DNA of 64,000 bases from Halorhabdus utahensis DSM 12940 (GTDB lineage: Archaea; Halobacteriota; Halobacteria; Halobacteriales; Haloarculaceae). The translations under genes and the position numbers were made by a program. Below, piece after piece: positions 1 to 64,000 of the stretch; the first letter of the stretch is position 1; every line of letters starts with the position of its first letter. A model generated the notes under the pieces. The model saw only the letters and a program-made list of their open reading frames with translations, was not told the DNA's origin and did no database searches. The stretch covers positions 2,852,001-2,916,000 of the forward strand of contig NC_013158.1 of the NCBI RefSeq assembly GCF_000023945.1. Reading direction: 5' to 3'.

Positions 1-1
1 C

Positions 2-34
2 GACGTGATCGAAGCGACCGTCGACGAGTTCTGA
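2..34 (+). CDS. C-terminal end of a truncated unknown protein
   Basis: The first bases read as a frame ending DVIEATVDEF and a TGA stop at 32-34. The acidic tail fits a haloarchaeal protein, but only ten residues are inside the window, so no family can be named. It converges on the pilin gene that follows on the other strand. Confidence 0.45.
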   Translation, partial: DVIEATVDEF

Positions 35-71
35 TCCTTGCAAAACGACGGTTCCCGAAGCGGTGACTCGA

Positions 72-548
72 CTACGGCTCCCACGTCGTCAGTGGCTGCG
101 TCTGCGAAGACGTGGGCGACTTCCAGATGAGTTTGACTGCTTCCACATCGCTCAAGCTGTGGGAGGAGGAAGCGTCGAAGTAGTTCGACACCGGCGGACT
201 CCCACTGCCAAAGTAGATTGCCCACGAGTCAGTCGCCGAAATCGATGAAGTGCTCCCGTAGGCCGAGGATCCGTCGGCAAACGCATACCGCTCCTCGCTG
301 CCTGTGTACGAGACCAACGCAACGAGTGTCCCTGCATCCGCAGCCTCCCCACCGTCGTGTTCGATCACCACGGCGTCTGACTGCGCTGAAATGTCCCAAC
401 TGGTGCTAGGCGGCTGGTTCTCCGGCATGTCCATGTTCATCACGAACGTGCCGACCACAGCCGCGAGTAACACCGTGATCGCAACCATTAGAATCACTCC
501 AATGACTGGCGATACCCCCCGGTCGTCTACCCCATGGTTCGCGCGCAT
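72..548 (-). CDS. Type IV pilin / archaellin N-terminal domain protein
   Basis: A 158-residue surface pilin. Residues about 9-40 carry the haloarchaeal class III signal: a charged stretch with DRGVSPVIG followed by a hydrophobic helix (VILMVAITVLLAAVVGTFV), the form processed by the prepilin peptidase PibD. The rest is a Ser/Thr/Asp-rich beta domain with no recognised fold, ending near residue 158 with WEP. The ATG at 546-548 leaves a normal short n-region. The gene stands alone; the pilus ATPase and platform genes of this window lie at 33-37 kb. It probably forms a minor or adhesive pilus subunit, but which machine assembles it cannot be told from sequence. Confidence 0.85.
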   Translation of the reverse strand: MRANHGVDDRGVSPVIGVILMVAITVLLAAVVGTFVMNMDMPENQPPSTSWDISAQSDAVVIEHDGGEAADAGTLVALVSYTGSEERYAFADGSSAYGSTSSISATDSWAIYFGSGSPPVSNYFDASSSHSLSDVEAVKLIWKSPTSSQTQPLTTWEP

Positions 549-1246
549 CGCAATCCGTAATACATTCCGCTAATACAAATATTTTTATATTTATTCATGG
601 AGTATATGGCGCGGTAATAGCTCTGGCGTTTCATTCTGGAATTACTTGGATCCAGGCCGTCACTGCGTGGACGCGATAAGCCGGCCACGGTGGCTGAGTC
701 CGCCGAAATATCGAGGATTTGGACTCGATCGTCCGATAGATCTATTGAATGCGAATATGTTTGTTTCCGCACTACCAGGGTGGTTTGTTATGTGTATGTC
801 TATGAATATTTATAATATACTGCCAACAGCATTTCAATCACGTATGGCAGTATTTTCCGTTTACGTGTGAAAATTACAATATAATTTGGATGGAAGATAT
901 TTTGAATGGTATAGTCTTTTACAATATTTGTGTTGAAAATATACGGAAAGTATACATTCACTACAATCATCATATATGATTGGGTCGGTCGTCGCCGACC
1001 CAGGCGATACGCCACGGTCCTCGTTTCCCCCGACGTGGACTGACTGTGTGTATCTGGACGACCGGATGCCATTTTCCCCCTCTCCGGTCGTCCATGTTTC
1101 CGCCAATCCTCCCCTGTTGGCAGTGGTTGATGGCCCAAGAATCAACGCCCCTGCATCGAATCGGTCTGCCTGATTTTCATTGCCATCGGAGCGTCACCCG
1201 CGGTTGCTAGCCAACAGAACCATGTGCTCACACCGTAACTGGTACC
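549..1246. other. AT-rich intergenic region without a convincing gene
   Basis: About 700 bases with no frame showing haloarchaeal codon use. The part from about 570 to 975 is far richer in A and T than the rest of the window. At 982-1001 there is a hairpin with 7-bp arms (GGGTCGG / CCGACCC). Just beyond, on the minus strand at 999-1022, a frame reads EDRGVSPG, which matches the pilin signal core (see findings). Confidence 0.5.
581..592 (-). promoter_or_regulatory. Probable TATA box of the pilin gene
   Basis: On the minus strand a run reading AAATATAAAAAT lies about 33-44 bases before the pilin ATG, a position suited to a short-leader or leaderless haloarchaeal transcript. The surroundings are AT-rich, so the exact box is uncertain. 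Confidence 0.4.
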
Positions 1247-2272
1247 ATGACGCACATGGACTTTGATCAGTATCCCTCGGTTTCGTTGCACAACGTCGCG
1301 GAGATTGAACCTGCCGGGTGGGTTCCGGACGGTGATCGCCTTTGCCGGGTGCCGGCGGCGTACGGCAAAGAGATGAACGAGGATGCAGCACACCGGGTTC
1401 GCCATGCCACGGCCAGCGAGGTCCGGTTCGTCCCGACCGAAGAAGACGCGGAGATCGAAGTGACACTTTCGGCGGTCGAAGACACACAATTTCGGACTTT
1501 CTGGGGCGTCTTCCAACCGTGGCAGCCGACCGAGGTCGGCCAGACACCGGAAACGTTCACGTTCACCATTCCGGAGCGACTCCGCGAGATCGTGACCACC
1601 GATGACACCGGACGCTTCGATCCAGCAGTCTGCCGGATTCGCTTCGAGCGCCGGACTGCGGTCGCGATCCACGACGTCTCCGGCGACTGTCGACCCCCGA
1701 AGCCGGATGAACTGCCGGACCAGCGCTATCTGGCCTACGGAACCTCGATCACGGAAGGGGCGGCCGCATCAGCGCTCCACACGGACTACGTGACTCACGT
1801 CGCCCGTGATCTGGGGGCCGATCTGCTCAACTTCGGCTGCTCGGGATCAGCCTACGCCGACGCGGCGATGGCAGACTACATCGCTACCCGTGACGATTGG
1901 GACTTCGCAACGCTCGAGCTCTCGGTGAACATGGCCAACGCGGATTTCACGCCGGCCGAGTTCCACGAGCGCGTCGAGTATTTCGTCAATACGATCGCGG
2001 ATGCACACCCGGAGAAACCGATCGCGTGTATCACGCTGTTCCCGTACTTCGACGACCTCGCGGAGTCGGGCGATCAAGACCACGCCACCGCGTTCCGCAA
2101 TGCGGTGCGCGATGTGGTCGCTGACGCCGCACACGAGAATCTCCACGTGGTCGAGGGGACTGATCTCAACGATATCACCGGGTTGACCGCTGATCTGCTT
2201 CACCCCGGGGATGCCGGAATGGAACGGATCGGAACCCGACTGGCCGACCGTCTCGAAGAAATCCTCGACTGA
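1247..2272 (+). CDS. SGNH/GDSL-family hydrolase
   Basis: A 341-residue protein. Residues about 1-150 form a beta-rich domain typical of the N-terminal part of two-domain SGNH esterases. The C-terminal half is the hydrolase: block I reads YGTSITEG with the nucleophile Ser, a Gly block is in NFGCSGSAY, and the last block reads DLLHPGDAG with the Asp and His of the catalytic set. The likely reaction is hydrolysis of an ester on a carbohydrate or small molecule; the substrate is not readable. No signal peptide is seen, so it should be cytoplasmic. The first ATG is used; a second in-frame ATG is three codons later. It stands alone between an AT-rich gap and tRNA-Trp. Confidence 0.8.
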   Translation: MTHMDFDQYPSVSLHNVAEIEPAGWVPDGDRLCRVPAAYGKEMNEDAAHRVRHATASEVRFVPTEEDAEIEVTLSAVEDTQFRTFWGVFQPWQPTEVGQTPETFTFTIPERLREIVTTDDTGRFDPAVCRIRFERRTAVAIHDVSGDCRPPKPDELPDQRYLAYGTSITEGAAASALHTDYVTHVARDLGADLLNFGCSGSAYADAAMADYIATRDDWDFATLELSVNMANADFTPAEFHERVEYFVNTIADAHPEKPIACITLFPYFDDLAESGDQDHATAFRNAVRDVVADAAHENLHVVEGTDLNDITGLTADLLHPGDAGMERIGTRLADRLEEILD

Positions 2273-2339
2273 AAGACATCGGCGTCGGCTCGCTATGGCC
2301 TGCTATCGCTATTGAACAGGTTCGTTTTCGTAAACGGAA

Positions 2340-2397
2340 TGGCGTCGGAGAGATTGTGAACCACGGTCGCAGCATGCTGCTCCCTGCTTCAAATCCA
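2340..2397 (-). repeat. Chimeric tRNA-Trp 3'-end copy plus hairpin element
   Basis: Bases 2340-2353 copy the 3' end of tRNA-Trp (TGGCGTCGGAGAGA against TGGGGTCGGAGAGA at 2444-2457). The remainder, from gaaccacggtcg at about 2358 to ctgcttcaaatcca at 2384-2397, resembles the hairpin unit at 7385-7449 beside tRNA-iMet rather than tRNA-Trp. It lies about 45 bases downstream of tRNA-Trp in its transcription direction. Confidence 0.5.
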
Positions 2398-2410
2398 TCC
2401 GAATTTCATT

Positions 2411-2443
2411 GCTGGTGCTCGCGGGTTTGCTCGCAGCAAGAAA
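2411..2443 (-). other. tRNA-Trp trailer sharing a motif with the tRNA-iMet trailer
   Basis: The bases directly 3' of tRNA-Trp contain GCTCGCGGGTTTGC (2417-2430, plus-strand reading). The same motif with one change, GCTCGCGAGTTTGC, is at 7729-7742 directly 3' of tRNA-iMet, at almost the same distance from the tRNA end. Confidence 0.45.
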
Positions 2444-2620
2444 TGGGGTCGGAGAGATTTGAACTCCCGATCGACTGATATCTCCGGTTGCGCCTCGGAA
2501 CTCCAGAGGGTCATCAAGGCGTCCGGTGATCAGCCGGTCGCTCAGTATATCAGTCTGGAGTGTCGTCCCGGGCGCGGTGCCTCTGGAGTCAGTCGCCATG
2601 CCGGACTTGGCCACGACCCC
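2444..2620 (-). tRNA. tRNA-Trp (CCA) with a 103-nt intron
   Basis: On the minus strand the gene begins GGGGTCGTGGCC and ends CGACCCCA. Exon 1 is 2583-2620 (38 nt, ending at G37 after anticodon CCA) and exon 2 is 2444-2479 (36 nt). The intron sits between positions 37 and 38, the canonical archaeal site, and the joined exons make a 74-nt tRNA with paired acceptor, anticodon (ACUGA/UCAGU) and T arms. Length and sequence closely match the intron-containing tRNA-Trp described in Haloferax and other haloarchaea, spliced by the tRNA endonuclease at a bulge-helix-bulge. A possible promoter (CCCTTTAGGGG) lies about 30-40 bases upstream. Confidence 0.95.
2480..2582 (-). ncRNA. tRNA-Trp intron, box C/D methylation guide
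   Basis: The 103-nt intron has a TTGATGA box (box C type) and CTGA boxes. In haloarchaea this intron is known to act as a box C/D guide that directs 2'-O-methylation of two positions of the pre-tRNA-Trp itself (C34 and U39) and to circularise after splicing. The match in size, place and boxes makes the same role likely here. The exact guide boundaries were not worked out. Confidence 0.65.
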
Positions 2621-2661
2621 GCGACTCGTCGTTAGACGATTTCCCCTAAAGGGATTTCGAT

Positions 2662-2889
2662 TCACTCCCTGTCGGTCGTTGCCCATTCACAGTCCTGGCA
2701 CTTCTCTCCGGTCACGAACTCGGTGATGGAGGGCATATATCCGACTTCCAGGACGTCGCCACCGCACTCGGGGCATGTACGGTCCGCGTCTGCGATCGAT
2801 TCGGCGTCCATGACGTCGTCGTCCTCGATAAGTTCTGCCAGTTTGACGGCGGTCACCATCCGTCCCTGGACGACTCTATTTTCGGCCAT
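2662..2889 (-). CDS. DUF5795 family small zinc-ribbon protein
   Basis: A 75-residue protein with two Cys pairs, CPEC at about 39-42 and a CQDC near the C-terminus, separated by a short beta stretch (VGYMPSITEFVTG). This is a single treble-clef or zinc-ribbon type site. The start MAENRVVQGRMVT and the overall pattern are as I remember for the haloarchaea-only family DUF5795; its function is unknown. It lies next to the DUF5794 membrane protein on the same strand, 107 bases downstream of it. Confidence 0.72.
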   Translation of the reverse strand: MAENRVVQGRMVTAVKLAELIEDDDVMDAESIADADRTCPECGGDVLEVGYMPSITEFVTGEKCQDCEWATTDRE

Positions 2890-2996
2890 GGAGGATCCAG
2901 GCCATCGACACTTCTAAACATTGCCGTCCAGGCAGGATCTCGGTTGTGGCAGCTTCTATCCGACGTGCGATGTCATTCTCTGCCGAATACCGTCCG

Positions 2997-3866
2997 CTAC
3001 AGCCACGGAGATCGGTCGTCGCTGTTCTTCGTGTCAGTTCCAACCGTATTGGGTGCGTCGGACTGATCGCCGCCGTCAGGCAGCGACGCTTCGTTTTCTG
3101 GCTCTCTACCAGCGTCGTCGGCCGGAAACAGCAGGTCACGATCCGGGTCGAACGCCAGTAGCCCGGCCATCGCAAGGACGGCAAGCGAGAGCGGGGCATC
3201 ACTGGGGACGAGGCCGTACACTGACAGCGCGAGCACGCCAAGCGCGACGGCACTGCCAAAGCGGAACCGGTCGAGGTCGACGCTCGCTCGCAGCCATGGA
3301 CCGGTCAGCGCAACCAGGAGCGCAAACCCGACGCCGACCAGCGCCGCTGCCGTCCCGTTGATGACGAGTCCGGGATCCGTTGCGACGGAGAATTCTGCAC
3401 CGTTGAGATCGAGGCTGGCGACCAGCCCGAACCCGACGATCACAGCCGGCCGTGGGATCACGTCCGCAAGTTGGGAACTGGCCGTCTGGGCGGCGATCGC
3501 CAGGATGACCAACCCGGCGAAGCGCTCGAAGATCGCCAGATCGAGCACGCTCGCGATCGTCGGCGCGAGGGCCGCTTCCAGCGCTGCAATGGGGAGCAGG
3601 ACGACCCCGACGCCAGCGACAGTGAGCGCCTGCTCGCGTGGACTCCCGTCCATGTCGGCGAGGATGACCGCCACCGTGGCACTCCCGCCGAAGACCAGCA
3701 ACCCGACCTCGAAAATGCCGGAGAAACTCCCGACTGCACCTGCGAGGATGAGTGCCGGAAAGACGCCATCGACCAGCGGGAGACACATCACCGTCGCGAG
3801 GAGGCGCCCGTCACCACCGACCCGCCGCTCGATGGCGAGCGCGATCGGATGTTGGGAGCTACTCAT
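2997..3866 (-). CDS. DUF5794 family membrane protein
   Basis: A 289-residue integral membrane protein. Residues about 20-245 hold roughly eight hydrophobic segments with Gly/Ala-rich helices; a conserved-looking N-terminal part reads LPLVDGVFPALILAG. The last 45 residues are a hydrophilic acidic tail, probably cytoplasmic. I assign it to the haloarchaeal family DUF5794 by recollection of its N-terminus and of the DUF5795 neighbour. No transport motif is visible and the role is unknown. Confidence 0.7.
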   Translation of the reverse strand: MSSSQHPIALAIERRVGGDGRLLATVMCLPLVDGVFPALILAGAVGSFSGIFEVGLLVFGGSATVAVILADMDGSPREQALTVAGVGVVLLPIAALEAALAPTIASVLDLAIFERFAGLVILAIAAQTASSQLADVIPRPAVIVGFGLVASLDLNGAEFSVATDPGLVINGTAAALVGVGFALLVALTGPWLRASVDLDRFRFGSAVALGVLALSVYGLVPSDAPLSLAVLAMAGLLAFDPDRDLLFPADDAGREPENEASLPDGGDQSDAPNTVGTDTKNSDDRSPWL

Positions 3867-4364
3867 CAGCGACGCGGGCCATCTCCCGTGGCCAGTGGGT
3901 ACTGGGACCGTCTCCGGTATCGTCGCGCGATACCGTGACGGTCGTGCTCCGCCGGCTGACTGGTGCCGTCAGCGCCAAAATTGAACGTTGTCCCCATCGA
4001 CTTCCATGTATTCGTCACACCGGAGACTGCACGCTGCTCACTGGCGGTCCGCGAACTGATGGGGATGGCGGAAGCCATATGATAAACCACGAAGGATAGA
4101 AGTAAAAACGTTGTGTGAGAAGCGCCCGCAAGCGTCGCGTTCCGTGAGAATGACGCGCATAATACGCGCAATTTCGAAAAGTATCGGAGACTCCCGTTCA
4201 AATGTAAACGTTCTCCGGCCGAATACGTATCAGCTTCTCATATATTAACGTTTGATTATGAGGTATGGGGATCCCCTGCCGGTCGTGTCGTTTCACGGAC
4301 GTTGGACCGACATCGAACAGCGACAACTCGCAACGTTTTTGGGCCGGGCTGAACGACCGATTAC
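3867..4364. other. Intergenic region upstream of guaB
   Basis: About 500 bases between divergent genes. The part from 4080 to 4262 is comparatively AT-rich and could hold regulatory sites. A T-run at 4335-4341, about 25-30 bases before the guaB ATG, could act as its TATA box for a short leader. No coding frame or RNA gene is recognised. Confidence 0.4.
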
Positions 4365-5852
4365 ATGGCGAAGAACAATCGACCGTTTTCGGCGAAACTT
4401 GAGGTACCGGAGGCGCTGACGTTCGACGACGTACTGTTGCGACCGAAGGAGAGTCGCGTCGAGCCTGACGATGCGACGACCGAGACCCATGTTTCGAAGA
4501 ACGTCTCGCTGAACGTTCCCGTTCTCTCGGCGGCGATGGACACTGTCACCGAGAGTGACATGGCGATCGCGATGGCTCGTCACGGTGGCCTTGGCGTCAT
4601 CCACCGGAATATGGACGTCGACCGGATGGTCACCGAGATCGAGCGCGTCAAGCGCGCCGACGAACTCATCATCCGTGACGTTGTCACGGCCGATCCGGAC
4701 CAGACTGTCCGTGATGTCGACGCGATGATGCAACGACAGGGTGTCAGCGGTGCCCCCGTGGTGGGTGACGACGACGAGGTGCTCGGTATCATCTCGGCGA
4801 CGGACATCCGACCGTACCTCGAAGTCGGCGATTCCGACGCTGTCCGGGAAGCCATGACTGACGAAGTCATCACGACGGAAGCTGATGTCTCCCCGCGTGA
4901 GGCGCTCGAACTCATGTACGAGCACAAGATCGAGCGCGTCCCGATCGTCGACGAGGAGAATCGACTCATCGGGCTCGTGACGATGCAGGGGATCCTCCAG
5001 CGCCGTGAATACGATCAGGCCGCTCGTGACGGGAACGGTCGCCTCCGATGTGGCGTCGCCGTCGGTCCCTTCGAGACGGAGCGGGCCATCGCAGCTGACG
5101 ACGCAGGTGCGGACGTCATCTTCATCGACTGCGCACACGCACACAACCTCGATGTCGTCGACACCGCTCGCGATATCAAAGCGGAAATCGACGCGGACAT
5201 CGTCGTCGGAAACATCGGCACCCGGGAAGCCGCCGAGGACCTCGTCGACTTCGCCGACGGACTCAAGGTGGGCATCGGCCCGGGCAGTATCTGTACGACG
5301 CGAATCGTCTCCGGTTCGGGGATGCCCCAGCTTTCGGCCGTCGCCGAGGTTGCCGACGTGGCCGCCGACCACGACGTGCCCGTCATCGCGGACGGCGGTA
5401 TCCGGTACTCAGGCGACGCAATCAAGGCCATCGGGGCCGGCGCGGACGCCGTGATGCTCGGGTCGTACTTCGCGGGCACCGACGAGGCTCCAGGTCGCAT
5501 CATCACGCGCAACGGCAAGAAGTACAAGCAGTACCGTGGCATGGGCAGCGTCGGCGCGATGAAATCAGGCGGCGGCGAGCGGTATCTCAAGGACGTCGAA
5601 GACCAGGAAGAGGAGGACTACGTCCCGGAGGGCGTCGAGGCCGCGACGCCGTACCAGGGACCGGTCGAGAACGAACTCCACCAGATGGTCGGCGGAATGC
5701 AGTCCGGCATGGGGTACGTCGGAGCCGAGTCGGTCCCGGAGTTCCAGGAGCGCGCGGAGTTCGTTCGTGTCTCCAGTGCCGGCCAGCAGGAGAACCATCC
5801 ACACGACGTGCTCATCACCGACGAAGCACCGAACTACAGCCCCGGCGAATGA
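4365..5852 (+). CDS. guaB: IMP dehydrogenase
   Basis: A 495-residue enzyme oxidising IMP to XMP with NAD, the committed step of guanine nucleotide synthesis. The TIM barrel starts at [10 protein letters not shown]. Two CBS domains are inserted at about residues 100-215 (VVTADP..., MTDEVITTE...). The catalytic loop is GPGSICTTR with the nucleophile Cys at about 310, and the flap has the RGMGS motif at about 390. Length and order are normal for the family. It is monocistronic here, transcribed away from the DUF5794/DUF5795 genes. The CBS pair is the usual nucleotide-sensing site of this enzyme. Confidence 0.95.
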
Positions 5853-5942
5853 GGATCGTGCGATAATCACGCACGTCAACTGCTGTTTTTCACCCTGTCC
5901 TCTGTCGGAGAAATTCAGGAGGCCACACCGCAAGCATTCGAT

Positions 5943-6950
5943 TTATTGGAGATTTCGACCGGCTTTGAGCCCACTCCGAAGGGCCGATCGCGTCCGGCCG
6001 ATCCCGGTAACCCAGTCGCCAGCGATCGCCAGATCCGAATCGAGGGCTTGCTCGATGAGTTCCTCGTCAGGACTCCGCGTCGGGATCGCATCGCCCCAGC
6101 GCTGGTACTCCCACCAGTTCGGATCGACGAGCCGATCATCGCCGATGAGCTCCCTGGCCCGGTGGGTCGCCGCTTCGGAGGCAGCGGCCGGTGACGTCTG
6201 TGGGTGAGTCACGACCCAGCTCGGACCGAACTGAACGACGATCACCGTCTCGCCATCCGGGACGTGGCCGGGCTTGTGGCGTTCGTTCGACACCCACGCG
6301 ACGTCGTAGACGCTCTCTTCGCTGACGAGCCCGAAGTACGGCGTCTCCAGCTCGAAGGCAAAGTGGAGGGCAACCGTATCCATCGTCCGGTAGGGGATCT
6401 GGTTGATCTCGATCGCGAGTTCCTCCCGCAGTGGCGCGTCCCAGTCGGCGGTTTCGAGCAGCACGGACGCCGATGCCGTCGGGACTGCGAGCACGATGGC
6501 GTCGAACTCCCGTTCACCTGCTTCGGTCGTGACGCGCCACCCATCGTCAAGTCGTTCGAGGTGCGTGACGCCGACCCCGTCTTCGAGTGTCGCGCCGCTC
6601 GCATTGATCATGCCTCGAACGATCTCATCCAGACCACCGCGGCCCGTCCAGCGCGAGTTCTGTGGCGTATCGCCCGGCGTGATCTCCCCGGCGGCATCGA
6701 ATCGCCAGACTGGCGGTTCGATCTCGACGAGTTTCTCCCCTGCGGCGTCTTCGATCACCTCCTCGAGATCCGGGTCGGCGACTTCGAGATAGTTCGCACC
6801 AAAGTCAAAGACACAGCCGTTCCGTCGTCGACTCGCCATCCGCCCCCCGACGGTGTCCATTTCGTAGACGGTGACGTCAGCGTCCGCTAACGCATAGGCC
6901 GCCCCAGCTCCAGCGATGCCGCCACCGACGATCCCAATTTCTTCGCGCAT
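5943..6950 (-). CDS. FAD-dependent NAD(P)/amine oxidoreductase, renalase-like
   Basis: A 335-residue flavoprotein. The N-terminus has the Rossmann dinucleotide fold GIVGGGIAGAGAAYAL with the ribose-binding E at YEMD, followed by GGRMASRR, the second FAD signature. The C-terminal FAD motif reads IAGDWV...GIGRTRSALRSG at about 305-325, placing the flavin as in the renalase / protoporphyrinogen-oxidase-like group. The substrate is not evident; bacterial and archaeal members of this branch are mostly uncharacterised. The ATG at 6948-6950 starts directly at the dinucleotide fold. It converges with guaB. Confidence 0.83.
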   Translation of the reverse strand: MREEIGIVGGGIAGAGAAYALADADVTVYEMDTVGGRMASRRRNGCVFDFGANYLEVADPDLEEVIEDAAGEKLVEIEPPVWRFDAAGEITPGDTPQNSRWTGRGGLDEIVRGMINASGATLEDGVGVTHLERLDDGWRVTTEAGEREFDAIVLAVPTASASVLLETADWDAPLREELAIEINQIPYRTMDTVALHFAFELETPYFGLVSEESVYDVAWVSNERHKPGHVPDGETVIVVQFGPSWVVTHPQTSPAAASEAATHRARELIGDDRLVDPNWWEYQRWGDAIPTRSPDEELIEQALDSDLAIAGDWVTGIGRTRSALRSGLKAGRNLQ

Positions 6951-7056
6951 ACTCGCCCTTCACTGGGGAGTACCTAAAAGTCGGGCTTGCAGGCAGGTAC
7001 TGTCCCATTCCGTCCGGAACCTGCTGTTGTGACCATGCAACGCCAGAAGTATGGCT

Positions 7057-7124
7057 GGAGGTGGATTTGAACTACGCTCAGACGTGCTCGCTCACGCCGA
7101 TCGCTATGCGCGACTGGTTCAAAT
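7057..7124 (-). repeat. tRNA-iMet 3'-end hairpin unit 0 (degenerate)
   Basis: The most distant copy. GGAGGTGGATTTGAAC at 7057-7072 matches the T-arm/acceptor end of tRNA-iMet; the inverted partner is weak (ttcaaat at 7118-7124). The acceptor end CGGG is replaced by TGG, so this copy has decayed most. Confidence 0.45.
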
Positions 7125-7384
7125 TAAATTATTATGTCTTTCGCATACGGCGAGCGAAGCGAGCCGTTTCACTCGACCGAGCGTCGCGAGGCTCGAACAA
7201 AGTGAGAGCCTCGGTATTACGAACGGCGACCAGCGGGAGCCGTGAGTAGCGAGGTCGAGTCTTTTTGGTCCAGCTTTTTCGAGTCGAGCGGGACCTTCGG
7301 TCCCGCTGACCGTGCGAACGGACGCGAGGCGTCCGTGAGCAGAGAGTGGTCGCCGAAGGCGACCCGACGATGAAAAAGGTGGTA

Positions 7385-7449
7385 TAGCGGGAGGTGGATT
7401 TGAACCGCGGTCGTTCCGCTTCGCTCCACTTCCTGCTTCAAATCCACTA
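7385..7449 (-). repeat. tRNA-iMet 3'-end hairpin unit 1
   Basis: TAGCGGGAGGTGGATTTGAA (7385-7404) is identical to the 3' end of tRNA-iMet. An exact 11-bp inverted partner follows: gtggatttgaa at 7394-7404 pairs with ttcaaatccac at 7437-7447 across a 32-nt loop. On the minus strand this is a hairpin followed by the tRNA tail CTCCCGCTA. Confidence 0.7.
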
Positions 7450-7511
7450 CGGCGACAGCACAGCGAGGATGGCGCAGAGATACACCTCTGCGCCGTAAAT
7501 TCGCTGAGAAG

Positions 7512-7579
7512 TAGCGGGAGGTGGATTTGAACTACGCGAAACGCTCGCTACGCTCGCGTTTCTCTATTTCAAATCCACT
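7512..7579 (-). repeat. tRNA-iMet 3'-end hairpin unit 2
   Basis: The same design: tRNA 3' end at 7512-7532, arms 7521-7531 and 7568-7578 (exact 11 bp), 36-nt loop. The loop holds an inner pair AAACGC / GCGTTT, different in sequence from the inner stem of unit 3. Confidence 0.7.
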
Positions 7580-7642
7580 CTATACGGCTTTTGGCGACGC
7601 TGAACTCGTCGCTTCGCTCCTCGTTATTTCGCCGCCAAAAAG

Positions 7643-7711
7643 TAGCGGGAGGTGGATTTGAACCACGCCCACTTCGGTCGCTTCGCTCCCTCGTGGTCTA
7701 CTTCAAATCAC
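7643..7711 (-). repeat. tRNA-iMet 3'-end hairpin unit 3
   Basis: tRNA 3' end at 7643-7664, arms 7652-7662 and 7702-7711 (one base missing in the second arm). The inner loop adds ACCACG / CGTGGT. This unit is nearest to the real tRNA, about 45 bases downstream of it. Confidence 0.7.
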
Positions 7712-7756
7712 CGTGACCGATATTCGCCGCTCGCGAGTTTGCGAGCGGCAGAAGTA

Positions 7757-7831
<75 letters not shown>

Positions 7832-8073
7832 ACCTATCTGTACCCTCGGTCGTCAATTAAGGGTTGTGATTCGGATGCCGTCCGTTAATTCCTACCGTGC
7901 CTGGCCAGCCAGTTCGACGGAGCCATTCCGTCGGATACCCGCCAGTGAGCTGATCGGCCCTCGAACTGACGCCAACCCTGCTGTCGACTGGGCGAATCCA
8001 CGACGAGACTGCCGGTTTCGGGCGTCAGCGGACGATGACACAAGACCTTTGAGGGGGTTGTCCGTTCCCCTGG

Positions 8074-10425
8074 ATGATGGAGCTCGGACTCGTCGCACTG
8101 TGGCTGGGGCTGTACCTCCTGTTGCTGTTTGTCGGTCTGACGATCTCGCGTCGAATACTGCCCGGGCTGGCAGACGAAGGAGCCGGGATCGCCATCCCAC
8201 TCACGCTGACCATCGTCTGGGTGGTCACTTTCCTGGTTGGCCACGCCTCGATCGTTCTCGGGCTCTGGGCGGGGCTGCTCGTGCTTGGACTCGTCGCGGG
8301 TGCCGCCCGGTACCGACAGGGGGGCGTGGACACCCGGATCTACCTGGAGACGGCTGCAGTGTTTTCGATCGCGTTCTGCTTCGTCGTGGCGATCAGGGCT
8401 GTCGACCCGGCCGTCCACGCTATCGCCGGTGAGAAATTTCTCGACTTCGGGCTGCTCCAGACGTTGCTGCGGGCCGAAAGCCTGCCCCCCGAGGACATGT
8501 GGTTCGCCGGCGAACCCGTCCAGTACTACTACGGCGGCCACCTCCTCGCGTCGCTGCTTGCCCGCATGACGGACACTGCCGGTCGGTTCGCCTACAATCT
8601 CAACGTCGCCGGTTTTTACGCCATGTTCGTCACGGCTGCCTACGGCCTCGCGAAGAACGTCGCTGCCGATCGCGATCTTCCGGCCCGCCTCGCCGGCGTG
8701 TTCGCGGCCGTCTTCGTCGGGTTCGCGAGCAACCTCGTCTCGGCGGTCCACGTGATCGTTTTGATGCTCCCCGACGACGTCGCAACGCAACTCGCGGCGG
8801 TCGCCGGCCACGAACTCGACGGCCTGGGGACCGGATTCGCCAACTTCAGTTACTGGACGGCGAGCCGGGTCATCTCGGGGACGATCAACGAGTTCCCGCT
8901 GTTCGCGTGGCTCAACGGCGACCTCCATCCTCACATGTTGAGTCCGGCGTTCCTGTTGCTCGCGGCGACGCTCCTCTATGGCTATTACCGAACGCCAGCC
9001 AGCCACCGCGCTCGGCGGATCGCGCTGCTTGTCGCCCTCGGTCCGATCGCGGCGCAACTCGCCGCCAGCAACACCTGGTCGTTCCCCTCGATCGGTGGAC
9101 TCACGATCCTGACCGTCGCACTGGCACCGGCGAGTCCGGTGACCCTCCTGCCGTCGTCAGTCCAGGCCCGCCTCGACGCTCGGAGCCGGATGCGACGGGA
9201 AGTGTGGCGACACGCTCTCGCCGGGGTCCTGGGAATGTCGGTTCTCCTGCTCGGCGGGCTCCTGTCGCTGCCGTTCTGGCTGCAATCCGTGAGTAGCCAA
9301 CAGCACCTGGCACTGTTCCCGGAGCGGAGTGGACTCGGCCCACTCCTGCTGGTTCACGGGGCCTTCCTGGCGGCGTTCGTCTGCTATTACGTCCGATACA
9401 CGCGTCCGCACGGGACACGACGAATCCGGAGATTGCTGTTGGTGGGTGTGATCGGTCTCTGTGCCGTCTTGGCACCGTTCGATCTGTCCGCAATCGCTCT
9501 GTTCGGGCCACTGATCCTGTTGGGCTGGTTCCTCCGTCGCGTCGAGGCGTACGAGGAGGTCCCGACGCCGGGATACGAGACCGTCTTGATCGTGGCCGGG
9601 GCTGGGCTCGTGGTGCTCGTCGAGTTCGTCTACGTGAGTGAACAGGCCGGTCCGGGACGGATGAACACCGTGTTCAAGTTCTACGCGCAGGTGTGGGCGC
9701 TCTGGTCGGTTGCCATCGGTGTCGTCCTCGTCGAACTCCTTGCTGATCAGCGTCCATCCCTCGGTCTCTCCAGTGACGACTGGCACCGTGGGCTTCGGGT
9801 CCTCGTTGCCGTGTTGCTGGTCTCGACGTCGATCTACGGTGCGTTGGCCCTCTCCCAGCACTTCTCGGGATCGTCGGGGACAGCACCACCGGACGAACCG
9901 ACGCTTGACGCGCTTGCGTTTCTCGAGACACACCATCCGAACGAAGCTCCGGCGATCCACTGGCTGAACGACAACGTCGACGGGCAACCCACCCTGCTGT
10001 CCCGACCAACAACCGGGTCGCTGAGTGGGTATTGTACCGCCGACCGGGACCTCCCGAACGGCGTCACGCCGTGGGATTGGGACGTCTACCACTGGGGCAA
10101 CGCCCCGTCGACGATGACCGGGATTCCGACGGTCGCCGGCTGGAGTCACGAGGTCGGCTATCGCGACGCCTCGGTGTACTGTGACCGCGTCCAGGACACC
10201 ATCCAGCTGTTCACTGGTGACCCCACAAATCAGCGCCAACTGCTCGCCCGATACGATGTCACGTACGTCTACGTCGGCCCGCTCGAACGGGGGGCCTTCC
10301 CGGAGATAACGATCCAGGAACTCGACGTCGTGACGGTCGAAAAGCAGTGGGACGACGTGACGATCTACCGCGTCAACCAGTCGATGCTCGGCTCGAACTA
10401 TCTCAGGCCGACTCGACGACAGTAA
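8074..10425 (+). CDS. DUF2298 (Chlor_Arch_YYY) multi-membrane protein
   Basis: A 783-residue integral membrane protein with about 13-15 hydrophobic segments through residue 600, then a large extracytoplasmic C-terminal domain. The motif YYYGGHLLASLLARM at about 150 is the signature of the DUF2298/YYY family; downstream are ASNTWSFPSIGG and the conserved GPGRMNTVFKFY near 525. The architecture resembles GT-C glycosyltransferases using lipid-linked sugars, and the family is usually annotated as a putative glycosyltransferase. No biochemical function is established that I know of. Start ATG-ATG; the 3' end overlaps the convergent HAH_0734 gene by 23 bases. Confidence 0.85.
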   Translation: MMELGLVALWLGLYLLLLFVGLTISRRILPGLADEGAGIAIPLTLTIVWVVTFLVGHASIVLGLWAGLLVLGLVAGAARYRQGGVDTRIYLETAAVFSIAFCFVVAIRAVDPAVHAIAGEKFLDFGLLQTLLRAESLPPEDMWFAGEPVQYYYGGHLLASLLARMTDTAGRFAYNLNVAGFYAMFVTAAYGLAKNVAADRDLPARLAGVFAAVFVGFASNLVSAVHVIVLMLPDDVATQLAAVAGHELDGLGTGFANFSYWTASRVISGTINEFPLFAWLNGDLHPHMLSPAFLLLAATLLYGYYRTPASHRARRIALLVALGPIAAQLAASNTWSFPSIGGLTILTVALAPASPVTLLPSSVQARLDARSRMRREVWRHALAGVLGMSVLLLGGLLSLPFWLQSVSSQQHLALFPERSGLGPLLLVHGAFLAAFVCYYVRYTRPHGTRRIRRLLLVGVIGLCAVLAPFDLSAIALFGPLILLGWFLRRVEAYEEVPTPGYETVLIVAGAGLVVLVEFVYVSEQAGPGRMNTVFKFYAQVWALWSVAIGVVLVELLADQRPSLGLSSDDWHRGLRVLVAVLLVSTSIYGALALSQHFSGSSGTAPPDEPTLDALAFLETHHPNEAPAIHWLNDNVDGQPTLLSRPTTGSLSGYCTADRDLPNGVTPWDWDVYHWGNAPSTMTGIPTVAGWSHEVGYRDASVYCDRVQDTIQLFTGDPTNQRQLLARYDVTYVYVGPLERGAFPEITIQELDVVTVEKQWDDVTIYRVNQSMLGSNYLRPTRRQ

Positions 10426-10654
10426 TCGCGTCGGCGTCCGCAGAGAGTGTCTCCATGTGCATCGGGATGTAGTTCCGGAGCTCGAAGGTCTCGCGTTCGT
10501 CCTCGCTGCCGACCGTACACCACAGCTGGGGTTCGGCCGGGCCATGCCAGTCGCCCTGTTTATTGATCCCGAAGCAGACGTATTCCTCGCCATCGTGCTC
10601 GATCACGGCGTCCTTGCGGATGCCGGGGTCGCCGTGGATGATGAGACGCTTCAT
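10403..10654 (-). CDS. HAH_0734 family protein
   Basis: An 83-residue soluble protein starting MKRLIIHGDPGIRKDAVIEH. The pattern matches the small haloarchaeal family named HAH_0734, with a beta-rich fold and the conserved WHGPAEPQLWC segment. Its function is unknown. A GTG two codons upstream is possible, but the ATG before KRL fits relatives. It overlaps the end of the DUF2298 gene tail to tail. Confidence 0.78.
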   Translation of the reverse strand: MKRLIIHGDPGIRKDAVIEHDGEEYVCFGINKQGDWHGPAEPQLWCTVGSEDERETFELRNYIPMHMETLSADADAITVVESA

Positions 10655-10827
10655 GTACACCCGAGTTCGACCATTCCGGCATTAAGCGCTTCGGAGCCTG
10701 CAGTCTGGGTTCGGGAATAGGGCCGTCACCGGGTCGTGAGAGTCGCTCACGTTCCACAGACGGCGCTCGTGTGGAACCAAACGGGTTTTAAGCCGGGCTG
10801 TCTAACCCTCCGGCAAGGTAGATATCC

Positions 10828-11109
10828 ATGCAGATGCCACGCCGATTTAACACCTACTGTCCGAACTGCAACGAGCACCACGAGCACGAAGTCGAGCGGG
10901 TCCGACAGGGTCGCTCCACCGGCATGACGAAAGTCAACGGCCGCCAGCGCGAGCGCCAGTCCGGGATCGGGAACGACGGCAAGTTCTCGAAGGTCCCCGG
11001 TGGCGACAAGCCGACGAAGAAGACCAACCTCACGTACCGTTGCTCGGAATGTGGCAACGCTCACCTCCGCGAGGGATGGCGCGCCGGCCGGATCGAGTTC
11101 CAGGAATAA
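10828..11109 (+). CDS. rpl44e: 50S ribosomal protein L44e (eL42)
   Basis: A 93-residue ribosomal protein that binds zinc through CPNC (residues 11-14) and a C-terminal CSEC pair. It contains the usual basic middle ([27 protein letters not shown]) that touches 23S rRNA near the E site. It is the first gene of the conserved archaeal operon L44e-S27e-aIF2alpha-Nop10-PAC2. A TATA-like run (gggttttaagcc) is at about 10790-10800. Confidence 0.95.
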
Positions 11110-11111
11110 CG

Positions 11112-11285
11112 ATGACAGGAAACTTCTACAGCGTTCGATGTCCGGACTGTGAGAACGAACAGGTCGTCTTCGGCAAGGCGGCGAGTGACGTCGTCTGTGC
11201 CGTCTGCGGGAACACGCTCGTTCGTCCGACCGGTGGGAAGGCCACCATCGAGGGCGAGGTACTCGAGACGGTCGAGCAACGATGA
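11112..11285 (+). CDS. rps27e: 30S ribosomal protein S27e (eS27)
   Basis: A 57-residue zinc-ribbon ribosomal protein with the two pairs CPDC and CAVC, within the normal length for archaeal S27e. The ATG at 11112 is two bases after the L44e stop, so a start further upstream is not needed. Its TGA overlaps the ATG of the next gene (ATGA), indicating translational coupling in the operon. Confidence 0.95.
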
Positions 11286-12082
11286 AGTTCAGTGGCTGGC
11301 CCGAACCCGGCGAACTCGTCGTCGGACGCGTCGACGAGATCGAGGACTTCGGCGTGTTCGTCGACCTCCTGGAGTACGAGGACAAGCGCGGGCTGGCCCA
11401 CATCAGCGAGGTCGCCTCCGGGTGGATCAAGAACGTCCGCGACCACGTCAACGAGGGCCAGACCGTCGTCGCGAAGGTGCTCGACGTCGATAAGGACGCC
11501 CAGCAGATCGATCTCTCGATCAAGGACGTCAACGACCACCAGCGTAAGGACACCATCCAGGAGTGGAAAAACGAGCAGAAGGCCGACAACTGGATGACCA
11601 TCGCCTTCGGCGAGGACCTCGAAGACGACCGCTACGCCGACATCGCCGAGGAACTAATCGCCGGGTTCGGGTCGATGTACGATGGCTTTGAGCAGGCGGC
11701 CATCCACGGCACGGAACCGCTCGAAGAGACAGACCTCGCTGAGGACGAGGTTGACGCGATCGTCGAGGCGGCACGCGAGAACGTCTCCGTCCCGTACGTC
11801 AACGTCACGGGCTACGTCGATCTGACGTGCCCCGAGAGTGACGGCGTTGATGCAATCAAGGAAGCGATGCAGGCTGCCGAGGGCAACGGTGAAGTACCAG
11901 AGGAGATCGAACTCGACGTCACCTACGTCGGGGCTCCCGAATACCGGATCGAAGTGCAGGCTCCGGATTACAAGACGGCCGAGTCCCAACTCGAGGCGAG
12001 TGCCGACCGCGCCACGGCGGCCATCGAAGAACGCGGTGGCTCCGCCGAGTACCACCGTGAGCGGACCACCGACGAGGAATGA
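11282..12082 (+). CDS. eif2a: Translation initiation factor aIF2 alpha subunit
   Basis: A 266-residue subunit of the aIF2 heterotrimer that carries Met-tRNAi to the small subunit. Residues about 8-85 are an S1 RNA-binding domain ([20 protein letters not shown]...[19 protein letters not shown]), followed by a helical domain and an alpha-beta domain that binds the gamma subunit. Length matches family members. It is coupled by ATGA overlaps at both ends with rps27e and nop10. Confidence 0.95.
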
Positions 12083-12261
12083 AGTCCGACATCCGGGTGT
12101 GTTCGGCGTGGCGCGAAGCACACGACCGCCCGGTGTACACGCTCGATGACGCCTGTCCTGACTGTGGGGCATCGGCCAAAAACGCCGTTCCAGCCCCGTT
12201 TTCTCCAGAAGACCCGAACGGCGAGTATCGACGCGCTCTTAAACGACGACACCGGCAGTAG
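12079..12261 (+). CDS. nop10: H/ACA RNP protein Nop10
   Basis: A 60-residue protein of the H/ACA ribonucleoprotein that makes pseudouridine with Cbf5, Gar1 and L7Ae. The family core is visible: an N-terminal strand (IRVCSAW), [11 protein letters not shown], and the [18 protein letters not shown] segment that contacts Cbf5. One zinc-site pair is CPDC; the first pair is reduced to a single Cys. It overlaps eif2a by four bases. Confidence 0.93.
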
Positions 12262-12266
12262 GCGGT

Positions 12267-13019
12267 ATGGACGAATACGAGACCGAAGTTCTTGCTGACG
12301 TCGACCTCGAGGAGCCGGTTCTGGTTGAGGGATTGCCGGGCGTCGGTCACGTCGGGAAACTGGCCGCCGAGCACTTACTCGAAGAACTCGACAGCACGCC
12401 GGTCCGGCGTGTCTACTCCCAGCACTTTCCGCCGCAGGTCAGCGTCGAGGATGGCATCGAACTCGCCAGTGCAACCTTCCACGCAGTCACCCCCGAGGAC
12501 GGCCAGGATATGCTCGTTCTCTCGGGCGACCACCAGGCCCAGGACAACGTCGGTCACTACGGCCTCGTCGAGACCTTCCTCGACGTCGCTGCGGACTTCG
12601 ACGTCGAACGCATCGTCGCGTTGGGCGGGGTCCCGACGGGCGAACTCATCGAGGAGTACGACGTCATCGGGGCGGTCACGACCGAGGATCTGGAGACGGA
12701 ACTCGAGGACGCCGGCGTCGACTTCCGCGAGAACGAGCCAGCCGGGGGCATCGTCGGGGTCTCGGGCCTGCTGCTCGGGATGGGCCAGCGTCGGGAGTGG
12801 CCGGCAGCCTGTCTGATGGGCGAGACCTCGGGCTACCTCGTCGATCCCAAGAGCGCCCAGGCGGTCCTCGAAATCCTGCAGGACCTCCTCGGCTTCGAGG
12901 TCGACTATGCCTCCCTGGAAGAGCGTGCCGACGACATGGAGGAAGTCGTCCGCAAGATCCAGGAGATGGAGCAAGGTGCACCCAGCAGTCCCGACGAGGA
13001 TCTCCGGTATATCGGCTGA
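12267..13019 (+). CDS. PAC2 family proteasome-assembly-chaperone-like protein
   Basis: A 250-residue protein with the PAC2 fold. Typical segments are LVEGLPGVGHVGKLAAEHLL at residues 18-37, HFPPQVSVEDG, the GGVPTGELIEEYDVIGAVT region and GMGQRREWPAACLMGETSGYLVDP. A C-terminal coiled segment (EERADDMEEVVRKIQEMEQ) ends it. Archaeal members are named as ATP-grasp-like or proteasome assembly chaperones. It closes the translation operon, five bases after nop10. Confidence 0.9.
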   Translation: MDEYETEVLADVDLEEPVLVEGLPGVGHVGKLAAEHLLEELDSTPVRRVYSQHFPPQVSVEDGIELASATFHAVTPEDGQDMLVLSGDHQAQDNVGHYGLVETFLDVAADFDVERIVALGGVPTGELIEEYDVIGAVTTEDLETELEDAGVDFRENEPAGGIVGVSGLLLGMGQRREWPAACLMGETSGYLVDPKSAQAVLEILQDLLGFEVDYASLEERADDMEEVVRKIQEMEQGAPSSPDEDLRYIG

Positions 13020-13039
13020 ACGAACGGCTTTTTCGCCCT

Positions 13040-14215
13040 TCAGATCCCGCGGCTCATCAACTGACTGCGGAGGATGTCGCTCTCGGCAGCGACGGCGAGC
13101 GGATCGACGACTAAGACTGACCCATCGGGTTCGATCTCTCCTCGTTCGGCCAGTTCAGAAGTCCCGGCCAGCGCGACACCGCCGGTCGCACTGACCTCGA
13201 CGCCGGTCGCCGCGTTGGCGTCGACGGCAGCAGCGAGAGCATCGTCGTCCGTCACGGCCACTGCACCGCCGCCGCTGGCCGCGAGTGCGTCGAGGGCGCG
13301 CGATCCGACGGCCGGGTCGGGGATTTCTAGGGGACCGATCACGCTGTCCGGTGTCTCCCAGGTCTCGACCTCCCCGCCGTTCTGGTAAGCGGTGACGATC
13401 GGCGCACATCCCGCCGGCTGAGCGGCGTACAGCTGCGGAACTGAGCCGACTCGACCGCCCGCCTCGAGCGCTTGCAGCCCGGCGAAGAAGCCAGCGAGTC
13501 GCGTGCCGTGGCCGACCGGCAGGACGATAGCGTCTGGCGACGATCCGTCCTGTCCAAAGAGATCCAGCGCAAGCGTGGCCGCACCGAGTTGCCGGAACGG
13601 CGAGGCCGGCCCGACCGGGAAACCGTCGGTGTCGGCATCGTCGTAGGCGGCTGCCGCGTCGCGATACCGTCCCTCGACGACCGAGAGCTCGCCGCCGTGG
13701 ACGTTTGTCATCGCCTTCTCGACGAAGGGTGTCCGGGAGGGGACGTAGGACAGCGATTCGAGGTCGGCGCGGCCGGCGTAGGCGGCTGCCGACCGTGCCG
13801 CATTGCCCGTCGATGGCAGAATGATCTGCTCGGCGTCACGTTCAGCGGCGACTGAGACGGCCACGGCCAACTCTCGATCCACGGCACTGCCGGTGGGATT
13901 GCGTCCCTCGTCGGCGATCCGGACGCGGTCGACGCCGAGTTCGGCAGCCAGTGAGGGGGCGTCGATGACAGTCTTTCCGCCCGCACCGAGCGAGACGAGC
14001 CCCGCAGCCGGGTCGAATCCAAGCGCCGGGGCGAAACGGTCGATTCCGGTTGCGTTGTCCGTTTCAGCCGCAACCACGTCTGTGAGTGCATCGGCGTCGA
14101 ACACCGGTGTGACAGGGTCGCCACACTCGGGGCAAGTCGTCTCGACGTCCTCCGGGGCGAGGGTGGTTTCGCAGGTCTGGCAATCGAAGCCGTCGATTCC
14201 GCCGTCAGTGTGCAT
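13040..14215 (-). CDS. Threonine-synthase-like PLP-fold protein lacking the catalytic lysine
   Basis: A 391-residue fold-type II protein resembling haloarchaeal threonine synthase paralogues. The N-terminal zinc ribbon is CQTC (12-15) and CPEC (28-31). The segment that should read NPTGSFKDRG, with the lysine holding PLP, reads NPTGSAVDRE at 106-115, so residue 112 is Val. STGNAARSAAAYAGRA (substrate loop) is kept, but the Gly-rich phosphate loop has drifted to PVGHGTRLAGFF. It therefore probably does not form the internal aldimine and may be non-catalytic or regulatory. It converges with pac2. The ATG start directly precedes the zinc ribbon. Confidence 0.82.
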   Translation of the reverse strand: MHTDGGIDGFDCQTCETTLAPEDVETTCPECGDPVTPVFDADALTDVVAAETDNATGIDRFAPALGFDPAAGLVSLGAGGKTVIDAPSLAAELGVDRVRIADEGRNPTGSAVDRELAVAVSVAAERDAEQIILPSTGNAARSAAAYAGRADLESLSYVPSRTPFVEKAMTNVHGGELSVVEGRYRDAAAAYDDADTDGFPVGPASPFRQLGAATLALDLFGQDGSSPDAIVLPVGHGTRLAGFFAGLQALEAGGRVGSVPQLYAAQPAGCAPIVTAYQNGGEVETWETPDSVIGPLEIPDPAVGSRALDALAASGGGAVAVTDDDALAAAVDANAATGVEVSATGGVALAGTSELAERGEIEPDGSVLVVDPLAVAAESDILRSQLMSRGI

Positions 14216-14334
14216 ACCACGCCGTCAGTCCGCCCCGCTAAAGTGTGGTCCGGTCACGGAGGGGTTCGTTCTCGACAGTCCCATCGCCCACAGCCGACCG
14301 GGAGGTTTTGGCCATCCCCGCCGTAGGCAACGAC

Positions 14335-15630
14335 ATGACTGACGTGATCGTCGCTGGCGGCGGCCTCGCCGGACTGGTTGCCGCACGCCATCTCGCCGAA
14401 GACGGACTGGACGTGACCGCCTTCGAGGCAGATTCGAGCGTTGGCGGTCGAGTCCACACCCACAAAGACGACGGATTTACCTACGATCGGGGGTTCCAGG
14501 TCGTCTTCGACAGCTATCCGGCAGTCAAGCGCGAACTCGACGTGGACGCGCTCGACCTGCGGCGATTCGCACCGGGCGCGACGCTCGCACGGCCGGGCGA
14601 ACGGAGCGTCATCGCTGACCCGCTTCGGGACCCACGGACCGTGACCCAAACGCTGTTCAACCGCGAGATCCCCTTCGGCGACAAGCTTCGCGTCCTCAAA
14701 CTCCGTCAGGAACTCGCTGGGCGTGATGAAGGCGATATCTTCGATCCGACACGGCCGGATCGGACCATCGAGGCGGCGCTGGCCGACCGTGGGTTCTCCC
14801 AAGCTTTCGGCGAGCGGTTCGTCGCGCCGTTCTACGGCGGGATCACGCTGGATCGCACGCTGTCGATGGATGCCCGGATCTTCGAGTACACGTTCGCCAG
14901 ACTGATCGAGGGGTCGGCGGCGGTCCCGGCTGACGGGATGGCGGCGATTCCGAAGCAACTGGCCCGTCGTGCCCGTGACGCCGGCGCACGGATCGAAACG
15001 GGGGTGACGGTCGAGTCGATCGACGCGGATGCTGGTGAGACCGGCGAAACGGGAGACAGCGTGAGGGTGACCGTCGACGGCGAGACCATCACGGCGGCCG
15101 GCGCGGTCGTCGCGACCGATCCCGGGACGGCCGGCGAGCTTACGGGCGTCGAGACGCCGACGGAGTATCGGGGGTGTGCCACTGTCTACGCGTCGTTGCC
15201 CTCCGAAACGCAACTCGATACGGGCAAACGCCTCCTGTTGAACGTCGCGGACGACCGGCCAAATCAGGTTGCGCCCATGTCGGCAGTGGCTCCCGAGTAC
15301 GCACCGGACGGCCAGCAGTTTCTCGCCGCGACGTTCCTCGGTGTGCCGGCTGCTGACGACGAAACGCTGTTCGAAGAGACGAGAGATACCCTCTCACAGT
15401 GGTATCCCGAGCGGTCGTTCGCGGCGCTCGAACATCGCCGTACTGAACGGGTCCCCTTCGCCCAGATCGACCAGCCGCCAGGGTTCCAGTCGGGGCTGCC
15501 CGATCCGGACGACCCGGACGGCCCCGTTGTCCTGGCCGGCGATTACACTCGCTGGAGTTCGATACAGAGTGCTCTCCAGAGCGGTCGAATCGCCGCTGAG
15601 ACACTCCTAGACGGGCCGGGACTCCCCTGA
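14335..15630 (+). CDS. FAD-dependent amine oxidase / phytoene-desaturase-like protein
   Basis: A 431-residue flavoprotein. It opens with DVIVAGGGLAGLVAARHLAEDG, the Rossmann fold, then FEADSSVGGRVHTHKDDGFTYDRGFQ, the second FAD motif of the amine oxidase/desaturase superfamily. Near the C-terminus VVLAGDYTRWSSIQSALQSG forms the last FAD contact. The family acts on carotenoids, amines or porphyrins; the substrate is not evident. The ATG at 14335 is chosen because the first strand of the fold starts three residues later. It is divergent from the threonine synthase paralogue. Confidence 0.83.
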   Translation: MTDVIVAGGGLAGLVAARHLAEDGLDVTAFEADSSVGGRVHTHKDDGFTYDRGFQVVFDSYPAVKRELDVDALDLRRFAPGATLARPGERSVIADPLRDPRTVTQTLFNREIPFGDKLRVLKLRQELAGRDEGDIFDPTRPDRTIEAALADRGFSQAFGERFVAPFYGGITLDRTLSMDARIFEYTFARLIEGSAAVPADGMAAIPKQLARRARDAGARIETGVTVESIDADAGETGETGDSVRVTVDGETITAAGAVVATDPGTAGELTGVETPTEYRGCATVYASLPSETQLDTGKRLLLNVADDRPNQVAPMSAVAPEYAPDGQQFLAATFLGVPAADDETLFEETRDTLSQWYPERSFAALEHRRTERVPFAQIDQPPGFQSGLPDPDDPDGPVVLAGDYTRWSSIQSALQSGRIAAETLLDGPGLP

Positions 15631-15643
15631 CTGCCCGGCCGAC

Positions 15644-15769
15644 TCAGTGACCGCCGGCGTGATCAGTCGACTCTTCGGCGAGTGCTTTCGGGACGAGCCA
15701 CCGGGTCAACACGAGCAACACACCGAGTGCAAGCAGGCTCACCAGCAGTAGGATGACGGCAGCTTCCAT
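15644..15769 (-). CDS. Small single-pass membrane protein
   Basis: A 41-residue frame, MEAAVILLLVSLLALGVLLV and on, with one membrane helix (residues 3-24), then a short charged tail ending HAGGH. Codon use is normal and it lies between the flavoprotein gene and the phosphoesterase. I do not recognise the family; as a very short gene it remains a prediction. Confidence 0.5.
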   Translation of the reverse strand: MEAAVILLLVSLLALGVLLVLTRWLVPKALAEESTDHAGGH

Positions 15770-15842
15770 AGTAACGGGTTCGACGCCCCTGAACAAAACA
15801 CTGGTGGGTACTGGGGGCAGTCGGTACTGGGTGGCGAGGTCT

Positions 15843-16529
15843 TCACAGCATCTCCCGAAGCGAGCCAAGCGGCGGGAACTCCAGGGTTTCGGCGGCTTTC
15901 TCGTCACGGACGATCGGCCGAAACGCGCCCGCGTTCCGGATGAACGGCGAGTGAAAGTCGGCGGCACGCATCTGGTTTATCCGGACGCCGGCGACGAGTT
16001 CGTTGAACGACGGCAGGACGACGACGTCACTCCCGCGGTAGGCGTCGACGCCATGGAGATAACACGGCCGCCTTTGGCCCTCGATCTCGATGGCCGGGTG
16101 ATCATGGCCGATCAGGTACCGGTCAGCCGATCGTTCGGGCGGGTCGTCACCGTGGAGAACGACGGTCTCCCCGTCTGCGAGGGCGTAGCTGTCGGGTGTC
16201 GGCCCGTCCCAGACAGCATCGAGCAGCACGTCGTGGTTCCCGGGCGTGATGATTAGCTCTGTGCCGTGTTCGGCGACGGACTCCCGGAGGTCCGCAAACG
16301 CATTCGCGACGCCCGGCGGAAGCGAATCGAAGGAGTGCAACGCGTCGCCGGCGATCACGACTTCCGCGGGATCGTGTGCCTCCAGCAGTGTCTCGATTCG
16401 ATCACACATGGACGCGTCCGAACCGAGCGATAGCTCGACGTTCGAGGATCGTTCCCGGCCGAAATGCAGATCCGCGACGACGAGCGTCTCGCCGACGATC
16501 ACGGCCCGGTCCCGAAACGTCGGTTCCAT
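15843..16529 (-). CDS. Calcineurin-like metallophosphoesterase
   Basis: A 228-residue phosphoesterase. The metal-site motifs appear in order: ADLHFG (D-x-H), GDALHSF (GD-x-x-H), TPGNHDVL (GNHD), HGDD and IGHDHPAI (G-H-x-H). This set matches the small archaeal YkuE/SbcD-like family of two-metal phosphoesterases; the substrate, nucleic acid or nucleotide, is not evident. GTG one codon upstream is an alternative start. It is convergent with the preceding flavoprotein and divergent from the regulator that follows. Confidence 0.88.
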   Translation of the reverse strand: MEPTFRDRAVIVGETLVVADLHFGRERSSNVELSLGSDASMCDRIETLLEAHDPAEVVIAGDALHSFDSLPPGVANAFADLRESVAEHGTELIITPGNHDVLLDAVWDGPTPDSYALADGETVVLHGDDPPERSADRYLIGHDHPAIEIEGQRRPCYLHGVDAYRGSDVVVLPSFNELVAGVRINQMRAADFHSPFIRNAGAFRPIVRDEKAAETLEFPPLGSLREML

Positions 16530-16649
16530 CACTACGCCATCGGCGACCCACGGGCGTAAGGGTGTCGTCGGGATTCGACCGAGCCGAAACGGGAATCGCT
16601 CGGGGACGCAACTCCGGGGTTTTTTACCCAGCGCTCCCAGGGTTCGGAC

Positions 16650-17414
16650 ATGATCGACGTCCTCGACAACAAGCGGACGGCGACCCGCTTTCGGATCCTC
16701 GTCGAGATCGCCGAACGCCAGCCTGCGGTAAGCCAGGGCGAGATCGCCGACGCCGTCGGCGTGACGAGTCAGGCGGTCAGCGAGTACATTCGCGAACTAG
16801 TCGAGGACGGCTTCGTCGAGAAAGAGGGGCGCTCGCGCTATCGGGTCACCAACGAGGGCGTCGACTGGCTGTTCGGCGCGGCGACGGACGTCCGGCGCTT
16901 CGCCGACCACGTGACCGATGACGTCCTCGGGAGCGTTCAGGAGGACGCCGCGATCGCCCTCAAGCCCGTCAACGAAGGCCAGACCGTTACGCTCTCGATC
17001 GCCGATGGCCTCCTCCAGGCGCGGCCGGGCGACGGCGAGGCGACTGGTGTGGCAACGACGGACGCCGAGGCGGGCGAGGTCGTGGGCGTCACTGGGTTCG
17101 AGGGCGTCATCGATCTCGAACCGGGGGAGGTCACTATCCTGCAGGTGCCGCCGATCCGTTCGGACGAGGACCCGCCGCTCGATCGGCTCACGGACGCGGT
17201 CGAGACTGCTGACCTCGTCGCCGCGGCGGGTGTCGAAGCCGTCGGCGCGCTCCGTCGGATCGACCACGAACCGGCGACACACTTCGGGGCCGGGGAGGTC
17301 GCCGCCGACGCAGCGAGTCGCGGCCTCGATGTCGTCGTCGTCGCCACGACTGACGCGGTCGGGCGGGTAACCGATGCCCTCCGTGACAGCGACGTTTCCT
17401 ACTCGGTCACATAG
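16650..17414 (+). CDS. Winged-helix transcriptional regulator
   Basis: A 254-residue protein. Residues about 8-70 form a MarR-like winged helix (RFRILVEIAERQPAVSQGEIADAVGVTSQAVSEYIRELVEDGFVEKE). The C-terminal 170 residues hold an alpha/beta domain without a known ligand motif, possibly a sensor. Homologues are widespread in haloarchaea and annotated as MarR or DUF7839 regulators. A TATA-like run ggggttttttaccc lies about 20-35 bases before the ATG (16617-16631). Its targets are unknown. Confidence 0.8.
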   Translation: MIDVLDNKRTATRFRILVEIAERQPAVSQGEIADAVGVTSQAVSEYIRELVEDGFVEKEGRSRYRVTNEGVDWLFGAATDVRRFADHVTDDVLGSVQEDAAIALKPVNEGQTVTLSIADGLLQARPGDGEATGVATTDAEAGEVVGVTGFEGVIDLEPGEVTILQVPPIRSDEDPPLDRLTDAVETADLVAAAGVEAVGALRRIDHEPATHFGAGEVAADAASRGLDVVVVATTDAVGRVTDALRDSDVSYSVT

Positions 17415-17457
17415 CTGGTTCCAAAGCCTTGAGAGGCGTCGAACCGATGGCTGTGGT

Positions 17458-17604
17458 ATGAGTGATATCGAAGCTGCGGTCGACGAATTCCTCGATGAGT
17501 ACGACGCCGCGCGCGAGGACTACGACCGCGGGTACACTGACGCTGATGCCACGCTCAGACTGATCGAATCGCACGTCGAGGAGTTACGCGACGCTGTCGA
17601 GTGA
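17458..17604 (+). CDS. Small acidic helical protein
   Basis: A 48-residue very acidic protein, MSDIEAAVDEFLDEYDAARE and on, predicted to be all helix with heptad-like spacing. It follows the regulator by 43 bases on the same strand. No family recognised. The end of the gene and the next bases contain an imperfect direct repeat (about 17588-17610 and 17629-17651). Confidence 0.55.
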   Translation: MSDIEAAVDEFLDEYDAAREDYDRGYTDADATLRLIESHVEELRDAVE

Positions 17605-17750
17605 CGCCCGGGATATCGCGCGACACTGTCGAATGACGCCCGAGATACTCGCGGTGCGAACCCGGTCGCTCGTGCCGCGTGATACCACGGAAACCGGCGT
17701 GAGTGCCGGAAGCGCCGTCGTTTTACGGACTGATCCGCTATCGGCTTTCA

Positions 17751-18800
17751 ATGAGTCAGGAGAGCGAGCGTTCCCCCGGCGATCTGACTGCGACGGGGAT
17801 GGCGCTCAGACACGACCGCGAGTGGGACTACGAACTCGACCGGATCAGCGAGGCCGTCGAGGAGCGAAACGCCAACAGCGTCGGCTTGCAGTTCCCCGAG
17901 GGACTCAAGCGCCGCGGCCCCGCCGTGGCCGACGACCTCCGGCGGACCCTCCCGGATGACGTGACGGTCATGCTCTCGGGCGAACCCTGCTACGGGGCCT
18001 GTGATCTGGACACCGAACTGATGCGCCACAGTGAGGTGTTCGTCCACTTCGGGCACAGCCCGATGAACGAATCCGAACAGATAATCTACGTACCCCTGTT
18101 CTCGAACGTCGACGTCTTCCCGATCATGGAGGAGTCCCTCGCGGAGTTCGAGGACCCCGAGGAAGACGAGGACATCGGGCTGGTCACGACGGCCCAGCAC
18201 ATGAACAAGTTCGAGGAGATGCGCGAATTCCTCGAAGAACGGGGCTATACGGTCCACACCCGGCGTGGCGACGAGCGATTGACCCACGAGGGCCAGGTGC
18301 TCGGCTGTAACTACGCCTCGGCTGACGTCGAGGCCGACCAGATGCTCTACGTCGGCGGCGGGAAGTTCCACCCGCTGGGGCTCGCGATGGACCATCCCGA
18401 GAAACGCGTCGTCATCGCCGACCCCGTCAACAACGTGGTCGACATCGCGGACGCCGACGCGCTGATCAAACAGCGTTACGGCGCGATCCATCGCGCCATG
18501 GACGCCGAGACGTGGGGCATCATCTACTCGACGAAGATCGGCCAGGGCCGCCTCGAACGGGCTCGCCAAATCGTCGAGGACAACGACGACGCCTACCTGT
18601 TGACGATGAACAACGTCACGCCCCAGAAGCTCACTAACTTCGGGCTGGACGCCTACGTCAACACTGCTTGCCCGCGGATCACGACCGACGACGGCCCGCA
18701 GTTCAAACAGCCCATGCTGACGCCCGGCGAGTACGAGATCGCGATGGGTGAGAAACCGATGGACTCGCTCAGCTTCGACACGTTCCACGGCACCTGGTGA
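17751..18800 (+). CDS. dph2: Diphthamide biosynthesis enzyme Dph2
   Basis: A 349-residue radical SAM-like enzyme that transfers 3-amino-3-carboxypropyl from S-adenosylmethionine to a histidine of elongation factor aEF2, the first step of diphthamide. The three conserved cysteines that ligate the 4Fe-4S cluster are visible in GEPCYGACD, LGCNYASAD and NTACPRITTDD. Archaeal Dph2 works as a homodimer. The ATG at 17751 matches family N-termini; upstream in-frame codons lack support. Confidence 0.93.
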   Translation: MSQESERSPGDLTATGMALRHDREWDYELDRISEAVEERNANSVGLQFPEGLKRRGPAVADDLRRTLPDDVTVMLSGEPCYGACDLDTELMRHSEVFVHFGHSPMNESEQIIYVPLFSNVDVFPIMEESLAEFEDPEEDEDIGLVTTAQHMNKFEEMREFLEERGYTVHTRRGDERLTHEGQVLGCNYASADVEADQMLYVGGGKFHPLGLAMDHPEKRVVIADPVNNVVDIADADALIKQRYGAIHRAMDAETWGIIYSTKIGQGRLERARQIVEDNDDAYLLTMNNVTPQKLTNFGLDAYVNTACPRITTDDGPQFKQPMLTPGEYEIAMGEKPMDSLSFDTFHGTW

Positions 18801-18887
18801 GCCGGTCGGCGAGACGCTGCAGTCCTCTTCTCTGCGTGACCGGAGACACGTCGTGGAGTACTTCACGGGCCCGCCCGAACGAGGCCC

Positions 18888-19526
18888 ATGAAACGAACGC
18901 TCGAAGAACACGCCGCCCGGTTCGACGAGCAGGCCGACTCCTACGACGACGGCAACTCCCCCGAGTACCGGGCGTGTGCTAATCTGGTGATCGAACACGC
19001 CGATCCCGACGATGGCGATACCGTGCTCGACTTGGGGACGGGCACCGGCGCGATTGCCCTCGCACTGGCTCCAGCGGCCGGCCGCGTTATCGGCCGCGAT
19101 ATCAGCGAGGGAATGCGCGAGCGGGCCCGACAGAAGGCCGCCGATCGCGGTTTGGAAAACACCGAGTTCGGTGAGGGTCGCTTTCGCGAGCCCAACCTGC
19201 CCGAAGACGCCGACGTGGATGTCGTCGTCTCGAACTTCGCCCTGCACCACCTCAGCGACGCCGAGAAACGCGAGGCGATCGAGACCATCGCCGGTCTGGA
19301 CCCGGCGCGGTTCGTTCTCGGCGACGTGCTGTTCTTCGGGATGCCGGACCCCGACGAGCCGTTTTACTCGCCAGCAGTCGACGATCCGGCGACCGTCGGG
19401 ACGCTGGTCGACGCGTTCACTGATGTCGGGTTCGCCCTCACGGTTGTCGAGCGCGTCCACGACCAGGTCGGCGTGCTGGTCGGCGAGCGAGTGCCAACGG
19501 GGACAACTGGCGAGGGCGGCCAATGA
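18888..19526 (+). CDS. Class I SAM-dependent methyltransferase
   Basis: A 212-residue methyltransferase. Motif I is VLDLGTGTGAIALALAP (about 45-61), the acidic strand is IGRDIS, and motif IV reads DVVVSNFALHHLSDAEK. Type 11-like fold; substrate unknown. It begins the group methyltransferase-pop5-psmA and overlaps pop5 by ATGA, so it is co-translated with RNase P and proteasome genes, the arrangement commonly seen in haloarchaea. Confidence 0.88.
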   Translation: MKRTLEEHAARFDEQADSYDDGNSPEYRACANLVIEHADPDDGDTVLDLGTGTGAIALALAPAAGRVIGRDISEGMRERARQKAADRGLENTEFGEGRFREPNLPEDADVDVVVSNFALHHLSDAEKREAIETIAGLDPARFVLGDVLFFGMPDPDEPFYSPAVDDPATVGTLVDAFTDVGFALTVVERVHDQVGVLVGERVPTGTTGEGGQ

Positions 19527-20002
19527 AACACCTTCCGAAGCACTTCCGGCAGCGCTGGCGATATCTCGCAGTCGAACTCGAAACCTGGCCGGACGCCGAC
19601 TTCGACCGCGGGGATTTCCAGCGCCACCTCTGGTTTGCGGCCCAGAACCTGCTCGGAGATGTCGGCTCTGCGGCGGTCGATCTTTCGGTCGTCCGCTTCG
19701 AGCAAGCGGGGCCAACCGGCACAGCGATCATCCGAACACGCCGGGGGGAGGTCTCCCAAGCGCGGGCAGTTCTCGCCACGCTCGAATCCGTCGACGCCGA
19801 CCCAGTCGGCCTCCGTGTCCGAGGCGTCAGTGGCACCGTGCGTGCGTGTGAGGAAAAGTATTTAGGAGGGCGTCCGGAATCCACCGAGCACGACGACGTC
19901 GCCTTTGCGGGAACCGATCGACCTGCAGTGATCCGGGCTGGCCGGGTAGATGTACACGTCGACGACGGCTTCATCGGGGCGACGCAACGCGACCTCTCAT
20001 AA
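19523..20002 (+). CDS. rnp2: RNase P protein component 2 (Pop5)
   Basis: A 159-residue protein of the Pop5/Rpp14 family, which binds the catalytic domain of RNase P RNA for tRNA 5' maturation. The start MKHLPKHFRQRWRYLAVELE is characteristic, followed by the RNP-like beta-alpha fold and the VRGVSGTVRACEEKYLGG motif near 115-132. A C-terminal extension of about 30 residues follows. The stop is two bases before psmA. Confidence 0.88.
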   Translation: MKHLPKHFRQRWRYLAVELETWPDADFDRGDFQRHLWFAAQNLLGDVGSAAVDLSVVRFEQAGPTGTAIIRTRRGEVSQARAVLATLESVDADPVGLRVRGVSGTVRACEEKYLGGRPESTEHDDVAFAGTDRPAVIRAGRVDVHVDDGFIGATQRDLS

Positions 20003-20004
20003 CG

Positions 20005-20820
20005 ATGCAAGGACAAAATCAACAGCAGGCCTACGATCGTGGTATCACCATCTTCTCACCCGACGGCCGACTCTACCAGGTCGAGTACGCCCGGGAAGCG
20101 GTCAAACGCGGGACAGCGAGCATCGGTGTTCGAACTGCCGACGGCGTCGTCCTCGCGGTGGACAAGCGTATCCGCTCGCCGTTGATGGAGCGCGACTCCG
20201 TCGAGAAGATTCACAAGGCCGACGACCACATCGGCATCGCCAGCGCCGGCCATGTCGCCGACGCACGCCAACTCATTGATTTTTCGCGCCGGCAGGCACA
20301 GGTCAATCGCCTCCGATACGACGAGGCGATCGGCGTCGAGACGCTCACGAAGCAGGTCACCGATCACGTCCAGCAGTACACCCAGATCGGCGGCGCGCGC
20401 CCGTTCGGCGTCGCGCTGATGATCGCCGGCGTCAGCGACGGCGAGCCGTCTCTCTACGAGACCGACCCCTCGGGGACGCCCTACGAGTGGAAGGCACTCG
20501 CGATCGGTGCCGACCGGGGGGACATTCGGGAGTATCTCGAAGCCAACTACGACGAGGAGATGACCCTTGAGGCCGGCGTCGGGCTGGCACTGAAAGCGCT
20601 GGAATCAGTCGCCGAAGGCGGACTGACGCCTGAGGGTGTCGGAATCGCGACCATCCCCGTCGAGGACGCGGAGTTCCACGAACTCACTGACGCCGAGACG
20701 GAGGCGTACCTCAGCGATCTGGACTTGCTCGCTACAGACGAGGATGACGCGACCGCGGACGACGATACAGACACGACGGCAGACGAGGGCGACACTGACG
20801 ACGATTCGGTCGACGAGTAA
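20005..20820 (+). CDS. psmA: Proteasome alpha subunit
   Basis: A 271-residue outer-ring subunit of the 20S proteasome. The N-terminal helix that forms the gate reads QQQAYDRGITIFSPDGRLYQ VEYA and is followed by REAVKRGTASIGVRTADGVV. The fold runs to about 235. The last 40 residues are an extremely acidic Asp/Thr/Glu tail, as seen in haloarchaeal alpha subunits. It ends the pop5 operon. Confidence 0.97.
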   Translation: MQGQNQQQAYDRGITIFSPDGRLYQVEYAREAVKRGTASIGVRTADGVVLAVDKRIRSPLMERDSVEKIHKADDHIGIASAGHVADARQLIDFSRRQAQVNRLRYDEAIGVETLTKQVTDHVQQYTQIGGARPFGVALMIAGVSDGEPSLYETDPSGTPYEWKALAIGADRGDIREYLEANYDEEMTLEAGVGLALKALESVAEGGLTPEGVGIATIPVEDAEFHELTDAETEAYLSDLDLLATDEDDATADDDTDTTADEGDTDDDSVDE

Positions 20821-20900
20821 TCGACCGAGGGGAGTTTTGAATTCACGCGATCACGACGGACTCACGAAGCGGTGGGCCGAAGCGACGGTTCCCGCGGGAC

Positions 20901-23018
20901 TTACATGCTGTTGTCTTGGGCGACGAGCAGGTCGAACGGTGTGTCGGCTGGCTCGTCATCCGGTGTGAGGTAGCCAGCCGCGAAGGCCGTATACACCGTG
21001 CCGCCGTCGAGACTGACGTCGAAGTCGGCGGCGACGTCGCCGTCGTTAGTATCGGTATCGCCACGGATCTCGACCGTGTAGTCACCGGCTCCGACAGTCG
21101 TGTAGCCAGATCCCCCGAACGGCACGCCGTCGAACAGCACGACGTCGCCACCCGCTGCTGTCACGTCGACAGCGGGCGCATCCGGGGAGGCATGAACGAC
21201 CCTGAGGCGCGCCTCGTCGTCAGCAACGTCGGAGTTGTCGTCCTCCAGCACGAGCGGGGCGAACGGTTCGTCCGCATCCTCGCCGATCTCCCCTGTCGCA
21301 GCGACGGTGTAGTCAGTGTCCTCGGCAACGGTGACCGCCCCCGAGAAGACTTCGGTATCGGGGGAGCCAGCGGGCGTGATCGTCACGTCGTGTTCCTGAG
21401 CCGGGACCGACAGGTACGTGCTGACTGCCCCGAAGGGCACATCCCCAAGTGCGACGTCGCCGTTGAGGTAGACGTCGACGTTCGGCGCGTTCGGGGACAG
21501 GTGTGCGACGCGAAGTCGTCCCTCGGCTGGCGCAGGTTCCGGGGCGGCTCCCCGACCACTGGGCGTGGTGACGAGAAGGTTGAAAGGCGTCGCGGCTGGC
21601 TCGTCGTCGGGGGTGAGATAGCCCCCCGCGAAGGCCGTGTAGCTCTGTCCGCCCTCGAGAGTGACATCGAATTCAGCAGCGATGTCGCCGTCATTCCCGT
21701 CAGTATCGCCACGGATTTCGACGGTGTACTCGCCGGCATCGACGGTCGTGGTTCCGCCTGCGCCGAACGGGACACCGTCAAACAGCACAACGTCACCGTC
21801 GCCAGCAGTCACGTCGACGGCGGGTGCGTCCGGGGACGCGTGAACGACCGTGAGACGAGCCTCATCGTCGGCAACGTCGGAGGTGTCGTCTTCGAGTAGT
21901 AGCGGTGCGAACGGCTCGTCGGCGTCGTCGCCGACTTCACCCGTGGCGGCGACGGTGTAGGCGGTGTCGGCCGCGACGGTTACAGACCCGTTGAAGACTT
22001 CGGTGTCCGGCGACCCAGTCGGTGTGATCGTCACCGTATGCTCTGTAGCAGGCACAGAGAGATACTGGCTGACCGCCCCAAAGGGAACATCTTCGAGTGC
22101 GACTTCGTCGTTGAGGTAGACGTCGACATTGGGCGCGTTTGGCGACATATGTGCGACGCGAAGTTGCCCGTCGCCCGGCTCGGGTTCCGGGGCGGCACCG
22201 CGGCCACTGGGTGTGGTCACGAGGAGGTCGAAGGGCGTCATTGCGGGTTCGTCGTCGGGCGTGAGATAGCCCGCTGCGAACGCGGTGTACGTTTCGCCGC
22301 CTTCGAGCGTGACGTCGAAGTCGGCAGCGACATCGCCATCGTTTTCGTCCGTATCGCCACGGATCTCGACGGTGTACTCGCCAGCGCCGACGGTCGTGTA
22401 TCCGGACCCACCGAAGGACACACCGTCGAACAGCACGACGTCGCCGCCCGCAGCGGTTACGTCGACTGCGGGGGCGTCCGGCGACGCATGCACGACTCTG
22501 AGTCGTGCTTCGTCATCGCCGACTTCAGACGTATCGTCCTCCAGTACGAGCGGTGCGAACGGTTCGTCGGCGTCGTCGCCGACCTCGCCCGTCGCGGCGA
22601 CAGTATAGTCCGTCTCGGCTGCGACGGTCACGGAGCCGCTGAACACTTCCGTGTCCGGCGAGCCCGCCGGCGTGATCGTGACTGTATGATCCTGGGCGGG
22701 GACCGAGAGGTACTGGCTGACTGCGCCGAACGGGACGTCCTCGAGGACGGCTTCCCCGTTGAGGTAGATGTCGACGTTCGGCGCGTTCGGCGACATGTGG
22801 GCGACACGGAGTCGTCCCTCTCCCGGATCGGACGCCGTCATGTCCGGATCGGATTCGGTCATCCCCGAATCCGTCTCCGTTGGCTCGGGGCCGGCATCGG
22901 TCATTGCGTCGTCCATCGTCGTCTCGTCGTCCCCGTCGCTACAACCGGCGAGACCGACCGTCGTTGCCGCGCCCATGCTCAACAGGAGTCGTCGTCGTGT
23001 CTGCGTTCGATCCGTCAT
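20901..23018 (-). CDS. Tat lipoprotein with six DUF4397 domains
   Basis: A 705-residue surface lipoprotein. The signal has twin arginines (QTRRRLLLSMGAA) and the lipobox LAGC at about 21-24, then a Thr/Asp/Glu linker. The rest is three tandem copies of a pair: domain A starts RVAHMSPNAPNVD (or RVAHLSPNAPNVD), domain B starts RVVHASPDAPAVD, each DUF4397. Pairs are joined by TTPSGRGAAPEP linkers. The copies differ by few residues, so they arose by recent internal duplication. DUF4397 is a beta-sandwich found in secreted proteins; a ligand is not known. The ATG at 23018 fits the Tat signal. Confidence 0.86.
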   Translation of the reverse strand: MTDRTQTRRRLLLSMGAATTVGLAGCSDGDDETTMDDAMTDAGPEPTETDSGMTESDPDMTASDPGEGRLRVAHMSPNAPNVDIYLNGEAVLEDVPFGAVSQYLSVPAQDHTVTITPAGSPDTEVFSGSVTVAAETDYTVAATGEVGDDADEPFAPLVLEDDTSEVGDDEARLRVVHASPDAPAVDVTAAGGDVVLFDGVSFGGSGYTTVGAGEYTVEIRGDTDENDGDVAADFDVTLEGGETYTAFAAGYLTPDDEPAMTPFDLLVTTPSGRGAAPEPEPGDGQLRVAHMSPNAPNVDVYLNDEVALEDVPFGAVSQYLSVPATEHTVTITPTGSPDTEVFNGSVTVAADTAYTVAATGEVGDDADEPFAPLLLEDDTSDVADDEARLTVVHASPDAPAVDVTAGDGDVVLFDGVPFGAGGTTTVDAGEYTVEIRGDTDGNDGDIAAEFDVTLEGGQSYTAFAGGYLTPDDEPAATPFNLLVTTPSGRGAAPEPAPAEGRLRVAHLSPNAPNVDVYLNGDVALGDVPFGAVSTYLSVPAQEHDVTITPAGSPDTEVFSGAVTVAEDTDYTVAATGEIGEDADEPFAPLVLEDDNSDVADDEARLRVVHASPDAPAVDVTAAGGDVVLFDGVPFGGSGYTTVGAGDYTVEIRGDTDTNDGDVAADFDVSLDGGTVYTAFAAGYLTPDDEPADTPFDLLVAQDNSM

Positions 23019-23323
23019 GTGCGTCTCTGTCTGAGACTGACAGTACATTAACAATTTTCGTGATTTAGGCTCAATTTCGTCGAGAATCTCTCGAAATTCC
23101 GTTCGGTGGAGCCTCTCTGTGCCGAATTACTTTCGGGAGATTTGAGTCCAAGTTACCAAAATCCCTATTTCGCTGGTTCGGGTACATCGAGTAATGAGGA
23201 CAACGCACCGTCGGGCAACCACCGCCCTCTCAGGCGGAACAGCTCTGTGTTACCGCAATGTCGGGCGATCTGTGGGTGTGCGACCGGTGGATTATTCTAT
23301 CGTGGCGTCGAACCAACGGGCGT
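23019..23323. other. Divergent intergenic region
   Basis: About 305 bases between the DUF4397 lipoprotein and the winged-helix gene. The bases near 23040-23070 are AT-richer and likely hold the lipoprotein promoter. No gene or repeat is recognised. Confidence 0.35.
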
Positions 23324-23602
23324 ATGGAGGCGGTGCTCTGGCAGACGCTCGCAGGGACGCGCGGCGGCCCGAACAGAGTCCGTATCCTCAGCGCGCTCGA
23401 CGACCGGCCACGGAACGCAAACCGCCTCGCCGACGATCTCGACCTGGCCTACAACACGATCAGGCATCATCTCGACGTCCTGGAGGACAACGATATCGTC
23501 ACGAGTGCCGACGAGAGCTATGGGACGGTTTATCTGCCGAGCGAGCGAGCGCGACGACACTGGGAGACGATCGAGGACATCATTTCGCAGGTGGAACAAT
23601 GA
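23324..23602 (+). CDS. Winged-helix (ArsR-like) regulator
   Basis: A 92-residue DNA-binding protein: LAGTRGGPNRVRILSALDDRPRNANRLADDLDLAYNTIRHHLDVLEDNDIVTS is a complete winged helix. No metal-binding cysteines are seen. In haloarchaea such a gene is commonly followed by a small three-helix membrane protein, as here. The ATG at 23324 is chosen because the fold starts soon after; a frame upstream has no support. Confidence 0.75.
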   Translation: MEAVLWQTLAGTRGGPNRVRILSALDDRPRNANRLADDLDLAYNTIRHHLDVLEDNDIVTSADESYGTVYLPSERARRHWETIEDIISQVEQ

Positions 23603-23654
23603 ACCAACGACAGAGACACGGGAGCATGGCATGGCGACCGGGCGGAGGTGACAG

Positions 23655-23939
23655 ATGACGCTCGTACTCGACGTCGCACGGCTGGCAGCGGTGACAAACA
23701 TCATCCTGTTGAGCGCGCTGATCGCCGTGTGGGGCCAACTGTACCGCGAGATCAGATCCACGTTTACGCTCGGGTCGATCGTCTTCGCCGTGTTCTTGCT
23801 CGCCGAAAACGTTCTGGCGCTGTGGTATTACTTCAATCCGACGCCGGGATTGCCACCGTTCGCCGTCGAGATCATGATGGTCCTTCAGGTGCTGGAAGCC
23901 CTCGCCATCGCGACGCTGCTGTATATCACCTGGCAGTAA
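23655..23939 (+). CDS. Small three-helix membrane protein, DUF7521-like
   Basis: A 94-residue protein with three membrane helices (about 8-27, 39-59 and 69-92). It resembles the haloarchaeal family, DUF7521 as I remember it, that follows ArsR-type regulators. The function is not known. It is probably co-transcribed with the regulator 52 bases upstream and may be its sensing partner. Confidence 0.7.
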   Translation: MTLVLDVARLAAVTNIILLSALIAVWGQLYREIRSTFTLGSIVFAVFLLAENVLALWYYFNPTPGLPPFAVEIMMVLQVLEALAIATLLYITWQ

Positions 23940-24014
23940 GTTCGAGCGGTCGGCGTCTCTCAGCCGGCAGTGCGTTCGGAAACACCTTTTACCCGTCCCG
24001 AACAGGAGTAAGAT

Positions 24015-24740
24015 ATGATATCCCTTGACGAGGCTGTGACGGCCCGTCTGGAAACCCACGGCGAGCGCTTCGAGGTACTGGTCGATCCCGACGCGGCCCT
24101 GTCGATGAAGCGTGACGACTTCGACGGTGATCTCGAGGACGTCATCGCCGCCGAGGACGTCTTCGAGAACGCCTCGCGCGGTGACCGCCCGCCGGAGAAC
24201 GCCCTCGAAGAGGTTTTCGGGACGACCGAACCCTTAGAGATCATTCCAGAGGTCATCCAGGACGGGGAGATCCAGATCACCGCCGACCAGCGCCGGGAGA
24301 TGCAGGAGCGCAAACACCGCGAACTCGTCCAGCGCATCACCCGGAATGCGGTCAATCCCCAGATGGACGACGCGCCCCATCCCCCGGACCGGATCGAGTC
24401 GGCCCTGGAGGAAGCTGGATTCCAGATCGATCCAATGGAACCCGTCGAAACCCAGGTCGACGATGCACTCGATGCACTCAGACCGGTGATCCCCATTCGG
24501 TTCGACGAGGTGACTGTCGCGGTTCAGCTCCCCCCTGATTACGCGGGGAGCGGGCAGGCGAAGATCCGGGAGTTCGGCGATCTTGAGAGCGAGGAATGGC
24601 AAAGCGACGGCTCCTGGGTCGGCGTGTTGACGTTCCCAGCCGGACTCCAAAACGACTTTTTCGAACTCGCAAACGAGGTTTCCAGTGGTGAAGCCGAAAC
24701 TCGCATCATCAAGGACGAAGACGACATCAAAACCCGGTAG
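24015..24740 (+). CDS. Ribosome assembly factor SBDS
   Basis: A 241-residue protein of the Shwachman-Bodian-Diamond family, which helps release the anti-association factor aIF6 from the large subunit. Domain I (FYSH) includes RFEVLVDPDAALSMKRD and LEDVIAAEDVFENASRGD; domain II has ITADQRREMQERKHRELVQRITRNAVNPQ, and the C-terminal ferredoxin-like domain ends near FFELANEVSSGEAETRII. Full length. A TATA-like caccttttaccc is at about 23981-23992. Confidence 0.95.
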   Translation: MISLDEAVTARLETHGERFEVLVDPDAALSMKRDDFDGDLEDVIAAEDVFENASRGDRPPENALEEVFGTTEPLEIIPEVIQDGEIQITADQRREMQERKHRELVQRITRNAVNPQMDDAPHPPDRIESALEEAGFQIDPMEPVETQVDDALDALRPVIPIRFDEVTVAVQLPPDYAGSGQAKIREFGDLESEEWQSDGSWVGVLTFPAGLQNDFFELANEVSSGEAETRIIKDEDDIKTR

Positions 24741-24806
24741 CTATCTCTCGATTCGAGTTTCTGGCTTGCTCGATTCGATACCACCGCCCTCGAAAACGAC
24801 AGAGCG

Positions 24807-25649
24807 ATGAATTCCATCTTCCTCGATCGATATCGACGGTCCGAGTACACCGGTAGCAACCGGTGTCTGCCGTGTACGCTGGTCAACACTATCATCGCGG
24901 TCGTGATCGCCAATACGGCGTTCATCTGTCTGCTGCGTCTGAACTACCGTCCGGCTCACGCAGCCATCGCCGCGGTTGCGATGCTCGGGATTGCAGCCAT
25001 CCAGATCTGGCTTCGCGGCTACCTGATTCCGGGGACGCCACGGCTCACCAGACGGTACTTTCCTCCGTGGGTGCTCCGTGCGTTCGGCAAAGAGCCGTTT
25101 GTGATCGACGGCGGGCGCGCCGAAAGTGATCTCGATGTCGAACACCACCTCGAGGCGGCGAACGCGGTTACATCCGCGGATACCGCTGCGAACATCGAAC
25201 TCACGGACAGTTTCGCGGAGGCGTGGCGAAGCGCGATCGAAGACATCGCCTCCGTTGATTCGGCTGTCCGGGACGTCTTTGACGTCGACGGCGTGGTACA
25301 GGTGGACGATACCGACCGCTCTGTCAGGGTCTCACTCGATTCCCGTCCGTTCGGTCGGTGGGTCTCGCGGGCCGCGTTGCTCGCCGATCTCGGCGCTGGC
25401 CGGGTGTTCGCCGACCAGTATGACGCCTGGCCGGAAGCCTCGACGGCCGAGCGCGGGCAGCTCCTCGGCGGGTTGCGCCGACACATCGCGATCTGTCCCA
25501 TGTGTGCGGCCGAGACAACGTTCGATGCGGCGACGGTGACTGGCTGTTGTGGGGACGTCCGGGTTGGGATTGTCTCATGTGGGGATTGTGGCGTCCGGCT
25601 GTACGAAGTCCCGCTCGAGGGCGGGCCGACGACGGAAGGCTGGTCCTGA
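24807..25649 (+). CDS. Membrane protein with C-terminal zinc-ribbon
   Basis: A 280-residue protein not recognised by name. Two membrane helices lie at about 27-50 and 54-72, after a short N-terminus with CLPC. The middle is an acidic alpha/beta region, and the end has CPMC (232-235), then CCGD and CGDCG, forming a zinc ribbon. The two helices place the ribbon in the cytoplasm or in a membrane-tethered position. The gene stands between SBDS and aglB on the same strand. Confidence 0.6.
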   Translation: MNSIFLDRYRRSEYTGSNRCLPCTLVNTIIAVVIANTAFICLLRLNYRPAHAAIAAVAMLGIAAIQIWLRGYLIPGTPRLTRRYFPPWVLRAFGKEPFVIDGGRAESDLDVEHHLEAANAVTSADTAANIELTDSFAEAWRSAIEDIASVDSAVRDVFDVDGVVQVDDTDRSVRVSLDSRPFGRWVSRAALLADLGAGRVFADQYDAWPEASTAERGQLLGGLRRHIAICPMCAAETTFDAATVTGCCGDVRVGIVSCGDCGVRLYEVPLEGGPTTEGWS

Positions 25650-25758
25650 TCTGTCCAGCCACAGCGCGTACTGTCGATTTGTACTCGGTCGTGGCAGTGT
25701 CTGTCAACTCTCCGTGATCCGGTCTGCTTTGAGACCGTCGAGTCAAATCGTTCGTAAC

Positions 25759-25766
25759 TTCATAAG
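25759..25766 (+). promoter_or_regulatory. Probable TATA box of aglB
   Basis: TTCATAAG lies about 26-33 bases before the ATG at 25792, the distance of a haloarchaeal TATA box from a leaderless start. This decides for 25792 over the in-frame ATGs at 25771 and 25825. Confidence 0.5.
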
Positions 25767-25791
25767 GCTTATGCGCGCGTTGGCAGTTTCC

Positions 25792-28700
25792 ATGCCTAAT
25801 GAGCGTTCGGAGGGTTCCCGTCGCATGAGTGTATTAGACGAGTATGTCTCTGAGGATTCATCAGCCAGTCGTGCCGCCGAATGGCTCTTCACGTGGGGCC
25901 ATGGGTTGCTCATCGCCGGCCTGTTTGGCTTCATGTTCTGGGTCCGGGCCAGAACGTGGAACCGATTCGTCGTTGACGGAAAGATTCTGCTCAGTGGCAA
26001 CGACGCGTGGTATCATCTGCGCCAGATCTCGTATACTGTCTCGAACTGGCCGTCGACGATGCCGTTTGACCCCTGGACGGAGTTCCCAACCGGCACGTTC
26101 GTCGGCCAGTTCGGGACGATCATGGATCAACTGATCGCCACGGCCGCACTCATCGTCGGCCTGGGGAGTCCGAGCGAAGAGCTGATTCGGCTCGTCACGC
26201 TGTTCTCGCCGGTTGTCTTCGGCTCGGCTATTATCGTGCCGACGTACTATCTCGGCAAGCGGATGGGTGGTCGCCTCGGTGGCATCATCGCCGCAATCGT
26301 CCTCGCGCTGTCATCCGGCGTCCTCCTCCAGCGGAGTCTCGTTGGGATTGCCGACCACCAGGTCGCCGAAGCCCTGTTTCAGGCGGTCGCAGTGCTCGGC
26401 ATCGTGATTGCCGTTCGCGTTGCACAGGAAGAGAAGCCAGTGTATGAACTGTTCGCCGAGCGAAACTGGGGGGCGCTTCGGCGTCCGCTGGGGTGGGGCG
26501 CGGTGGGTGGCGTCGGACTGGCGCTGTATCTGTGGCTCTGGCCGCCGGCGATCCTCTTGATCGGGGTTCTTGGCGTGTACGTCACGATCCAACTCCCCAT
26601 CGTCTACCTCCGGGGCGAAAGTCCCGAACACGTCGGGATCGTTACGGCGACGATTTTCGCTGTGGCTGGCGTCCTCTCGTTACTCTCTATTCAAGCGGTC
26701 AATTTCAACATGGTCCAACTTTCGCTGGCCCAGCCCGGACTCTCCTTTGCGGGAGCTGCGTGGTCGCTCGGGCTGGCCTGGCTCGCGCGTGAGTGGGATC
26801 GTCGTGAGCTGTCGGCCTGGCAGTATCCGGCAACGGTTTTCGGTGGGCTTGGTGTGGGAGTCGTCCTGTTCGTCCTCGTCTTGCCGGACCTCTTCTGGTA
26901 CTTCTTCGATCAGATTCTCCGGTTCGTCGGTTTCGCGTTCAATCCACACTCGGATTCAGCCGGCACTGTCGCTGAGGTCACGCCATTACCAGGGGGTATC
27001 GATTCACTCTTGCGGTATTACGGCGCTGTTCCACTCATTGCCGGTGCAGGCGTCGGTATTTCTGTCATCCACCAGTATTTCAGCGACGAACTCAAACCGG
27101 AGTTGCTGTTCGTCGGGGTGTGGTTTGTGTTCATGCTTGCTGCCACACTCACGCAAAGTCGGTTTGCCGTTTACTTCCCCGTTCCTGCCGCGACACTGAG
27201 CGCGCTGGTGGTCACATGGCTGTTCCAGCGGCTTCGATCGGTCTCCGAAAGTAGTGACCTCGAAACGTATCAGGTGCTGACCATACTTGGCGTCGTTACC
27301 GGACTCGTCTTGCCGATGGTTCTCGCCTCCCCAACCGTGCTGGAAACGTCAGGCCAAAACAATCCCGGAGGCGTTGCCGGTTGGGAGAGCAGTCTCGACT
27401 GGATGAACGAGAACACGCCCGCCGTTGGCAACTACGGTGGGGCCGGCAACGCAGACGAGCTTGACTTCTATGGCACGTACGAGCGCACTGATGACTTCGA
27501 GTATCCGGACGGTGCCTACGGCGTGATCTCGTGGTGGGACTACGGCCACTGGATCACGCAGGAAGCTGAGCGGATCCCGGTCGCGAATCCGTTCCAGGGC
27601 AATGCCGAGGAGGCTGCGGCGTTCCTCATGGCAACGAACGAATCCCAGGCCGGTGACGCATTGGAAATCGTGAGTGAAAACGAGTCAGATGCAACGACGC
27701 AATACGCGATGGTCGACTGGAAAATGGCCACGGCCAACGGAGGCTTCCAATCCTATCGCTGGGGGAAGTTCGGTGCCCCATCGGCGTTCTTGGATAACGT
27801 CTCGGCGTCGACGTATTACCGAGTGATCAGAGGGCAGGCACAAGCTGGCGATAGTCGTCCCTCTGTCCTCCAGCAGTGGTATACTGTTCAGAAACAGGCC
27901 TTCTACGAGTCGATGGCTGTCAGGCTCTATCGCTACCACGGCAGTGCCGCGTCGACGACTGACGTCCCGGGCATCAACACGAGAGGTCGGATTCCAGTCG
28001 TCGACTGGGAGCAAACACAGCTTCTCAACCGAAGAACCGGTGAGACGGAACTGGCAAACGTACCAGCGAGAAACCAGAACGGAACGGCCCAGGCACTCCG
28101 ATGGTTCAACAGCCGTGAGGAAGCCGAGGCCTACGTTGCTGAGGACGGGACGGCCCAGATTGGCGGCCTCGGCAAGATACCGAGCGAACCCGTCTCCGCA
28201 CTCAAGCACTATCGCCTGGTACAGGTGAGCGAGCAGAATCAGGGGTCCGTTGTTGCAAGCCAGCCGGGCTTGGGCCTGCTCGTCCAACGGAACCTACAGA
28301 ATGAGCAGGTGCAGTACCAGACCGGTGTGAATTGGCGAACCCTGCTGAGTGGAACCCTTTCGGAGCCCTACAGCGCCTGGACGAAGACCTTCGAGCGCGT
28401 CCCCGGCGCGACCGTCGAAGGAACCGGTCCGGCCAACACGAACGTCACGGCGTCCGTCGAGATGGAGATGCCAAACGCCAACAAGACGTTCACCTACCGC
28501 CAGCACGCCGAGACCGGCGAGGACGGCGAGTTCACGATGACGCTGCCGTACTCGACGACGGACTACGACGCGGTGAGCACCGAGGACGGGTACACGAACG
28601 TCAGCGTGCGGGCGAACGGCTCCTACGAGTTCGCCACGTCGCCGACACTGGAGACGACCAACGAGACGATGACCCAGTACGTCTACAACGACACCGCCGA

Positions 28701-28962
28701 AGTGTCCGAGGAGCAGGTCATCGGGACCGACGACTCGGTGGTCGAGGCCGACTTGACGAAATCCGTCATGCTCGAACGGGATATCAACACGACGGCGAGT
28801 GATTCGACGAACGAAACGGGCCAGAACACGACAGATGGGTCCGACACGGGCGGGACGGACGACGGCTCGACGAACGAGACCGGGGAGGACACATCTGGCT
28901 CGCTGGCACCGGTCGTCGCCAGTGACTCCTCGACCGTTCGACCCGTCACCACTGGAACCTAA
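25792..28962 (+). CDS. aglB: Dolichyl-phosphooligosaccharide-protein glycotransferase AglB
   Basis: A 1056-residue oligosaccharyltransferase (STT3 family) that moves the lipid-linked glycan to Asn of surface proteins on the outer face of the membrane. The N-terminal part has about 13 membrane helices, with the acidic first loop motif GNDAWYHLR near 65. The catalytic WWDYG is at about 581-585 in VISWWDYGHW, next to conserved DxxK-like residues further on. The extracytoplasmic C-terminal domain is rich in Asn-x-Thr/Ser sequons and ends with a Thr/Asp tail. Length is close to AglB of Haloferax. DUF368 and a GT4 gene follow directly. Confidence 0.95.
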   Translation: MPNERSEGSRRMSVLDEYVSEDSSASRAAEWLFTWGHGLLIAGLFGFMFWVRARTWNRFVVDGKILLSGNDAWYHLRQISYTVSNWPSTMPFDPWTEFPTGTFVGQFGTIMDQLIATAALIVGLGSPSEELIRLVTLFSPVVFGSAIIVPTYYLGKRMGGRLGGIIAAIVLALSSGVLLQRSLVGIADHQVAEALFQAVAVLGIVIAVRVAQEEKPVYELFAERNWGALRRPLGWGAVGGVGLALYLWLWPPAILLIGVLGVYVTIQLPIVYLRGESPEHVGIVTATIFAVAGVLSLLSIQAVNFNMVQLSLAQPGLSFAGAAWSLGLAWLAREWDRRELSAWQYPATVFGGLGVGVVLFVLVLPDLFWYFFDQILRFVGFAFNPHSDSAGTVAEVTPLPGGIDSLLRYYGAVPLIAGAGVGISVIHQYFSDELKPELLFVGVWFVFMLAATLTQSRFAVYFPVPAATLSALVVTWLFQRLRSVSESSDLETYQVLTILGVVTGLVLPMVLASPTVLETSGQNNPGGVAGWESSLDWMNENTPAVGNYGGAGNADELDFYGTYERTDDFEYPDGAYGVISWWDYGHWITQEAERIPVANPFQGNAEEAAAFLMATNESQAGDALEIVSENESDATTQYAMVDWKMATANGGFQSYRWGKFGAPSAFLDNVSASTYYRVIRGQAQAGDSRPSVLQQWYTVQKQAFYESMAVRLYRYHGSAASTTDVPGINTRGRIPVVDWEQTQLLNRRTGETELANVPARNQNGTAQALRWFNSREEAEAYVAEDGTAQIGGLGKIPSEPVSALKHYRLVQVSEQNQGSVVASQPGLGLLVQRNLQNEQVQYQTGVNWRTLLSGTLSEPYSAWTKTFERVPGATVEGTGPANTNVTASVEMEMPNANKTFTYRQHAETGEDGEFTMTLPYSTTDYDAVSTEDGYTNVSVRANGSYEFATSPTLETTNETMTQYVYNDTAEVSEEQVIGTDDSVVEADLTKSVMLERDINTTASDSTNETGQNTTDGSDTGGTDDGSTNETGEDTSGSLAPVVASDSSTVRPVTTGT

Positions 28963-28965
28963 ACC

Positions 28966-29937
28966 GTGTCCGCTCCCGAACAATCCCGGCCTGCGTCGAC
29001 TGACGTTCGCGCCTGGTTAGTGATCTATCTCAAGGGCGTCGCGATGGGGGCAGCCGACTCGGTTCCGGGCGTCTCCGGCGGGACGATCGCCTTCATCACT
29101 GGCATTTACGAGCGGCTGATCAGCGCCATCGCCACGCTCGATCCCCGTGCGGCCAGACACCTCCTGCGGATCCACCGGACGAGTGGCCGCCAGGCGCTGG
29201 TTCGCCGGCTGCTTGCGATGGATGTGCCGTTTCTGATCGTCCTCGGCTCGGGCGTCATGACGGCGCTCGTGCTCGTCTCGCGGGTAATGCACGCCGCGTT
29301 GAACGGAGCCCGTGCACTCACCTTCGCCTTTTTCTTCGGGTTGATCGCTGCCTCGGCGGTGGTGCTCTACGAAAACGTTTCCTTCGGGACGATCGGCCGG
29401 ATCGGGGCTGCTGTAGCCGGCTTTGGCCTGGCGTTTCTGGTCTCGGGCGTGACCGCTGGCGCGACCCAGTCCCACGCGCTGCCGATCCTGTTCGTCACGG
29501 GGGCGATCATGATCACCGCGATGATTCTGCCCGGTATCTCAGGTGCCTTCATGCTATTGTTGCTCGGGCAGTACGATCATCTGACGACCGTCCTCAAACG
29601 CTTCGTCGACAGTCTGCTCGGGTTAGTCACAGGGGACGCCTCCTTCGGCCTCGTGGTCGATCTGGGAACGACGGTCGTCGTCGTCGGCATCGGCGCGATG
29701 GTCGGCCTGCTCTCGTTCGCACGGGTCATCCGATGGGCGCTGGCGAACTACCGGGCAGCCACGCTCACCTTCCTCGTCAGCCTCATGGTTGGGGCCCTAC
29801 GACTCCCCGTCGAAGAAGTCCTGGATAACACCGCTGCCTGGGGGCCGACGACCACGGGTCTGACGGTGCTTGCGGCGGGTGTCGGGGCCGGGGCGGTCCT
29901 CGTCCTCGATCACTACACCGGGTCGCTTTCGTATTGA
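28966..29937 (+). CDS. DUF368 polyprenyl-phosphate translocase (PopT-like)
   Basis: A 323-residue membrane protein with about nine to ten helices and the DUF368 signatures KGVAMGAADSVPGVSGGTIAFITGIYE at 21-47 and ILPGISGAFMLLLLGQYD near 190. DUF368 proteins of bacteria were shown to flip undecaprenyl phosphate for recycling of the lipid carrier. Here the gene starts (GTG) three bases after aglB, so it likely returns dolichyl phosphate released by AglB. That role is inference from family and position. Confidence 0.9.
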   Translation: MSAPEQSRPASTDVRAWLVIYLKGVAMGAADSVPGVSGGTIAFITGIYERLISAIATLDPRAARHLLRIHRTSGRQALVRRLLAMDVPFLIVLGSGVMTALVLVSRVMHAALNGARALTFAFFFGLIAASAVVLYENVSFGTIGRIGAAVAGFGLAFLVSGVTAGATQSHALPILFVTGAIMITAMILPGISGAFMLLLLGQYDHLTTVLKRFVDSLLGLVTGDASFGLVVDLGTTVVVVGIGAMVGLLSFARVIRWALANYRAATLTFLVSLMVGALRLPVEEVLDNTAAWGPTTTGLTVLAAGVGAGAVLVLDHYTGSLSY

Positions 29938-30001
29938 CGGGCGCTGTTGGCCCGAACCGGGAGTCGGTAGCGTTTTGCCCCCGCTGGGCCTGACAGAGCG
30001 T

Positions 30002-31072
30002 ATGCGCGTTCTCAACTATCTCGAACTCGAACGCTATCTCGGTCCGAGCGGCATTCGCACCGCCGCCTCCCAGCAGCGCGCCGCGCTCGAAACGACGGAT
30101 GTCGACGTGGTGACGTCACCGTGGGACGGGCGAAATCCGGCGACAGCGGCCGCAACGAATCTCGGCAACGGGTCGCTGTGGGCTGATTTTGACGTTGTCC
30201 ATGCCAACCTCATCGGTCCTGGTACGATCGCCGTCGCGAAGCACGCCAGGCGTCACGATATCCCGCTGATCTTGCACGCTCACGTCACCCGTGAGGACTT
30301 CCAGGAGAGCTTTCGGGGGTCGAACCTGGTTTCGAAGCCGCTTGGTTGGTATCTCCGGTGGTTTTACTCCCAGGCCGACCTCGTGCTCTGTCCCAGTGAG
30401 TACACGCGCCGCGTCCTCGAATCGTACCCCGTCTCGGCCCCTATCCGGCCGATGACAAACGGCGTCGACCTGGCGAGTCTGGAAGGGTACGGGAAGTTCC
30501 GGGCCTCCGCCAGAGAGAAACACGACCTCGACGGCGTCGTCGTCTTCGCCGTCGGGCAGGTTTTCGAGCGCAAAGGATTGAGCACGTTCTGTCGAGTTGC
30601 CCAGCAGACCCCCTACGATTTCGCGTGGTTCGGGCCATACAGTACGAGTCCGCTGGCATCGAAGACGGTGAAGCGCTGGACAGAGGACCCGCCGGAGAAC
30701 GTCACGTTCACTGGCTGGGTCGACGACATTCGGGAGGCCTACGGTGCGGGCGACATCTATCTGTTCCCCACGAAGACCGAGAACCAGGGGATCGCCGTCC
30801 TCGAAGCCATGGCCGCCGAGAAGGCAGTGGTTATCCGGGACATCCCGGTCTTCGAGGAGTTCTTCACCGACGGCGAGGACTGTCTGAAAGCCGAGACGGA
30901 CGCCGAGTTCCGCGAGGCGGTCGAACGCCTCGCCGAGGATCCCGAACTCCGGGAGCGCCTGGGGGAGAACGCCCGTGAGACGGCCGAGGAACACAGTCTC
31001 GATCGCGTCGGCGAGGAACTCGTCTCGGTCTACGAGGCACTCCTCGATGGACGCGATCCGATCGAAGACTGA
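30002..31072 (+). CDS. GT4-family glycosyltransferase
   Basis: A 356-residue retaining glycosyltransferase. The donor-binding half has the typical FAVGQVFERKGLSTFCRVA and VTFTGWVDDIREAYGAGDIYLFPTKTENQGIAVLEAMAAEKAVV, with the E-x7-E motif formed by ENQGIAVLE. The N-terminal half has HANLIGPG and HAHVTREDF. It probably adds a sugar to the lipid-linked oligosaccharide used by AglB, or to membrane glycolipids; the donor is not readable. The ATG at 30002 fits the fold start; it lies 64 bases after DUF368. Confidence 0.9.
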   Translation: MRVLNYLELERYLGPSGIRTAASQQRAALETTDVDVVTSPWDGRNPATAAATNLGNGSLWADFDVVHANLIGPGTIAVAKHARRHDIPLILHAHVTREDFQESFRGSNLVSKPLGWYLRWFYSQADLVLCPSEYTRRVLESYPVSAPIRPMTNGVDLASLEGYGKFRASAREKHDLDGVVVFAVGQVFERKGLSTFCRVAQQTPYDFAWFGPYSTSPLASKTVKRWTEDPPENVTFTGWVDDIREAYGAGDIYLFPTKTENQGIAVLEAMAAEKAVVIRDIPVFEEFFTDGEDCLKAETDAEFREAVERLAEDPELRERLGENARETAEEHSLDRVGEELVSVYEALLDGRDPIED

Positions 31073-31213
31073 TCATCGCTTTCCCCGTGGCGTGTCCCTG
31101 TTGGGTCCGTCTGATTCCAACAGTACTACTAACTACACCCGCACAGACAGGGGTACGCATGGATCGATATTCGGACGGCCGGCCGGGAACTCGACGGACA
31201 GGAGCGTGGAAGC

Positions 31214-32230
31214 ATGGTCGCTGAGGCGGGGTATTTCGCGATCGAGATGCTGGTGGTCGCTTTCGCCGGCGGCGCGATCGGGGCCGCCATCGGCGGGATG
31301 GCGGCGCTTTCGCTCTCGGGGCTGGCACTCGTCGTCGGCGAGGTCGCCAATGCTGCCAGCGGGGCCGCAACCGGCAGCCCCGCCGCGTTCGAACTCACGT
31401 CGCTGGTCGGCTACGGGCCGGCGCTCGGCCCGCACGTCGCCTTCGCCGGCGGCGTCGCGGCCGCGGCATATCTCGGCAGACACGAGGAGTCCGACTCGTT
31501 CCCCTATCACCGGGCGAAAGACATCTTCACACCGAACGGCGCACAGGTCGATGCGCTGCTCGCTGGCGGGGCCTTTGGCGTGATCGGCTACTGGCTGGCT
31601 GCACTCGCGCGGACGTTCACGTTGCCGGTCGATCCGGTCATGGCGAGCGTCGTCGTCTCGGGGCTGTTGGCACGTATCGCCTTCGGGTATCCGCTCGTCG
31701 GTTCGATTCGGGACGGGCTTCTCGACATGTCGCCCTACGAGCGTCGCGAGATACGGACCGCACTCGAGGGCCACGAGGACGATGAGGGCACCCGGCTGGC
31801 GGTCGAGCCGTGGGCCCCACAGCAACACCGGTGGCTCCAGACGGTACTCCTGGGGCTGGTGGTTGGGATTTTCGCTGCTTACGTGACGTACGTTACCCAG
31901 CGCTATTACCTCGCGTTCGGTATCACACTGGTCTTGCTCGGCCTTTCCGTCGCGGGCGTCGATCGCCTACCGATCCTCCACCATATCGCGTTTCCGGCCA
32001 GTATCGTCGCGTTGTCGATGCCAGGGTTCGGGATCGAAGTCGCGCTCGGCCTCGGTGCCGGGTTCGGCCTCGCCAGCGCACTGCTCGCTGAATTCGGTGG
32101 CCGCGTTCTCTACGCGCACGCCGACACGCACGTCGATCCGCCTGCGATCGCCATCGTGGTGACGACTCTCGCGATCGGTGTCCTCACGACCGCTGGTATC
32201 TTCGAACAGGGACTCATTCCAGCGATCTAG
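31214..32230 (+). CDS. Conserved polytopic membrane protein
   Basis: A 338-residue membrane protein with about nine helices: one near the start (EMLVVAFAGGAIGAAIGGMA), several in 60-170, and a compact C-terminal group ending TTAGIFEQGLIPAI. A cytoplasmic loop of about 50 residues (YERREIRTALEGHEDDEGTR) splits the two halves. No transporter signature recognised. Its position after aglB-DUF368-GT4 may indicate an envelope role but 141 bases separate it from the GT. Confidence 0.65.
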   Translation: MVAEAGYFAIEMLVVAFAGGAIGAAIGGMAALSLSGLALVVGEVANAASGAATGSPAAFELTSLVGYGPALGPHVAFAGGVAAAAYLGRHEESDSFPYHRAKDIFTPNGAQVDALLAGGAFGVIGYWLAALARTFTLPVDPVMASVVVSGLLARIAFGYPLVGSIRDGLLDMSPYERREIRTALEGHEDDEGTRLAVEPWAPQQHRWLQTVLLGLVVGIFAAYVTYVTQRYYLAFGITLVLLGLSVAGVDRLPILHHIAFPASIVALSMPGFGIEVALGLGAGFGLASALLAEFGGRVLYAHADTHVDPPAIAIVVTTLAIGVLTTAGIFEQGLIPAI

Positions 32231-32249
32231 GTGGCGGACACTGTCGTCT

Positions 32250-32420
32250 TCATTCTTCGACGGGATTGTACGCCCCGTTGATGTCCCACTCGTGGAGACA
32301 GTGCGGGCTACCGGGTTGGCCGTCGTCGCGCCCGGTCCAGACGCCCCGATCGTCGTCCCAGACTTCCAGGCGTCCACACCGCTCGCATTCACGTTCGTTC
32401 GGGGGGACGATTTGAATCAT
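32250..32420 (-). CDS. HEWD family protein
   Basis: A 56-residue protein with CERCG and a later single Cys before HEWDINGAYNPVEE, the signature that gives this haloarchaeal family its name. The Cys pair plus CLH suggests a small zinc site. Function unknown. ATG at 32420 preferred to an upstream TTG. It is convergent with the preceding membrane gene and 52 bases downstream of the DUF5793 gene. Confidence 0.8.
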   Translation of the reverse strand: MIQIVPPNERECERCGRLEVWDDDRGVWTGRDDGQPGSPHCLHEWDINGAYNPVEE

Positions 32421-32471
32421 AGACGGATCGAGGGGACCCGCCACCAAGAATGTCTCGGGTCCCCGAGGCGG

Positions 32472-32900
32472 TCACAGCTCGACGCTGCCCGGGATCAGGC
32501 TACAGGATCGACGCAACTGTCCGGTGTCGTCGTACACCAGTAGGGTTTGCTTCTCGAAGCGTATCCGTTCGTCCCCGACGACGAGTTCGATCCGATAGCG
32601 GTCGTCGGTGGCTTCGGCGGCATCGACGACACGTTTGACGTCCGCGATGTCGGCCTCGAGCTCGCAGATGAACGCGCCCGTGAGACGGTCTGCGATGCTC
32701 AATACGCCGGTTTCCTGTTCGCGCTTTCGAAACGCCACGTCGACTGCGTCCCCCTCGAGTGTCGCCCCATCGTCGTCTGTCAGTCGGTCACGAAGCGGGG
32801 CAGCGGCCCCGCTGTGGGTGATCCGAAGCGTCGGGACGTCGGGGGCGTCGGGTTTCTCGCCGGCCCGGACGGCAGTCAGGCTGAAGTGTTCGCGCTTCAT
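32472..32900 (-). CDS. DUF5793 family protein
   Basis: A 142-residue soluble protein. It starts MKREHFSLTAVRAG and ends YDDTGQLRRSCSLIPGSVEL, which I recognise as the pattern of the haloarchaea-only family DUF5793. No catalytic motif is seen. The next minus-strand gene is HEWD; the two may be transcribed together. Confidence 0.78.
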   Translation of the reverse strand: MKREHFSLTAVRAGEKPDAPDVPTLRITHSGAAAPLRDRLTDDDGATLEGDAVDVAFRKREQETGVLSIADRLTGAFICELEADIADVKRVVDAAEATDDRYRIELVVGDERIRFEKQTLLVYDDTGQLRRSCSLIPGSVEL

Positions 32901-33128
32901 CCGGTATATTATGGTATGTGTTGGAATAGCATGAAGGTGACGACGACGTCAGCTTCAGCCGGTTGGCCGTGGTACATGAGCGATCGGCCACCCAGCGGGT
33001 TTCGGGACGCGACTGTGGTGTTGCTCACCCACTGGGAGCAACTGGGTCGCTGTGGCGTCTTGATTTAAGTAGCTGGACTCGCAATCCGCAACAAGCACCG
33101 GTGTCGCATGCGCCCCACGTGACCGACC

Positions 33129-34799
33129 ATGTCTGAACCCCATCGTCGTACTGATCAGGAGGCGGGAACGCTGTCGGGAACAGCCACAAGCACGGCCGAA
33201 GCGGACGAATCGGTCGGCCGCCTGGGTTCGGCGAAAGAGTGGCTCGTCCGGGTCGCGCGCGTCCTCGCCGGATCGCAGGTCGCCGTCGAGAACTACGATC
33301 CGCGAAGGCACGATCACCTGACGGATTTCGGCGGGCTTGCGGGGATGGACGAGATCGACCGGTACTGGCTCAACGCCCCGTATGCGTTCGCCTCGATCAA
33401 CTACGATCCCGAGCGCGACGAACACCGGTATCACGTCGTCGAACCCGGACTCGACGATTTCGAACGTGACCTGCTGGACCGACTGTTCGAGGACGTCCGT
33501 GATCCGCTGCTCTATCGCGCCGACGTCGACGAGGACCCGGAAGGGGCCCTGCTTGCGGAACTCCGGGACCGCCTCGAAGAGTACGGCGTCGACGTCCGGA
33601 TCGAGACGGTCCATCGACTGTTCTATTATCTCTTCAGGGAGTTCCAGGGCTACGGCAAGATCGACCCGCTGATGCACGATCCTGCGATCGAGGACATCTC
33701 GTGTGACGGCGCGAGTTTGCCGATCTTCGTCTATCACGACGCTTACACTGACGTCGAGACGAACATCACATACGACGAGTCCGAACTCGAAAATCTCGTG
33801 GTTCAACTCGCCCAGCGGTCGGGTCGGCATATCAGCGTCGCCGATCCCGTCGTCTCGACGACGCTGCCGGACGGCTCCCGGATCGAACTCGCCCTGGGGA
33901 CGGAAGTAACTCCGCGCGGGTCGGCCTTTACCATCCGGAAGTACGCGGAGGACCCGTTCACACCGATCGACCTCCTCAAGTACGGAACCTTCAACCGGGA
34001 GATGCTCGCGTATCTCTGGCTCGCGATCGAGCACAACAAGTCGCTGCTGTTCGCCGGCGGGACCGCAGCCGGGAAGACGACGTCGATGAACGCGGTCTCG
34101 ATGTTCATCCCTCCGCGGGCGAAAGTACTCACCATCGAGGACACGCGGGAACTCTCGCTGTATCACGACAACTGGCTGTCCTCGGTCACCCGCGAGCGCT
34201 TCGACGAGGACGACATCTCGATGTACGACCTGCTGCGGTCGGCACTCCGGCACCGTCCGGAGTACATCGTGGTCGGCGAGGTGCGTGGCGAGGAAGCGAT
34301 CACGCTGTTCCAGGCGATGAACACGGGCCACACGACGTTCTCGACGATGCACGCCGACTCGGTCCAGACGGTCATCAATCGCCTGGAGAACGAGCCGATC
34401 AACGTGCCCCGGCCGATGGTCCAGAGCCTGGACATTCTGGCCGTCCAGGTGTTGACGCGTCAGGGCGACGAGCGGGTTCGCCGGGCGAAGACGCTGGCCG
34501 AGATCGAAGGCATCGACCAGCGAACGGGCGAACTCGATTACGCCAACGCCTACGAGTGGCAACCGACCGCGGACGGCTACGCGGAGCGTGATTCTTCGCT
34601 GCTCGAAGATATCCGTGAGGAACGCGGCTGGAGTCAGGCCGAACTCCTTCGGGAACTCGAGGATCGTGAACGCTTCCTCGCCTATCTCCTGGAGGAAGAC
34701 GTCACGGACTATCGCCGGTTTACGTCGTTCGTGAACCGATACTACGCCGATAAGGACGCTGTCCTCTCGACGATCGAGGCGCAGCCGGACACGGAGTGA
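33129..34799 (+). CDS. Type IV pilus / type II secretion ATPase (PilB-like)
   Basis: A 556-residue ATPase driving pilin assembly. The N-terminal 170 residues are a divergent domain. The core has the Walker A loop GGTAAGKTT at about 316-324, Asp box near TIEDTREL, Walker B VVGEVRGEEA, and the His box GHTTFSTMHAD. It matches the archaeal group typified by PilB3 and related FlaI proteins. The membrane-platform gene follows after one base, so the pair forms an operon for a pilus; the pilin gene at the start of the window is a candidate client but is 32 kb away. Confidence 0.93.
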   Translation: MSEPHRRTDQEAGTLSGTATSTAEADESVGRLGSAKEWLVRVARVLAGSQVAVENYDPRRHDHLTDFGGLAGMDEIDRYWLNAPYAFASINYDPERDEHRYHVVEPGLDDFERDLLDRLFEDVRDPLLYRADVDEDPEGALLAELRDRLEEYGVDVRIETVHRLFYYLFREFQGYGKIDPLMHDPAIEDISCDGASLPIFVYHDAYTDVETNITYDESELENLVVQLAQRSGRHISVADPVVSTTLPDGSRIELALGTEVTPRGSAFTIRKYAEDPFTPIDLLKYGTFNREMLAYLWLAIEHNKSLLFAGGTAAGKTTSMNAVSMFIPPRAKVLTIEDTRELSLYHDNWLSSVTRERFDEDDISMYDLLRSALRHRPEYIVVGEVRGEEAITLFQAMNTGHTTFSTMHADSVQTVINRLENEPINVPRPMVQSLDILAVQVLTRQGDERVRRAKTLAEIEGIDQRTGELDYANAYEWQPTADGYAERDSSLLEDIREERGWSQAELLRELEDRERFLAYLLEEDVTDYRRFTSFVNRYYADKDAVLSTIEAQPDTE

Positions 34800-34800
34800 T

Positions 34801-37209
34801 ATGAGTCTCACGGGATACCTGCCGCTGATCGGCGCACTCGCGCTGGCTGGAATGCTTGGGCTGACCCGCGTCAGTCCCCATGCCGACAGAGTGTTCACCC
34901 GTGTCGCCCGCCAGTATTTCAGCCAGCACATCGAGGAGTCACCGGTCCGCAAGCGTCTGCTGGCGTCGGCATACGTCGAGACGACCTATCGCGTATACGC
35001 GGCCAAGACGTACCTCTACACCGCGCTCGCGGCCCTCATCGGCGGTGTCGTCGGGGTCTATGTCGTTGGCGGAGCGCTGGTGGTCATTCCGACGATCGCC
35101 GCCGTCCTCGCGGATCTCCCGTCGGTCATGGGCGACGCCCTGGGTAACCGGAATCTCGAGATCGTTCTCCCGGCCGACCAGGTGTTTATCGTCCTGACCG
35201 CCGGTGGCGTCGTGCTCGGAGCGCTTTCGGCGGTCGTGACCTACGTGGCACGCTGGCAACTCCCGGCAGGGACCGCCGAGGTTCGCCGTCGCGGCATCAA
35301 CGAAGCGCTCCCTCGGACGGTCGCGTTCACCTACGCCCTCTCCAGGGGTGGGCTCGCGTTCCCGGACGTGATGCGGACACTCGGACGCAACCGGGAAATC
35401 TACGGGGACGCGGCCGACGAGGTGAGCGTCGCCGTCCGGGAGATGGACGTCTTCGGGACGGACATGATCTCGGCGATCAGGCGCACGGCCCACCGGAGTC
35501 CGAGCGACACGTTCCGGACGTTCGGCGAGAACCTCGCGAGCGTGCTCGCCAGCGGGCAACACATCCCCGCGTTCCTCGAAGACCAGTACGACCGCCTTCA
35601 GGAGGAGGCCGAACAGCGCCAGGAAGAGGTCCTGGAACTGCTCGCAACGATTGCCGAGGCGTACGTCACGACGCTCGTGGCCGGTGTCCTGTTTTTGCTC
35701 ACGATCCTGCTGGTGTTCGGGCTGACGGTGACCGAAACGCTGCCCTTCCTGCAGTTGCTCACGTATCTCATCATTCCGCTGTCGAATGCCCTGTTCGTCG
35801 TCTTTCTCGTCCAGAAACTCGAGGAACTCGGTGTCGCCCGCGAGAGTGGCGTCGCCGCACTCGAGGGTGGCTCCCCGGACCAGAACGCCCCTCAGACGCC
35901 GACTGCGACCGCGGATGGGGGTCATCTCAGGCGGTTGTCGGCCGGCCGATCACAGCTCGCCCTGTACGACCGAATCAGTCGATTCAAGCGCGTGCTTCGC
36001 CGTCCAGCCCAGACTATCATCTGGAACCCAACCCGGATTTTCTACCTGACCGTTCCGATCGCACTGGTGTGGGTGGCTCTTCGTGCACCGGGGACGATCA
36101 CGGGCTACGGCTTCAATCTCAGGCTGGCCGACGACCTGCTCGTCCAGACCACGCTCTTTCTGATCGGGACCTTCGCCGTCGTCCGTGAGATCTACTCCCG
36201 GCGGATCGATCGGATTGAGGCCGCCACGCCCGAGTTGCTCGAACGCCTGGCGAGTCTCAACGAGGCGGGGATGTCCTTCGTCGAAAGTCTCGACCGGGTG
36301 CGTGACTCGGATCTCGGTGTGCTGACTGACGAGGTCGATCGCATCTGGACGGACATTTCGATGGGTGCCAATTCGCCCGACGCCCTCCGACGCTTCGGCC
36401 AGCGCGTCAGGACCGCATCGATCGCTCGGGTCGTCACCCTTCTCATGCACGCGATGCGGGCGAGCGGTCGCCTGGGTCCCGTGCTCCGGATCGCGTCCTC
36501 CCAGGCCCGTTCGGATCTCGAACTCCGGCGGGAACGTCGCCAGCAGATGTTCACCTACCTGGTCGTGATCTACGTCTCGTTTTTCGTCTTTCTGGTCATC
36601 ATCTTCGCCGTCGAGGAGGTGCTCGTCCCGAGTCTGCCGGATAACGTCCCGGTCCCCGAATCCAATCGCCTGGGCGTCGACGTCAGCGCGTTCGCCCGCC
36701 TCGGGCAGGTCAACAAGCCGGCCTACACGTTGATTTTTCTGCACGCCGCGTTGATTCAGGCCGTCCTCTCGGGATTGGTTGCTGGACTCCTCGGCGAGGG
36801 TACCATCAAGGATGGCGCGAAACACGCCGCGATACTGCTCGGGATCGCGTACGTCGCGATCCTGGTCGCGACCTCGCCCGTGGCCTCGCTGACGATGCAG
36901 AGCCAGGAGACGCTCGGCGATGGCGTCACGATCGGCTCGGTCTCGACGTCTGAAGGTGGGTTCGTCGTGATCCACGAGCGGACCGCCGATGGCGATATCG
37001 TTGGTCACACCGGCTACCTGCCGTCGGGCGAACACACGAACGTCCGTGTCCAACTCGACGAGACGTTACAGCGCCAGACCACGCTCGTGGCCGTGCCGTA
37101 TCTCGATAGCGACGGCGACGGGCGCTTCACCGTCGGTACCGACCAGCCCTACGCGACGGGCGGCGACCCAGTGGCTGTCGACGCAGACATCACACCGGTC
37201 GAAACGTGA
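34801..37209 (+). CDS. Pilus membrane platform protein (PilC/TadC-like) with C-terminal extracytoplasmic domain
   Basis: An 802-residue protein. Two type II secretion F domains are present (about 140-340 and 440-620), each with flanking membrane helices, the usual archaeal PilC arrangement. After the last helix (about 670-700, ILLGIAYVAILVATSPVAS) comes an additional domain of about 100 residues: EGGFVVIHE, GHTGYLPSGEHTNV, TTLVAVPYLDSDGDG, PYATGGDPVAVDADI. This resembles the haloarchaeal surface domain DUF7282. The fusion would place an adhesin-like domain on the outer face of the assembly platform. Confidence 0.9.
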   Translation: MSLTGYLPLIGALALAGMLGLTRVSPHADRVFTRVARQYFSQHIEESPVRKRLLASAYVETTYRVYAAKTYLYTALAALIGGVVGVYVVGGALVVIPTIAAVLADLPSVMGDALGNRNLEIVLPADQVFIVLTAGGVVLGALSAVVTYVARWQLPAGTAEVRRRGINEALPRTVAFTYALSRGGLAFPDVMRTLGRNREIYGDAADEVSVAVREMDVFGTDMISAIRRTAHRSPSDTFRTFGENLASVLASGQHIPAFLEDQYDRLQEEAEQRQEEVLELLATIAEAYVTTLVAGVLFLLTILLVFGLTVTETLPFLQLLTYLIIPLSNALFVVFLVQKLEELGVARESGVAALEGGSPDQNAPQTPTATADGGHLRRLSAGRSQLALYDRISRFKRVLRRPAQTIIWNPTRIFYLTVPIALVWVALRAPGTITGYGFNLRLADDLLVQTTLFLIGTFAVVREIYSRRIDRIEAATPELLERLASLNEAGMSFVESLDRVRDSDLGVLTDEVDRIWTDISMGANSPDALRRFGQRVRTASIARVVTLLMHAMRASGRLGPVLRIASSQARSDLELRRERRQQMFTYLVVIYVSFFVFLVIIFAVEEVLVPSLPDNVPVPESNRLGVDVSAFARLGQVNKPAYTLIFLHAALIQAVLSGLVAGLLGEGTIKDGAKHAAILLGIAYVAILVATSPVASLTMQSQETLGDGVTIGSVSTSEGGFVVIHERTADGDIVGHTGYLPSGEHTNVRVQLDETLQRQTTLVAVPYLDSDGDGRFTVGTDQPYATGGDPVAVDADITPVET

Positions 37210-37446
37210 CGCGAGTCAGTCTCTCGTGAGTAGCGCGGGGGTCGGCCATGTTTGCAGAGCGTTCCGCGGTCGGGACTGCCCCCGCCTGCCCACGACTGCC
37301 GTTGCCAGGAACCGCCGGGTAGCCCTCGTCTTGCTCGCCGGGGTCCGCTCGTTTTTCCGCCGGAATCCGCTCGGTTTGCTCGCCGGTCCGGAGTCAGTTT
37401 CGCCGGTGGCCGAACGGCTATGAGCGAGAGACCCTTATCGATATCC

Positions 37447-38376
37447 ATGACCGAGACTCCGGGAATTCATCACGTGACTGCCATCGCGAGCGATCCCCAG
37501 CAGAACCTCGAGTTTTACACCGACACGCTTGGCCTTCGACTGGTCAAGCAAAGCGTCAACCAGGACGACACGTCCGTCTATCACCTCTTCTACGGCGACC
37601 GCACGGGTTCGCCGGGCACCAGCATGACGTTCTTCCCGTACCCGGGAGCGCGGCCCGGTCAGGTTGGGACCGGCCAGGTGAGTACCACGGCGTTCACGAT
37701 CCCGGCCGACGCCGTCGAGTACTGGGTCGACCGACTCGAGGAGGCGGGCGTCGACGCTGACGAACCCCGCGAGCGCTTCGGCGAGACCGTGATCCCGTTC
37801 CGTGATCCCGACGGCCTCCCGCTGGAACTCGTCGGCGTCGCGGACGCGCCGGCAGGCGACCCGCCCGCCGGATCAGTCCCGCCCGAGCGAGCGATCCGTG
37901 GGTTCTATGGGGTTGCGCTCTCGCTCGAAGACACCGAAAGCACGGTCAGGCTCCTCGAAGAGATGGGGTACGAGGCCACGGACGAGGAGGGTGAACGGAC
38001 GCGCTACGAGGCACCCGTCGATCTCGGGGCCGTCGTCGACCTCGTCGCCGAGCCCGACCGCGGCCGTGGGCAGCCGGGGGCGGGGACCGTCCACCACGTC
38101 GCCTTTCGCGTAACTCGCGACACGCAGGCTGACTGGCGCGACCAACTCCAACGTCTCGGGCTTCGCCCGACCGAGATTGTCGATCGAAAATGGTTCGAGT
38201 CGGTGTACACCCGGACGCCGGGCGGCGTGCTCTTCGAGTACGCGACGGCGGAGCCGGGCTACACCGTCGACGAGGACGTCGAGGAACTGGGCGAGCGACT
38301 CGTCCTCCCGGAGTGGTTCGAGGACCGCCGTGAGGAGATCGAGGCCGGGCTACCGACACTGTCGATCGACGAGTGA
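37447..38376 (+). CDS. VOC family ring-cleaving dioxygenase-like protein
   Basis: A 309-residue protein of two vicinal-oxygen-chelate modules. The first begins GIHHVTAIASDPQQNLEFYTDTLGLRLVK, the second RGFYGVALSLEDTESTVRLLEEMGY and VHHVAFRVTRDTQAD. Metal ligands are His in IHHVT and HHVAF and Glu in GVLFEYAT. Members are annotated as ring-cleaving dioxygenases or glyoxalase-like enzymes; the substrate is unknown. Start ATG 37447 is favoured by the usual family start; 37420 is possible. Confidence 0.87.
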   Translation: MTETPGIHHVTAIASDPQQNLEFYTDTLGLRLVKQSVNQDDTSVYHLFYGDRTGSPGTSMTFFPYPGARPGQVGTGQVSTTAFTIPADAVEYWVDRLEEAGVDADEPRERFGETVIPFRDPDGLPLELVGVADAPAGDPPAGSVPPERAIRGFYGVALSLEDTESTVRLLEEMGYEATDEEGERTRYEAPVDLGAVVDLVAEPDRGRGQPGAGTVHHVAFRVTRDTQADWRDQLQRLGLRPTEIVDRKWFESVYTRTPGGVLFEYATAEPGYTVDEDVEELGERLVLPEWFEDRREEIEAGLPTLSIDE

Positions 38377-38396
38377 GAAGCGTCGCTTGAAAGGGT

Positions 38397-38813
38397 TCAG
38401 AACAGCCCGATACCGACGCTATAGGCCCACGACTGGGTTCCCGCGGCTGCGACGACGAGCGCGCCGCCAGCCATCACGAAGTTCTTCAGAAACGCCGTCA
38501 TCTCGTCTTGCTGGTCTTCCTCGGGGACGGCCCAGAAGTCGTGCATCGTGACGGCCGAAATCAGGAGGAACCCGGCGAGTGCGACCGCGCCGACCACCGG
38601 GTAGACGCCGGCGAGAACGCCCACTCCACCAGCGATCAACACGATGCCCGAGGCGATTACCGAGAACCCCGGCGCAGGAAGTCCCTTGTATTCAGCATAG
38701 CCTGTCATCTGCTCGCGCTGCATGAAGTGATTGAGCCCCATGAACGCAAGCACAATCCCGAACAGTATCCGTCCGGCGAGTAGTACGATCCCCTCGGTGC
38801 CGGTGAACGCCAT
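38397..38813 (-). CDS. DoxX family membrane protein
   Basis: A 138-residue membrane protein with four helices. The opening reads GRILFGIVLAFMGLNHFMQREQM, typical of DoxX/MauE-like quinone-linked proteins. The protein converges tail to tail with the VOC enzyme. It is divergently transcribed from an HxlR regulator 139 bases upstream, which is the common haloarchaeal pairing and suggests redox-responsive control. Confidence 0.85.
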   Translation of the reverse strand: MAFTGTEGIVLLAGRILFGIVLAFMGLNHFMQREQMTGYAEYKGLPAPGFSVIASGIVLIAGGVGVLAGVYPVVGAVALAGFLLISAVTMHDFWAVPEEDQQDEMTAFLKNFVMAGGALVVAAAGTQSWAYSVGIGLF

Positions 38814-38952
38814 CAGGCGCGCACCCCCAGTGAGACGGTCGCAGTCTGAGGCCGATCGAGTTTCGATCCACAACCTGGTATCATTGCGTTAGGTAGTTCG
38901 AATCCGAACCTACTTATGAATTCGGCGATAAGAAGGTGATCAAGTAACACCG

Positions 38953-39306
38953 ATGTCACCGACGACAGTAGCCGACGAGAAGACGGTCGAGGAGCAAAAC
39001 GCCGCGGCCTGTCCGGTCGTCGAAGCGGTCGAAGCGATCGGTTCGGAGTGGCGACTCATCGTCCTCCACGAACTCGTGGGCGGCGAGCAACGGTTCAACG
39101 AACTCAAGCGATCGACGGGCGCGAGCTCGCGGACACTCTCGCGTGTCCTCGACGACCTGGAGGAAACGGGACTCGTCGACCGCCGCGTCGAGGAGAAGCC
39201 GATCGCGACCTACTACTCGCTGACCGACCGGGGACAGGCGCTATGTCCCGTCTTCGACGAACTCGAAGCGTGGGCAGACGAGTGGATCGACGGCATCGAG
39301 GCGTAG
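38953..39306 (+). CDS. HxlR-family transcriptional regulator
   Basis: A 117-residue winged-helix regulator. The HxlR core is complete: CPVVEAVEAIGSEWRLIVLHELVGGEQRFNELKRSTGASSRTLSRVLDDLEETGLVDRRVEE. Cysteines at about 20 and near 97 (ALCPVF) could sense redox or electrophiles, as known for some members. It lies head to head with doxX. The AT-rich gap (about 38881-38930) is the likely operator region. Confidence 0.9.
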   Translation: MSPTTVADEKTVEEQNAAACPVVEAVEAIGSEWRLIVLHELVGGEQRFNELKRSTGASSRTLSRVLDDLEETGLVDRRVEEKPIATYYSLTDRGQALCPVFDELEAWADEWIDGIEA

Positions 39307-39351
39307 TTCGGCTGTTTCGCGGGTGGCGTCCTGGGAGCCGATCCGTTCCGC

Positions 39352-42099
39352 TCACTCGGTGACCGACACGTCTCCAGCCGACTCGCCGATCGCGTCCGTC
39401 ACTCGCTCGTGGAACTCCTTGAGGACGGCCGACTCGTCTTCCGCCAGAACCACGTCGCTGGCCATCAGCGTCGCCAGCCCGAACGCCCGGGGCGTCGGTG
39501 AGTCCACACGGTGATGCACGACCTCGATGTTGCCGGCGTCGATCGCGCCGAGTACGTCCTCGATCGCGTCGACGTTGAGTTTGTCCTCCAGTATTTCCCG
39601 ATAGGTTTCCTCGATTACCGCGAAGTCCTCGAGATCCTGGGCGAACCCAAGCAACATCTCGCTGTTGACCTGTTGCTCGCTGGCGGACTTCTCGTAGCCC
39701 TTGTAGCGTTTGAGGATCATCAGCGACCGCGTCGCGTTGATCCGGAAATAGCGATCGAGCAGGTCAGTTCCGTCGAGACTGGCTCTGAGGTCCGCCCGGA
39801 CGTCGACCGGGTCGATCGATTCCAGCACGCCCGCCACGTCGACTTTCCGATTGAGCGGCATCGAGAGCGTAAAGCCGTGGTCGGCGACGGCGACCTGGAC
39901 GTTCGCCGTCGCCTGCTGGGCGACGCGGTAGGCCAGCAACCGTGAGAGCCCGTCGTTGAATCGGCGACCGTAGTTCGAGTGGACGTAGTACCGGCGTTCG
40001 TACGATTCGCGATCGCGCTCCTCCTCGATGACGAGCCGTTCGTCGGTGCTGACGCTCTCCGGACCGGCATAGCGCACCTGCTGATCGAACATCTCGACGA
40101 TGGCGCGGACGCTGTGCTCGTCGAGCGGGAACTCCCGGAGCCAGAGTCGAGCAGCCGATTGGCCGCCTCGCTGCAGTCTGGCGAGCAACTCCCGTTGGAA
40201 GGAAAGCACCTCGCGGCCGAGATCGTAGCTGAGGGGCAGCCGCTCGGAATACCAGGAGGGAACGGTCGGTCGCGCGCTGGTATGATCGACGTATACCTTC
40301 GATCCCCGGCGATAGCGATACTCGTATCGATCACCCCCCAGCACGAACACGTCGCCCGTCTCCAGGGTATCGAGATAGGACTCGTCGAGTTGTCCGACCC
40401 ACTCGCTGTCGCCCCGGGTCAGCACGTCACAGGTGAACGAATCGGGGATCGTCCCGATGTTGGTCATGTAGATGACCCGTGCCAGCCGGCCGCGCTTGCC
40501 GATCAGCGGCTCGCCGACCGGGAACTCGTCGTAGTGGTACTCCCCGTCCGGTGGGTCGTTTTCGTCCCGCCAGATCTTCGCGTAGACGTTTTCGTCTTCC
40601 ATGCCCGGATAGTCAGCGGTCAGATACCGGAGCAGTGCTTCCCAGTCGTCGTCCGTGTACGTCCGGTAGGGGTACGCACGCCGGAGGATGCCAGTGACCT
40701 CGGATTCGGGGCGGACGTCGTTGATCGCCATGCCGTAGACGTGCTGGGTGGCTACGTCGTGGGCGTTTTCCGGAACGAACACCCGGTCGACGAAGCCTTC
40801 CGCGGCCTTCTTGAGCATGACCGCACATTCGATCAGTTCGTCGCGGTCGAGCGCGACGACGCGGCCGGCGACCGTCTCGCCGAGCTGGTGGCCGGCGCGA
40901 CCGACCCGTTGAAGGAGTGCGGCAACTGATTTGGGCGACCCCACCTGGACCACCAGGTCGATGTGGGGCATGTCGATCCCGAGTTCGAGGCTCGTCGAGG
41001 TCGTCACCACGTCTACGTCGCCGGATTTCAGATCGGACTCTATCGCCTCGCGTTTGTCCTTCGAGAGGCTGCCGTGGTGACACCCGGAGTTGTCCTCGTC
41101 GTAGGCGTCAAAGCGTTCCCGGAGGTTGTGGAGGACGCGTTCGGCTCCCGAGCGCGTGTTCGTGAACACGAGCGTGTTCATGTGATCGCCGATCAGGTCG
41201 TGTAGCTGATCGTAAAACCGGTCGTTGATCGTCGATTGGGACGTGTGGATCAGGTCGTCAGTCGGCGTTGTAAGCTCCATGTCGAACTCGCGGGCGAAGC
41301 GAGCGTCGACGACCTCGTAGTCACGGGGATCGCCGCCTGGATCTTCCCGGCCGACCAGAAATTCCGCCATCGTATCCAGCGGTTCGACCGTCGCCGAGCA
41401 GCCGATCCGCGTCGGCGATGTCTCGGCCATCGCTTCGAGCCGTTCCAGCGAGACCGAGAGGTGCGTGCCCCGCTTGTTCGCCGCGAGGCTGTGGATCTCG
41501 TCGACGATGACGTACTCGACCGTCTCCAGCTTCTTGTTGAACTTCGGGGAGTTCAGCAGGATCGCCAGCGTTTCGGGCGTCGTGTTGAGGATATGGGGCG
41601 TCTCTTCGAGCATCGCCTGGCGATCGCTATCGGACGTGTCGCCGTGGCGGATCGCGTGGCGGATCTCGACGTCCTCGCCACGATCCTCGAGGGTCGCCGT
41701 GATCTCCGAGAGCGGGACTTCGAGATTCCGGTGGATGTCGTTGGCGAGGCTCTTCAACGGCGAGATATAGAGGCAGTAGACGGCATTCTCGAGTCCGTCG
41801 TCGCGGTCCCGGCGGAACAACTCGTTGATGATGGCCGCGAAACTGGCCTGGGTCTTGCCCGAGCCGGTCGGCGCGGCGATGAGCGCGTTCTCGCCGTCGT
41901 GGATGTGCGGGATCGCCGCTTTCTGTGGCGGCGTGAAGAACCCGCCGTTGTCCGGGACGTACGGGCCGAAGGTCTCGACCCACCATTCCCGAACGACCGG
42001 CTCGAACAGCGCCAGGACATCCCCGTCGTCGATTGACACGGATTCGGGATCGAAACCGAGATCCACGTCCACCCCCTCCAGCAGTTCCCGTCCTCCCAT
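39352..42099 (-). CDS. lhr: Lhr-type DNA/RNA helicase
   Basis: A 915-residue superfamily 2 helicase. RecA-like domain 1 holds PPQKAAIPHIHDGENALIAAPTGSGKTQ (Walker A at about 73-80), the Lhr-type Walker B VDEIHSLAANKRGTHL, and motif III SATVEP; domain 2 has GSPKSVAALLQRVGRAGH (motif VI). The rest is the winged-helix and Lhr-core C-terminal regions, consistent with family length. Lhr proteins remodel DNA-RNA hybrids and forks and are induced by damage in some archaea. It converges with the HxlR regulator. Confidence 0.92.
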   Translation of the reverse strand: MGGRELLEGVDVDLGFDPESVSIDDGDVLALFEPVVREWWVETFGPYVPDNGGFFTPPQKAAIPHIHDGENALIAAPTGSGKTQASFAAIINELFRRDRDDGLENAVYCLYISPLKSLANDIHRNLEVPLSEITATLEDRGEDVEIRHAIRHGDTSDSDRQAMLEETPHILNTTPETLAILLNSPKFNKKLETVEYVIVDEIHSLAANKRGTHLSVSLERLEAMAETSPTRIGCSATVEPLDTMAEFLVGREDPGGDPRDYEVVDARFAREFDMELTTPTDDLIHTSQSTINDRFYDQLHDLIGDHMNTLVFTNTRSGAERVLHNLRERFDAYDEDNSGCHHGSLSKDKREAIESDLKSGDVDVVTTSTSLELGIDMPHIDLVVQVGSPKSVAALLQRVGRAGHQLGETVAGRVVALDRDELIECAVMLKKAAEGFVDRVFVPENAHDVATQHVYGMAINDVRPESEVTGILRRAYPYRTYTDDDWEALLRYLTADYPGMEDENVYAKIWRDENDPPDGEYHYDEFPVGEPLIGKRGRLARVIYMTNIGTIPDSFTCDVLTRGDSEWVGQLDESYLDTLETGDVFVLGGDRYEYRYRRGSKVYVDHTSARPTVPSWYSERLPLSYDLGREVLSFQRELLARLQRGGQSAARLWLREFPLDEHSVRAIVEMFDQQVRYAGPESVSTDERLVIEEERDRESYERRYYVHSNYGRRFNDGLSRLLAYRVAQQATANVQVAVADHGFTLSMPLNRKVDVAGVLESIDPVDVRADLRASLDGTDLLDRYFRINATRSLMILKRYKGYEKSASEQQVNSEMLLGFAQDLEDFAVIEETYREILEDKLNVDAIEDVLGAIDAGNIEVVHHRVDSPTPRAFGLATLMASDVVLAEDESAVLKEFHERVTDAIGESAGDVSVTE

Positions 42100-42153
42100 A
42101 GAGTGGGTCTATCTAATGATCTGGAGCGTCTTGTGTACTCGGATTGGCAGTGA

Positions 42154-43089
42154 TCAGGCGGCAACCACGAATGCGACGCCGAACCCGAACCAGGCGGCCG
42201 TGATCGCCGCGAGCCCGGTAAGCACGACCGTCACGACGCGGTCGCCCGTCAATTGCCGTTTCACGCCGACGAGACCGATCGCGCTGACCGGGAGGATCGT
42301 CCCGACGAACCACGCGGCGTTATCGACGCTCGGGCTGTCTAAAACGAACGCCATCGGCGCATAGCCGACACCGAGCATGGCAGCAACGTGGACGTGCTGC
42401 CGTGGGTCGATCCCGCGAAGCGCCAAGCCCACTACAATCCCGAACCAGATGACGCCGATCTCAGCCCCGAACGCAACCAGAAGATTCAGCGTCACGTCCG
42501 TGAACGGTTCGATCCGGCCGGCAAACACCGTGATTTCCCAGGGCGAGAAAAACGACGGCGGCACGCCCGTCAGCAGATCAGTGAAGGGGTGGACGGCCAG
42601 TCCGAGTGCTGCCGTGGCGAAAACCGAACGCGAGGACAGTCCGATTCGGGTCGCGCCGATCGTGATCAGGACGCCAGCGACGCCAAACAGTGCCATGACA
42701 CCGCCACCGACCACGCCGCCCGTGAGTGCTGCGATGGCGATGACACCGGTCAGGATGATCGCGCCAGCCCACCGCCTGACGGTCCAGACGGCGAAGCCCG
42801 CACTCGCGAGAACGGCGACGACCAGCGAGTGGGTCGTCGTCCGGTGGCGCTCGCCCGTCGCCGTCCAGAAGTGATCGAACGCTGTCGACCCCTCCGGGAG
42901 CGTGACGACCTGAAAGGCGGCGTGGGCGACATCGACGTCCGGGAGTGAGGCGAACAGTGCGGCCGCCAGCCCGGCGACGACGGCGTACCGGACGGTCACG
43001 CCACGGAGTGACAGACGTTCAGCGGGACCGAAACGCCGAGCGAGTACGGCGACGATCCCAAAGGCGAGGAAGGCGTGACCGACGAACAC
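42154..43089 (-). CDS. Membrane-bound metal-dependent hydrolase (YdjM-like)
   Basis: A 311-residue protein with about eight membrane helices. It starts MFVGHAFLAFGIVA with the His of the family, and has LFASLPDVDVAHA, HRTTTHSLVV and AVHPFTDLLTG, the His/Asp pattern of the LexA-regulated YdjM family of predicted membrane hydrolases. The substrate is unknown. Neighbours on both sides are membrane genes on the same strand. Confidence 0.8.
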   Translation of the reverse strand: MFVGHAFLAFGIVAVLARRFGPAERLSLRGVTVRYAVVAGLAAALFASLPDVDVAHAAFQVVTLPEGSTAFDHFWTATGERHRTTTHSLVVAVLASAGFAVWTVRRWAGAIILTGVIAIAALTGGVVGGGVMALFGVAGVLITIGATRIGLSSRSVFATAALGLAVHPFTDLLTGVPPSFFSPWEITVFAGRIEPFTDVTLNLLVAFGAEIGVIWFGIVVGLALRGIDPRQHVHVAAMLGVGYAPMAFVLDSPSVDNAAWFVGTILPVSAIGLVGVKRQLTGDRVVTVVLTGLAAITAAWFGFGVAFVVAA

Positions 43090-43120
43090 GATGATCTTTG
43101 GCGACGGGCGTATATGAACG

Positions 43121-43795
43121 TCACTCTCCCGGCGGCTCGGACTCTGTCTCGCCGCCCAACACTGTCAGGAGCTGCGTGATGAAGTCGTTGAGGTAGACGG
43201 TTCCCCACGTCGCCACGATGACAGCCCCGATGGTGTTGAAGATCAGATCCTTCATCGTGTCCTCGATCCCGTACTGGGTCAACACCGGCGACCCGCCGAT
43301 GGCGGTCGCGGCGGCGCTCGTGGTGAACTCGATGACTTCCCAGAAGACACCGAACGCGAGGACGAACATCAGGATGAACACGAAGACGAACCGATCCGGG
43401 AGATGCACGTCGTTCCAGTGCTCGTCCAGCGCACGGATTGTCGCGTAGCCGGCCCCGGCGACGACCGATGCCGACAGCGCGTGGGTCAGGTGATCGTACC
43501 CGGGGATCGACTGATAGAAGCCGGATCCGCCAGGGACGCCGACGGTTCCCAGGGAGTGTAAGAAGACTGCTGTCGTGATCCACAGCGTCAGTCGCGGGTC
43601 CATCGGAACGCTGTAGTCCCGTTCGAGCAGCGGCGGGATCTGCAACACGATGAGGCCGATTGCCGCATTGATCGAGATACCGACCGATCGGCGTTCGAGG
43701 CCGATAAAGAAGAGACCGGTCAGGACGAATTCCATCACCTTGGTGAGTTGCTGCTGGCGATACGTGCTGAGTCGGAGGCGTGAACGTAGACTCAT
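43121..43795 (-). CDS. YjdF/DUF2238-like membrane protein
   Basis: A 224-residue membrane protein with six helices. The helices around YDHLTHALSASVVAGAGY and FILMFVLAFGVFWEVIEF resemble the DUF2238 (YjdF) family, and an acidic pattern WEVIEF...GIEDTMKDLIFNTIGA is typical. The function is not established. Its start overlaps the stop of the upstream gene by four bases, so the two are translated together. Confidence 0.75.
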   Translation of the reverse strand: MSLRSRLRLSTYRQQQLTKVMEFVLTGLFFIGLERRSVGISINAAIGLIVLQIPPLLERDYSVPMDPRLTLWITTAVFLHSLGTVGVPGGSGFYQSIPGYDHLTHALSASVVAGAGYATIRALDEHWNDVHLPDRFVFVFILMFVLAFGVFWEVIEFTTSAAATAIGGSPVLTQYGIEDTMKDLIFNTIGAVIVATWGTVYLNDFITQLLTVLGGETESEPPGE

Positions 43796-44412
43796 GCGTT
43801 CTCACCACCGTCACGACGGACGCTTGCGTACCGGCGCACGTACAGTTCGAAGACGACCCCGGCGAGCAGGCCCGCGACCGCCGAGGCGACGAACTCCCAC
43901 ATGAGTTGCTCCTCGATAGCGTCATCACTGAGCATGGGATCGAGCAGCAGTGTCGTCCCGAGATGCAGATCAGAGAGCCACCGGGAGACGGCCCACAGCC
44001 CCGCGAAGGCCAGCGTCGACACGACGACGAACAGCAGCGCGAACTGGTAGTTCATCTCGACGTTCGTAAAGAGTTGCAACTCGACGGCGACGATCAGGGC
44101 CAGCGCAGCCACCGAGAGATACGTCGCGACCTCCCGGAAGGCGACGTTCACGCCGAAGGTGTACCCGAGCAACGGCAACGCGGCGAGGACGAACACCTCC
44201 CAGGGGATCATCACCAGCGGGTCGCGGCGGGCAACTGGCGGGAGCACCGCCAGCCCGCCCACGACTGCGGCGAAGCCAGCCCACAAGAAGTTCCCCAGAA
44301 CGAGGTTCCCGAGGGCCGTCAGCGCGATGATGCCGACCAGCCCCCAGCCGAGTGCCGCATTGATCCGCGACTGACGCAACAACGACGCCAGATTCGACGG
44401 GGTTGGTTCCAT
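43792..44412 (-). CDS. Conserved membrane protein
   Basis: A 206-residue protein with five or six helices (from LGWGLVGIIALTALG near residue 20 to FVASAVAGLLAGVVFELYV near 180). No motif with a known function is seen. The ATG at 44412 is chosen as the first start before the hydrophobic region. It is coupled by ATGA to the YjdF-like gene and lies 67 bases from the FG-GAP gene. Confidence 0.68.
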   Translation of the reverse strand: MEPTPSNLASLLRQSRINAALGWGLVGIIALTALGNLVLGNFLWAGFAAVVGGLAVLPPVARRDPLVMIPWEVFVLAALPLLGYTFGVNVAFREVATYLSVAALALIVAVELQLFTNVEMNYQFALLFVVVSTLAFAGLWAVSRWLSDLHLGTTLLLDPMLSDDAIEEQLMWEFVASAVAGLLAGVVFELYVRRYASVRRDGGENA

Positions 44413-44479
44413 AGTATTTCTCTCGAACCCCCAAGGGAAAAGCTCCTCCCTCGGATCTGATTGGCGACCCGTTGCGGAC

Positions 44480-45814
44480 TCAATCGAAGACGTATACTGT
44501 ACCGGAACCGGCCGTCGTGTCCCCGCCCGGCGCACCCACGACTGCCGTAGTCCCGTCGCCGGACAGCGCCAGGGCATCGCCGTACCGACTGCCTCGCCGA
44601 CTGCTCTCTGCCGTGAGTGCCGTTTTTGCTGTCCAGGACCCCACAGCGTGGGTGAAGACGTGGACGCCGACCGCATTCGAGTCCGAGTCCGTCAGTCCCG
44701 GGATGATCGCCGTTTCCCCGTCGCCGGCCATCGCAACCGACGGTCCGAATTTCTGGGTGTGATCGAGGGACAGTTCCGACCGGGACCACGATCCGTCTGC
44801 CCGATCGAAGACGATTGCCGATCCGCCAGTATCGTCGCCCGGACTGTTCCCAACGATCACCCTCGACCCGTCGTTCGAAACGCCGATTGCCTCGTCCAGT
44901 GGAACCGCTACGCCGTCTGCAAGCGGGAGCGTCGTCGTCTCGGTCCAGGACCCGCCGGCCCGGGTGAACACCGAAACTGTATTTCGCCCGTTCGCACAGA
45001 TGACGGCCGTCGATCCGCGATCCGCCAGCGCGACGCTCGATCCCAGACCGACCCGTCCATCGGGGTCCTCGGGTCTAACCGTCGCTTCCCGGGACCACTC
45101 GCCGTCGGATCGCTCGAACGCGAACGCTGCGCCCGGGACGCGCGCGAGCGTCGATCGGGGAGCGGCGACGACATCCGCCGTGGTTGACCCCCCGGGAAGT
45201 GACGCTGTCCCGGCAGTGTCGTCGGACCCATCGACGTACTGTGGCGCGCCGACCAGCGCCGTCTTCCCGTCGTCAGCGATGGCGACGGCCGCGCCGAAGG
45301 CGTCGAAATACTGTCCTTGCGCGGGCGTGAACGCCGTGTCGACACTGAGTCGCGCATCCTGGGTCCACCCGTCGTCGGAGCGCTCGAAGACGTACGCCGC
45401 GCCGGACACCAGTCCGTCCGTGCGCTCGTCGCCCGTACATCCGATGACGGCCGTTTTCCCGTCGCCCGACAGTGCGACGCTGGTCCCGAACCCACTGAAC
45501 TCGGCTGTATCCGTGGGCGTGAGGGTTGCTGTCCGGGACCACGAGTCGCCCGCCCGCTCGAAGACGGACACGACACCGGACTCGACCCCGGCGGCAGTGG
45601 CCGCCGGCGCGCCGACGATGATCGTCGATCCATCGTTCGACACAGCGATCGAGTCGCCGAACTGGTCCCCGCTGGTGCCGTCTTCCGCGGTCAGTGTCGC
45701 CCGCTGTGACCATGATTTCCCCCCGCCCGGGGCGGCGATGCTTCCACATCCGGCAAGGCCCGTTACACCCGCCGCGCCGACGAGTCTGAGGGCGTCCCGG
45801 CGGTGTAGATCCAT
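44480..45814 (-). CDS. FG-GAP-repeat lipoprotein
   Basis: A 444-residue exported protein. The signal contains RRDALRLVGAAGVTGLAGC, with a Tat-like pair and lipobox Cys at 23. The mature part repeats a unit like FGxSVALSGDGKTAVIG followed by a WSRTATLTP strand, about seven times, giving a beta-propeller of FG-GAP type. Such proteins occur as surface or sensor lipoproteins in haloarchaea; the partner is unknown. Confidence 0.8.
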   Translation of the reverse strand: MDLHRRDALRLVGAAGVTGLAGCGSIAAPGGGKSWSQRATLTAEDGTSGDQFGDSIAVSNDGSTIIVGAPAATAAGVESGVVSVFERAGDSWSRTATLTPTDTAEFSGFGTSVALSGDGKTAVIGCTGDERTDGLVSGAAYVFERSDDGWTQDARLSVDTAFTPAQGQYFDAFGAAVAIADDGKTALVGAPQYVDGSDDTAGTASLPGGSTTADVVAAPRSTLARVPGAAFAFERSDGEWSREATVRPEDPDGRVGLGSSVALADRGSTAVICANGRNTVSVFTRAGGSWTETTTLPLADGVAVPLDEAIGVSNDGSRVIVGNSPGDDTGGSAIVFDRADGSWSRSELSLDHTQKFGPSVAMAGDGETAIIPGLTDSDSNAVGVHVFTHAVGSWTAKTALTAESSRRGSRYGDALALSGDGTTAVVGAPGGDTTAGSGTVYVFD

Positions 45815-45880
45815 AGTCCCGAATCAACAACGAATGGGAAAAAGCTAGGTGTTCTGGCGGACAGTGGCACAGCCGGCCAC

Positions 45881-46159
45881 TCACTCCCGAAGGTCGTTGA
45901 ATCGCCCGGCGAGTTCGAGATCGGCGTCAGTGATTCCGTCGGCCTCGTGAGTCGTCAATCGGACCTCGACCTCGCGCCAGCCGATCGTCATCTCGGGGTG
46001 GTGAAACGCTTCCTGGGCGAGGCCGCCCGCGGCCGCCGCGAAGCCGACGCCGTCGAGATAGGCGTCGAACTCGAAGGTCCGGACGATCTCGTCTCCGTCG
46101 CGCTCCCAACCAGCCGGGAGTCGATCGTCGATCTCGTCGTCGTCGAGTACGTCTGTCAT
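45881..46159 (-). CDS. 4a-hydroxytetrahydrobiopterin dehydratase
   Basis: A 92-residue pterin-4a-carbinolamine dehydratase. The family motif is intact: EAFHHPEMTIGWREVEVRLTTHEADGITDADLELA, with the His-His-Pro, the Trp and the second His at spacing expected for catalysis. In organisms without aromatic amino acid hydroxylase it may have another pterin role. It is 87 bases downstream of hemA on the same strand. Confidence 0.9.
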   Translation of the reverse strand: MTDVLDDDEIDDRLPAGWERDGDEIVRTFEFDAYLDGVGFAAAAGGLAQEAFHHPEMTIGWREVEVRLTTHEADGITDADLELAGRFNDLRE

Positions 46160-46246
46160 GCGTGGACACACGTCACGCCAGGGGAAGAACGTTCGGACGG
46201 GGGCGAAAGCACCCGGATCGGCGAGCTGCTCGCGAACCAGCGTCAC

Positions 46247-47563
46247 TCAGTCGTCGGCGTCGACGAGCCTCGAGAAGCGATCCGGTACGTCTGCATCGAC
46301 GTCGGCGACACTCGGGGGAAATTCCGTCTCGCCGAAATCGGGATCGAACAGCGCAAGCGCCGTATCGATGGTGGCCCAGTCGTCGGCTTCGGCGGCGTCT
46401 CTGAGCGATTTCGTCGGCGCGGCGAGCAACTGGTTGACCAGCGAGTCGGCCATCGCCTCGACGACCTCGCGCTCCTCGTCGTCGAGATCGAGCGATCCGA
46501 GCGCCTGCTCGACCTCGCGGGCCTTGACGCGCTCGGCGCTCTCGTACATGGTCGAGATCACGTCGTCGGCTCGCGTCCGTTTGTATCTGGTAAGCAAATG
46601 GGCGAGTTCGTCCTCGACGATGTCCTCGACCCTGGCGGCGGCCGCCTCCCGGTTGGCCCGCGTTTCGGCCGTCACGGCTTCCAGGTCGTCGAGATCGAAG
46701 ACGTCGGTGCCGGGTTGCTCGTCGACGATCGGCGGGATGTCCCGCGGTTGACCGATGTCGATCACCACAGTGTCGCCGGTCGTCTCGAACGCCGCCGGTT
46801 CGACGATCGGGTCGGCACTGCCAGTCGCCGAGACCACGAGATCGGCACGGTCGACGACCGACGCCACGTCGTCCAGCCCGATCGCACTCGCCGCCACGTC
46901 GACGATGGACGTCACGTGTTCGGCGTGTGGGACGGTCCGGTTGGCCACGTAGAGGTGGGCAACGTCGCTCCGTGCGTCCACCGCTTTGGCCGCAAGCGTC
47001 CCGATTTCGCCGGCACCGATGACCAGTGCTGTCGCCGCCTCGAGATCACGTTCGCGTTCGGCGAGTTCAACGGCTGCGCTGCCGAGCGAGACGACGCCCT
47101 CGTTGATCGCCGTCTCAGTCCGGGCGCGCTCGCCGACGTGGATCGCCTTTGTCACGGCCTCCTCGAGCACTGGCCCGAGCCCGTCGACGTGGCGGGCGTC
47201 CTCGTAGGCGTCCCGTACCTGTCCGAGAATCTGGTCCTCGCCGGGGACGAGTGATTCCAGGCCGGCTGCGACCCGCAGCAAGTGACGAAGGCTCTCCTCG
47301 TGACCCAGCGTGCGGACCGTCGAGTCCACCTCGTCGGGCATCGCTGCCTGCAGCGCCGCCCGGCCCGCTTCAGGGTCGTCGCTGACGACGTAGCGTTCGG
47401 CACGGTTGCACGTCTGGAGGACGAACGCCTCGGTCACGTGGGGGGCTTCCAGTAACTGTTCGACGCCAGCCAGCTGGCTGTCGGCCGCGGCCGCGTCGAT
47501 GTCCTCGACGCTCCCGTGTTGATGAGCGACGCTCGCGGCCGTGATGTAGCCAGGTTCCTTCAC
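46247..47563 (-). CDS. hemA: Glutamyl-tRNA reductase
   Basis: A 438-residue enzyme making glutamate-1-semialdehyde, the first step of tetrapyrrole synthesis by the C5 route. The nucleophilic Cys is 52 in LQTCNRAERY. Then come HLLRVAAGLESLVPGEDQILGQ, the NADPH domain with ALVIGAGEIGTLAA (about 175-190), and the C-terminal dimerisation helices. Start GTG at 47563. A TATA-like GGCTTTAGATAC lies about 60-75 bases upstream. Confidence 0.95.
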   Translation of the reverse strand: MKEPGYITAASVAHQHGSVEDIDAAAADSQLAGVEQLLEAPHVTEAFVLQTCNRAERYVVSDDPEAGRAALQAAMPDEVDSTVRTLGHEESLRHLLRVAAGLESLVPGEDQILGQVRDAYEDARHVDGLGPVLEEAVTKAIHVGERARTETAINEGVVSLGSAAVELAERERDLEAATALVIGAGEIGTLAAKAVDARSDVAHLYVANRTVPHAEHVTSIVDVAASAIGLDDVASVVDRADLVVSATGSADPIVEPAAFETTGDTVVIDIGQPRDIPPIVDEQPGTDVFDLDDLEAVTAETRANREAAAARVEDIVEDELAHLLTRYKRTRADDVISTMYESAERVKAREVEQALGSLDLDDEEREVVEAMADSLVNQLLAAPTKSLRDAAEADDWATIDTALALFDPDFGETEFPPSVADVDADVPDRFSRLVDADD

Positions 47564-47690
47564 GATGTATCACCAGTCACGTCCCAGATCACACTTCAGC
47601 TATCTCGTGGGTATTGGTCCTGCGGGTATCTAAAGCCTTCCTAACCCGGCCCCCTTTGACGTCATTCTGGTTCGTAACTCTCCCTGGCGG

Positions 47691-48089
47691 TCACGGTGAT
47701 TCGACGTCCTCGACGTCGTAGCCCTTCGCCCGGAGGTCGGCCAGGATCGCATCCGTATCGGCGGTGTCCTCGTAGTAGAACACGACGTCGAACGTCCCGT
47801 CGCGCATCAGTTGTTGGCACTCCCAGACGAACTCCTCGCCCTCGATCGTTCGCCCCTGATGCTGATTCAGGCCGAACTCGGGATCGTCGGTCCCGGAGTA
47901 GACGTACGTGTCGGCGTCCGTCTCGGCATGCTCGGCGATGACGTCACCGATCTCGATCGTCAGGCGATTGAGTTCCGGCTCCTGATCGTTTGCTACGTCC
48001 GTCCGGACGATCAGTCCCCGCAGTTCGATCTCGCCCGGCTCGAGTAGTGCTTTCGTCTGTTCGGAGAGGTCGTCGCCCATCGCGTCCAT
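47691..48089 (-). CDS. DUF5778 family protein
   Basis: A 132-residue protein of the haloarchaeal DUF5778 family: ALLEPGEIELRGLIVRTD, VIAEHAETDADTYVYSGTDDPEF, then GEEFVWECQQLMRDGTFDVVFYYE. Function unknown. Starts further upstream (ATG nine bases later, GTG 72 bases earlier) are possible; relatives support the ATG at 48089. Confidence 0.78.
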   Translation of the reverse strand: MDAMGDDLSEQTKALLEPGEIELRGLIVRTDVANDQEPELNRLTIEIGDVIAEHAETDADTYVYSGTDDPEFGLNQHQGRTIEGEEFVWECQQLMRDGTFDVVFYYEDTADTDAILADLRAKGYDVEDVESP

Positions 48090-48237
48090 GTATTGATCTC
48101 CGGGTCGTCGGTAATACGACTCACGGTATTCGCTCGTCGGATCGACAGTCCAATGGCTCACTGTCGCGAGTGCGGAAGAAAGCGGGGGATCCCGCTTGCC
48201 CCGTGTTTATTCGCGTACGGACCGCCCGGGACTGTGC

Positions 48238-48432
48238 TTACAGTCGGGTGAGGTTCGTCGCACGCGGGCCTTTCTCGGCTTCTTCGATCTCGAATTCGAC
48301 TTCCTGGCCCTCTTCCAGGTCAGGGCCGCCGACGTCTTCCATGTGGAAGAACACGTCATCGTCGGCGTCGTCGGTCTCGATGAACCCGTAGCCGCCCGTA
48401 TCGTTGAAGAAGTCCACGGTGCCTGTCGCCAT
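48238..48432 (-). CDS. Cold-shock domain protein (downstream copy)
   Basis: A 64-residue single-stranded nucleic-acid binder of the CspA family. RNP1-like GGYGFIETDD and RNP2-like DVFFHMEDV motifs are present, with the haloarchaeal DFFNDTGGY start. It is the second of a tandem pair: only two bases separate it from the copy at 48435, and the proteins differ at four positions. Cold-shock proteins act as RNA chaperones; one transcript probably makes both. Confidence 0.93.
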   Translation of the reverse strand: MATGTVDFFNDTGGYGFIETDDADDDVFFHMEDVGGPDLEEGQEVEFEIEEAEKGPRATNLTRL

Positions 48433-48434
48433 GC

Positions 48435-48629
48435 TTACAGCCTCGTGAGATTCTTCGCACGCGGGCCCTTCTCGGCCTCTTCGATCTCGAACTCAACCTC
48501 TTGGCCTTCCTCGAGGTCAGGACCGCCGACGTCTTCCATGTGGAAGAATACGTCTTCGTCCGCGTCCTCAGTCTCGATGAAACCGTACCCGCCAGTGTCG
48601 TTGAAGAAATCAACCGTACCGGTCGCCAT
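48435..48629 (-). CDS. Cold-shock domain protein (upstream copy)
   Basis: A 64-residue CspA-family protein, with GGYGFIETED and DVFFHMEDV motifs. It is the first gene of the tandem pair. Divergence from the downstream copy is mostly in third codon positions, which shows selection to keep both proteins. Confidence 0.93.
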   Translation of the reverse strand: MATGTVDFFNDTGGYGFIETEDADEDVFFHMEDVGGPDLEEGQEVEFEIEEAEKGPRAKNLTRL

Positions 48630-48650
48630 TGCAACCTATGCCATGTGGTC

Positions 48651-48663
48651 AATGTATTAAAAC
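48651..48663 (-). promoter_or_regulatory. Probable TATA box of the cold-shock gene pair
   Basis: GTTTTAATACATT on the minus strand, 22-34 bases before the ATG of the upstream cold-shock gene, has TATA-box composition and spacing. Confidence 0.5.
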
Positions 48664-48737
48664 CCTGCGGCTGGACGCCGGGGTGTGGAGGGGCCGGAAC
48701 GGAAGACTCATGCGGGACGACGACGATCAGCTGACAT

Positions 48738-49667
48738 ATGCGCTCGTGGATCCGCAAGCAGGCAACCAGCGTCTACGAGCGCCTGCTGAAACGCGAGATC
48801 GACGGGGGACCGACCCACATCGCCGTCATTCAGGACGGGAACCGTCGATACGCCCGCAAGGAGGGCCAAGAGACGTCTGCGGGCCATCGGGAAGGGGCTG
48901 AAACGACCGAGGCGTTGCTGGAGTGGTGTGACGAACTCGGTATCGAAGAGCTGACATTGTATGCCTTTTCGACGGAGAACTTCGATCGACCGGCCGACCA
49001 GCGTGCAGTCCTGTTCGACCTCATCGAGGACAAACTCTATGACTTCGCGGACAGCGACCGCGTCCACGAGGCGGGCGTTCGAATCAGGGCGATCGGCGAG
49101 ACTCACCGACTCCCGGAACGGGTGCGGGAGGCGATCGACTACGCCGAGGCCCAAACGCGTGGGTACGACCAGTTTCATCTGAACATCGCCCTTGCCTACG
49201 GCGGCCGGGCCGAGTTACTCGGGGCGGTCAAAGATCTGGCAGCGGACGTCGACCGCGGCGACCTCGATCCGGCTACCATCGACGTCGAGACGGTCGAGAA
49301 CCGTCTGTACGAAGGGCCAACTCGGGACGTCGATCTCATCATCCGGACCGGTGGTGACGAGCGAACGTCGAACTTCCTGCCGTGGCATGCAAACGGCAAC
49401 GAGGCCGCAGCCTACTTCTGTGCGCCCTACTGGCCCGAGTTCCGCAAGATCGACTTCCTTCGGGCGATCCGGACGTACGAACATCGCGAGGATTCCTGGC
49501 GACAGACCAGAGCCAGGCGGGCGCTCACGCTGGTGCGGGCGGTCAGCGACCGCGAACTTCACCACGCAAAGAGCGTCCTCAGACGGTTCCGGGACTCGCT
49601 TCCCTCGCGTGAACTCGAAGAAGTCGACGTCTCTATTGACACCGAACACGATCCGGGCGGCGATTGA
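48738..49667 (+). CDS. uppS: Cis-polyprenyl diphosphate synthase (UppS family)
   Basis: A 309-residue prenyltransferase that extends allylic diphosphate with cis isopentenyl units to form the dolichol-type carrier. Motifs: AVIQDGNRRYARK (catalytic Asp), GHREGAETTEALLEWCDELGI, LTLYAFSTENFDRP, and DLIIRTGGDERTSNFLPW with the Arg and Gly-Asp-Glu set, then YFCAPYWPEFRKIDFLRAI. It would supply the lipid carrier used with AglB and DUF368 elsewhere in the window. Confidence 0.93.
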   Translation: MRSWIRKQATSVYERLLKREIDGGPTHIAVIQDGNRRYARKEGQETSAGHREGAETTEALLEWCDELGIEELTLYAFSTENFDRPADQRAVLFDLIEDKLYDFADSDRVHEAGVRIRAIGETHRLPERVREAIDYAEAQTRGYDQFHLNIALAYGGRAELLGAVKDLAADVDRGDLDPATIDVETVENRLYEGPTRDVDLIIRTGGDERTSNFLPWHANGNEAAAYFCAPYWPEFRKIDFLRAIRTYEHREDSWRQTRARRALTLVRAVSDRELHHAKSVLRRFRDSLPSRELEEVDVSIDTEHDPGGD

Positions 49668-49706
49668 CCCCTCCGGCGAGGGTATATTGACTGCTTGACC
49701 CGTAGA

Positions 49707-50846
49707 CTACGCCCTGGCTGCCTCGATATTCGCGTGGGTGTCTTCGAGCAGCGAGATGATCTCCAGGTTCTGGGGACAGGCGTCTTCACACTCCCCGCAA
49801 GCGACACAGGCGTCCGCACGTGCCTCAGCGTCCAGATCATCGTACGCGGAGACGACGGCTTCCGGATCGTCACCCATCTCGAGGCGGTTGTACAGGTCGA
49901 AGTTGCGCGGGATCTGGACCCCGCTCGGACACGGCATGCAGTAGTCACATCCGGTACAGTCGACGGCCATCAACGCCCGGAACCGGTCACGAGCCCGTGT
50001 GACGGCCGTCCGATCGTCAGCAGTAAATTGATTGACGCCGGATCGTGACGCGATCTCGACGTTCTCACGTACCTGCGCCATCGTCGACATGCCGCTCAAC
50101 ACCAGCGAGACCTCGGGCTGATCCCAGAGCCACTGTAGCGCCCATTCCACGGGCGAGCGATCGGTCTCGGCCGCGTCGAACGCCTCGGTCACTGGATCAG
50201 GAAGGTCTGTCGCGAGGCGGCCGCCCCGAAGTGGTTCCATGACGATGACGCCGAGGCCCTGGTCGGCCGCGTACTTCAGGCCTTCACGGCCAGCCTGGAA
50301 CGCTTCGTCGAGGTAGTTGTACTGGATCTGGCAGAAATCCCAGTCGTAGGCGTCGACGATCTCCCGAAAGAGATCGGGGTCGTCGTGGAACGAAAAGCCG
50401 ATCTGCTCGATCTTTCCCGCGTCGCGAACCGCCTCGAGCCACTCGAAGACATCGACTGACTGGTAAGTATCCCAGAAACCCTGGCCCAGTGCGTGCAGCA
50501 GATAGCAGTCGATGGACTCGACGCCCAGTCGGTCGAGTTGGGCGTCGAGGTACTCGTCAAGGTCGTCCTGTGTTTCGATCTCCCAGGATGGCATCTTCGT
50601 GGCGAGGTGGATGTCCTCGCGATAGCCGTCTTCGAGCGCGCGGCCGACGACGCGTTCGCTCTCACCGTCGTGATACGGCCAGGCAGTGTCGACGTAGTTG
50701 ACCCCGTTGTCGATCGCCGTTCGGATCATCTCGATCGCGCGGTCATCGTCGACAGCGCCATCCTCGTCGGTGGGCAGTCGCATCGCGCCGAACCCGAGTG
50801 CCGAGGGCTCCCAGTCTATTGATTGACCGAAGTCACGGCATTGCAT
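49707..50846 (-). CDS. Aldo/keto reductase with ferredoxin-like C-terminal domain
   Basis: A 379-residue protein. The N-terminal TIM barrel has the AKR catalytic positions in VDTAWPYHDGESE (Asp, Tyr), ATKMPSW (Lys) and LHALGQ (His). The C-terminal 90 residues have a 4Fe-4S pattern, CTGCDYCMPCPSGV, and another, CVACGECEDACPQNL. This fused form is found in archaea and anaerobes. Substrate unknown. The ATG at 50846 starts the barrel strand. Confidence 0.9.
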   Translation of the reverse strand: MQCRDFGQSIDWEPSALGFGAMRLPTDEDGAVDDDRAIEMIRTAIDNGVNYVDTAWPYHDGESERVVGRALEDGYREDIHLATKMPSWEIETQDDLDEYLDAQLDRLGVESIDCYLLHALGQGFWDTYQSVDVFEWLEAVRDAGKIEQIGFSFHDDPDLFREIVDAYDWDFCQIQYNYLDEAFQAGREGLKYAADQGLGVIVMEPLRGGRLATDLPDPVTEAFDAAETDRSPVEWALQWLWDQPEVSLVLSGMSTMAQVRENVEIASRSGVNQFTADDRTAVTRARDRFRALMAVDCTGCDYCMPCPSGVQIPRNFDLYNRLEMGDDPEAVVSAYDDLDAEARADACVACGECEDACPQNLEIISLLEDTHANIEAARA

Positions 50847-50963
50847 AGCGTTAGAAGTCCATGCAAGTATTGCCTCTTGAGTGTTTGGGTGCCTGTCGAT
50901 CACTCTGTTCAAATATCGAACGCTCGGGAAAATCCGTCCAGCAATCGATCAGCGTTTGGCCGA

Positions 50964-51215
50964 TCAGATGTCCTGGCCGCTGTTCTGTCGGAGGCGTTCG
51001 TACATGTCGTCCGGCGGGTCGACACTCGCAGTCACGTTCGTTCCGTCGAAGTCGGAGACCCGGAGGAGCTCGGGCCCGTTCGGGCCGATCTGCCAGTAAA
51101 ACGTATAGCGTTTGGTCTGGGTCAAGAGCGCGTCCTCGGCGGTCTCGTCGGTCGACAGCTGTGTCGTGGTAAACGAGGCTTCGGAGGGCTGGGATGATCG
51201 TGATTTGCAGCTCAT
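50964..51215 (-). CDS. Small hypothetical protein
   Basis: An 83-residue acidic, Thr/Ser-rich protein with the core YTFYWQIGPNGPELLRVSDFDGT, which looks like a short beta-rich fold. I do not recognise the family. Codon use resembles neighbours. It stands alone upstream of an AT-rich gap. Confidence 0.55.
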   Translation of the reverse strand: MSCKSRSSQPSEASFTTTQLSTDETAEDALLTQTKRYTFYWQIGPNGPELLRVSDFDGTNVTASVDPPDDMYERLRQNSGQDI

Positions 51216-51628
51216 GTCTATATTTTCCTAAACACCTCTAGACGTATAAGTACCTAGATCCAGATAGCAATAACAGGCGTGTTATCGTTGACCGTGTGAC
51301 TGATTATACTGGTTATATGCGGACTAAGAGCCAATTTTGCATTATCTTGGAGGAAAAGACAGACACTTTAATACTTTATACATAATATATCAATCAAGTA
51401 TAGTAGACCATTATAGACAGATATCTTACTAATTTTCGCTGTTGTCGAGTATATAAATCGGCGGGAGATGCGTGACGGGAACAAGCCATCTGAGAGAGAC
51501 ATTCGGGTGGTGATGTGGCTGTGTGGGTGCCACATCGTGGGTCGCATTGGTCGGGGAGAGCCACGTGACGAATCGACAGTCATTTTAATCCCCGTCCACC
51601 ACGTTGGGATGGAGTTAATCGCAAGAGC
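51216..51628. other. AT-rich gap before tRNA-Leu(GAG)
   Basis: About 410 bases with runs of A and T around 51310-51460. Possible promoters only: TTTTAATC at 51583-51590, about 40 bases before the tRNA, is a likely one. No reading frame with haloarchaeal codon use. Confidence 0.4.
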
Positions 51629-51713
<85 letters not shown>

Positions 51714-52433
51714 CTTCTATCGCGAGCAAAACCGCGAGCGATTGCTGTGCTGATGAGGATTGGTGGGGATGAAGATTCGCCGGCGGGTTCTGACCCTGAT
51801 CGGCGTAGGTTTCGACTGAGTTCGCTGCAAGACAGCGTCAGGCCCGTCGCGGTCGGCCGTGTTCCACCGTTTGACGGACCGGCAGTACTCCACAGTCACT
51901 TCGGAGGGACACAGGAACTGCTGTCGATCGATCCGCAGCTGTGATACAGCCCTTCATCTGTGACAGGCCCTCTCTCATACCTAAAATTTGCCACGTAGTG
52001 CGGGCAGTCAAAACCGCACTATTGGAGTATCAGTCTTGATAGCAGATTTCCCGAACCCACTCGCTATCGACGCAACTGAGATCCAAGCCGCTTTCGATAC
52101 CGAGATCGCGGGAAGCAACGGAATGTGCACTTCGGTATCGGCCTCAGAAGCTTTTCGCTCAACATACCAGGCTCCATTAAAGAATCATAGTTGATAATTC
52201 TGGGAAAAGGTTTATTATTGTGCAGCAATGAGCTTTGATTGTGGCACCGCAAGGTGCCCAACTTTCCCACCCCCCACCCCCACCCCTATTCGTTCAGTAG
52301 ATCACTCGTTGGCTACTGGCAGTTCTCCCAATCCTGTCGATCCTACATCGAACGAGAACGGCGGACCTGATCGACGGGACATCAACAGGCCGTTTTTACG
52401 AAACAAGACTCAATAGGAACGAAACTGGACGGC
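51714..52433. other. Gene-poor stretch after tRNA-Leu(GAG)
   Basis: About 720 bases without a believable gene: frames are short, with unlike codon use and no resemblance to families. A run of cccaccccccacccccacccc occurs near 52258-52285. It may be a decayed insertion beside the tRNA, but no integrase or matching tRNA-end copy was found. Confidence 0.4.
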
Positions 52434-54263
52434 TCAGTAACTTCGATCGACGGGTTCGTAGGTCTTGTTCTCGCCGTCGAGGATGACCGGGACGAAGTAG
52501 AGATCGAGGTCGCCGTCGTCCCACGCGATCATGGTGTGTTTGAGCCACTCATCGTCCTTGCGGGTCTGGTGTTCGGCTCGCCAGTGAGCGCCGCGGAATT
52601 CCGTCCGGGCAAGCGCACCGAGCGCGATCGTCTCCGCGAGGTCGATGATGTTTCGCGTCTCTAACGTGTGGATGAGATCCGTGTTGAACGTCCGTGACGG
52701 GTCCTCGACGGCGACGTCCTGGTATGCTCGGCGGGCTTTCTGGAGTTCTTCGAGGGCGGTTTCCAACCCGTCTTCGGTCCGAAAGACGTTGACGTGCTCG
52801 GTCATCGTCTCCTGGACCTCGGCCCGGACCTCGGCGTGGTTGGTGCCGTCGCGTTCGAGCAGGCCCTCGATCCGTTCGCGTTCAGTTTCGACCTCTCGCT
52901 CGACGACAGCCGTCGGGTCGGCGGTGACGCCCCCATCGGCGGCCACGTCGTCGCTCGCGCCTTCGACTGTCCCGGGATCGACGGCGGGTGACACGTCGCT
53001 GGTTTCGGTGCGGGCGGAGGGGCCGACAGGAATCTCCGCGGCCTTCATGTCCCGGCCTGCGGCGTGATATCCGGCGCGTTTCCCGAAGACGAACAGTTCG
53101 GGCAGGGCGTTGCCACCCAGTCGATTCGCGCCGTGCACCGAGACACAGGCACACTCCCCAGCTGCGTACAGCCCCTCGATGCACGTTTCGCCGTTCTCGT
53201 TGGTCTCGATGCCGCCCATCTGGTAGTGCTGGCCGGGCTTGACCGGAATCGGCTCTTCGAGCGCGTCGACGCCTTCGAAGTCTGCGGCCAGGTGAACCAT
53301 GTTCTCCAGGCGATCCATGATGCGCTCCTCGCCGAGGTGACGCATGTCGAGGTGGATGTACTCGTCGTCGATCCCCCGTCCGTCGTTGACCTCGGTAAGC
53401 TCCGCGCGCGAGACGACGTCACGGGAGGCGAGTTCGCCTTCGTTGTTCGCGTAGCCGTACTCGAACATGAACCGCTCGCCGTCGTCGTTGTAGAGGATCC
53501 CACCTTCGCCCCGGACGGCCTCCGAGATGAGCACGCCAGTCGAGGGCAGCGACGTGGGGTGGAACTGGACGAATTCCATATCTTCGAGCGGCACGCCCGC
53601 GCGGTAGGCCATCGCTTGCCCGTCTCCCGTGTTGGCGACGGCGTTGGTCGTGTGATCGAACACCTGGCCGAGTCCACCGGTCGCAAGGATGACCGCCTCG
53701 CGCGCCCGGAAGCCTTCGACTTCGCCGGTCTTGATGTCGTAGGCGGCGACGCCATGGCAGGTCCGGTCTTCCGGATCATCGTCGTCAGTCACGGCGAGGT
53801 CCGTCACGTACCACTCCTCGTAGACTTCGATGCCACGTTTGACCACCTGCTCGTACATCGTATGCAGCAGATGATGGCCGGTCTCCGCGCCGGCGTAGGT
53901 CGTCCGCGGGTACGACAGGCCGCCGAACGGTCGCTGTGAGACTGTGCCGTCCTCCTCGCGGGAGAACGGCATCCCCCAGTGATCGAGCTGGATGACGTCC
54001 TCCGGCGCGTCGCTCGCGAGCGTCTCGATGGCCGGCGCGTCCCCGAGGAAGTCCGACCCTTTCATCGTATCGTAGGCGTGATCCTGCCAGGAGTCCTCGT
54101 CCTGGAGCGCGGCATTTATGCCGCCCTCGGCCGCTCCAGTATGGCTGCGAACCGGGTGGAGTTTCGTGACGAGGGCCACGTCGGCCCCCTCTTCTTTGGC
54201 CGCGATGGCCGCTCGGAGCCCTGCGCCGCCCGCACCGACGACGATGACGTCGTGTTCGTACAT
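52434..54263 (-). CDS. sdhA: Succinate dehydrogenase flavoprotein subunit
   Basis: A 609-residue flavoprotein oxidising succinate to fumarate. Dinucleotide fold DVIVVGAGGAGLRAAIAA at the start, and the covalent FAD His in RSHTGAAEGGINAAL (about 40-54). Substrate-site residues sit in SEAVRGEGGILYN and the HGANRLGGNALPEL stretch. C-terminal helical domain complete. A roughly 60-residue acidic insertion around 405-460 is noteworthy. Last gene of sdhCDBA, four bases after sdhB. Confidence 0.96.
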   Translation of the reverse strand: MYEHDVIVVGAGGAGLRAAIAAKEEGADVALVTKLHPVRSHTGAAEGGINAALQDEDSWQDHAYDTMKGSDFLGDAPAIETLASDAPEDVIQLDHWGMPFSREEDGTVSQRPFGGLSYPRTTYAGAETGHHLLHTMYEQVVKRGIEVYEEWYVTDLAVTDDDDPEDRTCHGVAAYDIKTGEVEGFRAREAVILATGGLGQVFDHTTNAVANTGDGQAMAYRAGVPLEDMEFVQFHPTSLPSTGVLISEAVRGEGGILYNDDGERFMFEYGYANNEGELASRDVVSRAELTEVNDGRGIDDEYIHLDMRHLGEERIMDRLENMVHLAADFEGVDALEEPIPVKPGQHYQMGGIETNENGETCIEGLYAAGECACVSVHGANRLGGNALPELFVFGKRAGYHAAGRDMKAAEIPVGPSARTETSDVSPAVDPGTVEGASDDVAADGGVTADPTAVVEREVETERERIEGLLERDGTNHAEVRAEVQETMTEHVNVFRTEDGLETALEELQKARRAYQDVAVEDPSRTFNTDLIHTLETRNIIDLAETIALGALARTEFRGAHWRAEHQTRKDDEWLKHTMIAWDDGDLDLYFVPVILDGENKTYEPVDRSY

Positions 54264-54267
54264 AGTA

Positions 54268-55197
54268 TCACCAGAATTTGATGTCTTCCTTGATCGCTTC
54301 GCGCTTGAGTTCCTGGATGTGTTCGGTCAGGGGGATGTCCTTCGGACACACCTCCGTACAGGAGAACTGGGTCTGGCACCGCCAGACGCCGTGTTCGTCC
54401 TCGACGATTTCGAGGCGCTCTTCCCGCCGCTCGCCGCCTTCCCGCTCGTCCATGATGAACCGGTAGGCCTTGTTGAGTGCCGCCGGGCCGAGATACTTGT
54501 TGTCGCCCGCAGCGACGTTACAGGAGGACGCACAGGCCCCACACTGGATGCATCGCGTCGAGAGTTTGATCTTCTCGCGGTTCTCTCGGGTCTGGCGCTG
54601 CTCTTCGAGTTCGTCCTCGGGCAACTCGTCGGGCTCGAAGTACGGCTCGACGGCGTCCATCTGCTCGTAGAAGTGCTGCATGTCGACCACCAGGTCCTTG
54701 ACGACGTCCTGGTGGGGCAGCGGTTCGATCCGGACCGGCTCGTCGAACTCGTTCAACTGGGTCTTACAGCCCAGATACTGCGAGCCGTTGACGAACAGCG
54801 CGTCAGAGCCACAGACGCCCTGTTGACAGGAGTGACGAAAGGTCAGCGTCGAATCGAAGTGATCGCGTGCGTAAATCAACGCGTCGAGGACAGTCATCCC
54901 CTGCTCGTAGGGGACCTGAAAGTCGTCGAACCGGGGCTCGCTCTTCCCCTCGACCTCGGGATCGTACCGAAAGATCCGGAGGTGGGTCGTCTCCCCGTCG
55001 GTCTCGGCAGCCGCCGCTGCTTGTGCATCGCGTTCGGCCATCCCTTCGCGCTTTTCGTCCATCCGACGTTGTTGATGGGACGAGATGTCCGGTTCTGGGA
55101 CCGCCGGCTCGGCATCGGCGTCAGTCCCCGATTCGACATCCGTCTCGGCCGTCGATTCGGCGTCGGTGCCCGTCTCGGCGTTTGAATCAGTACTCAT
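54268..55197 (-). CDS. sdhB: Succinate dehydrogenase iron-sulfur subunit
   Basis: A 309-residue iron-sulfur subunit carrying electrons from FAD to quinone. The [2Fe-2S] ligands are in CQQGVCGSD and a later LGC, the 4Fe-4S site is CIQCGACASSCNVA and the 3Fe-4S site is CQTQFSCTEVCPKD. An unusual acidic N-terminal extension of about 75 residues precedes the ferredoxin fold. The ATG overlaps sdhD by four bases. Confidence 0.95.
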   Translation of the reverse strand: MSTDSNAETGTDAESTAETDVESGTDADAEPAVPEPDISSHQQRRMDEKREGMAERDAQAAAAAETDGETTHLRIFRYDPEVEGKSEPRFDDFQVPYEQGMTVLDALIYARDHFDSTLTFRHSCQQGVCGSDALFVNGSQYLGCKTQLNEFDEPVRIEPLPHQDVVKDLVVDMQHFYEQMDAVEPYFEPDELPEDELEEQRQTRENREKIKLSTRCIQCGACASSCNVAAGDNKYLGPAALNKAYRFIMDEREGGERREERLEIVEDEHGVWRCQTQFSCTEVCPKDIPLTEHIQELKREAIKEDIKFW

Positions 55198-55562
55198 AGT
55201 GTAATCCCTGCCATGGCGAATGCGACACGAATGCCCTGTCCGATCAACAGCACTCCGGCGAGCGTGAGCCCGTATTTTGCGACGCGTTTGGGCGTCCCGG
55301 AGATGCCCTGGTTGAGCAGGGCGTTGTAGATCCCGTTGACGCCGTGGAAGGTCGCTGCCACCAGGAAGACGACCATCGTCGTAAAGTAGCCAACCTGACT
55401 CATGCGGGCCTGTGTGCCCGCAAGCTCGATCTCGGCAGCGTGGTTGACGAAGTGCAACAGGAAGAAGTGAAAGGCAAGCGTCCCGATCAGAATGACTGCT
55501 GTGATCCGCTGGAGGAACCACCGCGTGCCGCCGGATTCGAACGACGAATAGTATTCCGCCAT
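55194..55562 (-). CDS. sdhD: Succinate dehydrogenase membrane subunit SdhD
   Basis: A 122-residue membrane anchor with three helices (about 18-40, 58-78, 92-115). It contains QRITAVILIGTLAFHFFLLHFVNH, with the pattern of a quinone and heme-binding helix, and TFHGVNGIYNAL. Sits between sdhC and sdhB with overlap to sdhB and three bases from sdhC. Confidence 0.92.
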   Translation of the reverse strand: MAEYYSSFESGGTRWFLQRITAVILIGTLAFHFFLLHFVNHAAEIELAGTQARMSQVGYFTTMVVFLVAATFHGVNGIYNALLNQGISGTPKRVAKYGLTLAGVLLIGQGIRVAFAMAGITL

Positions 55563-55565
55563 GGA

Positions 55566-55955
55566 TTACAGTCCTCCGAGGAACGTCGGGACGCTGGCGA
55601 CGGCGATGGCCCCAGTGATCACCAGCGACGCATAGAAGCTCTGATCCTGTCGTTCCAGACCGAGTCCTAGATCGATGAACAGCAGCCGGATCCCGTTCAG
55701 AATGTGGAAGACGGCGACAGCTAACAGACCGACTTCGAGTAACCGCACGATCGCCAGTGCTTCGAGTCCCTGCAATGTCGCGTTATACAGCTCCTCGCCG
55801 CCCGTCGCCGTACTCAACACGGCGATGTGCGTGAACAGGTAGCCGACGAGCACCCAGCCGGTGAACTTGTGGAGCAGCCAGGCCCACATCCCGGCCGAGA
55901 ACTCCCGCCACCGACCGAAGTCCTCGACGGCCCCACGGTCGTACGTTTGCGCCAT
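55566..55955 (-). CDS. sdhC: Succinate dehydrogenase cytochrome b subunit SdhC
   Basis: A 129-residue membrane anchor with three helices. [23 protein letters not shown] carries candidate heme-b and quinone-site His, and [14 protein letters not shown] is the third conserved segment. First gene of sdhCDBA; a TATA-like ACTATGATAG lies about 20-35 bases upstream of the ATG. Confidence 0.93.
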
Positions 55956-56050
55956 ACTGCCATACGACGGTCCGGACTATCATAGTTGTTGTCCCCGGGT
56001 AACGATTCGCCGGTTTCCGCGATCGATTGCCGGTATCGGTGCCTCGCGTC

Positions 56051-58324
56051 CTACTCGACGATCGTCGATTCCTCGATGGCTATTGTCTCTTCGTCGACAA
56101 TATCCTGGGCGGAGCGACCGACAAGAACAGTGTATTCCCCTTCAGTTGCGACCCACTCGCCCGCCTCGACGTCGTAGTACGCGAACGCTCTCGCGTCGAT
56201 GGAAAGCGTGACTGTTGTCGTCTCGCCCGCGTCGAGTGTGATGGGTTCGAAGCCGGCAAGCGCTTTCGGCGGTCGTTCGACTGCGGCCTCGGCCGGGCCG
56301 AGATACACCTGTACGACATCCCGACCCGGACGGTCACCGACGTTCTCGACTGTCACCTCGACACTCACGCCCGGTTCGTCGCCGCCCTCGATGGTTGCGC
56401 CTTCTTCGCCGTCAGCCTCGACTGTCACGTCGGAATACGTGAAGTCGGTGTAGCTCAGCCCGTGCCCGAACGCGAACTGAGGTTCGATCCCCTCGTCGTC
56501 GAAGTGACGATAGCCGACGAAGACGCCTTCGTCATACTCGGCTTCTAGCCCGACCCCCGGATACCGTTCCTCGGTCGCCGCCGGGTAGTCGTCGAGTCGC
56601 CGACCGAAGGTGACCGGCAACCGGCCGCCGGGATCGCTGTCGCCGAAGAGAATCGCCGCCGTGGCGTGTCCGTCCTCCTGGCCGGGATACCACATCTCGA
56701 CAATCCCGTCGACATCTTCGGCCCAGGGCATCCGGATCGGGCCGGCGGTGTTACAGACGACGACGGTCCGGTCGGCGGCGTCGGCGACGGCAGCGACGAG
56801 TCGATCCTGCTCGCCCGGCAGCCAGAGCGATCGATCCTCGCCCTCGGTCGCGTCGTCCTGGACTACCACCACGGCGACATCCGCCTGCCGGGCAGCAATG
56901 ACGGCATCGTCACGTTCCGGTGTGTCGTTGCCCAGCACGGTGTCGACCGCTGGCGTTTCCGAAGCCGACAGCGAGAGATCGACGATCGACTCCGAAGCGT
57001 CGTGATGATCCTCGATCCGTTCGGTCCCACGGGCGAACGCAACCCGGGTGTCGCCGTCGACGCGCTCACGGACCCCTGCCAGTGGACTGACCGTCGAAGA
57101 CGGCGTGACCGCGGAACTCCCGCCGCCGCCGATCTTGGCCGTGTCGGCGTTCGGGCCGATCACGGCGATCGAGTCGATCTCGGGCGACAGTGGGAGCACC
57201 TCGTCGTCGTTCTGGAGGACGACTGCCCCGCGCTCGGCGACGCGCCGTGACCGGTCGCGATGCTCGGCTGCGTCGACGGCCCCCTCGGGTTGCTCATCGT
57301 CGAACAACCCGAAACGGTTCATCTGTCCGAGGACCCGTCTGATCTTCTCGTCTAGCGTCGACTCGGCCACCTGTCCGTGTTCGACGGCGTCCCGCAGCTG
57401 CACTTCGAAGGGACTTCGATCGAAGAGGTTCGGATTCACGTTCTCCGGCAACCACGGCGTCGAGACGAGTTTGGCAATCGATCGCTTCGGGAGGGCGTCA
57501 GGGAGCCCCTCGATCACGTCGTGGATTCGATTCTCCGTGACGTGCCATTGCGGTACCGGAATCCCCGGCATGTCGACATCGAGGCCGGCGTTGGCGGCTG
57601 CCACGCCATCGGTCGTCGCCCACCAGTCGCTGACGACGTAGCCCGAAAAGCCCCACTCGTCTTTGAGGACGTCGCTCAACAGCCACTCGTGTTCGGTCGC
57701 GTATGTCCCGTTGATCCGGTTGTAGGCGGCCATCACCGAGCCGACCTCGCCCTCCGTGACCGCCGCCTCGAAGGCCGGCAGGTAGATCTCTCGCAGTGCG
57801 CGCTCGCTCACTTCGGCGCTTACCTCGTGACGGTCCTGCTCCTGGTTGTTGGCGACGAAGTGCTTGGCGGTGGCGATCGCGCCGGCGTCCTTTTGGACGC
57901 CGTCGATGGTCCCGACGGCGAGTCGACTCGACAGGTACGGGTCCTCGCTGTAGTACTCGAAGCTGCGACCGCACTGGGGCACTCGGATGATGTTGAACCC
58001 CGGTGCGAGCAGAACGTCCTGGTCGGCACCCAGCACCTCCCGACCGAGTGCCGCGCCCTGTTCACGGGCGAGATCGACGTCCCACGAGGCGGCCAGGGCG
58101 ATCGACGCCGGGAACGCGGTCGCCGTCCCCGGTCGGACGCCCAGCGGCCCGTCGACCATCGAGAGCGATGGGATATCGAGCCGCTCGACGCCCGGGAGGA
58201 ACCCTGTCGCCCGTTCGTCCGGATCGTCCTCACCGTGGACGAAGTCTATTTTCTCTTCGAGCGTGAGCCGGTCGATCAGTGATTCGATCCGATCAGTCGT
58301 CGTGTCTGGGTCTTGGGTTGCCAT
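56051..58324 (-). CDS. GH3 family beta-glucosidase
   Basis: A 757-residue glycoside hydrolase. Domain 1 has KIDFVHGEDDPDE and ends with the nucleophile Asp in SGYVVSDWWATTDG (about 242). Domain 2 has the candidate acid/base Glu in ATEGEDRSLWLPGEQDRL (about 520), as in GH3 enzymes. The C-terminal 130 residues are a fibronectin-III-like domain. No signal peptide, so it should act in the cytoplasm on imported oligosaccharides. Start ATG 58324. GH2 near the window end suggests a saccharolytic region. Confidence 0.93.
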   Translation of the reverse strand: MATQDPDTTTDRIESLIDRLTLEEKIDFVHGEDDPDERATGFLPGVERLDIPSLSMVDGPLGVRPGTATAFPASIALAASWDVDLAREQGAALGREVLGADQDVLLAPGFNIIRVPQCGRSFEYYSEDPYLSSRLAVGTIDGVQKDAGAIATAKHFVANNQEQDRHEVSAEVSERALREIYLPAFEAAVTEGEVGSVMAAYNRINGTYATEHEWLLSDVLKDEWGFSGYVVSDWWATTDGVAAANAGLDVDMPGIPVPQWHVTENRIHDVIEGLPDALPKRSIAKLVSTPWLPENVNPNLFDRSPFEVQLRDAVEHGQVAESTLDEKIRRVLGQMNRFGLFDDEQPEGAVDAAEHRDRSRRVAERGAVVLQNDDEVLPLSPEIDSIAVIGPNADTAKIGGGGSSAVTPSSTVSPLAGVRERVDGDTRVAFARGTERIEDHHDASESIVDLSLSASETPAVDTVLGNDTPERDDAVIAARQADVAVVVVQDDATEGEDRSLWLPGEQDRLVAAVADAADRTVVVCNTAGPIRMPWAEDVDGIVEMWYPGQEDGHATAAILFGDSDPGGRLPVTFGRRLDDYPAATEERYPGVGLEAEYDEGVFVGYRHFDDEGIEPQFAFGHGLSYTDFTYSDVTVEADGEEGATIEGGDEPGVSVEVTVENVGDRPGRDVVQVYLGPAEAAVERPPKALAGFEPITLDAGETTTVTLSIDARAFAYYDVEAGEWVATEGEYTVLVGRSAQDIVDEETIAIEESTIVE

Positions 58325-58713
58325 GGCGATTGTCCTGTCGTGGTCCGGACTGACCGCGATCCGTTCCGGGCCACTGACGATAGCTGTACATACCACAGCA
58401 CCCTACTAGTAGCTGTTGTACTTTCTCTTCGGAGATTATAGCGGGAAAGATAGCGGCGGCCTGCCGGCGCTACACATGACTATGCTCCCCTAATTCGAGA
58501 TGTGTTGGGGGCGAAGACGTCCGGGCAGGACGAAGTGCTACCGCACAAACAGCATCTGAGAGAGACACAACACCCGTGGATAGCTGTTTTTGACCCGTAC
58601 GTCGACATACTCTTCCAATTCTCTATTGGGGGGTCGAGTCGCGACTGTTGATTTTCGAACGACGTGATTCGGAGAAACGGACCTGTTAAGGGGACTGATT
58701 GCCTCCTTGCCGT
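58325..58713. other. Divergent region between GH3 and MscS
   Basis: About 390 bases. It holds the TATA-like TGTTAAGG at 58684-58691 before mscS; likely promoters for the GH3 gene lie near 58410-58445. No gene or tRNA-end copy was found. Confidence 0.4.
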
Positions 58714-59814
58714 ATGTATTCCTGGCTCAACGAACTCATCGAAGGGCTGTCGCTACTCGAGGCGACGGTCCTCATCGTTGGCGGCTCCTTCGCTGTCGCG
58801 TTCCTCTTCGAGGTCGGGCTCATACGCGGAATACGCGTGTTGGTCCGGCGGACCGAGACGGAACTCGACGACGTCGTGCTCAAATCGCTCCGTTGGCCCG
58901 TCGTGATCACTATCGGCCTCGCCGGGATCTGGGGGTTCAGCCAGACGCCCGTCGCGACGGAGACGTTGCTCGACCAGGCGATCCTCGACGCGGTGTTCGC
59001 CCGGCCGACGCTCTCGATCATCGTCGTCGCCTGGACCTGGTCGTTTCACCGGGTCGTCGAGCGAGGGCTCGACGTCCTCCAGTCGACGGACCGGCACTTC
59101 GACGCTGCTCCAGTGTTCTCGAACGTCTGGACCCTGGCCATGGCAGTCACAGCTATTGGTCTGCTGTTGACCATCTGGGGTATCGAGATCTCCCCGCTCC
59201 TCGGTGCCGCCGGTATCGCGGGCATCGCCATCGGGTTCGCGGCCAAGGACACCGTCGCGAACTTCTTCGGCGGCATCGCGCTCTTCTTCGATGATACGTA
59301 CAAGCTCGGTGACTTCGTGGTCCTCGAAAGCGGTGACAGCGGGTCCGTCGTCAAGATCGGCATCCGCTCGACGACGTTGCTTTCCCGGGACAACGTGATG
59401 GTGACGGTCCCGAACTCGATGTTGAACGCCGGGAAGGTCGTCAACGAGTCCGCCCCCCAGAGCCGTCGGCGCATCAAGATCCCCATCGGCGTGGCCTACG
59501 GCACGGATCTCGACGCGTTCGAGTCGGCTGTCCTCGACGTCGCCACGGGAAGCGATCACGTGATCGGCAAGCCCGAGCCACGGATGCGGTTCCGGGATTT
59601 CGGCGAATCCGCGCTGGAGTACGAGTTGCTCTGCTGGGTCCGAGGCCCAAAGCGGACTGGCCGTGCGAGACACTACCTCCTCCGTGGGATCGATGCCGCC
59701 CTTCGAGACGCCGACATCGAGATCCCCTACCCGAAGCGCGATGTCCAAGTCAGTGATCGGTCGATGGATGCCGGGGGTGAGCCAGTGGAAGAGGCGGCCA
59801 CGGACGGCGACTGA
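58714..59814 (+). CDS. Small-conductance mechanosensitive channel (MscS family)
   Basis: A 366-residue channel. Helices at about 17-35, 60-80, 90-110 and 135-155. The pore helix is LLGAAGIAGIAIGFAAKDTVANFFGGIALFFDD, with the beta domain VLESGDSGSVVKIGIRSTTLLSRDNVMVTVPNS. This is the complete MscS core. It protects against turgor after osmotic downshift. ATG at 58714 used; the in-frame TTG at 58699 is less likely. Confidence 0.94.
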   Translation: MYSWLNELIEGLSLLEATVLIVGGSFAVAFLFEVGLIRGIRVLVRRTETELDDVVLKSLRWPVVITIGLAGIWGFSQTPVATETLLDQAILDAVFARPTLSIIVVAWTWSFHRVVERGLDVLQSTDRHFDAAPVFSNVWTLAMAVTAIGLLLTIWGIEISPLLGAAGIAGIAIGFAAKDTVANFFGGIALFFDDTYKLGDFVVLESGDSGSVVKIGIRSTTLLSRDNVMVTVPNSMLNAGKVVNESAPQSRRRIKIPIGVAYGTDLDAFESAVLDVATGSDHVIGKPEPRMRFRDFGESALEYELLCWVRGPKRTGRARHYLLRGIDAALRDADIEIPYPKRDVQVSDRSMDAGGEPVEEAATDGD

Positions 59815-60039
59815 TCGGCGAACACGACTTCCGAGCTCTCTCGTTCGCTCCGCTCACGGCTTCCTCTCGCGGGCGCTGAGCGCCCGCTCGAATGGTCCGC
59901 GGAACTTCGTTCCGCGCTATCGCCGTTCGCATTTCCGAGACGCTCCCGACGGTCGCGTCTCGCCTCTCACGAGGACCCTACGGGAGCGGAGCTTGCGTCC
60001 GTCGCCGTTTCCAGGCTCCACGATAGATCTGCCGAGTTT
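59815..60039. repeat. Palindrome-rich stretch with tRNA-Leu fragment
   Basis: This stretch has a perfect GCGGGCGCT GA GCGCCCGC hairpin (about 59876-59895), CGCGGAAC TTC GTTCCGCG (about 59901-59919), and a fragment of tRNA-Leu(CAA) at 59976-60017, minus-strand variable arm, anticodon arm and D arm with a few changes. The composition resembles the palindromes beside tRNA-iMet. Confidence 0.5.
59976..60017 (-). pseudogene. tRNA-Leu fragment
   Basis: Matches the middle of tRNA-Leu(CAA) (61230-61271): CCCTACGGGAGCGGAGCTTG, then cgtccgtcgccgtttccaggct, with four changes including in the anticodon loop. It lacks both acceptor strands and cannot be functional. Confidence 0.55.
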
Positions 60040-60327
60040 TCAGTCGTCGGCTGTGTATGCCCCGTCTCGGGCGCGAACGCTCTCGACGCGGAGCAGGCGC
60101 TTCTCGTCCAAGAGCCGGCAACCCAAGCGATAGTCACCGACGCGGAGTTTCTTGAATGGAGAGTTCGTCAGCGGTTCCAGATAGTCACCGGGTTCGCGCC
60201 ACTCCGAAGAGACCACTTCGTCGAGTTTGTCCATGATTCGCTGCTGGGTGTCGTCGTCGAGCTGGGCGAACTGATCCTCCGCACGTGAGGAGAACGCCCA
60301 GTCCCACGCGTCGTCGTCACTCGTCAT
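60040..60327 (-). CDS. RelE/ParE-family toxin
   Basis: A 95-residue protein of the RelE fold: WDWAFSSRAEDQFAQLDDDTQQRIMDKLDEVV at the start and LTNSPFKKLRVGDYRLGCRLLDEKRLLRVESVRAR at the end, with the typical RVGDYRL strand. Such toxins cut mRNA on the ribosome or poison gyrase. Its start overlaps the antitoxin gene by 11 bases. It is flanked by tRNA-Leu fragments. Confidence 0.87.
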   Translation of the reverse strand: MTSDDDAWDWAFSSRAEDQFAQLDDDTQQRIMDKLDEVVSSEWREPGDYLEPLTNSPFKKLRVGDYRLGCRLLDEKRLLRVESVRARDGAYTADD

Positions 60328-60592
60328 CGTGGCCGTAGGTCGCCCGCATTTCCTCGCTGGAGATCGCCTCACCATCGGTAAGGTCTGCCTCGCTGATCGC
60401 CAGGTCTTTCCAGAACCCCGCCCCTTCGGGGTGGTTGACCGCGTCGCGGAGTGCATAGCGAATGAACTCGCTCCGACTGTTGAACCCTCGTTCGCGCCAG
60501 GACTCGTCGACGACCTCGAGGAACGACCGCGAGATCCGGAGGTTGATCCGGTCGATCTCGGGGTCGGGATCGTTGGCGTCGGCTTCTGACAT
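60317..60592 (-). CDS. Ribbon-helix-helix antitoxin
   Basis: A 91-residue antitoxin. RINLRISRSFLEVVDESWRERGFNSRSEFIRYALRDAV is a ribbon-helix-helix DNA-binding domain, and the acidic C-terminus is the probable toxin-neutralising part. It precedes the toxin, normal for type II systems, and should repress the operon. Confidence 0.87.
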   Translation of the reverse strand: MSEADANDPDPEIDRINLRISRSFLEVVDESWRERGFNSRSEFIRYALRDAVNHPEGAGFWKDLAISEADLTDGEAISSEEMRATYGHDDE

Positions 60593-60646
60593 ACGTGCGT
60601 GTGTCGGTCACGCGTACAGAAAGCTGTTTTGGGTGCCCTGCGGGGA

Positions 60647-60678
60647 GATCGCAAGTCCGTCGCCGTTTCCAGGCTTGA
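60647..60678 (-). pseudogene. tRNA-Leu fragment (D and anticodon arms)
   Basis: gatcgcaagtccgtcgccg followed by tttccaggcttg matches tRNA-Leu(CAA) from the anticodon loop into the D arm. Together with 59976-60017 it brackets the toxin-antitoxin genes. Confidence 0.5.
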
Positions 60679-60705
60679 CTATCCGTTCACTTCCCTATAA
60701 GTAGA

Positions 60706-60851
60706 TTTTGCGAGGGAAGACCGCTCCAGCTCACGGCGCGACGCGCCGTTCGCTTCGAGGTCGCTTCGCGACCTCGCCGATCTTCCTGCACTGTTTGCGA
60801 GGGGCCGCGTGGGCCCAGCAGTGCGAGGGATGCGATTTGAACGCATGGACC
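60706..60851 (-). repeat. Direct repeat copy A, ending in tRNA-Leu 3' end
   Basis: 146 bases, identical to 61085-61229 except one extra T (in the run near 60794). The last 30 bases (60822-60851) are an exact copy of the tRNA-Leu(CAA) T arm and acceptor 3' strand. The octamer TGCGAGGG of the tRNA end also occurs at 60709 and just before 60800. Confidence 0.8.
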
Positions 60852-61015
60852 ACCGGAAGACTCACTCTGCTCGCGGTTACACCGCTCGCATTGAGGCGCT
60901 CCCTCTGGTCGCGCCTCGCACCGTTCGACTTCCGAGCCCTCGTTCGCCTCGCTCGCGGCTTTGCCGCTCGCTCAAGCCGAGGGCTTACTCCGTTCGCCCT
61001 CGCGGCTCACGAGGG

Positions 61016-61041
61016 CCCTACGGGAGCGGATCTTGAGTCCG
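61016..61041 (-). pseudogene. tRNA-Leu fragment (variable and anticodon region)
   Basis: CCCTACGGGAGCGGATCTTG then agtccg, exact match to tRNA-Leu(CAA) 61230-61255. It lies 164 bases after the copied T arm (60822-60851), as if a tRNA gene copy had been split by inserted DNA. Confidence 0.5.
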
Positions 61042-61084
61042 CTCTCGTGGATAGATTCAACTACTCGGTTTGTTCCATCGAGAG

Positions 61085-61229
61085 TTTTGCGAGGGAAGAC
61101 CGCTCCAGCTCACGGCGCGACGCGCCGTTCGCTTCGAGGTCGCTTCGCGACCTCGCCGATCTTCCTGCACTGTTGCGAGGGGCCGCGTGGGCCCAGCAGT
61201 GCGAGGGATGCGATTTGAACGCATGGACC
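61085..61229 (-). repeat. Direct repeat copy B, entering tRNA-Leu(CAA)
   Basis: 145 bases, the partner of 60706-60851; the repeat runs 30 bases into the intact tRNA. The hairpin GGGCC GCGTG GGCCC sits just 3' of the tRNA. Confidence 0.8.
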
Positions 61230-61283
61230 CCTACGGGAGCGGATCTTGAGTCCGCCGCCGTTTCCAGGCTTGGCTACCCTCGC
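61200..61283 (-). tRNA. tRNA-Leu (CAA)
   Basis: An 84-nt class II tRNA on the minus strand: GCGAGGGTAGCC at the 5' end, CATCCCTCGCA at the 3' end. Anticodon arm GCGGA-CTCAAGA-TCCGC gives CAA (Leu, codon UUG). Long variable arm CTCCCGTAGGGG. All arms pair. CCA is not encoded. A TATA-like CCATTTAACCC lies about 30-40 bases upstream. Confidence 0.94.
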
Positions 61284-61405
61284 ACGCATCCGAATCCAGT
61301 CCGTTCTGGGGGTTAAATGGCCCGGTTTCGATCGGGGACGGCGGCGGTCGTTGGGAGTTGTCACAGCCGACGGAATTACTTGTTCGTGCGACGTTTGACC
61401 GGGTG

Positions 61406-61888
61406 ATGGACGAGCACACGCGCGACGACAGCGTCGGCCCGCCGGCGGGGTCGCCGACGGGGTGGGACCCCGACGCCGAGCAGTGGGAGCACGCGACCCT
61501 CCGGCGTGCGGTCGTCCACGGCGTCGCGCTGTACAACGACGGCGCGTTCCACGAATCGCATGACTGCTTCGAGGACGAGTGGTATAATTATGGGCGTGGG
61601 ACCACCGAGAGTGCGTTCCTCCACGGGATGGTCCAGGTCGCGGCGGGCGCGTACAAACACGACGACTTTGAGAATGACGATGGCATGCGGAGTCTTTTCG
61701 AGACTGCCTTGCAGTATCTGCAGGACGTTCCGCGCGACTACTACGGCGTTGCCATTCTCGACGTGCGGACCACCGTCACGAACGCCATCGCCGATCCGAC
61801 TGTGCTGGATGGGTGGGTCATTACCCTTGACGGCGAAGCCCCTGAGGCCCGGGACGCCGATTATCAGTACGCCGAAAGCCTTGAGTGA
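61406..61888 (+). CDS. DUF309 domain protein
   Basis: A 160-residue protein with the DUF309 core: [47 protein letters not shown] (about 40-85). The His and Glu pattern suggests a helical bundle with a possible metal site. Function unknown. ATG at 61406 preferred to the TTG at 61358. Confidence 0.85.
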
Positions 61889-61895
61889 GGAGCGA

Positions 61896-62216
61896 TCAGT
61901 CGTCGTCCTCGTCGCCGGGTATGCGCCGAATTGCCTTTCGCCAGTTGTCTTTGGCTATCTCTCCTGGCGAGAGCGGATTGTACGCGACATCCGCCGCGGT
62001 CCGGGGATGCTCGTCGTCCCTGTCGGTTAGCTTTCGCCATACGCCAACGACAGCGATGATTGCCAACGACCCGAAGAAGATGACTAACGGCAAGTCGGCC
62101 ACCCCTTCGACCTGCGGTATCATGATGAGCGTGATCGCGACGAGCGGACCCGCCATGACGACGAAAATGAGAGACCAGATGAGCGAGTTACGCGATATTC
62201 CAAACCCACGATTCAT
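61896..62216 (-). CDS. Small two-helix membrane protein
   Basis: A 106-residue membrane protein. Helices at about 11-34 (LIWSLIFVVMAGPLVAITLIMI) and 43-60 (LVIFFGSLAIIAVVGVW), then a charged cytoplasmic tail with SPGEIAKDNWRKAIRRIPGDEDDD. Unrecognised family. The ATG at 62216 is chosen over upstream ATG/GTG because a TATA-like CGATATAG lies about 20-25 bases before it. Confidence 0.65.
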   Translation of the reverse strand: MNRGFGISRNSLIWSLIFVVMAGPLVAITLIMIPQVEGVADLPLVIFFGSLAIIAVVGVWRKLTDRDDEHPRTAADVAYNPLSPGEIAKDNWRKAIRRIPGDEDDD

Positions 62217-62230
62217 TCCTACGCTGGTGC

Positions 62231-62240
62231 TTCTATATCG
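62231..62240 (-). promoter_or_regulatory. Probable TATA box of the small membrane gene
   Basis: CGATATAGAA on the minus strand 15-24 bases before the ATG at 62216 supports a leaderless start at that codon. Confidence 0.4.
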
Positions 62241-62443
62241 AGTCGTATGTTTCCACTGATTTGTGATTTCCATATGATGATAACTCACTTGCTTCGCGCC
62301 GATATCGATCAGTCGATGTCAGTAAGGGGGTTGATCAACTGGTCCCCTTCGAGCGATACCGCAAATCGTGCGGCATGAGGCGCTTCAGCGTTCGCTTTGG
62401 GGAACCGTCCTCGACAGTCAGCCCCCGGCGAAACCATCAAGTC

Positions 62444-64000
62444 ATGTCTCCGAGATCATCCTGGAGTATGTATCTCCACACCGAGAGCCGCGAAACGACC
62501 ACACTCGACGGGACCTGGCAGGCGATCCCGGACCCCTACCGATCGTTCCAGGACGGGTGGTTCGACGACCGGGACGTTCCCCTCCTCGAAGACCCGCACG
62601 CACCCGCCGATTACGACGTCGATGACGGGTTCCCGGTCGAGGTGCCGGGCTGCGTCGGCGAGCAGCTCCCGGAGTTCGAGTACTACGAGGGGATGGTCTG
62701 GCACACCAGACGCTTCGACCGGGAGGACAACGGCAACCGGCTCTTCCTGCGCTTTGGCGCGGTCAACTACGAGGCCGACGTCTGGTTGAACGGCGAGCAC
62801 CTCCTGACCCACGAGGGAGGATACACCCCCTTTTCGGTGGAAATCACCGACGCGGTATCTCGCGAAGACAACCTTCTGGTCGTCGGTGTCGATAACGAAC
62901 GACGCGAGGACGGAATCCCAGGCATGCAGACCGACTGGTTCAACTTCGGCGGTATCTCTCGGTCCGTGGATCTTCTCGCCACCCCGGAGACGTTCGTTCG
63001 GAACGTGAACGTCGAGACCAGCGTCGACGAGACTGTGACGGCGTCGATCACCGCCTGGATCGACGGGCCGGAACCGGGCGATGTCCACGCGACGATACCG
63101 GGCCTGGGTGCAGAGGCCCCGCTCGAACCAGACGATTCCGATGGAGCGGTTACCCGACTCACCGGCGAGATCACGCTCGACCGGGACGACGTCGAGCTGT
63201 GGCACCCCGACGGCCCGCGGCTTTACGATGTCTGCGTCGAATCGGAGAGTGACGCCGTCGAAGTACGGACCGGCTTTCGTGCGGTCGACGTCGAGGGCAG
63301 CGACATTTTGGTCAACGGTGAGTCGATCGAGATCCGTGGGATCTCGATGCACGAAGAGGCCGCCGGACGCGGGCGGGCGCTGACTCCCGGCGATATCGAT
63401 CAGCGATTCGAGTGGGTGGCTGAACTCGGCTGTAACTTCGTTCGGCTCGCCCATTATCCACACACGGCGGCGATGGCTCGCCGGGCCGACGAGGAGGGGA
63501 TCCTGCTGTGGGAGGAGGTCCCGGCCTACTGGGACATCGATTTCGGCGACAAAGACGTCCAGGCGCTGTATCGCCAGCAACTCCGCGAGTTGATCCAGCG
63601 TGACTGGAACCGGCCGTCGGTCGCCCTGTGGTCGATCGCAAACGAGACCGATCCCGAGGGCGAAGTGCGAAATCGCGTCCTCCCCGAAATGGCCTCGTTC
63701 GCCCGGGAACTCGACGATACGCGGCTCGTGACTGCCGCCTGCTGGTTCGACGAGACTGACGACGGGCTGGCGTTGCTCGATCCGCTGGTCGAGCATCTCG
63801 ATGTCGTTGGAATCAACGAGTACTACGGCTGGTACGTCGGCGACGCGGGCGACGTTCGTTCGTTCGTCGACGATCCGACGGGCCCGCCGGTCATCGTCTC
63901 GGAAACGGGCGCGGGAGCGAAGTGGGGCAATCACGGCGACGAGGACGACCGCTGGACGGAGGAGTTCCAGGCTGCCTACTATCGCGAATCGCTCGAAGCG
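62444..64000 (+). CDS. GH2 family glycoside hydrolase (truncated by window end)
   Basis: At least 519 residues of a beta-galactosidase/beta-glucuronidase-like enzyme. Sugar-binding domain (LDGTWQAIPDPY, FGAVNYEADVWLNGEHLLTHEGGYTPFSVEIT), immunoglobulin-like domain, then TIM barrel from FVRLAHYPHT. The acid/base Glu is in LWSIANETDP (about 401) and the nucleophile Glu in VIVSETGAG (about 487). No signal peptide. The reading frame is open at 64000. ATG 62468 (MYLHTES) is an alternative start close to family N-termini. Confidence 0.92.
   Translation, partial: MSPRSSWSMYLHTESRETTTLDGTWQAIPDPYRSFQDGWFDDRDVPLLEDPHAPADYDVDDGFPVEVPGCVGEQLPEFEYYEGMVWHTRRFDREDNGNRLFLRFGAVNYEADVWLNGEHLLTHEGGYTPFSVEITDAVSREDNLLVVGVDNERREDGIPGMQTDWFNFGGISRSVDLLATPETFVRNVNVETSVDETVTASITAWIDGPEPGDVHATIPGLGAEAPLEPDDSDGAVTRLTGEITLDRDDVELWHPDGPRLYDVCVESESDAVEVRTGFRAVDVEGSDILVNGESIEIRGISMHEEAAGRGRALTPGDIDQRFEWVAELGCNFVRLAHYPHTAAMARRADEEGILLWEEVPAYWDIDFGDKDVQALYRQQLRELIQRDWNRPSVALWSIANETDPEGEVRNRVLPEMASFARELDDTRLVTAACWFDETDDGLALLDPLVEHLDVVGINEYYGWYVGDAGDVRSFVDDPTGPPVIVSETGAGAKWGNHGDEDDRWTEEFQAAYYRESLEA

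Follow-up and report, generated by a model that had tools for sequence, protein, structure and literature searches.

The array downstream of tRNA-iMet

The window, a stretch of 64,000 nt, belongs to a genome that consists of a single 3,116,795-bp contig. The tail of its tRNA-iMet gene (T54-N73, sequence TTCAAATCCACCTCCCGCTA) is followed by three intact units and one decayed unit, and the array occupies positions 2859052-2859832 of the contig (Table 1). Read on the tRNA strand, each unit opens with a spacer hairpin (A), continues with an inverted T-loop arm (T*) and a structured loop (L), and ends in a copy of T54-N73. The loop class of unit 1 is also present at tRNA-Val, and the A hairpin of unit 3 is kept at the iMet gene of sister species. 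A hairpin-rich stretch of 313 nt sets the decayed unit 4 apart.

Table 1. Parts of the tRNA-iMet array, in order along the tRNA strand (window positions)
Feature	Positions	Strand	Remark
tRNA-iMet (CAT) gene	7756..7832	-	T54-N73 tail at 7757-7776
Unit 1, spacer A: T-rich start, then GC hairpin	7713..7756	-	from the sequence
Unit 1, T* (inverted T-arm)	7702..7712	-	9/11 paired
Unit 1, structured loop L, 39 nt	7663..7701	-	class GTAGACCACG..GTGGGCGTGG
Unit 1, tail	7643..7662	-	exact copy of T54-N73
Unit 2, spacer A with hairpin	7579..7642	-
Unit 2, T* (inverted T-arm)	7568..7578	-	11/11 paired
Unit 2, structured loop L, 36 nt	7532..7567	-	AAACGCGAGCGTAGCGAGCGTTT, GTA triloop
Unit 2, tail	7512..7531	-	exact copy of T54-N73
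Unit 3, spacer A	7448..7511	-	hairpin GGCGCAGAG..CTCTGCGCC
Unit 3, T* (inverted T-arm)	7437..7447	-	11/11 paired
Unit 3, structured loop L, 32 nt	7405..7436	-	GCAGGAAGTGGAGCGAAGCGGAACGACCGCGG
Unit 3, tail	7385..7404	-	exact copy of T54-N73
Hairpin-rich insertion between units 3 and 4	7129..7384	-	relation to units tentative
Unit 4 (decayed), T*	7118..7128	-	8/11 paired
Unit 4 (decayed), loop L, 46 nt	7072..7117	-
Unit 4 (decayed), tail copy	7052..7071	-	2 mismatches

A preliminary description of this locus had proposed four units with 11-bp arms set 30 to 45 bases apart, each carrying the tRNA tail. All four units are present, but only two have fully paired arms, and the fourth unit is decayed. 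The second pairings that it had noted inside the loops do occur.

A second hairpin-rich element, TACCACCTTTTT..GTCGGGT with AAAAAGCTGGACCAAAAA inside it, follows several tRNA genes either directly or after a unit; its sites are window 7129-7384 and regions downstream of tRNA-Pro and tRNA-Arg genes (L068, L079, L045, L051). An element ACCACCTTTTT..GTCGGGT that resembles window 7129-7384 is also found 3' of other tRNAs. At tRNA-Leu (gag), window 51629-51714, an A-type hairpin comes next and is not accompanied by a tail copy, and several other tRNA genes of the genome are arranged alike.

Tail copies at other tRNA genes and in other genomes

The window array is one instance of a much larger phenomenon. 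The tRNA model finds 42 tRNA genes in this genome, and about one third of them have near-exact copies of their own tails within a few hundred bases downstream, with none upstream at any of the 42. The copied tail is that of each tRNA itself and not that of iMet. Further genes have decayed copies or an A or T* element alone, and the tRNAs concerned overall are Lys, Thr, Arg, Gly, Asp, Val, Ser, Glu, Leu, Ala, iMet and others. Among 96 tRNA genes chosen regardless of hairpins (these 42, the remainder being mostly iMet genes of relatives), 47 have a downstream tail copy and none has one upstream. Most of the copies are exact (49 of 69), and the unit spacers have a median of 111 nt and a range of 47-161 nt, with one of 244 nt. 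About half of the haloarchaeal tRNA genes examined have one to five modules downstream, always on the sense strand of the tRNA. Some tail copies are split between the T-stem and the acceptor part by short hairpins (GAGAGAGCAAGCTCTCTCGAGCC.. GTGCTTCACG..), giving hairpins nested in hairpins, and the split falls at an equivalent position from one tRNA to the next (L054, L058, L069, L070, L196, L163).

Chance can be excluded as the source of this arrangement. The iMet arm sequence occurs seven times in the 3.1-Mb genome, always at the tRNA-iMet locus (control 0), and the pattern GGATTTGAA-N22..52-TTCAAATCC has 13 sites genome-wide, all of them immediately downstream of tRNA genes (control 0). With 13 of 13 hairpins so placed, there is no sign of the dispersal through intergenic regions that, along with a foot tetranucleotide and a Y1 transposase, characterizes REP/RAYT or IS605-derived hairpins.

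The borders of the direct repeat are well defined. In 134 hairpins located by the T-loop core and its inverted partner alone, leaving the acceptor part unused, identity to the tRNA is at background over positions 46-51, reaches 0.99 at G53, stays at 0.81-0.96 over 63-73 and drops to 0.50 at 74. These sharp edges place the direct repeat from G53/T54 to N73; it ends at the discriminator base and does not include CCA.

The hairpin is present in 238 of 292 haloarchaeal genomes, representing 68 of 77 genera, with no hit in the reversed control. In a sample of the phylum Halobacteriota, the pattern occurs in 49 of 53 haloarchaea (a subset counted by hand from the table) versus 1 of 242 other members. 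All 22 hairpins sampled from other genomes lie downstream of a tRNA gene on the same strand, as do 64 of 68 in named genomes, the other four being at contig ends; in a further set the only hairpin that is not directly tRNA-downstream is 2.5 kb off, beyond an inserted element. Two Woesearchaeota MAGs and several relatives (DPANN) share this anatomy, and their own-tail copies stand at tRNA-Ser, Ile, Leu and Asn; this distribution outside the haloarchaea comes from sampling with a single pattern of the GGATTTGAA type. Exact own-tail copies with T* are also seen 3' of several tRNAs in Woesearchaeota-type genomes (L405-L409 in G554, L411, L413, L415). The preliminary description had named a lack of copies elsewhere among the conditions that would leave simple decayed duplications; this condition clearly fails, as copies abound within the genome and across haloarchaea. 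Its suggestion of a palindromic repeat that targets tRNA ends fits well with a repeat that is haloarchaea-wide, found at many tRNAs and oriented.

A pattern search of IMG/VR does not find the haloarchaeal hairpins in viral contigs. A viral origin was rejected, since the matches are chance hits, tRNA genes or palindromes of a Bifidobacterium prophage type, and none is on a recognizable haloarchaeal contig. The plasmid search recovers only tRNA-iMet genes themselves. A tRNA-iMet gene is common on haloarchaeal megaplasmids.

Pairing and folding of the hairpins

In the 96-gene set, T* pairs with its partner in the tail copy (T^) at 92-97% over positions 54-62, and pairing falls to about 22% by position 65. 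The T* sequence follows its own tRNA, as its best complement to the T-arm of that tRNA scores 10.28 of 13, versus 9.32 ± 0.10 with permuted tails. At positions 57 and 62-65, with the arms fixed by the invariant core, agreement is 3.37 versus 2.56 ± 0.05 when all tails are permuted and 3.15 ± 0.03 when they are permuted within one isoacceptor across species; the permutations leave relatedness in, and the effect is thus strong but not phylogenetically corrected. At position 62 of tRNA-Met there are 23 G-C and 14 A-T pairs with no G-T or A-C intermediates, and at position 57 C-A mismatches outnumber T-G wobbles (14 versus 3). When tails differ, T* often departs from its hairpin partner, and it matches the upstream tail better in 19 cases versus 6. 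We dropped this ratio as proof of cassettes because the decay of distal copies confounds it.

Compared with shuffled sequences, the hairpins are much the better folders (mean z = -4.5). Of the two strands, the tRNA-sense strand gives the better fold in 77 of 99 cases (77:20), or in 75 of 99 with DNA parameters. Single mismatches in the hairpins are G-U in 21 cases and A-C in 26, whereas the same data give 113 and 5 for the acceptor and T stems of 254 tRNAs, and the wobble-tolerant covariation expected of a structured RNA family does not appear. Mismatches on the sense strand are purine-purine, above all tandem GA/GA. Triloops of the GNA type (GAA, GGA, GCA, GTA) account for 196 of 271 small end loops on the sense strand and for 4 of 9 on the antisense strand, and GNA loops closed by G-C pairs are known as extraordinarily stable DNA mini-hairpins (PMC4686876). 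From the lack of a G-U excess, the GA/GA and GNA motifs and the strand bias, we infer that selection acts on a folded DNA strand. In appearance the array is closer to a DNA recombination cassette than to a small RNA.

The strand bias could instead reflect RNA. The units may be a tRNA 3' trailer that functions in termination or 3' processing, for example as back-up terminators or decoys, and their exclusive sense orientation, the better folding of that strand, the T-rich start of A directly after N73 and the partial maintenance of A hairpins between genera speak for such a role. Hairpins can also terminate transcription in Haloferax volcanii (PMC7237163). We nevertheless consider this explanation unlikely, as it must accommodate the missing preference for G-U over A-C so evident in real tRNA stems (113:5), the excess of C-A over T-G at position 57 and the presence of units at some tRNAs and species but not others, and it leaves the acceptor copy unexplained. 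Rfam matches only the tRNAs and one unrelated leader, and none of the units. The small RNA family or RNase Z decoy proposed in the preliminary description is not supported, given the G-U counts, the frequent mismatch of T* to its hairpin partner and the absence of an Rfam match. The Rfam leader RF03135 (L4-Archaeoglobi) matches at 72 bits in a haloarchaeal genome (L053, 2120-2219).

Turnover, integration and relation to known systems

At tRNA-Ser and tRNA-Val, A and L segments are combined and ordered differently from species to species; they shuffle independently of each other, and the junctions fall at the T-arm copies. Modules are gained, lost and reshuffled between species. Some A and L sequences are conserved between genera. 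At tRNA-iMet, the L order I-III is common to the window's genome and two sisters, and the window's genome has an extra proximal unit. Of 30 arrays with at least two units, 11 show the stronger decay in the distal copy and one shows it in the proximal copy. An integrase element directly follows the tRNA-Leu tail in genome G141, whereas in G010 the same element follows one complete unit. This empty/filled pair implies that the tRNA-proximal end gained a unit and that T54-N73 was duplicated exactly, but homologous recombination with a donor array would look identical.

Elements with a PF00589 integrase occur at tRNA-Leu, Glu, Gly and others. Among 20 elements, wherever a distal att copy was found, it nearly always matches the tRNA from in or near the anticodon region through N73, an exception being a G141 copy at 5.9 kb, which shares only the tail. 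The array units have a different core, sharing just T54-N73. The tail copies might be displaced attR ends that remained after element loss, since archaeal integrases usually target tRNA genes (PMC8371274) and integrase elements are present at the same tRNAs. The att-core comparison has already largely refuted this idea, older arrays are intact beyond the attR of integrase elements, and spacers of 47-161 nt (one of 244 nt) with conserved modules are unlike random deletion remnants, making it very improbable. The integrase elements at these tRNAs leave no such hairpin, which bears out the earlier argument that ordinary integration does not yield an inverted partner.

Integrases of the SNJ2 type in haloarchaea use the 3' tail as a short att site (PMC8371274), and every unit offers this tail. 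A host might thus keep the units as decoy attachment sites that divert integrating viruses from the tRNA, a possibility that we find hardly credible because no element was found inside an array unit, the observed elements sit at the tRNA itself, and T* has no explanation. One apparent gene-bearing unit (L227) was rejected after comparison with G141 and relatives, being a conventional integrase element that an inserted unit separates from the tRNA. This element (G010 C14 299000-303000, at tRNA-Leu) has an integrase frame broken by TGA, and intact relatives exist in other genomes.

We tentatively favor, at somewhat less than an even chance, an interpretation of the arrays as DNA hairpin cassettes anchored on tRNA genes, with G53|T54 as the point of entry and the tRNA regenerated each time. 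Recombination within the T-loop/3' tail would bring a cassette in at the tRNA-proximal junction. Each new module would carry T54-N73 and so restore an intact tRNA, and the old tail would be displaced downstream, which could account both for the exact end at N73 and for the stronger decay of distal copies. The T*-L-T^ hairpin may be a folded single DNA strand that serves as the recombining or recognized structure, as in integron attC sites; the GNA triloops, tandem GA, strand bias and lack of a G-U excess suggest such folding. The cassettes carry no genes. A putative recombinase would act in trans, and the modules probably spread, and are reshuffled, through homologous exchange between strains. 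The interpretation as cassettes draws on the own-tail copies at many tRNAs with none upstream, the presence of the hairpin in 238 of 292 genomes (control 0), its association with tRNA genes, the sharp G53..N73 border, the agreement of T* with its own tRNA, the independent shuffling of A and L, the 11:1 distal decay and the G141/G010 pair, together with the sense-strand folding, the GNA triloops and the missing G-U excess.

Several observations count against these cassettes. No gene-bearing cassette with unit junctions was found. No enzyme was identified: there is no IntI-type integrase beside the array, the PF00589 matches of the window's genome being far from 2859052-2859832, and PF00589 presence fails to separate array-bearing from array-free DPANN genomes. 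The array-bearing DPANN MAG G556, which may be incomplete, has no PF00589 match. With no haloarchaeal hairpins found in viral contigs, no free carrier is known. The conservation of A and L between genera is not required by pure mobility, and all of the gain and loss seen could stem from homologous recombination between tail repeats and lateral exchange.

A rival explanation dispenses with dedicated machinery altogether. Because tRNA 3' ends are hot spots of recombination and replication slippage, tail repeats might expand, contract and homogenize by homologous or short-homology recombination, both within and between strains, and T* might be kept complementary through hairpin-templated repair, that is, template-switch repair of quasi-palindromes. 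In favor of this account are the concerted tails found within a genome, the separate shuffling of A and L at short motifs that they share, covariation free of wobble intermediates, and a T* whose fit to the upstream tail equals or exceeds its fit to its partner (19 versus 6, partly confounded). We regard this account as doubtful but worth serious weight; it leaves unexplained why the borders are exactly G53..N73, why orientation is strictly sense and why the GNA and GA motifs are strand-specific, as well as the restriction to haloarchaea and some DPANN (1 of 242 other Halobacteriota).

A conserved architecture behind about half of the examined tRNA genes of a major archaeal class has neither a name nor an Rfam family. 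If the arrays are cassettes, they would constitute a new DNA-hairpin recombination platform on tRNA genes that bears on the reason for integration hot spots at tRNA 3' ends, and if they act as RNA, they would be a new class of tRNA trailer; either possibility is directly testable in genetically tractable haloarchaea. Repeats of tRNA 3' ends are not automatically mobile-element scars. A search of the open-access literature found no description of the arrays, and on the basis of this search and of Rfam the anatomy is apparently new and undescribed.

The units resemble the small mobile repeats, MITEs and PATEs of Haloquadratum in being short, non-coding, hairpin-bearing haloarchaeal repeats (PMC3119063). 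However, the targets of those repeats are other mobile elements, and their ends are terminal repeats or of the IS605 kind (PMC3119063), whereas the tRNA-tail units are strictly tRNA-downstream and copy the tRNA tail. Tyrosine integrases of the SNJ2/HHPV4/pNOB8 type also use the 3' part of a tRNA and regenerate it, but the att cores tested begin in or near the anticodon region, the elements are kilobases long and there is no T* partner. Palindromes of a Bifidobacterium prophage type (L085, L089, L317, L320) share an inverted T-arm, a palindromic inner part, and a T-arm plus acceptor tail on one side only. They differ in being near-perfect over 25 bp, single-copy and next to a PF00589 integrase, with no array or A module. 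They occur in Bifidobacterium chromosomes and bifidobacterial-looking prophage contigs (L085 2325-2382, L089 13876-13933, L317 and L320), and possibly represent a hairpin attP.

Casposons and CRISPR spacers integrate directionally at tRNA 3' ends or leaders and duplicate the target end. As cassettes, the arrays would share directional insertion with target-end duplication, but here the repeat is T54-N73 and the modules are homologous to one another. Integron attC arrays are oriented at a fixed site and consist of strand-specific folded hairpins with variable inner structure, the proximal ones least decayed, and a G|TT junction. By analogy, the tRNA arrays also appear oriented and fixed in site, with a strand-biased hairpin, a variable L and distal decay, and as cassettes they would also share the G|TT junction. 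They differ in that they anchor on the T-loop, carry a tRNA 3' end and sit at many tRNA genes, with no such integrase or cargo genes found. Taken to its full extent, this likeness would give haloarchaea and some DPANN an integron-like system, improbable as a whole, in which tRNA T-loops are the platform and cargo-free cassettes, folded as single-strand hairpins, are placed at G53|T54 by a putative recombinase, each bringing a fresh tRNA 3' end.
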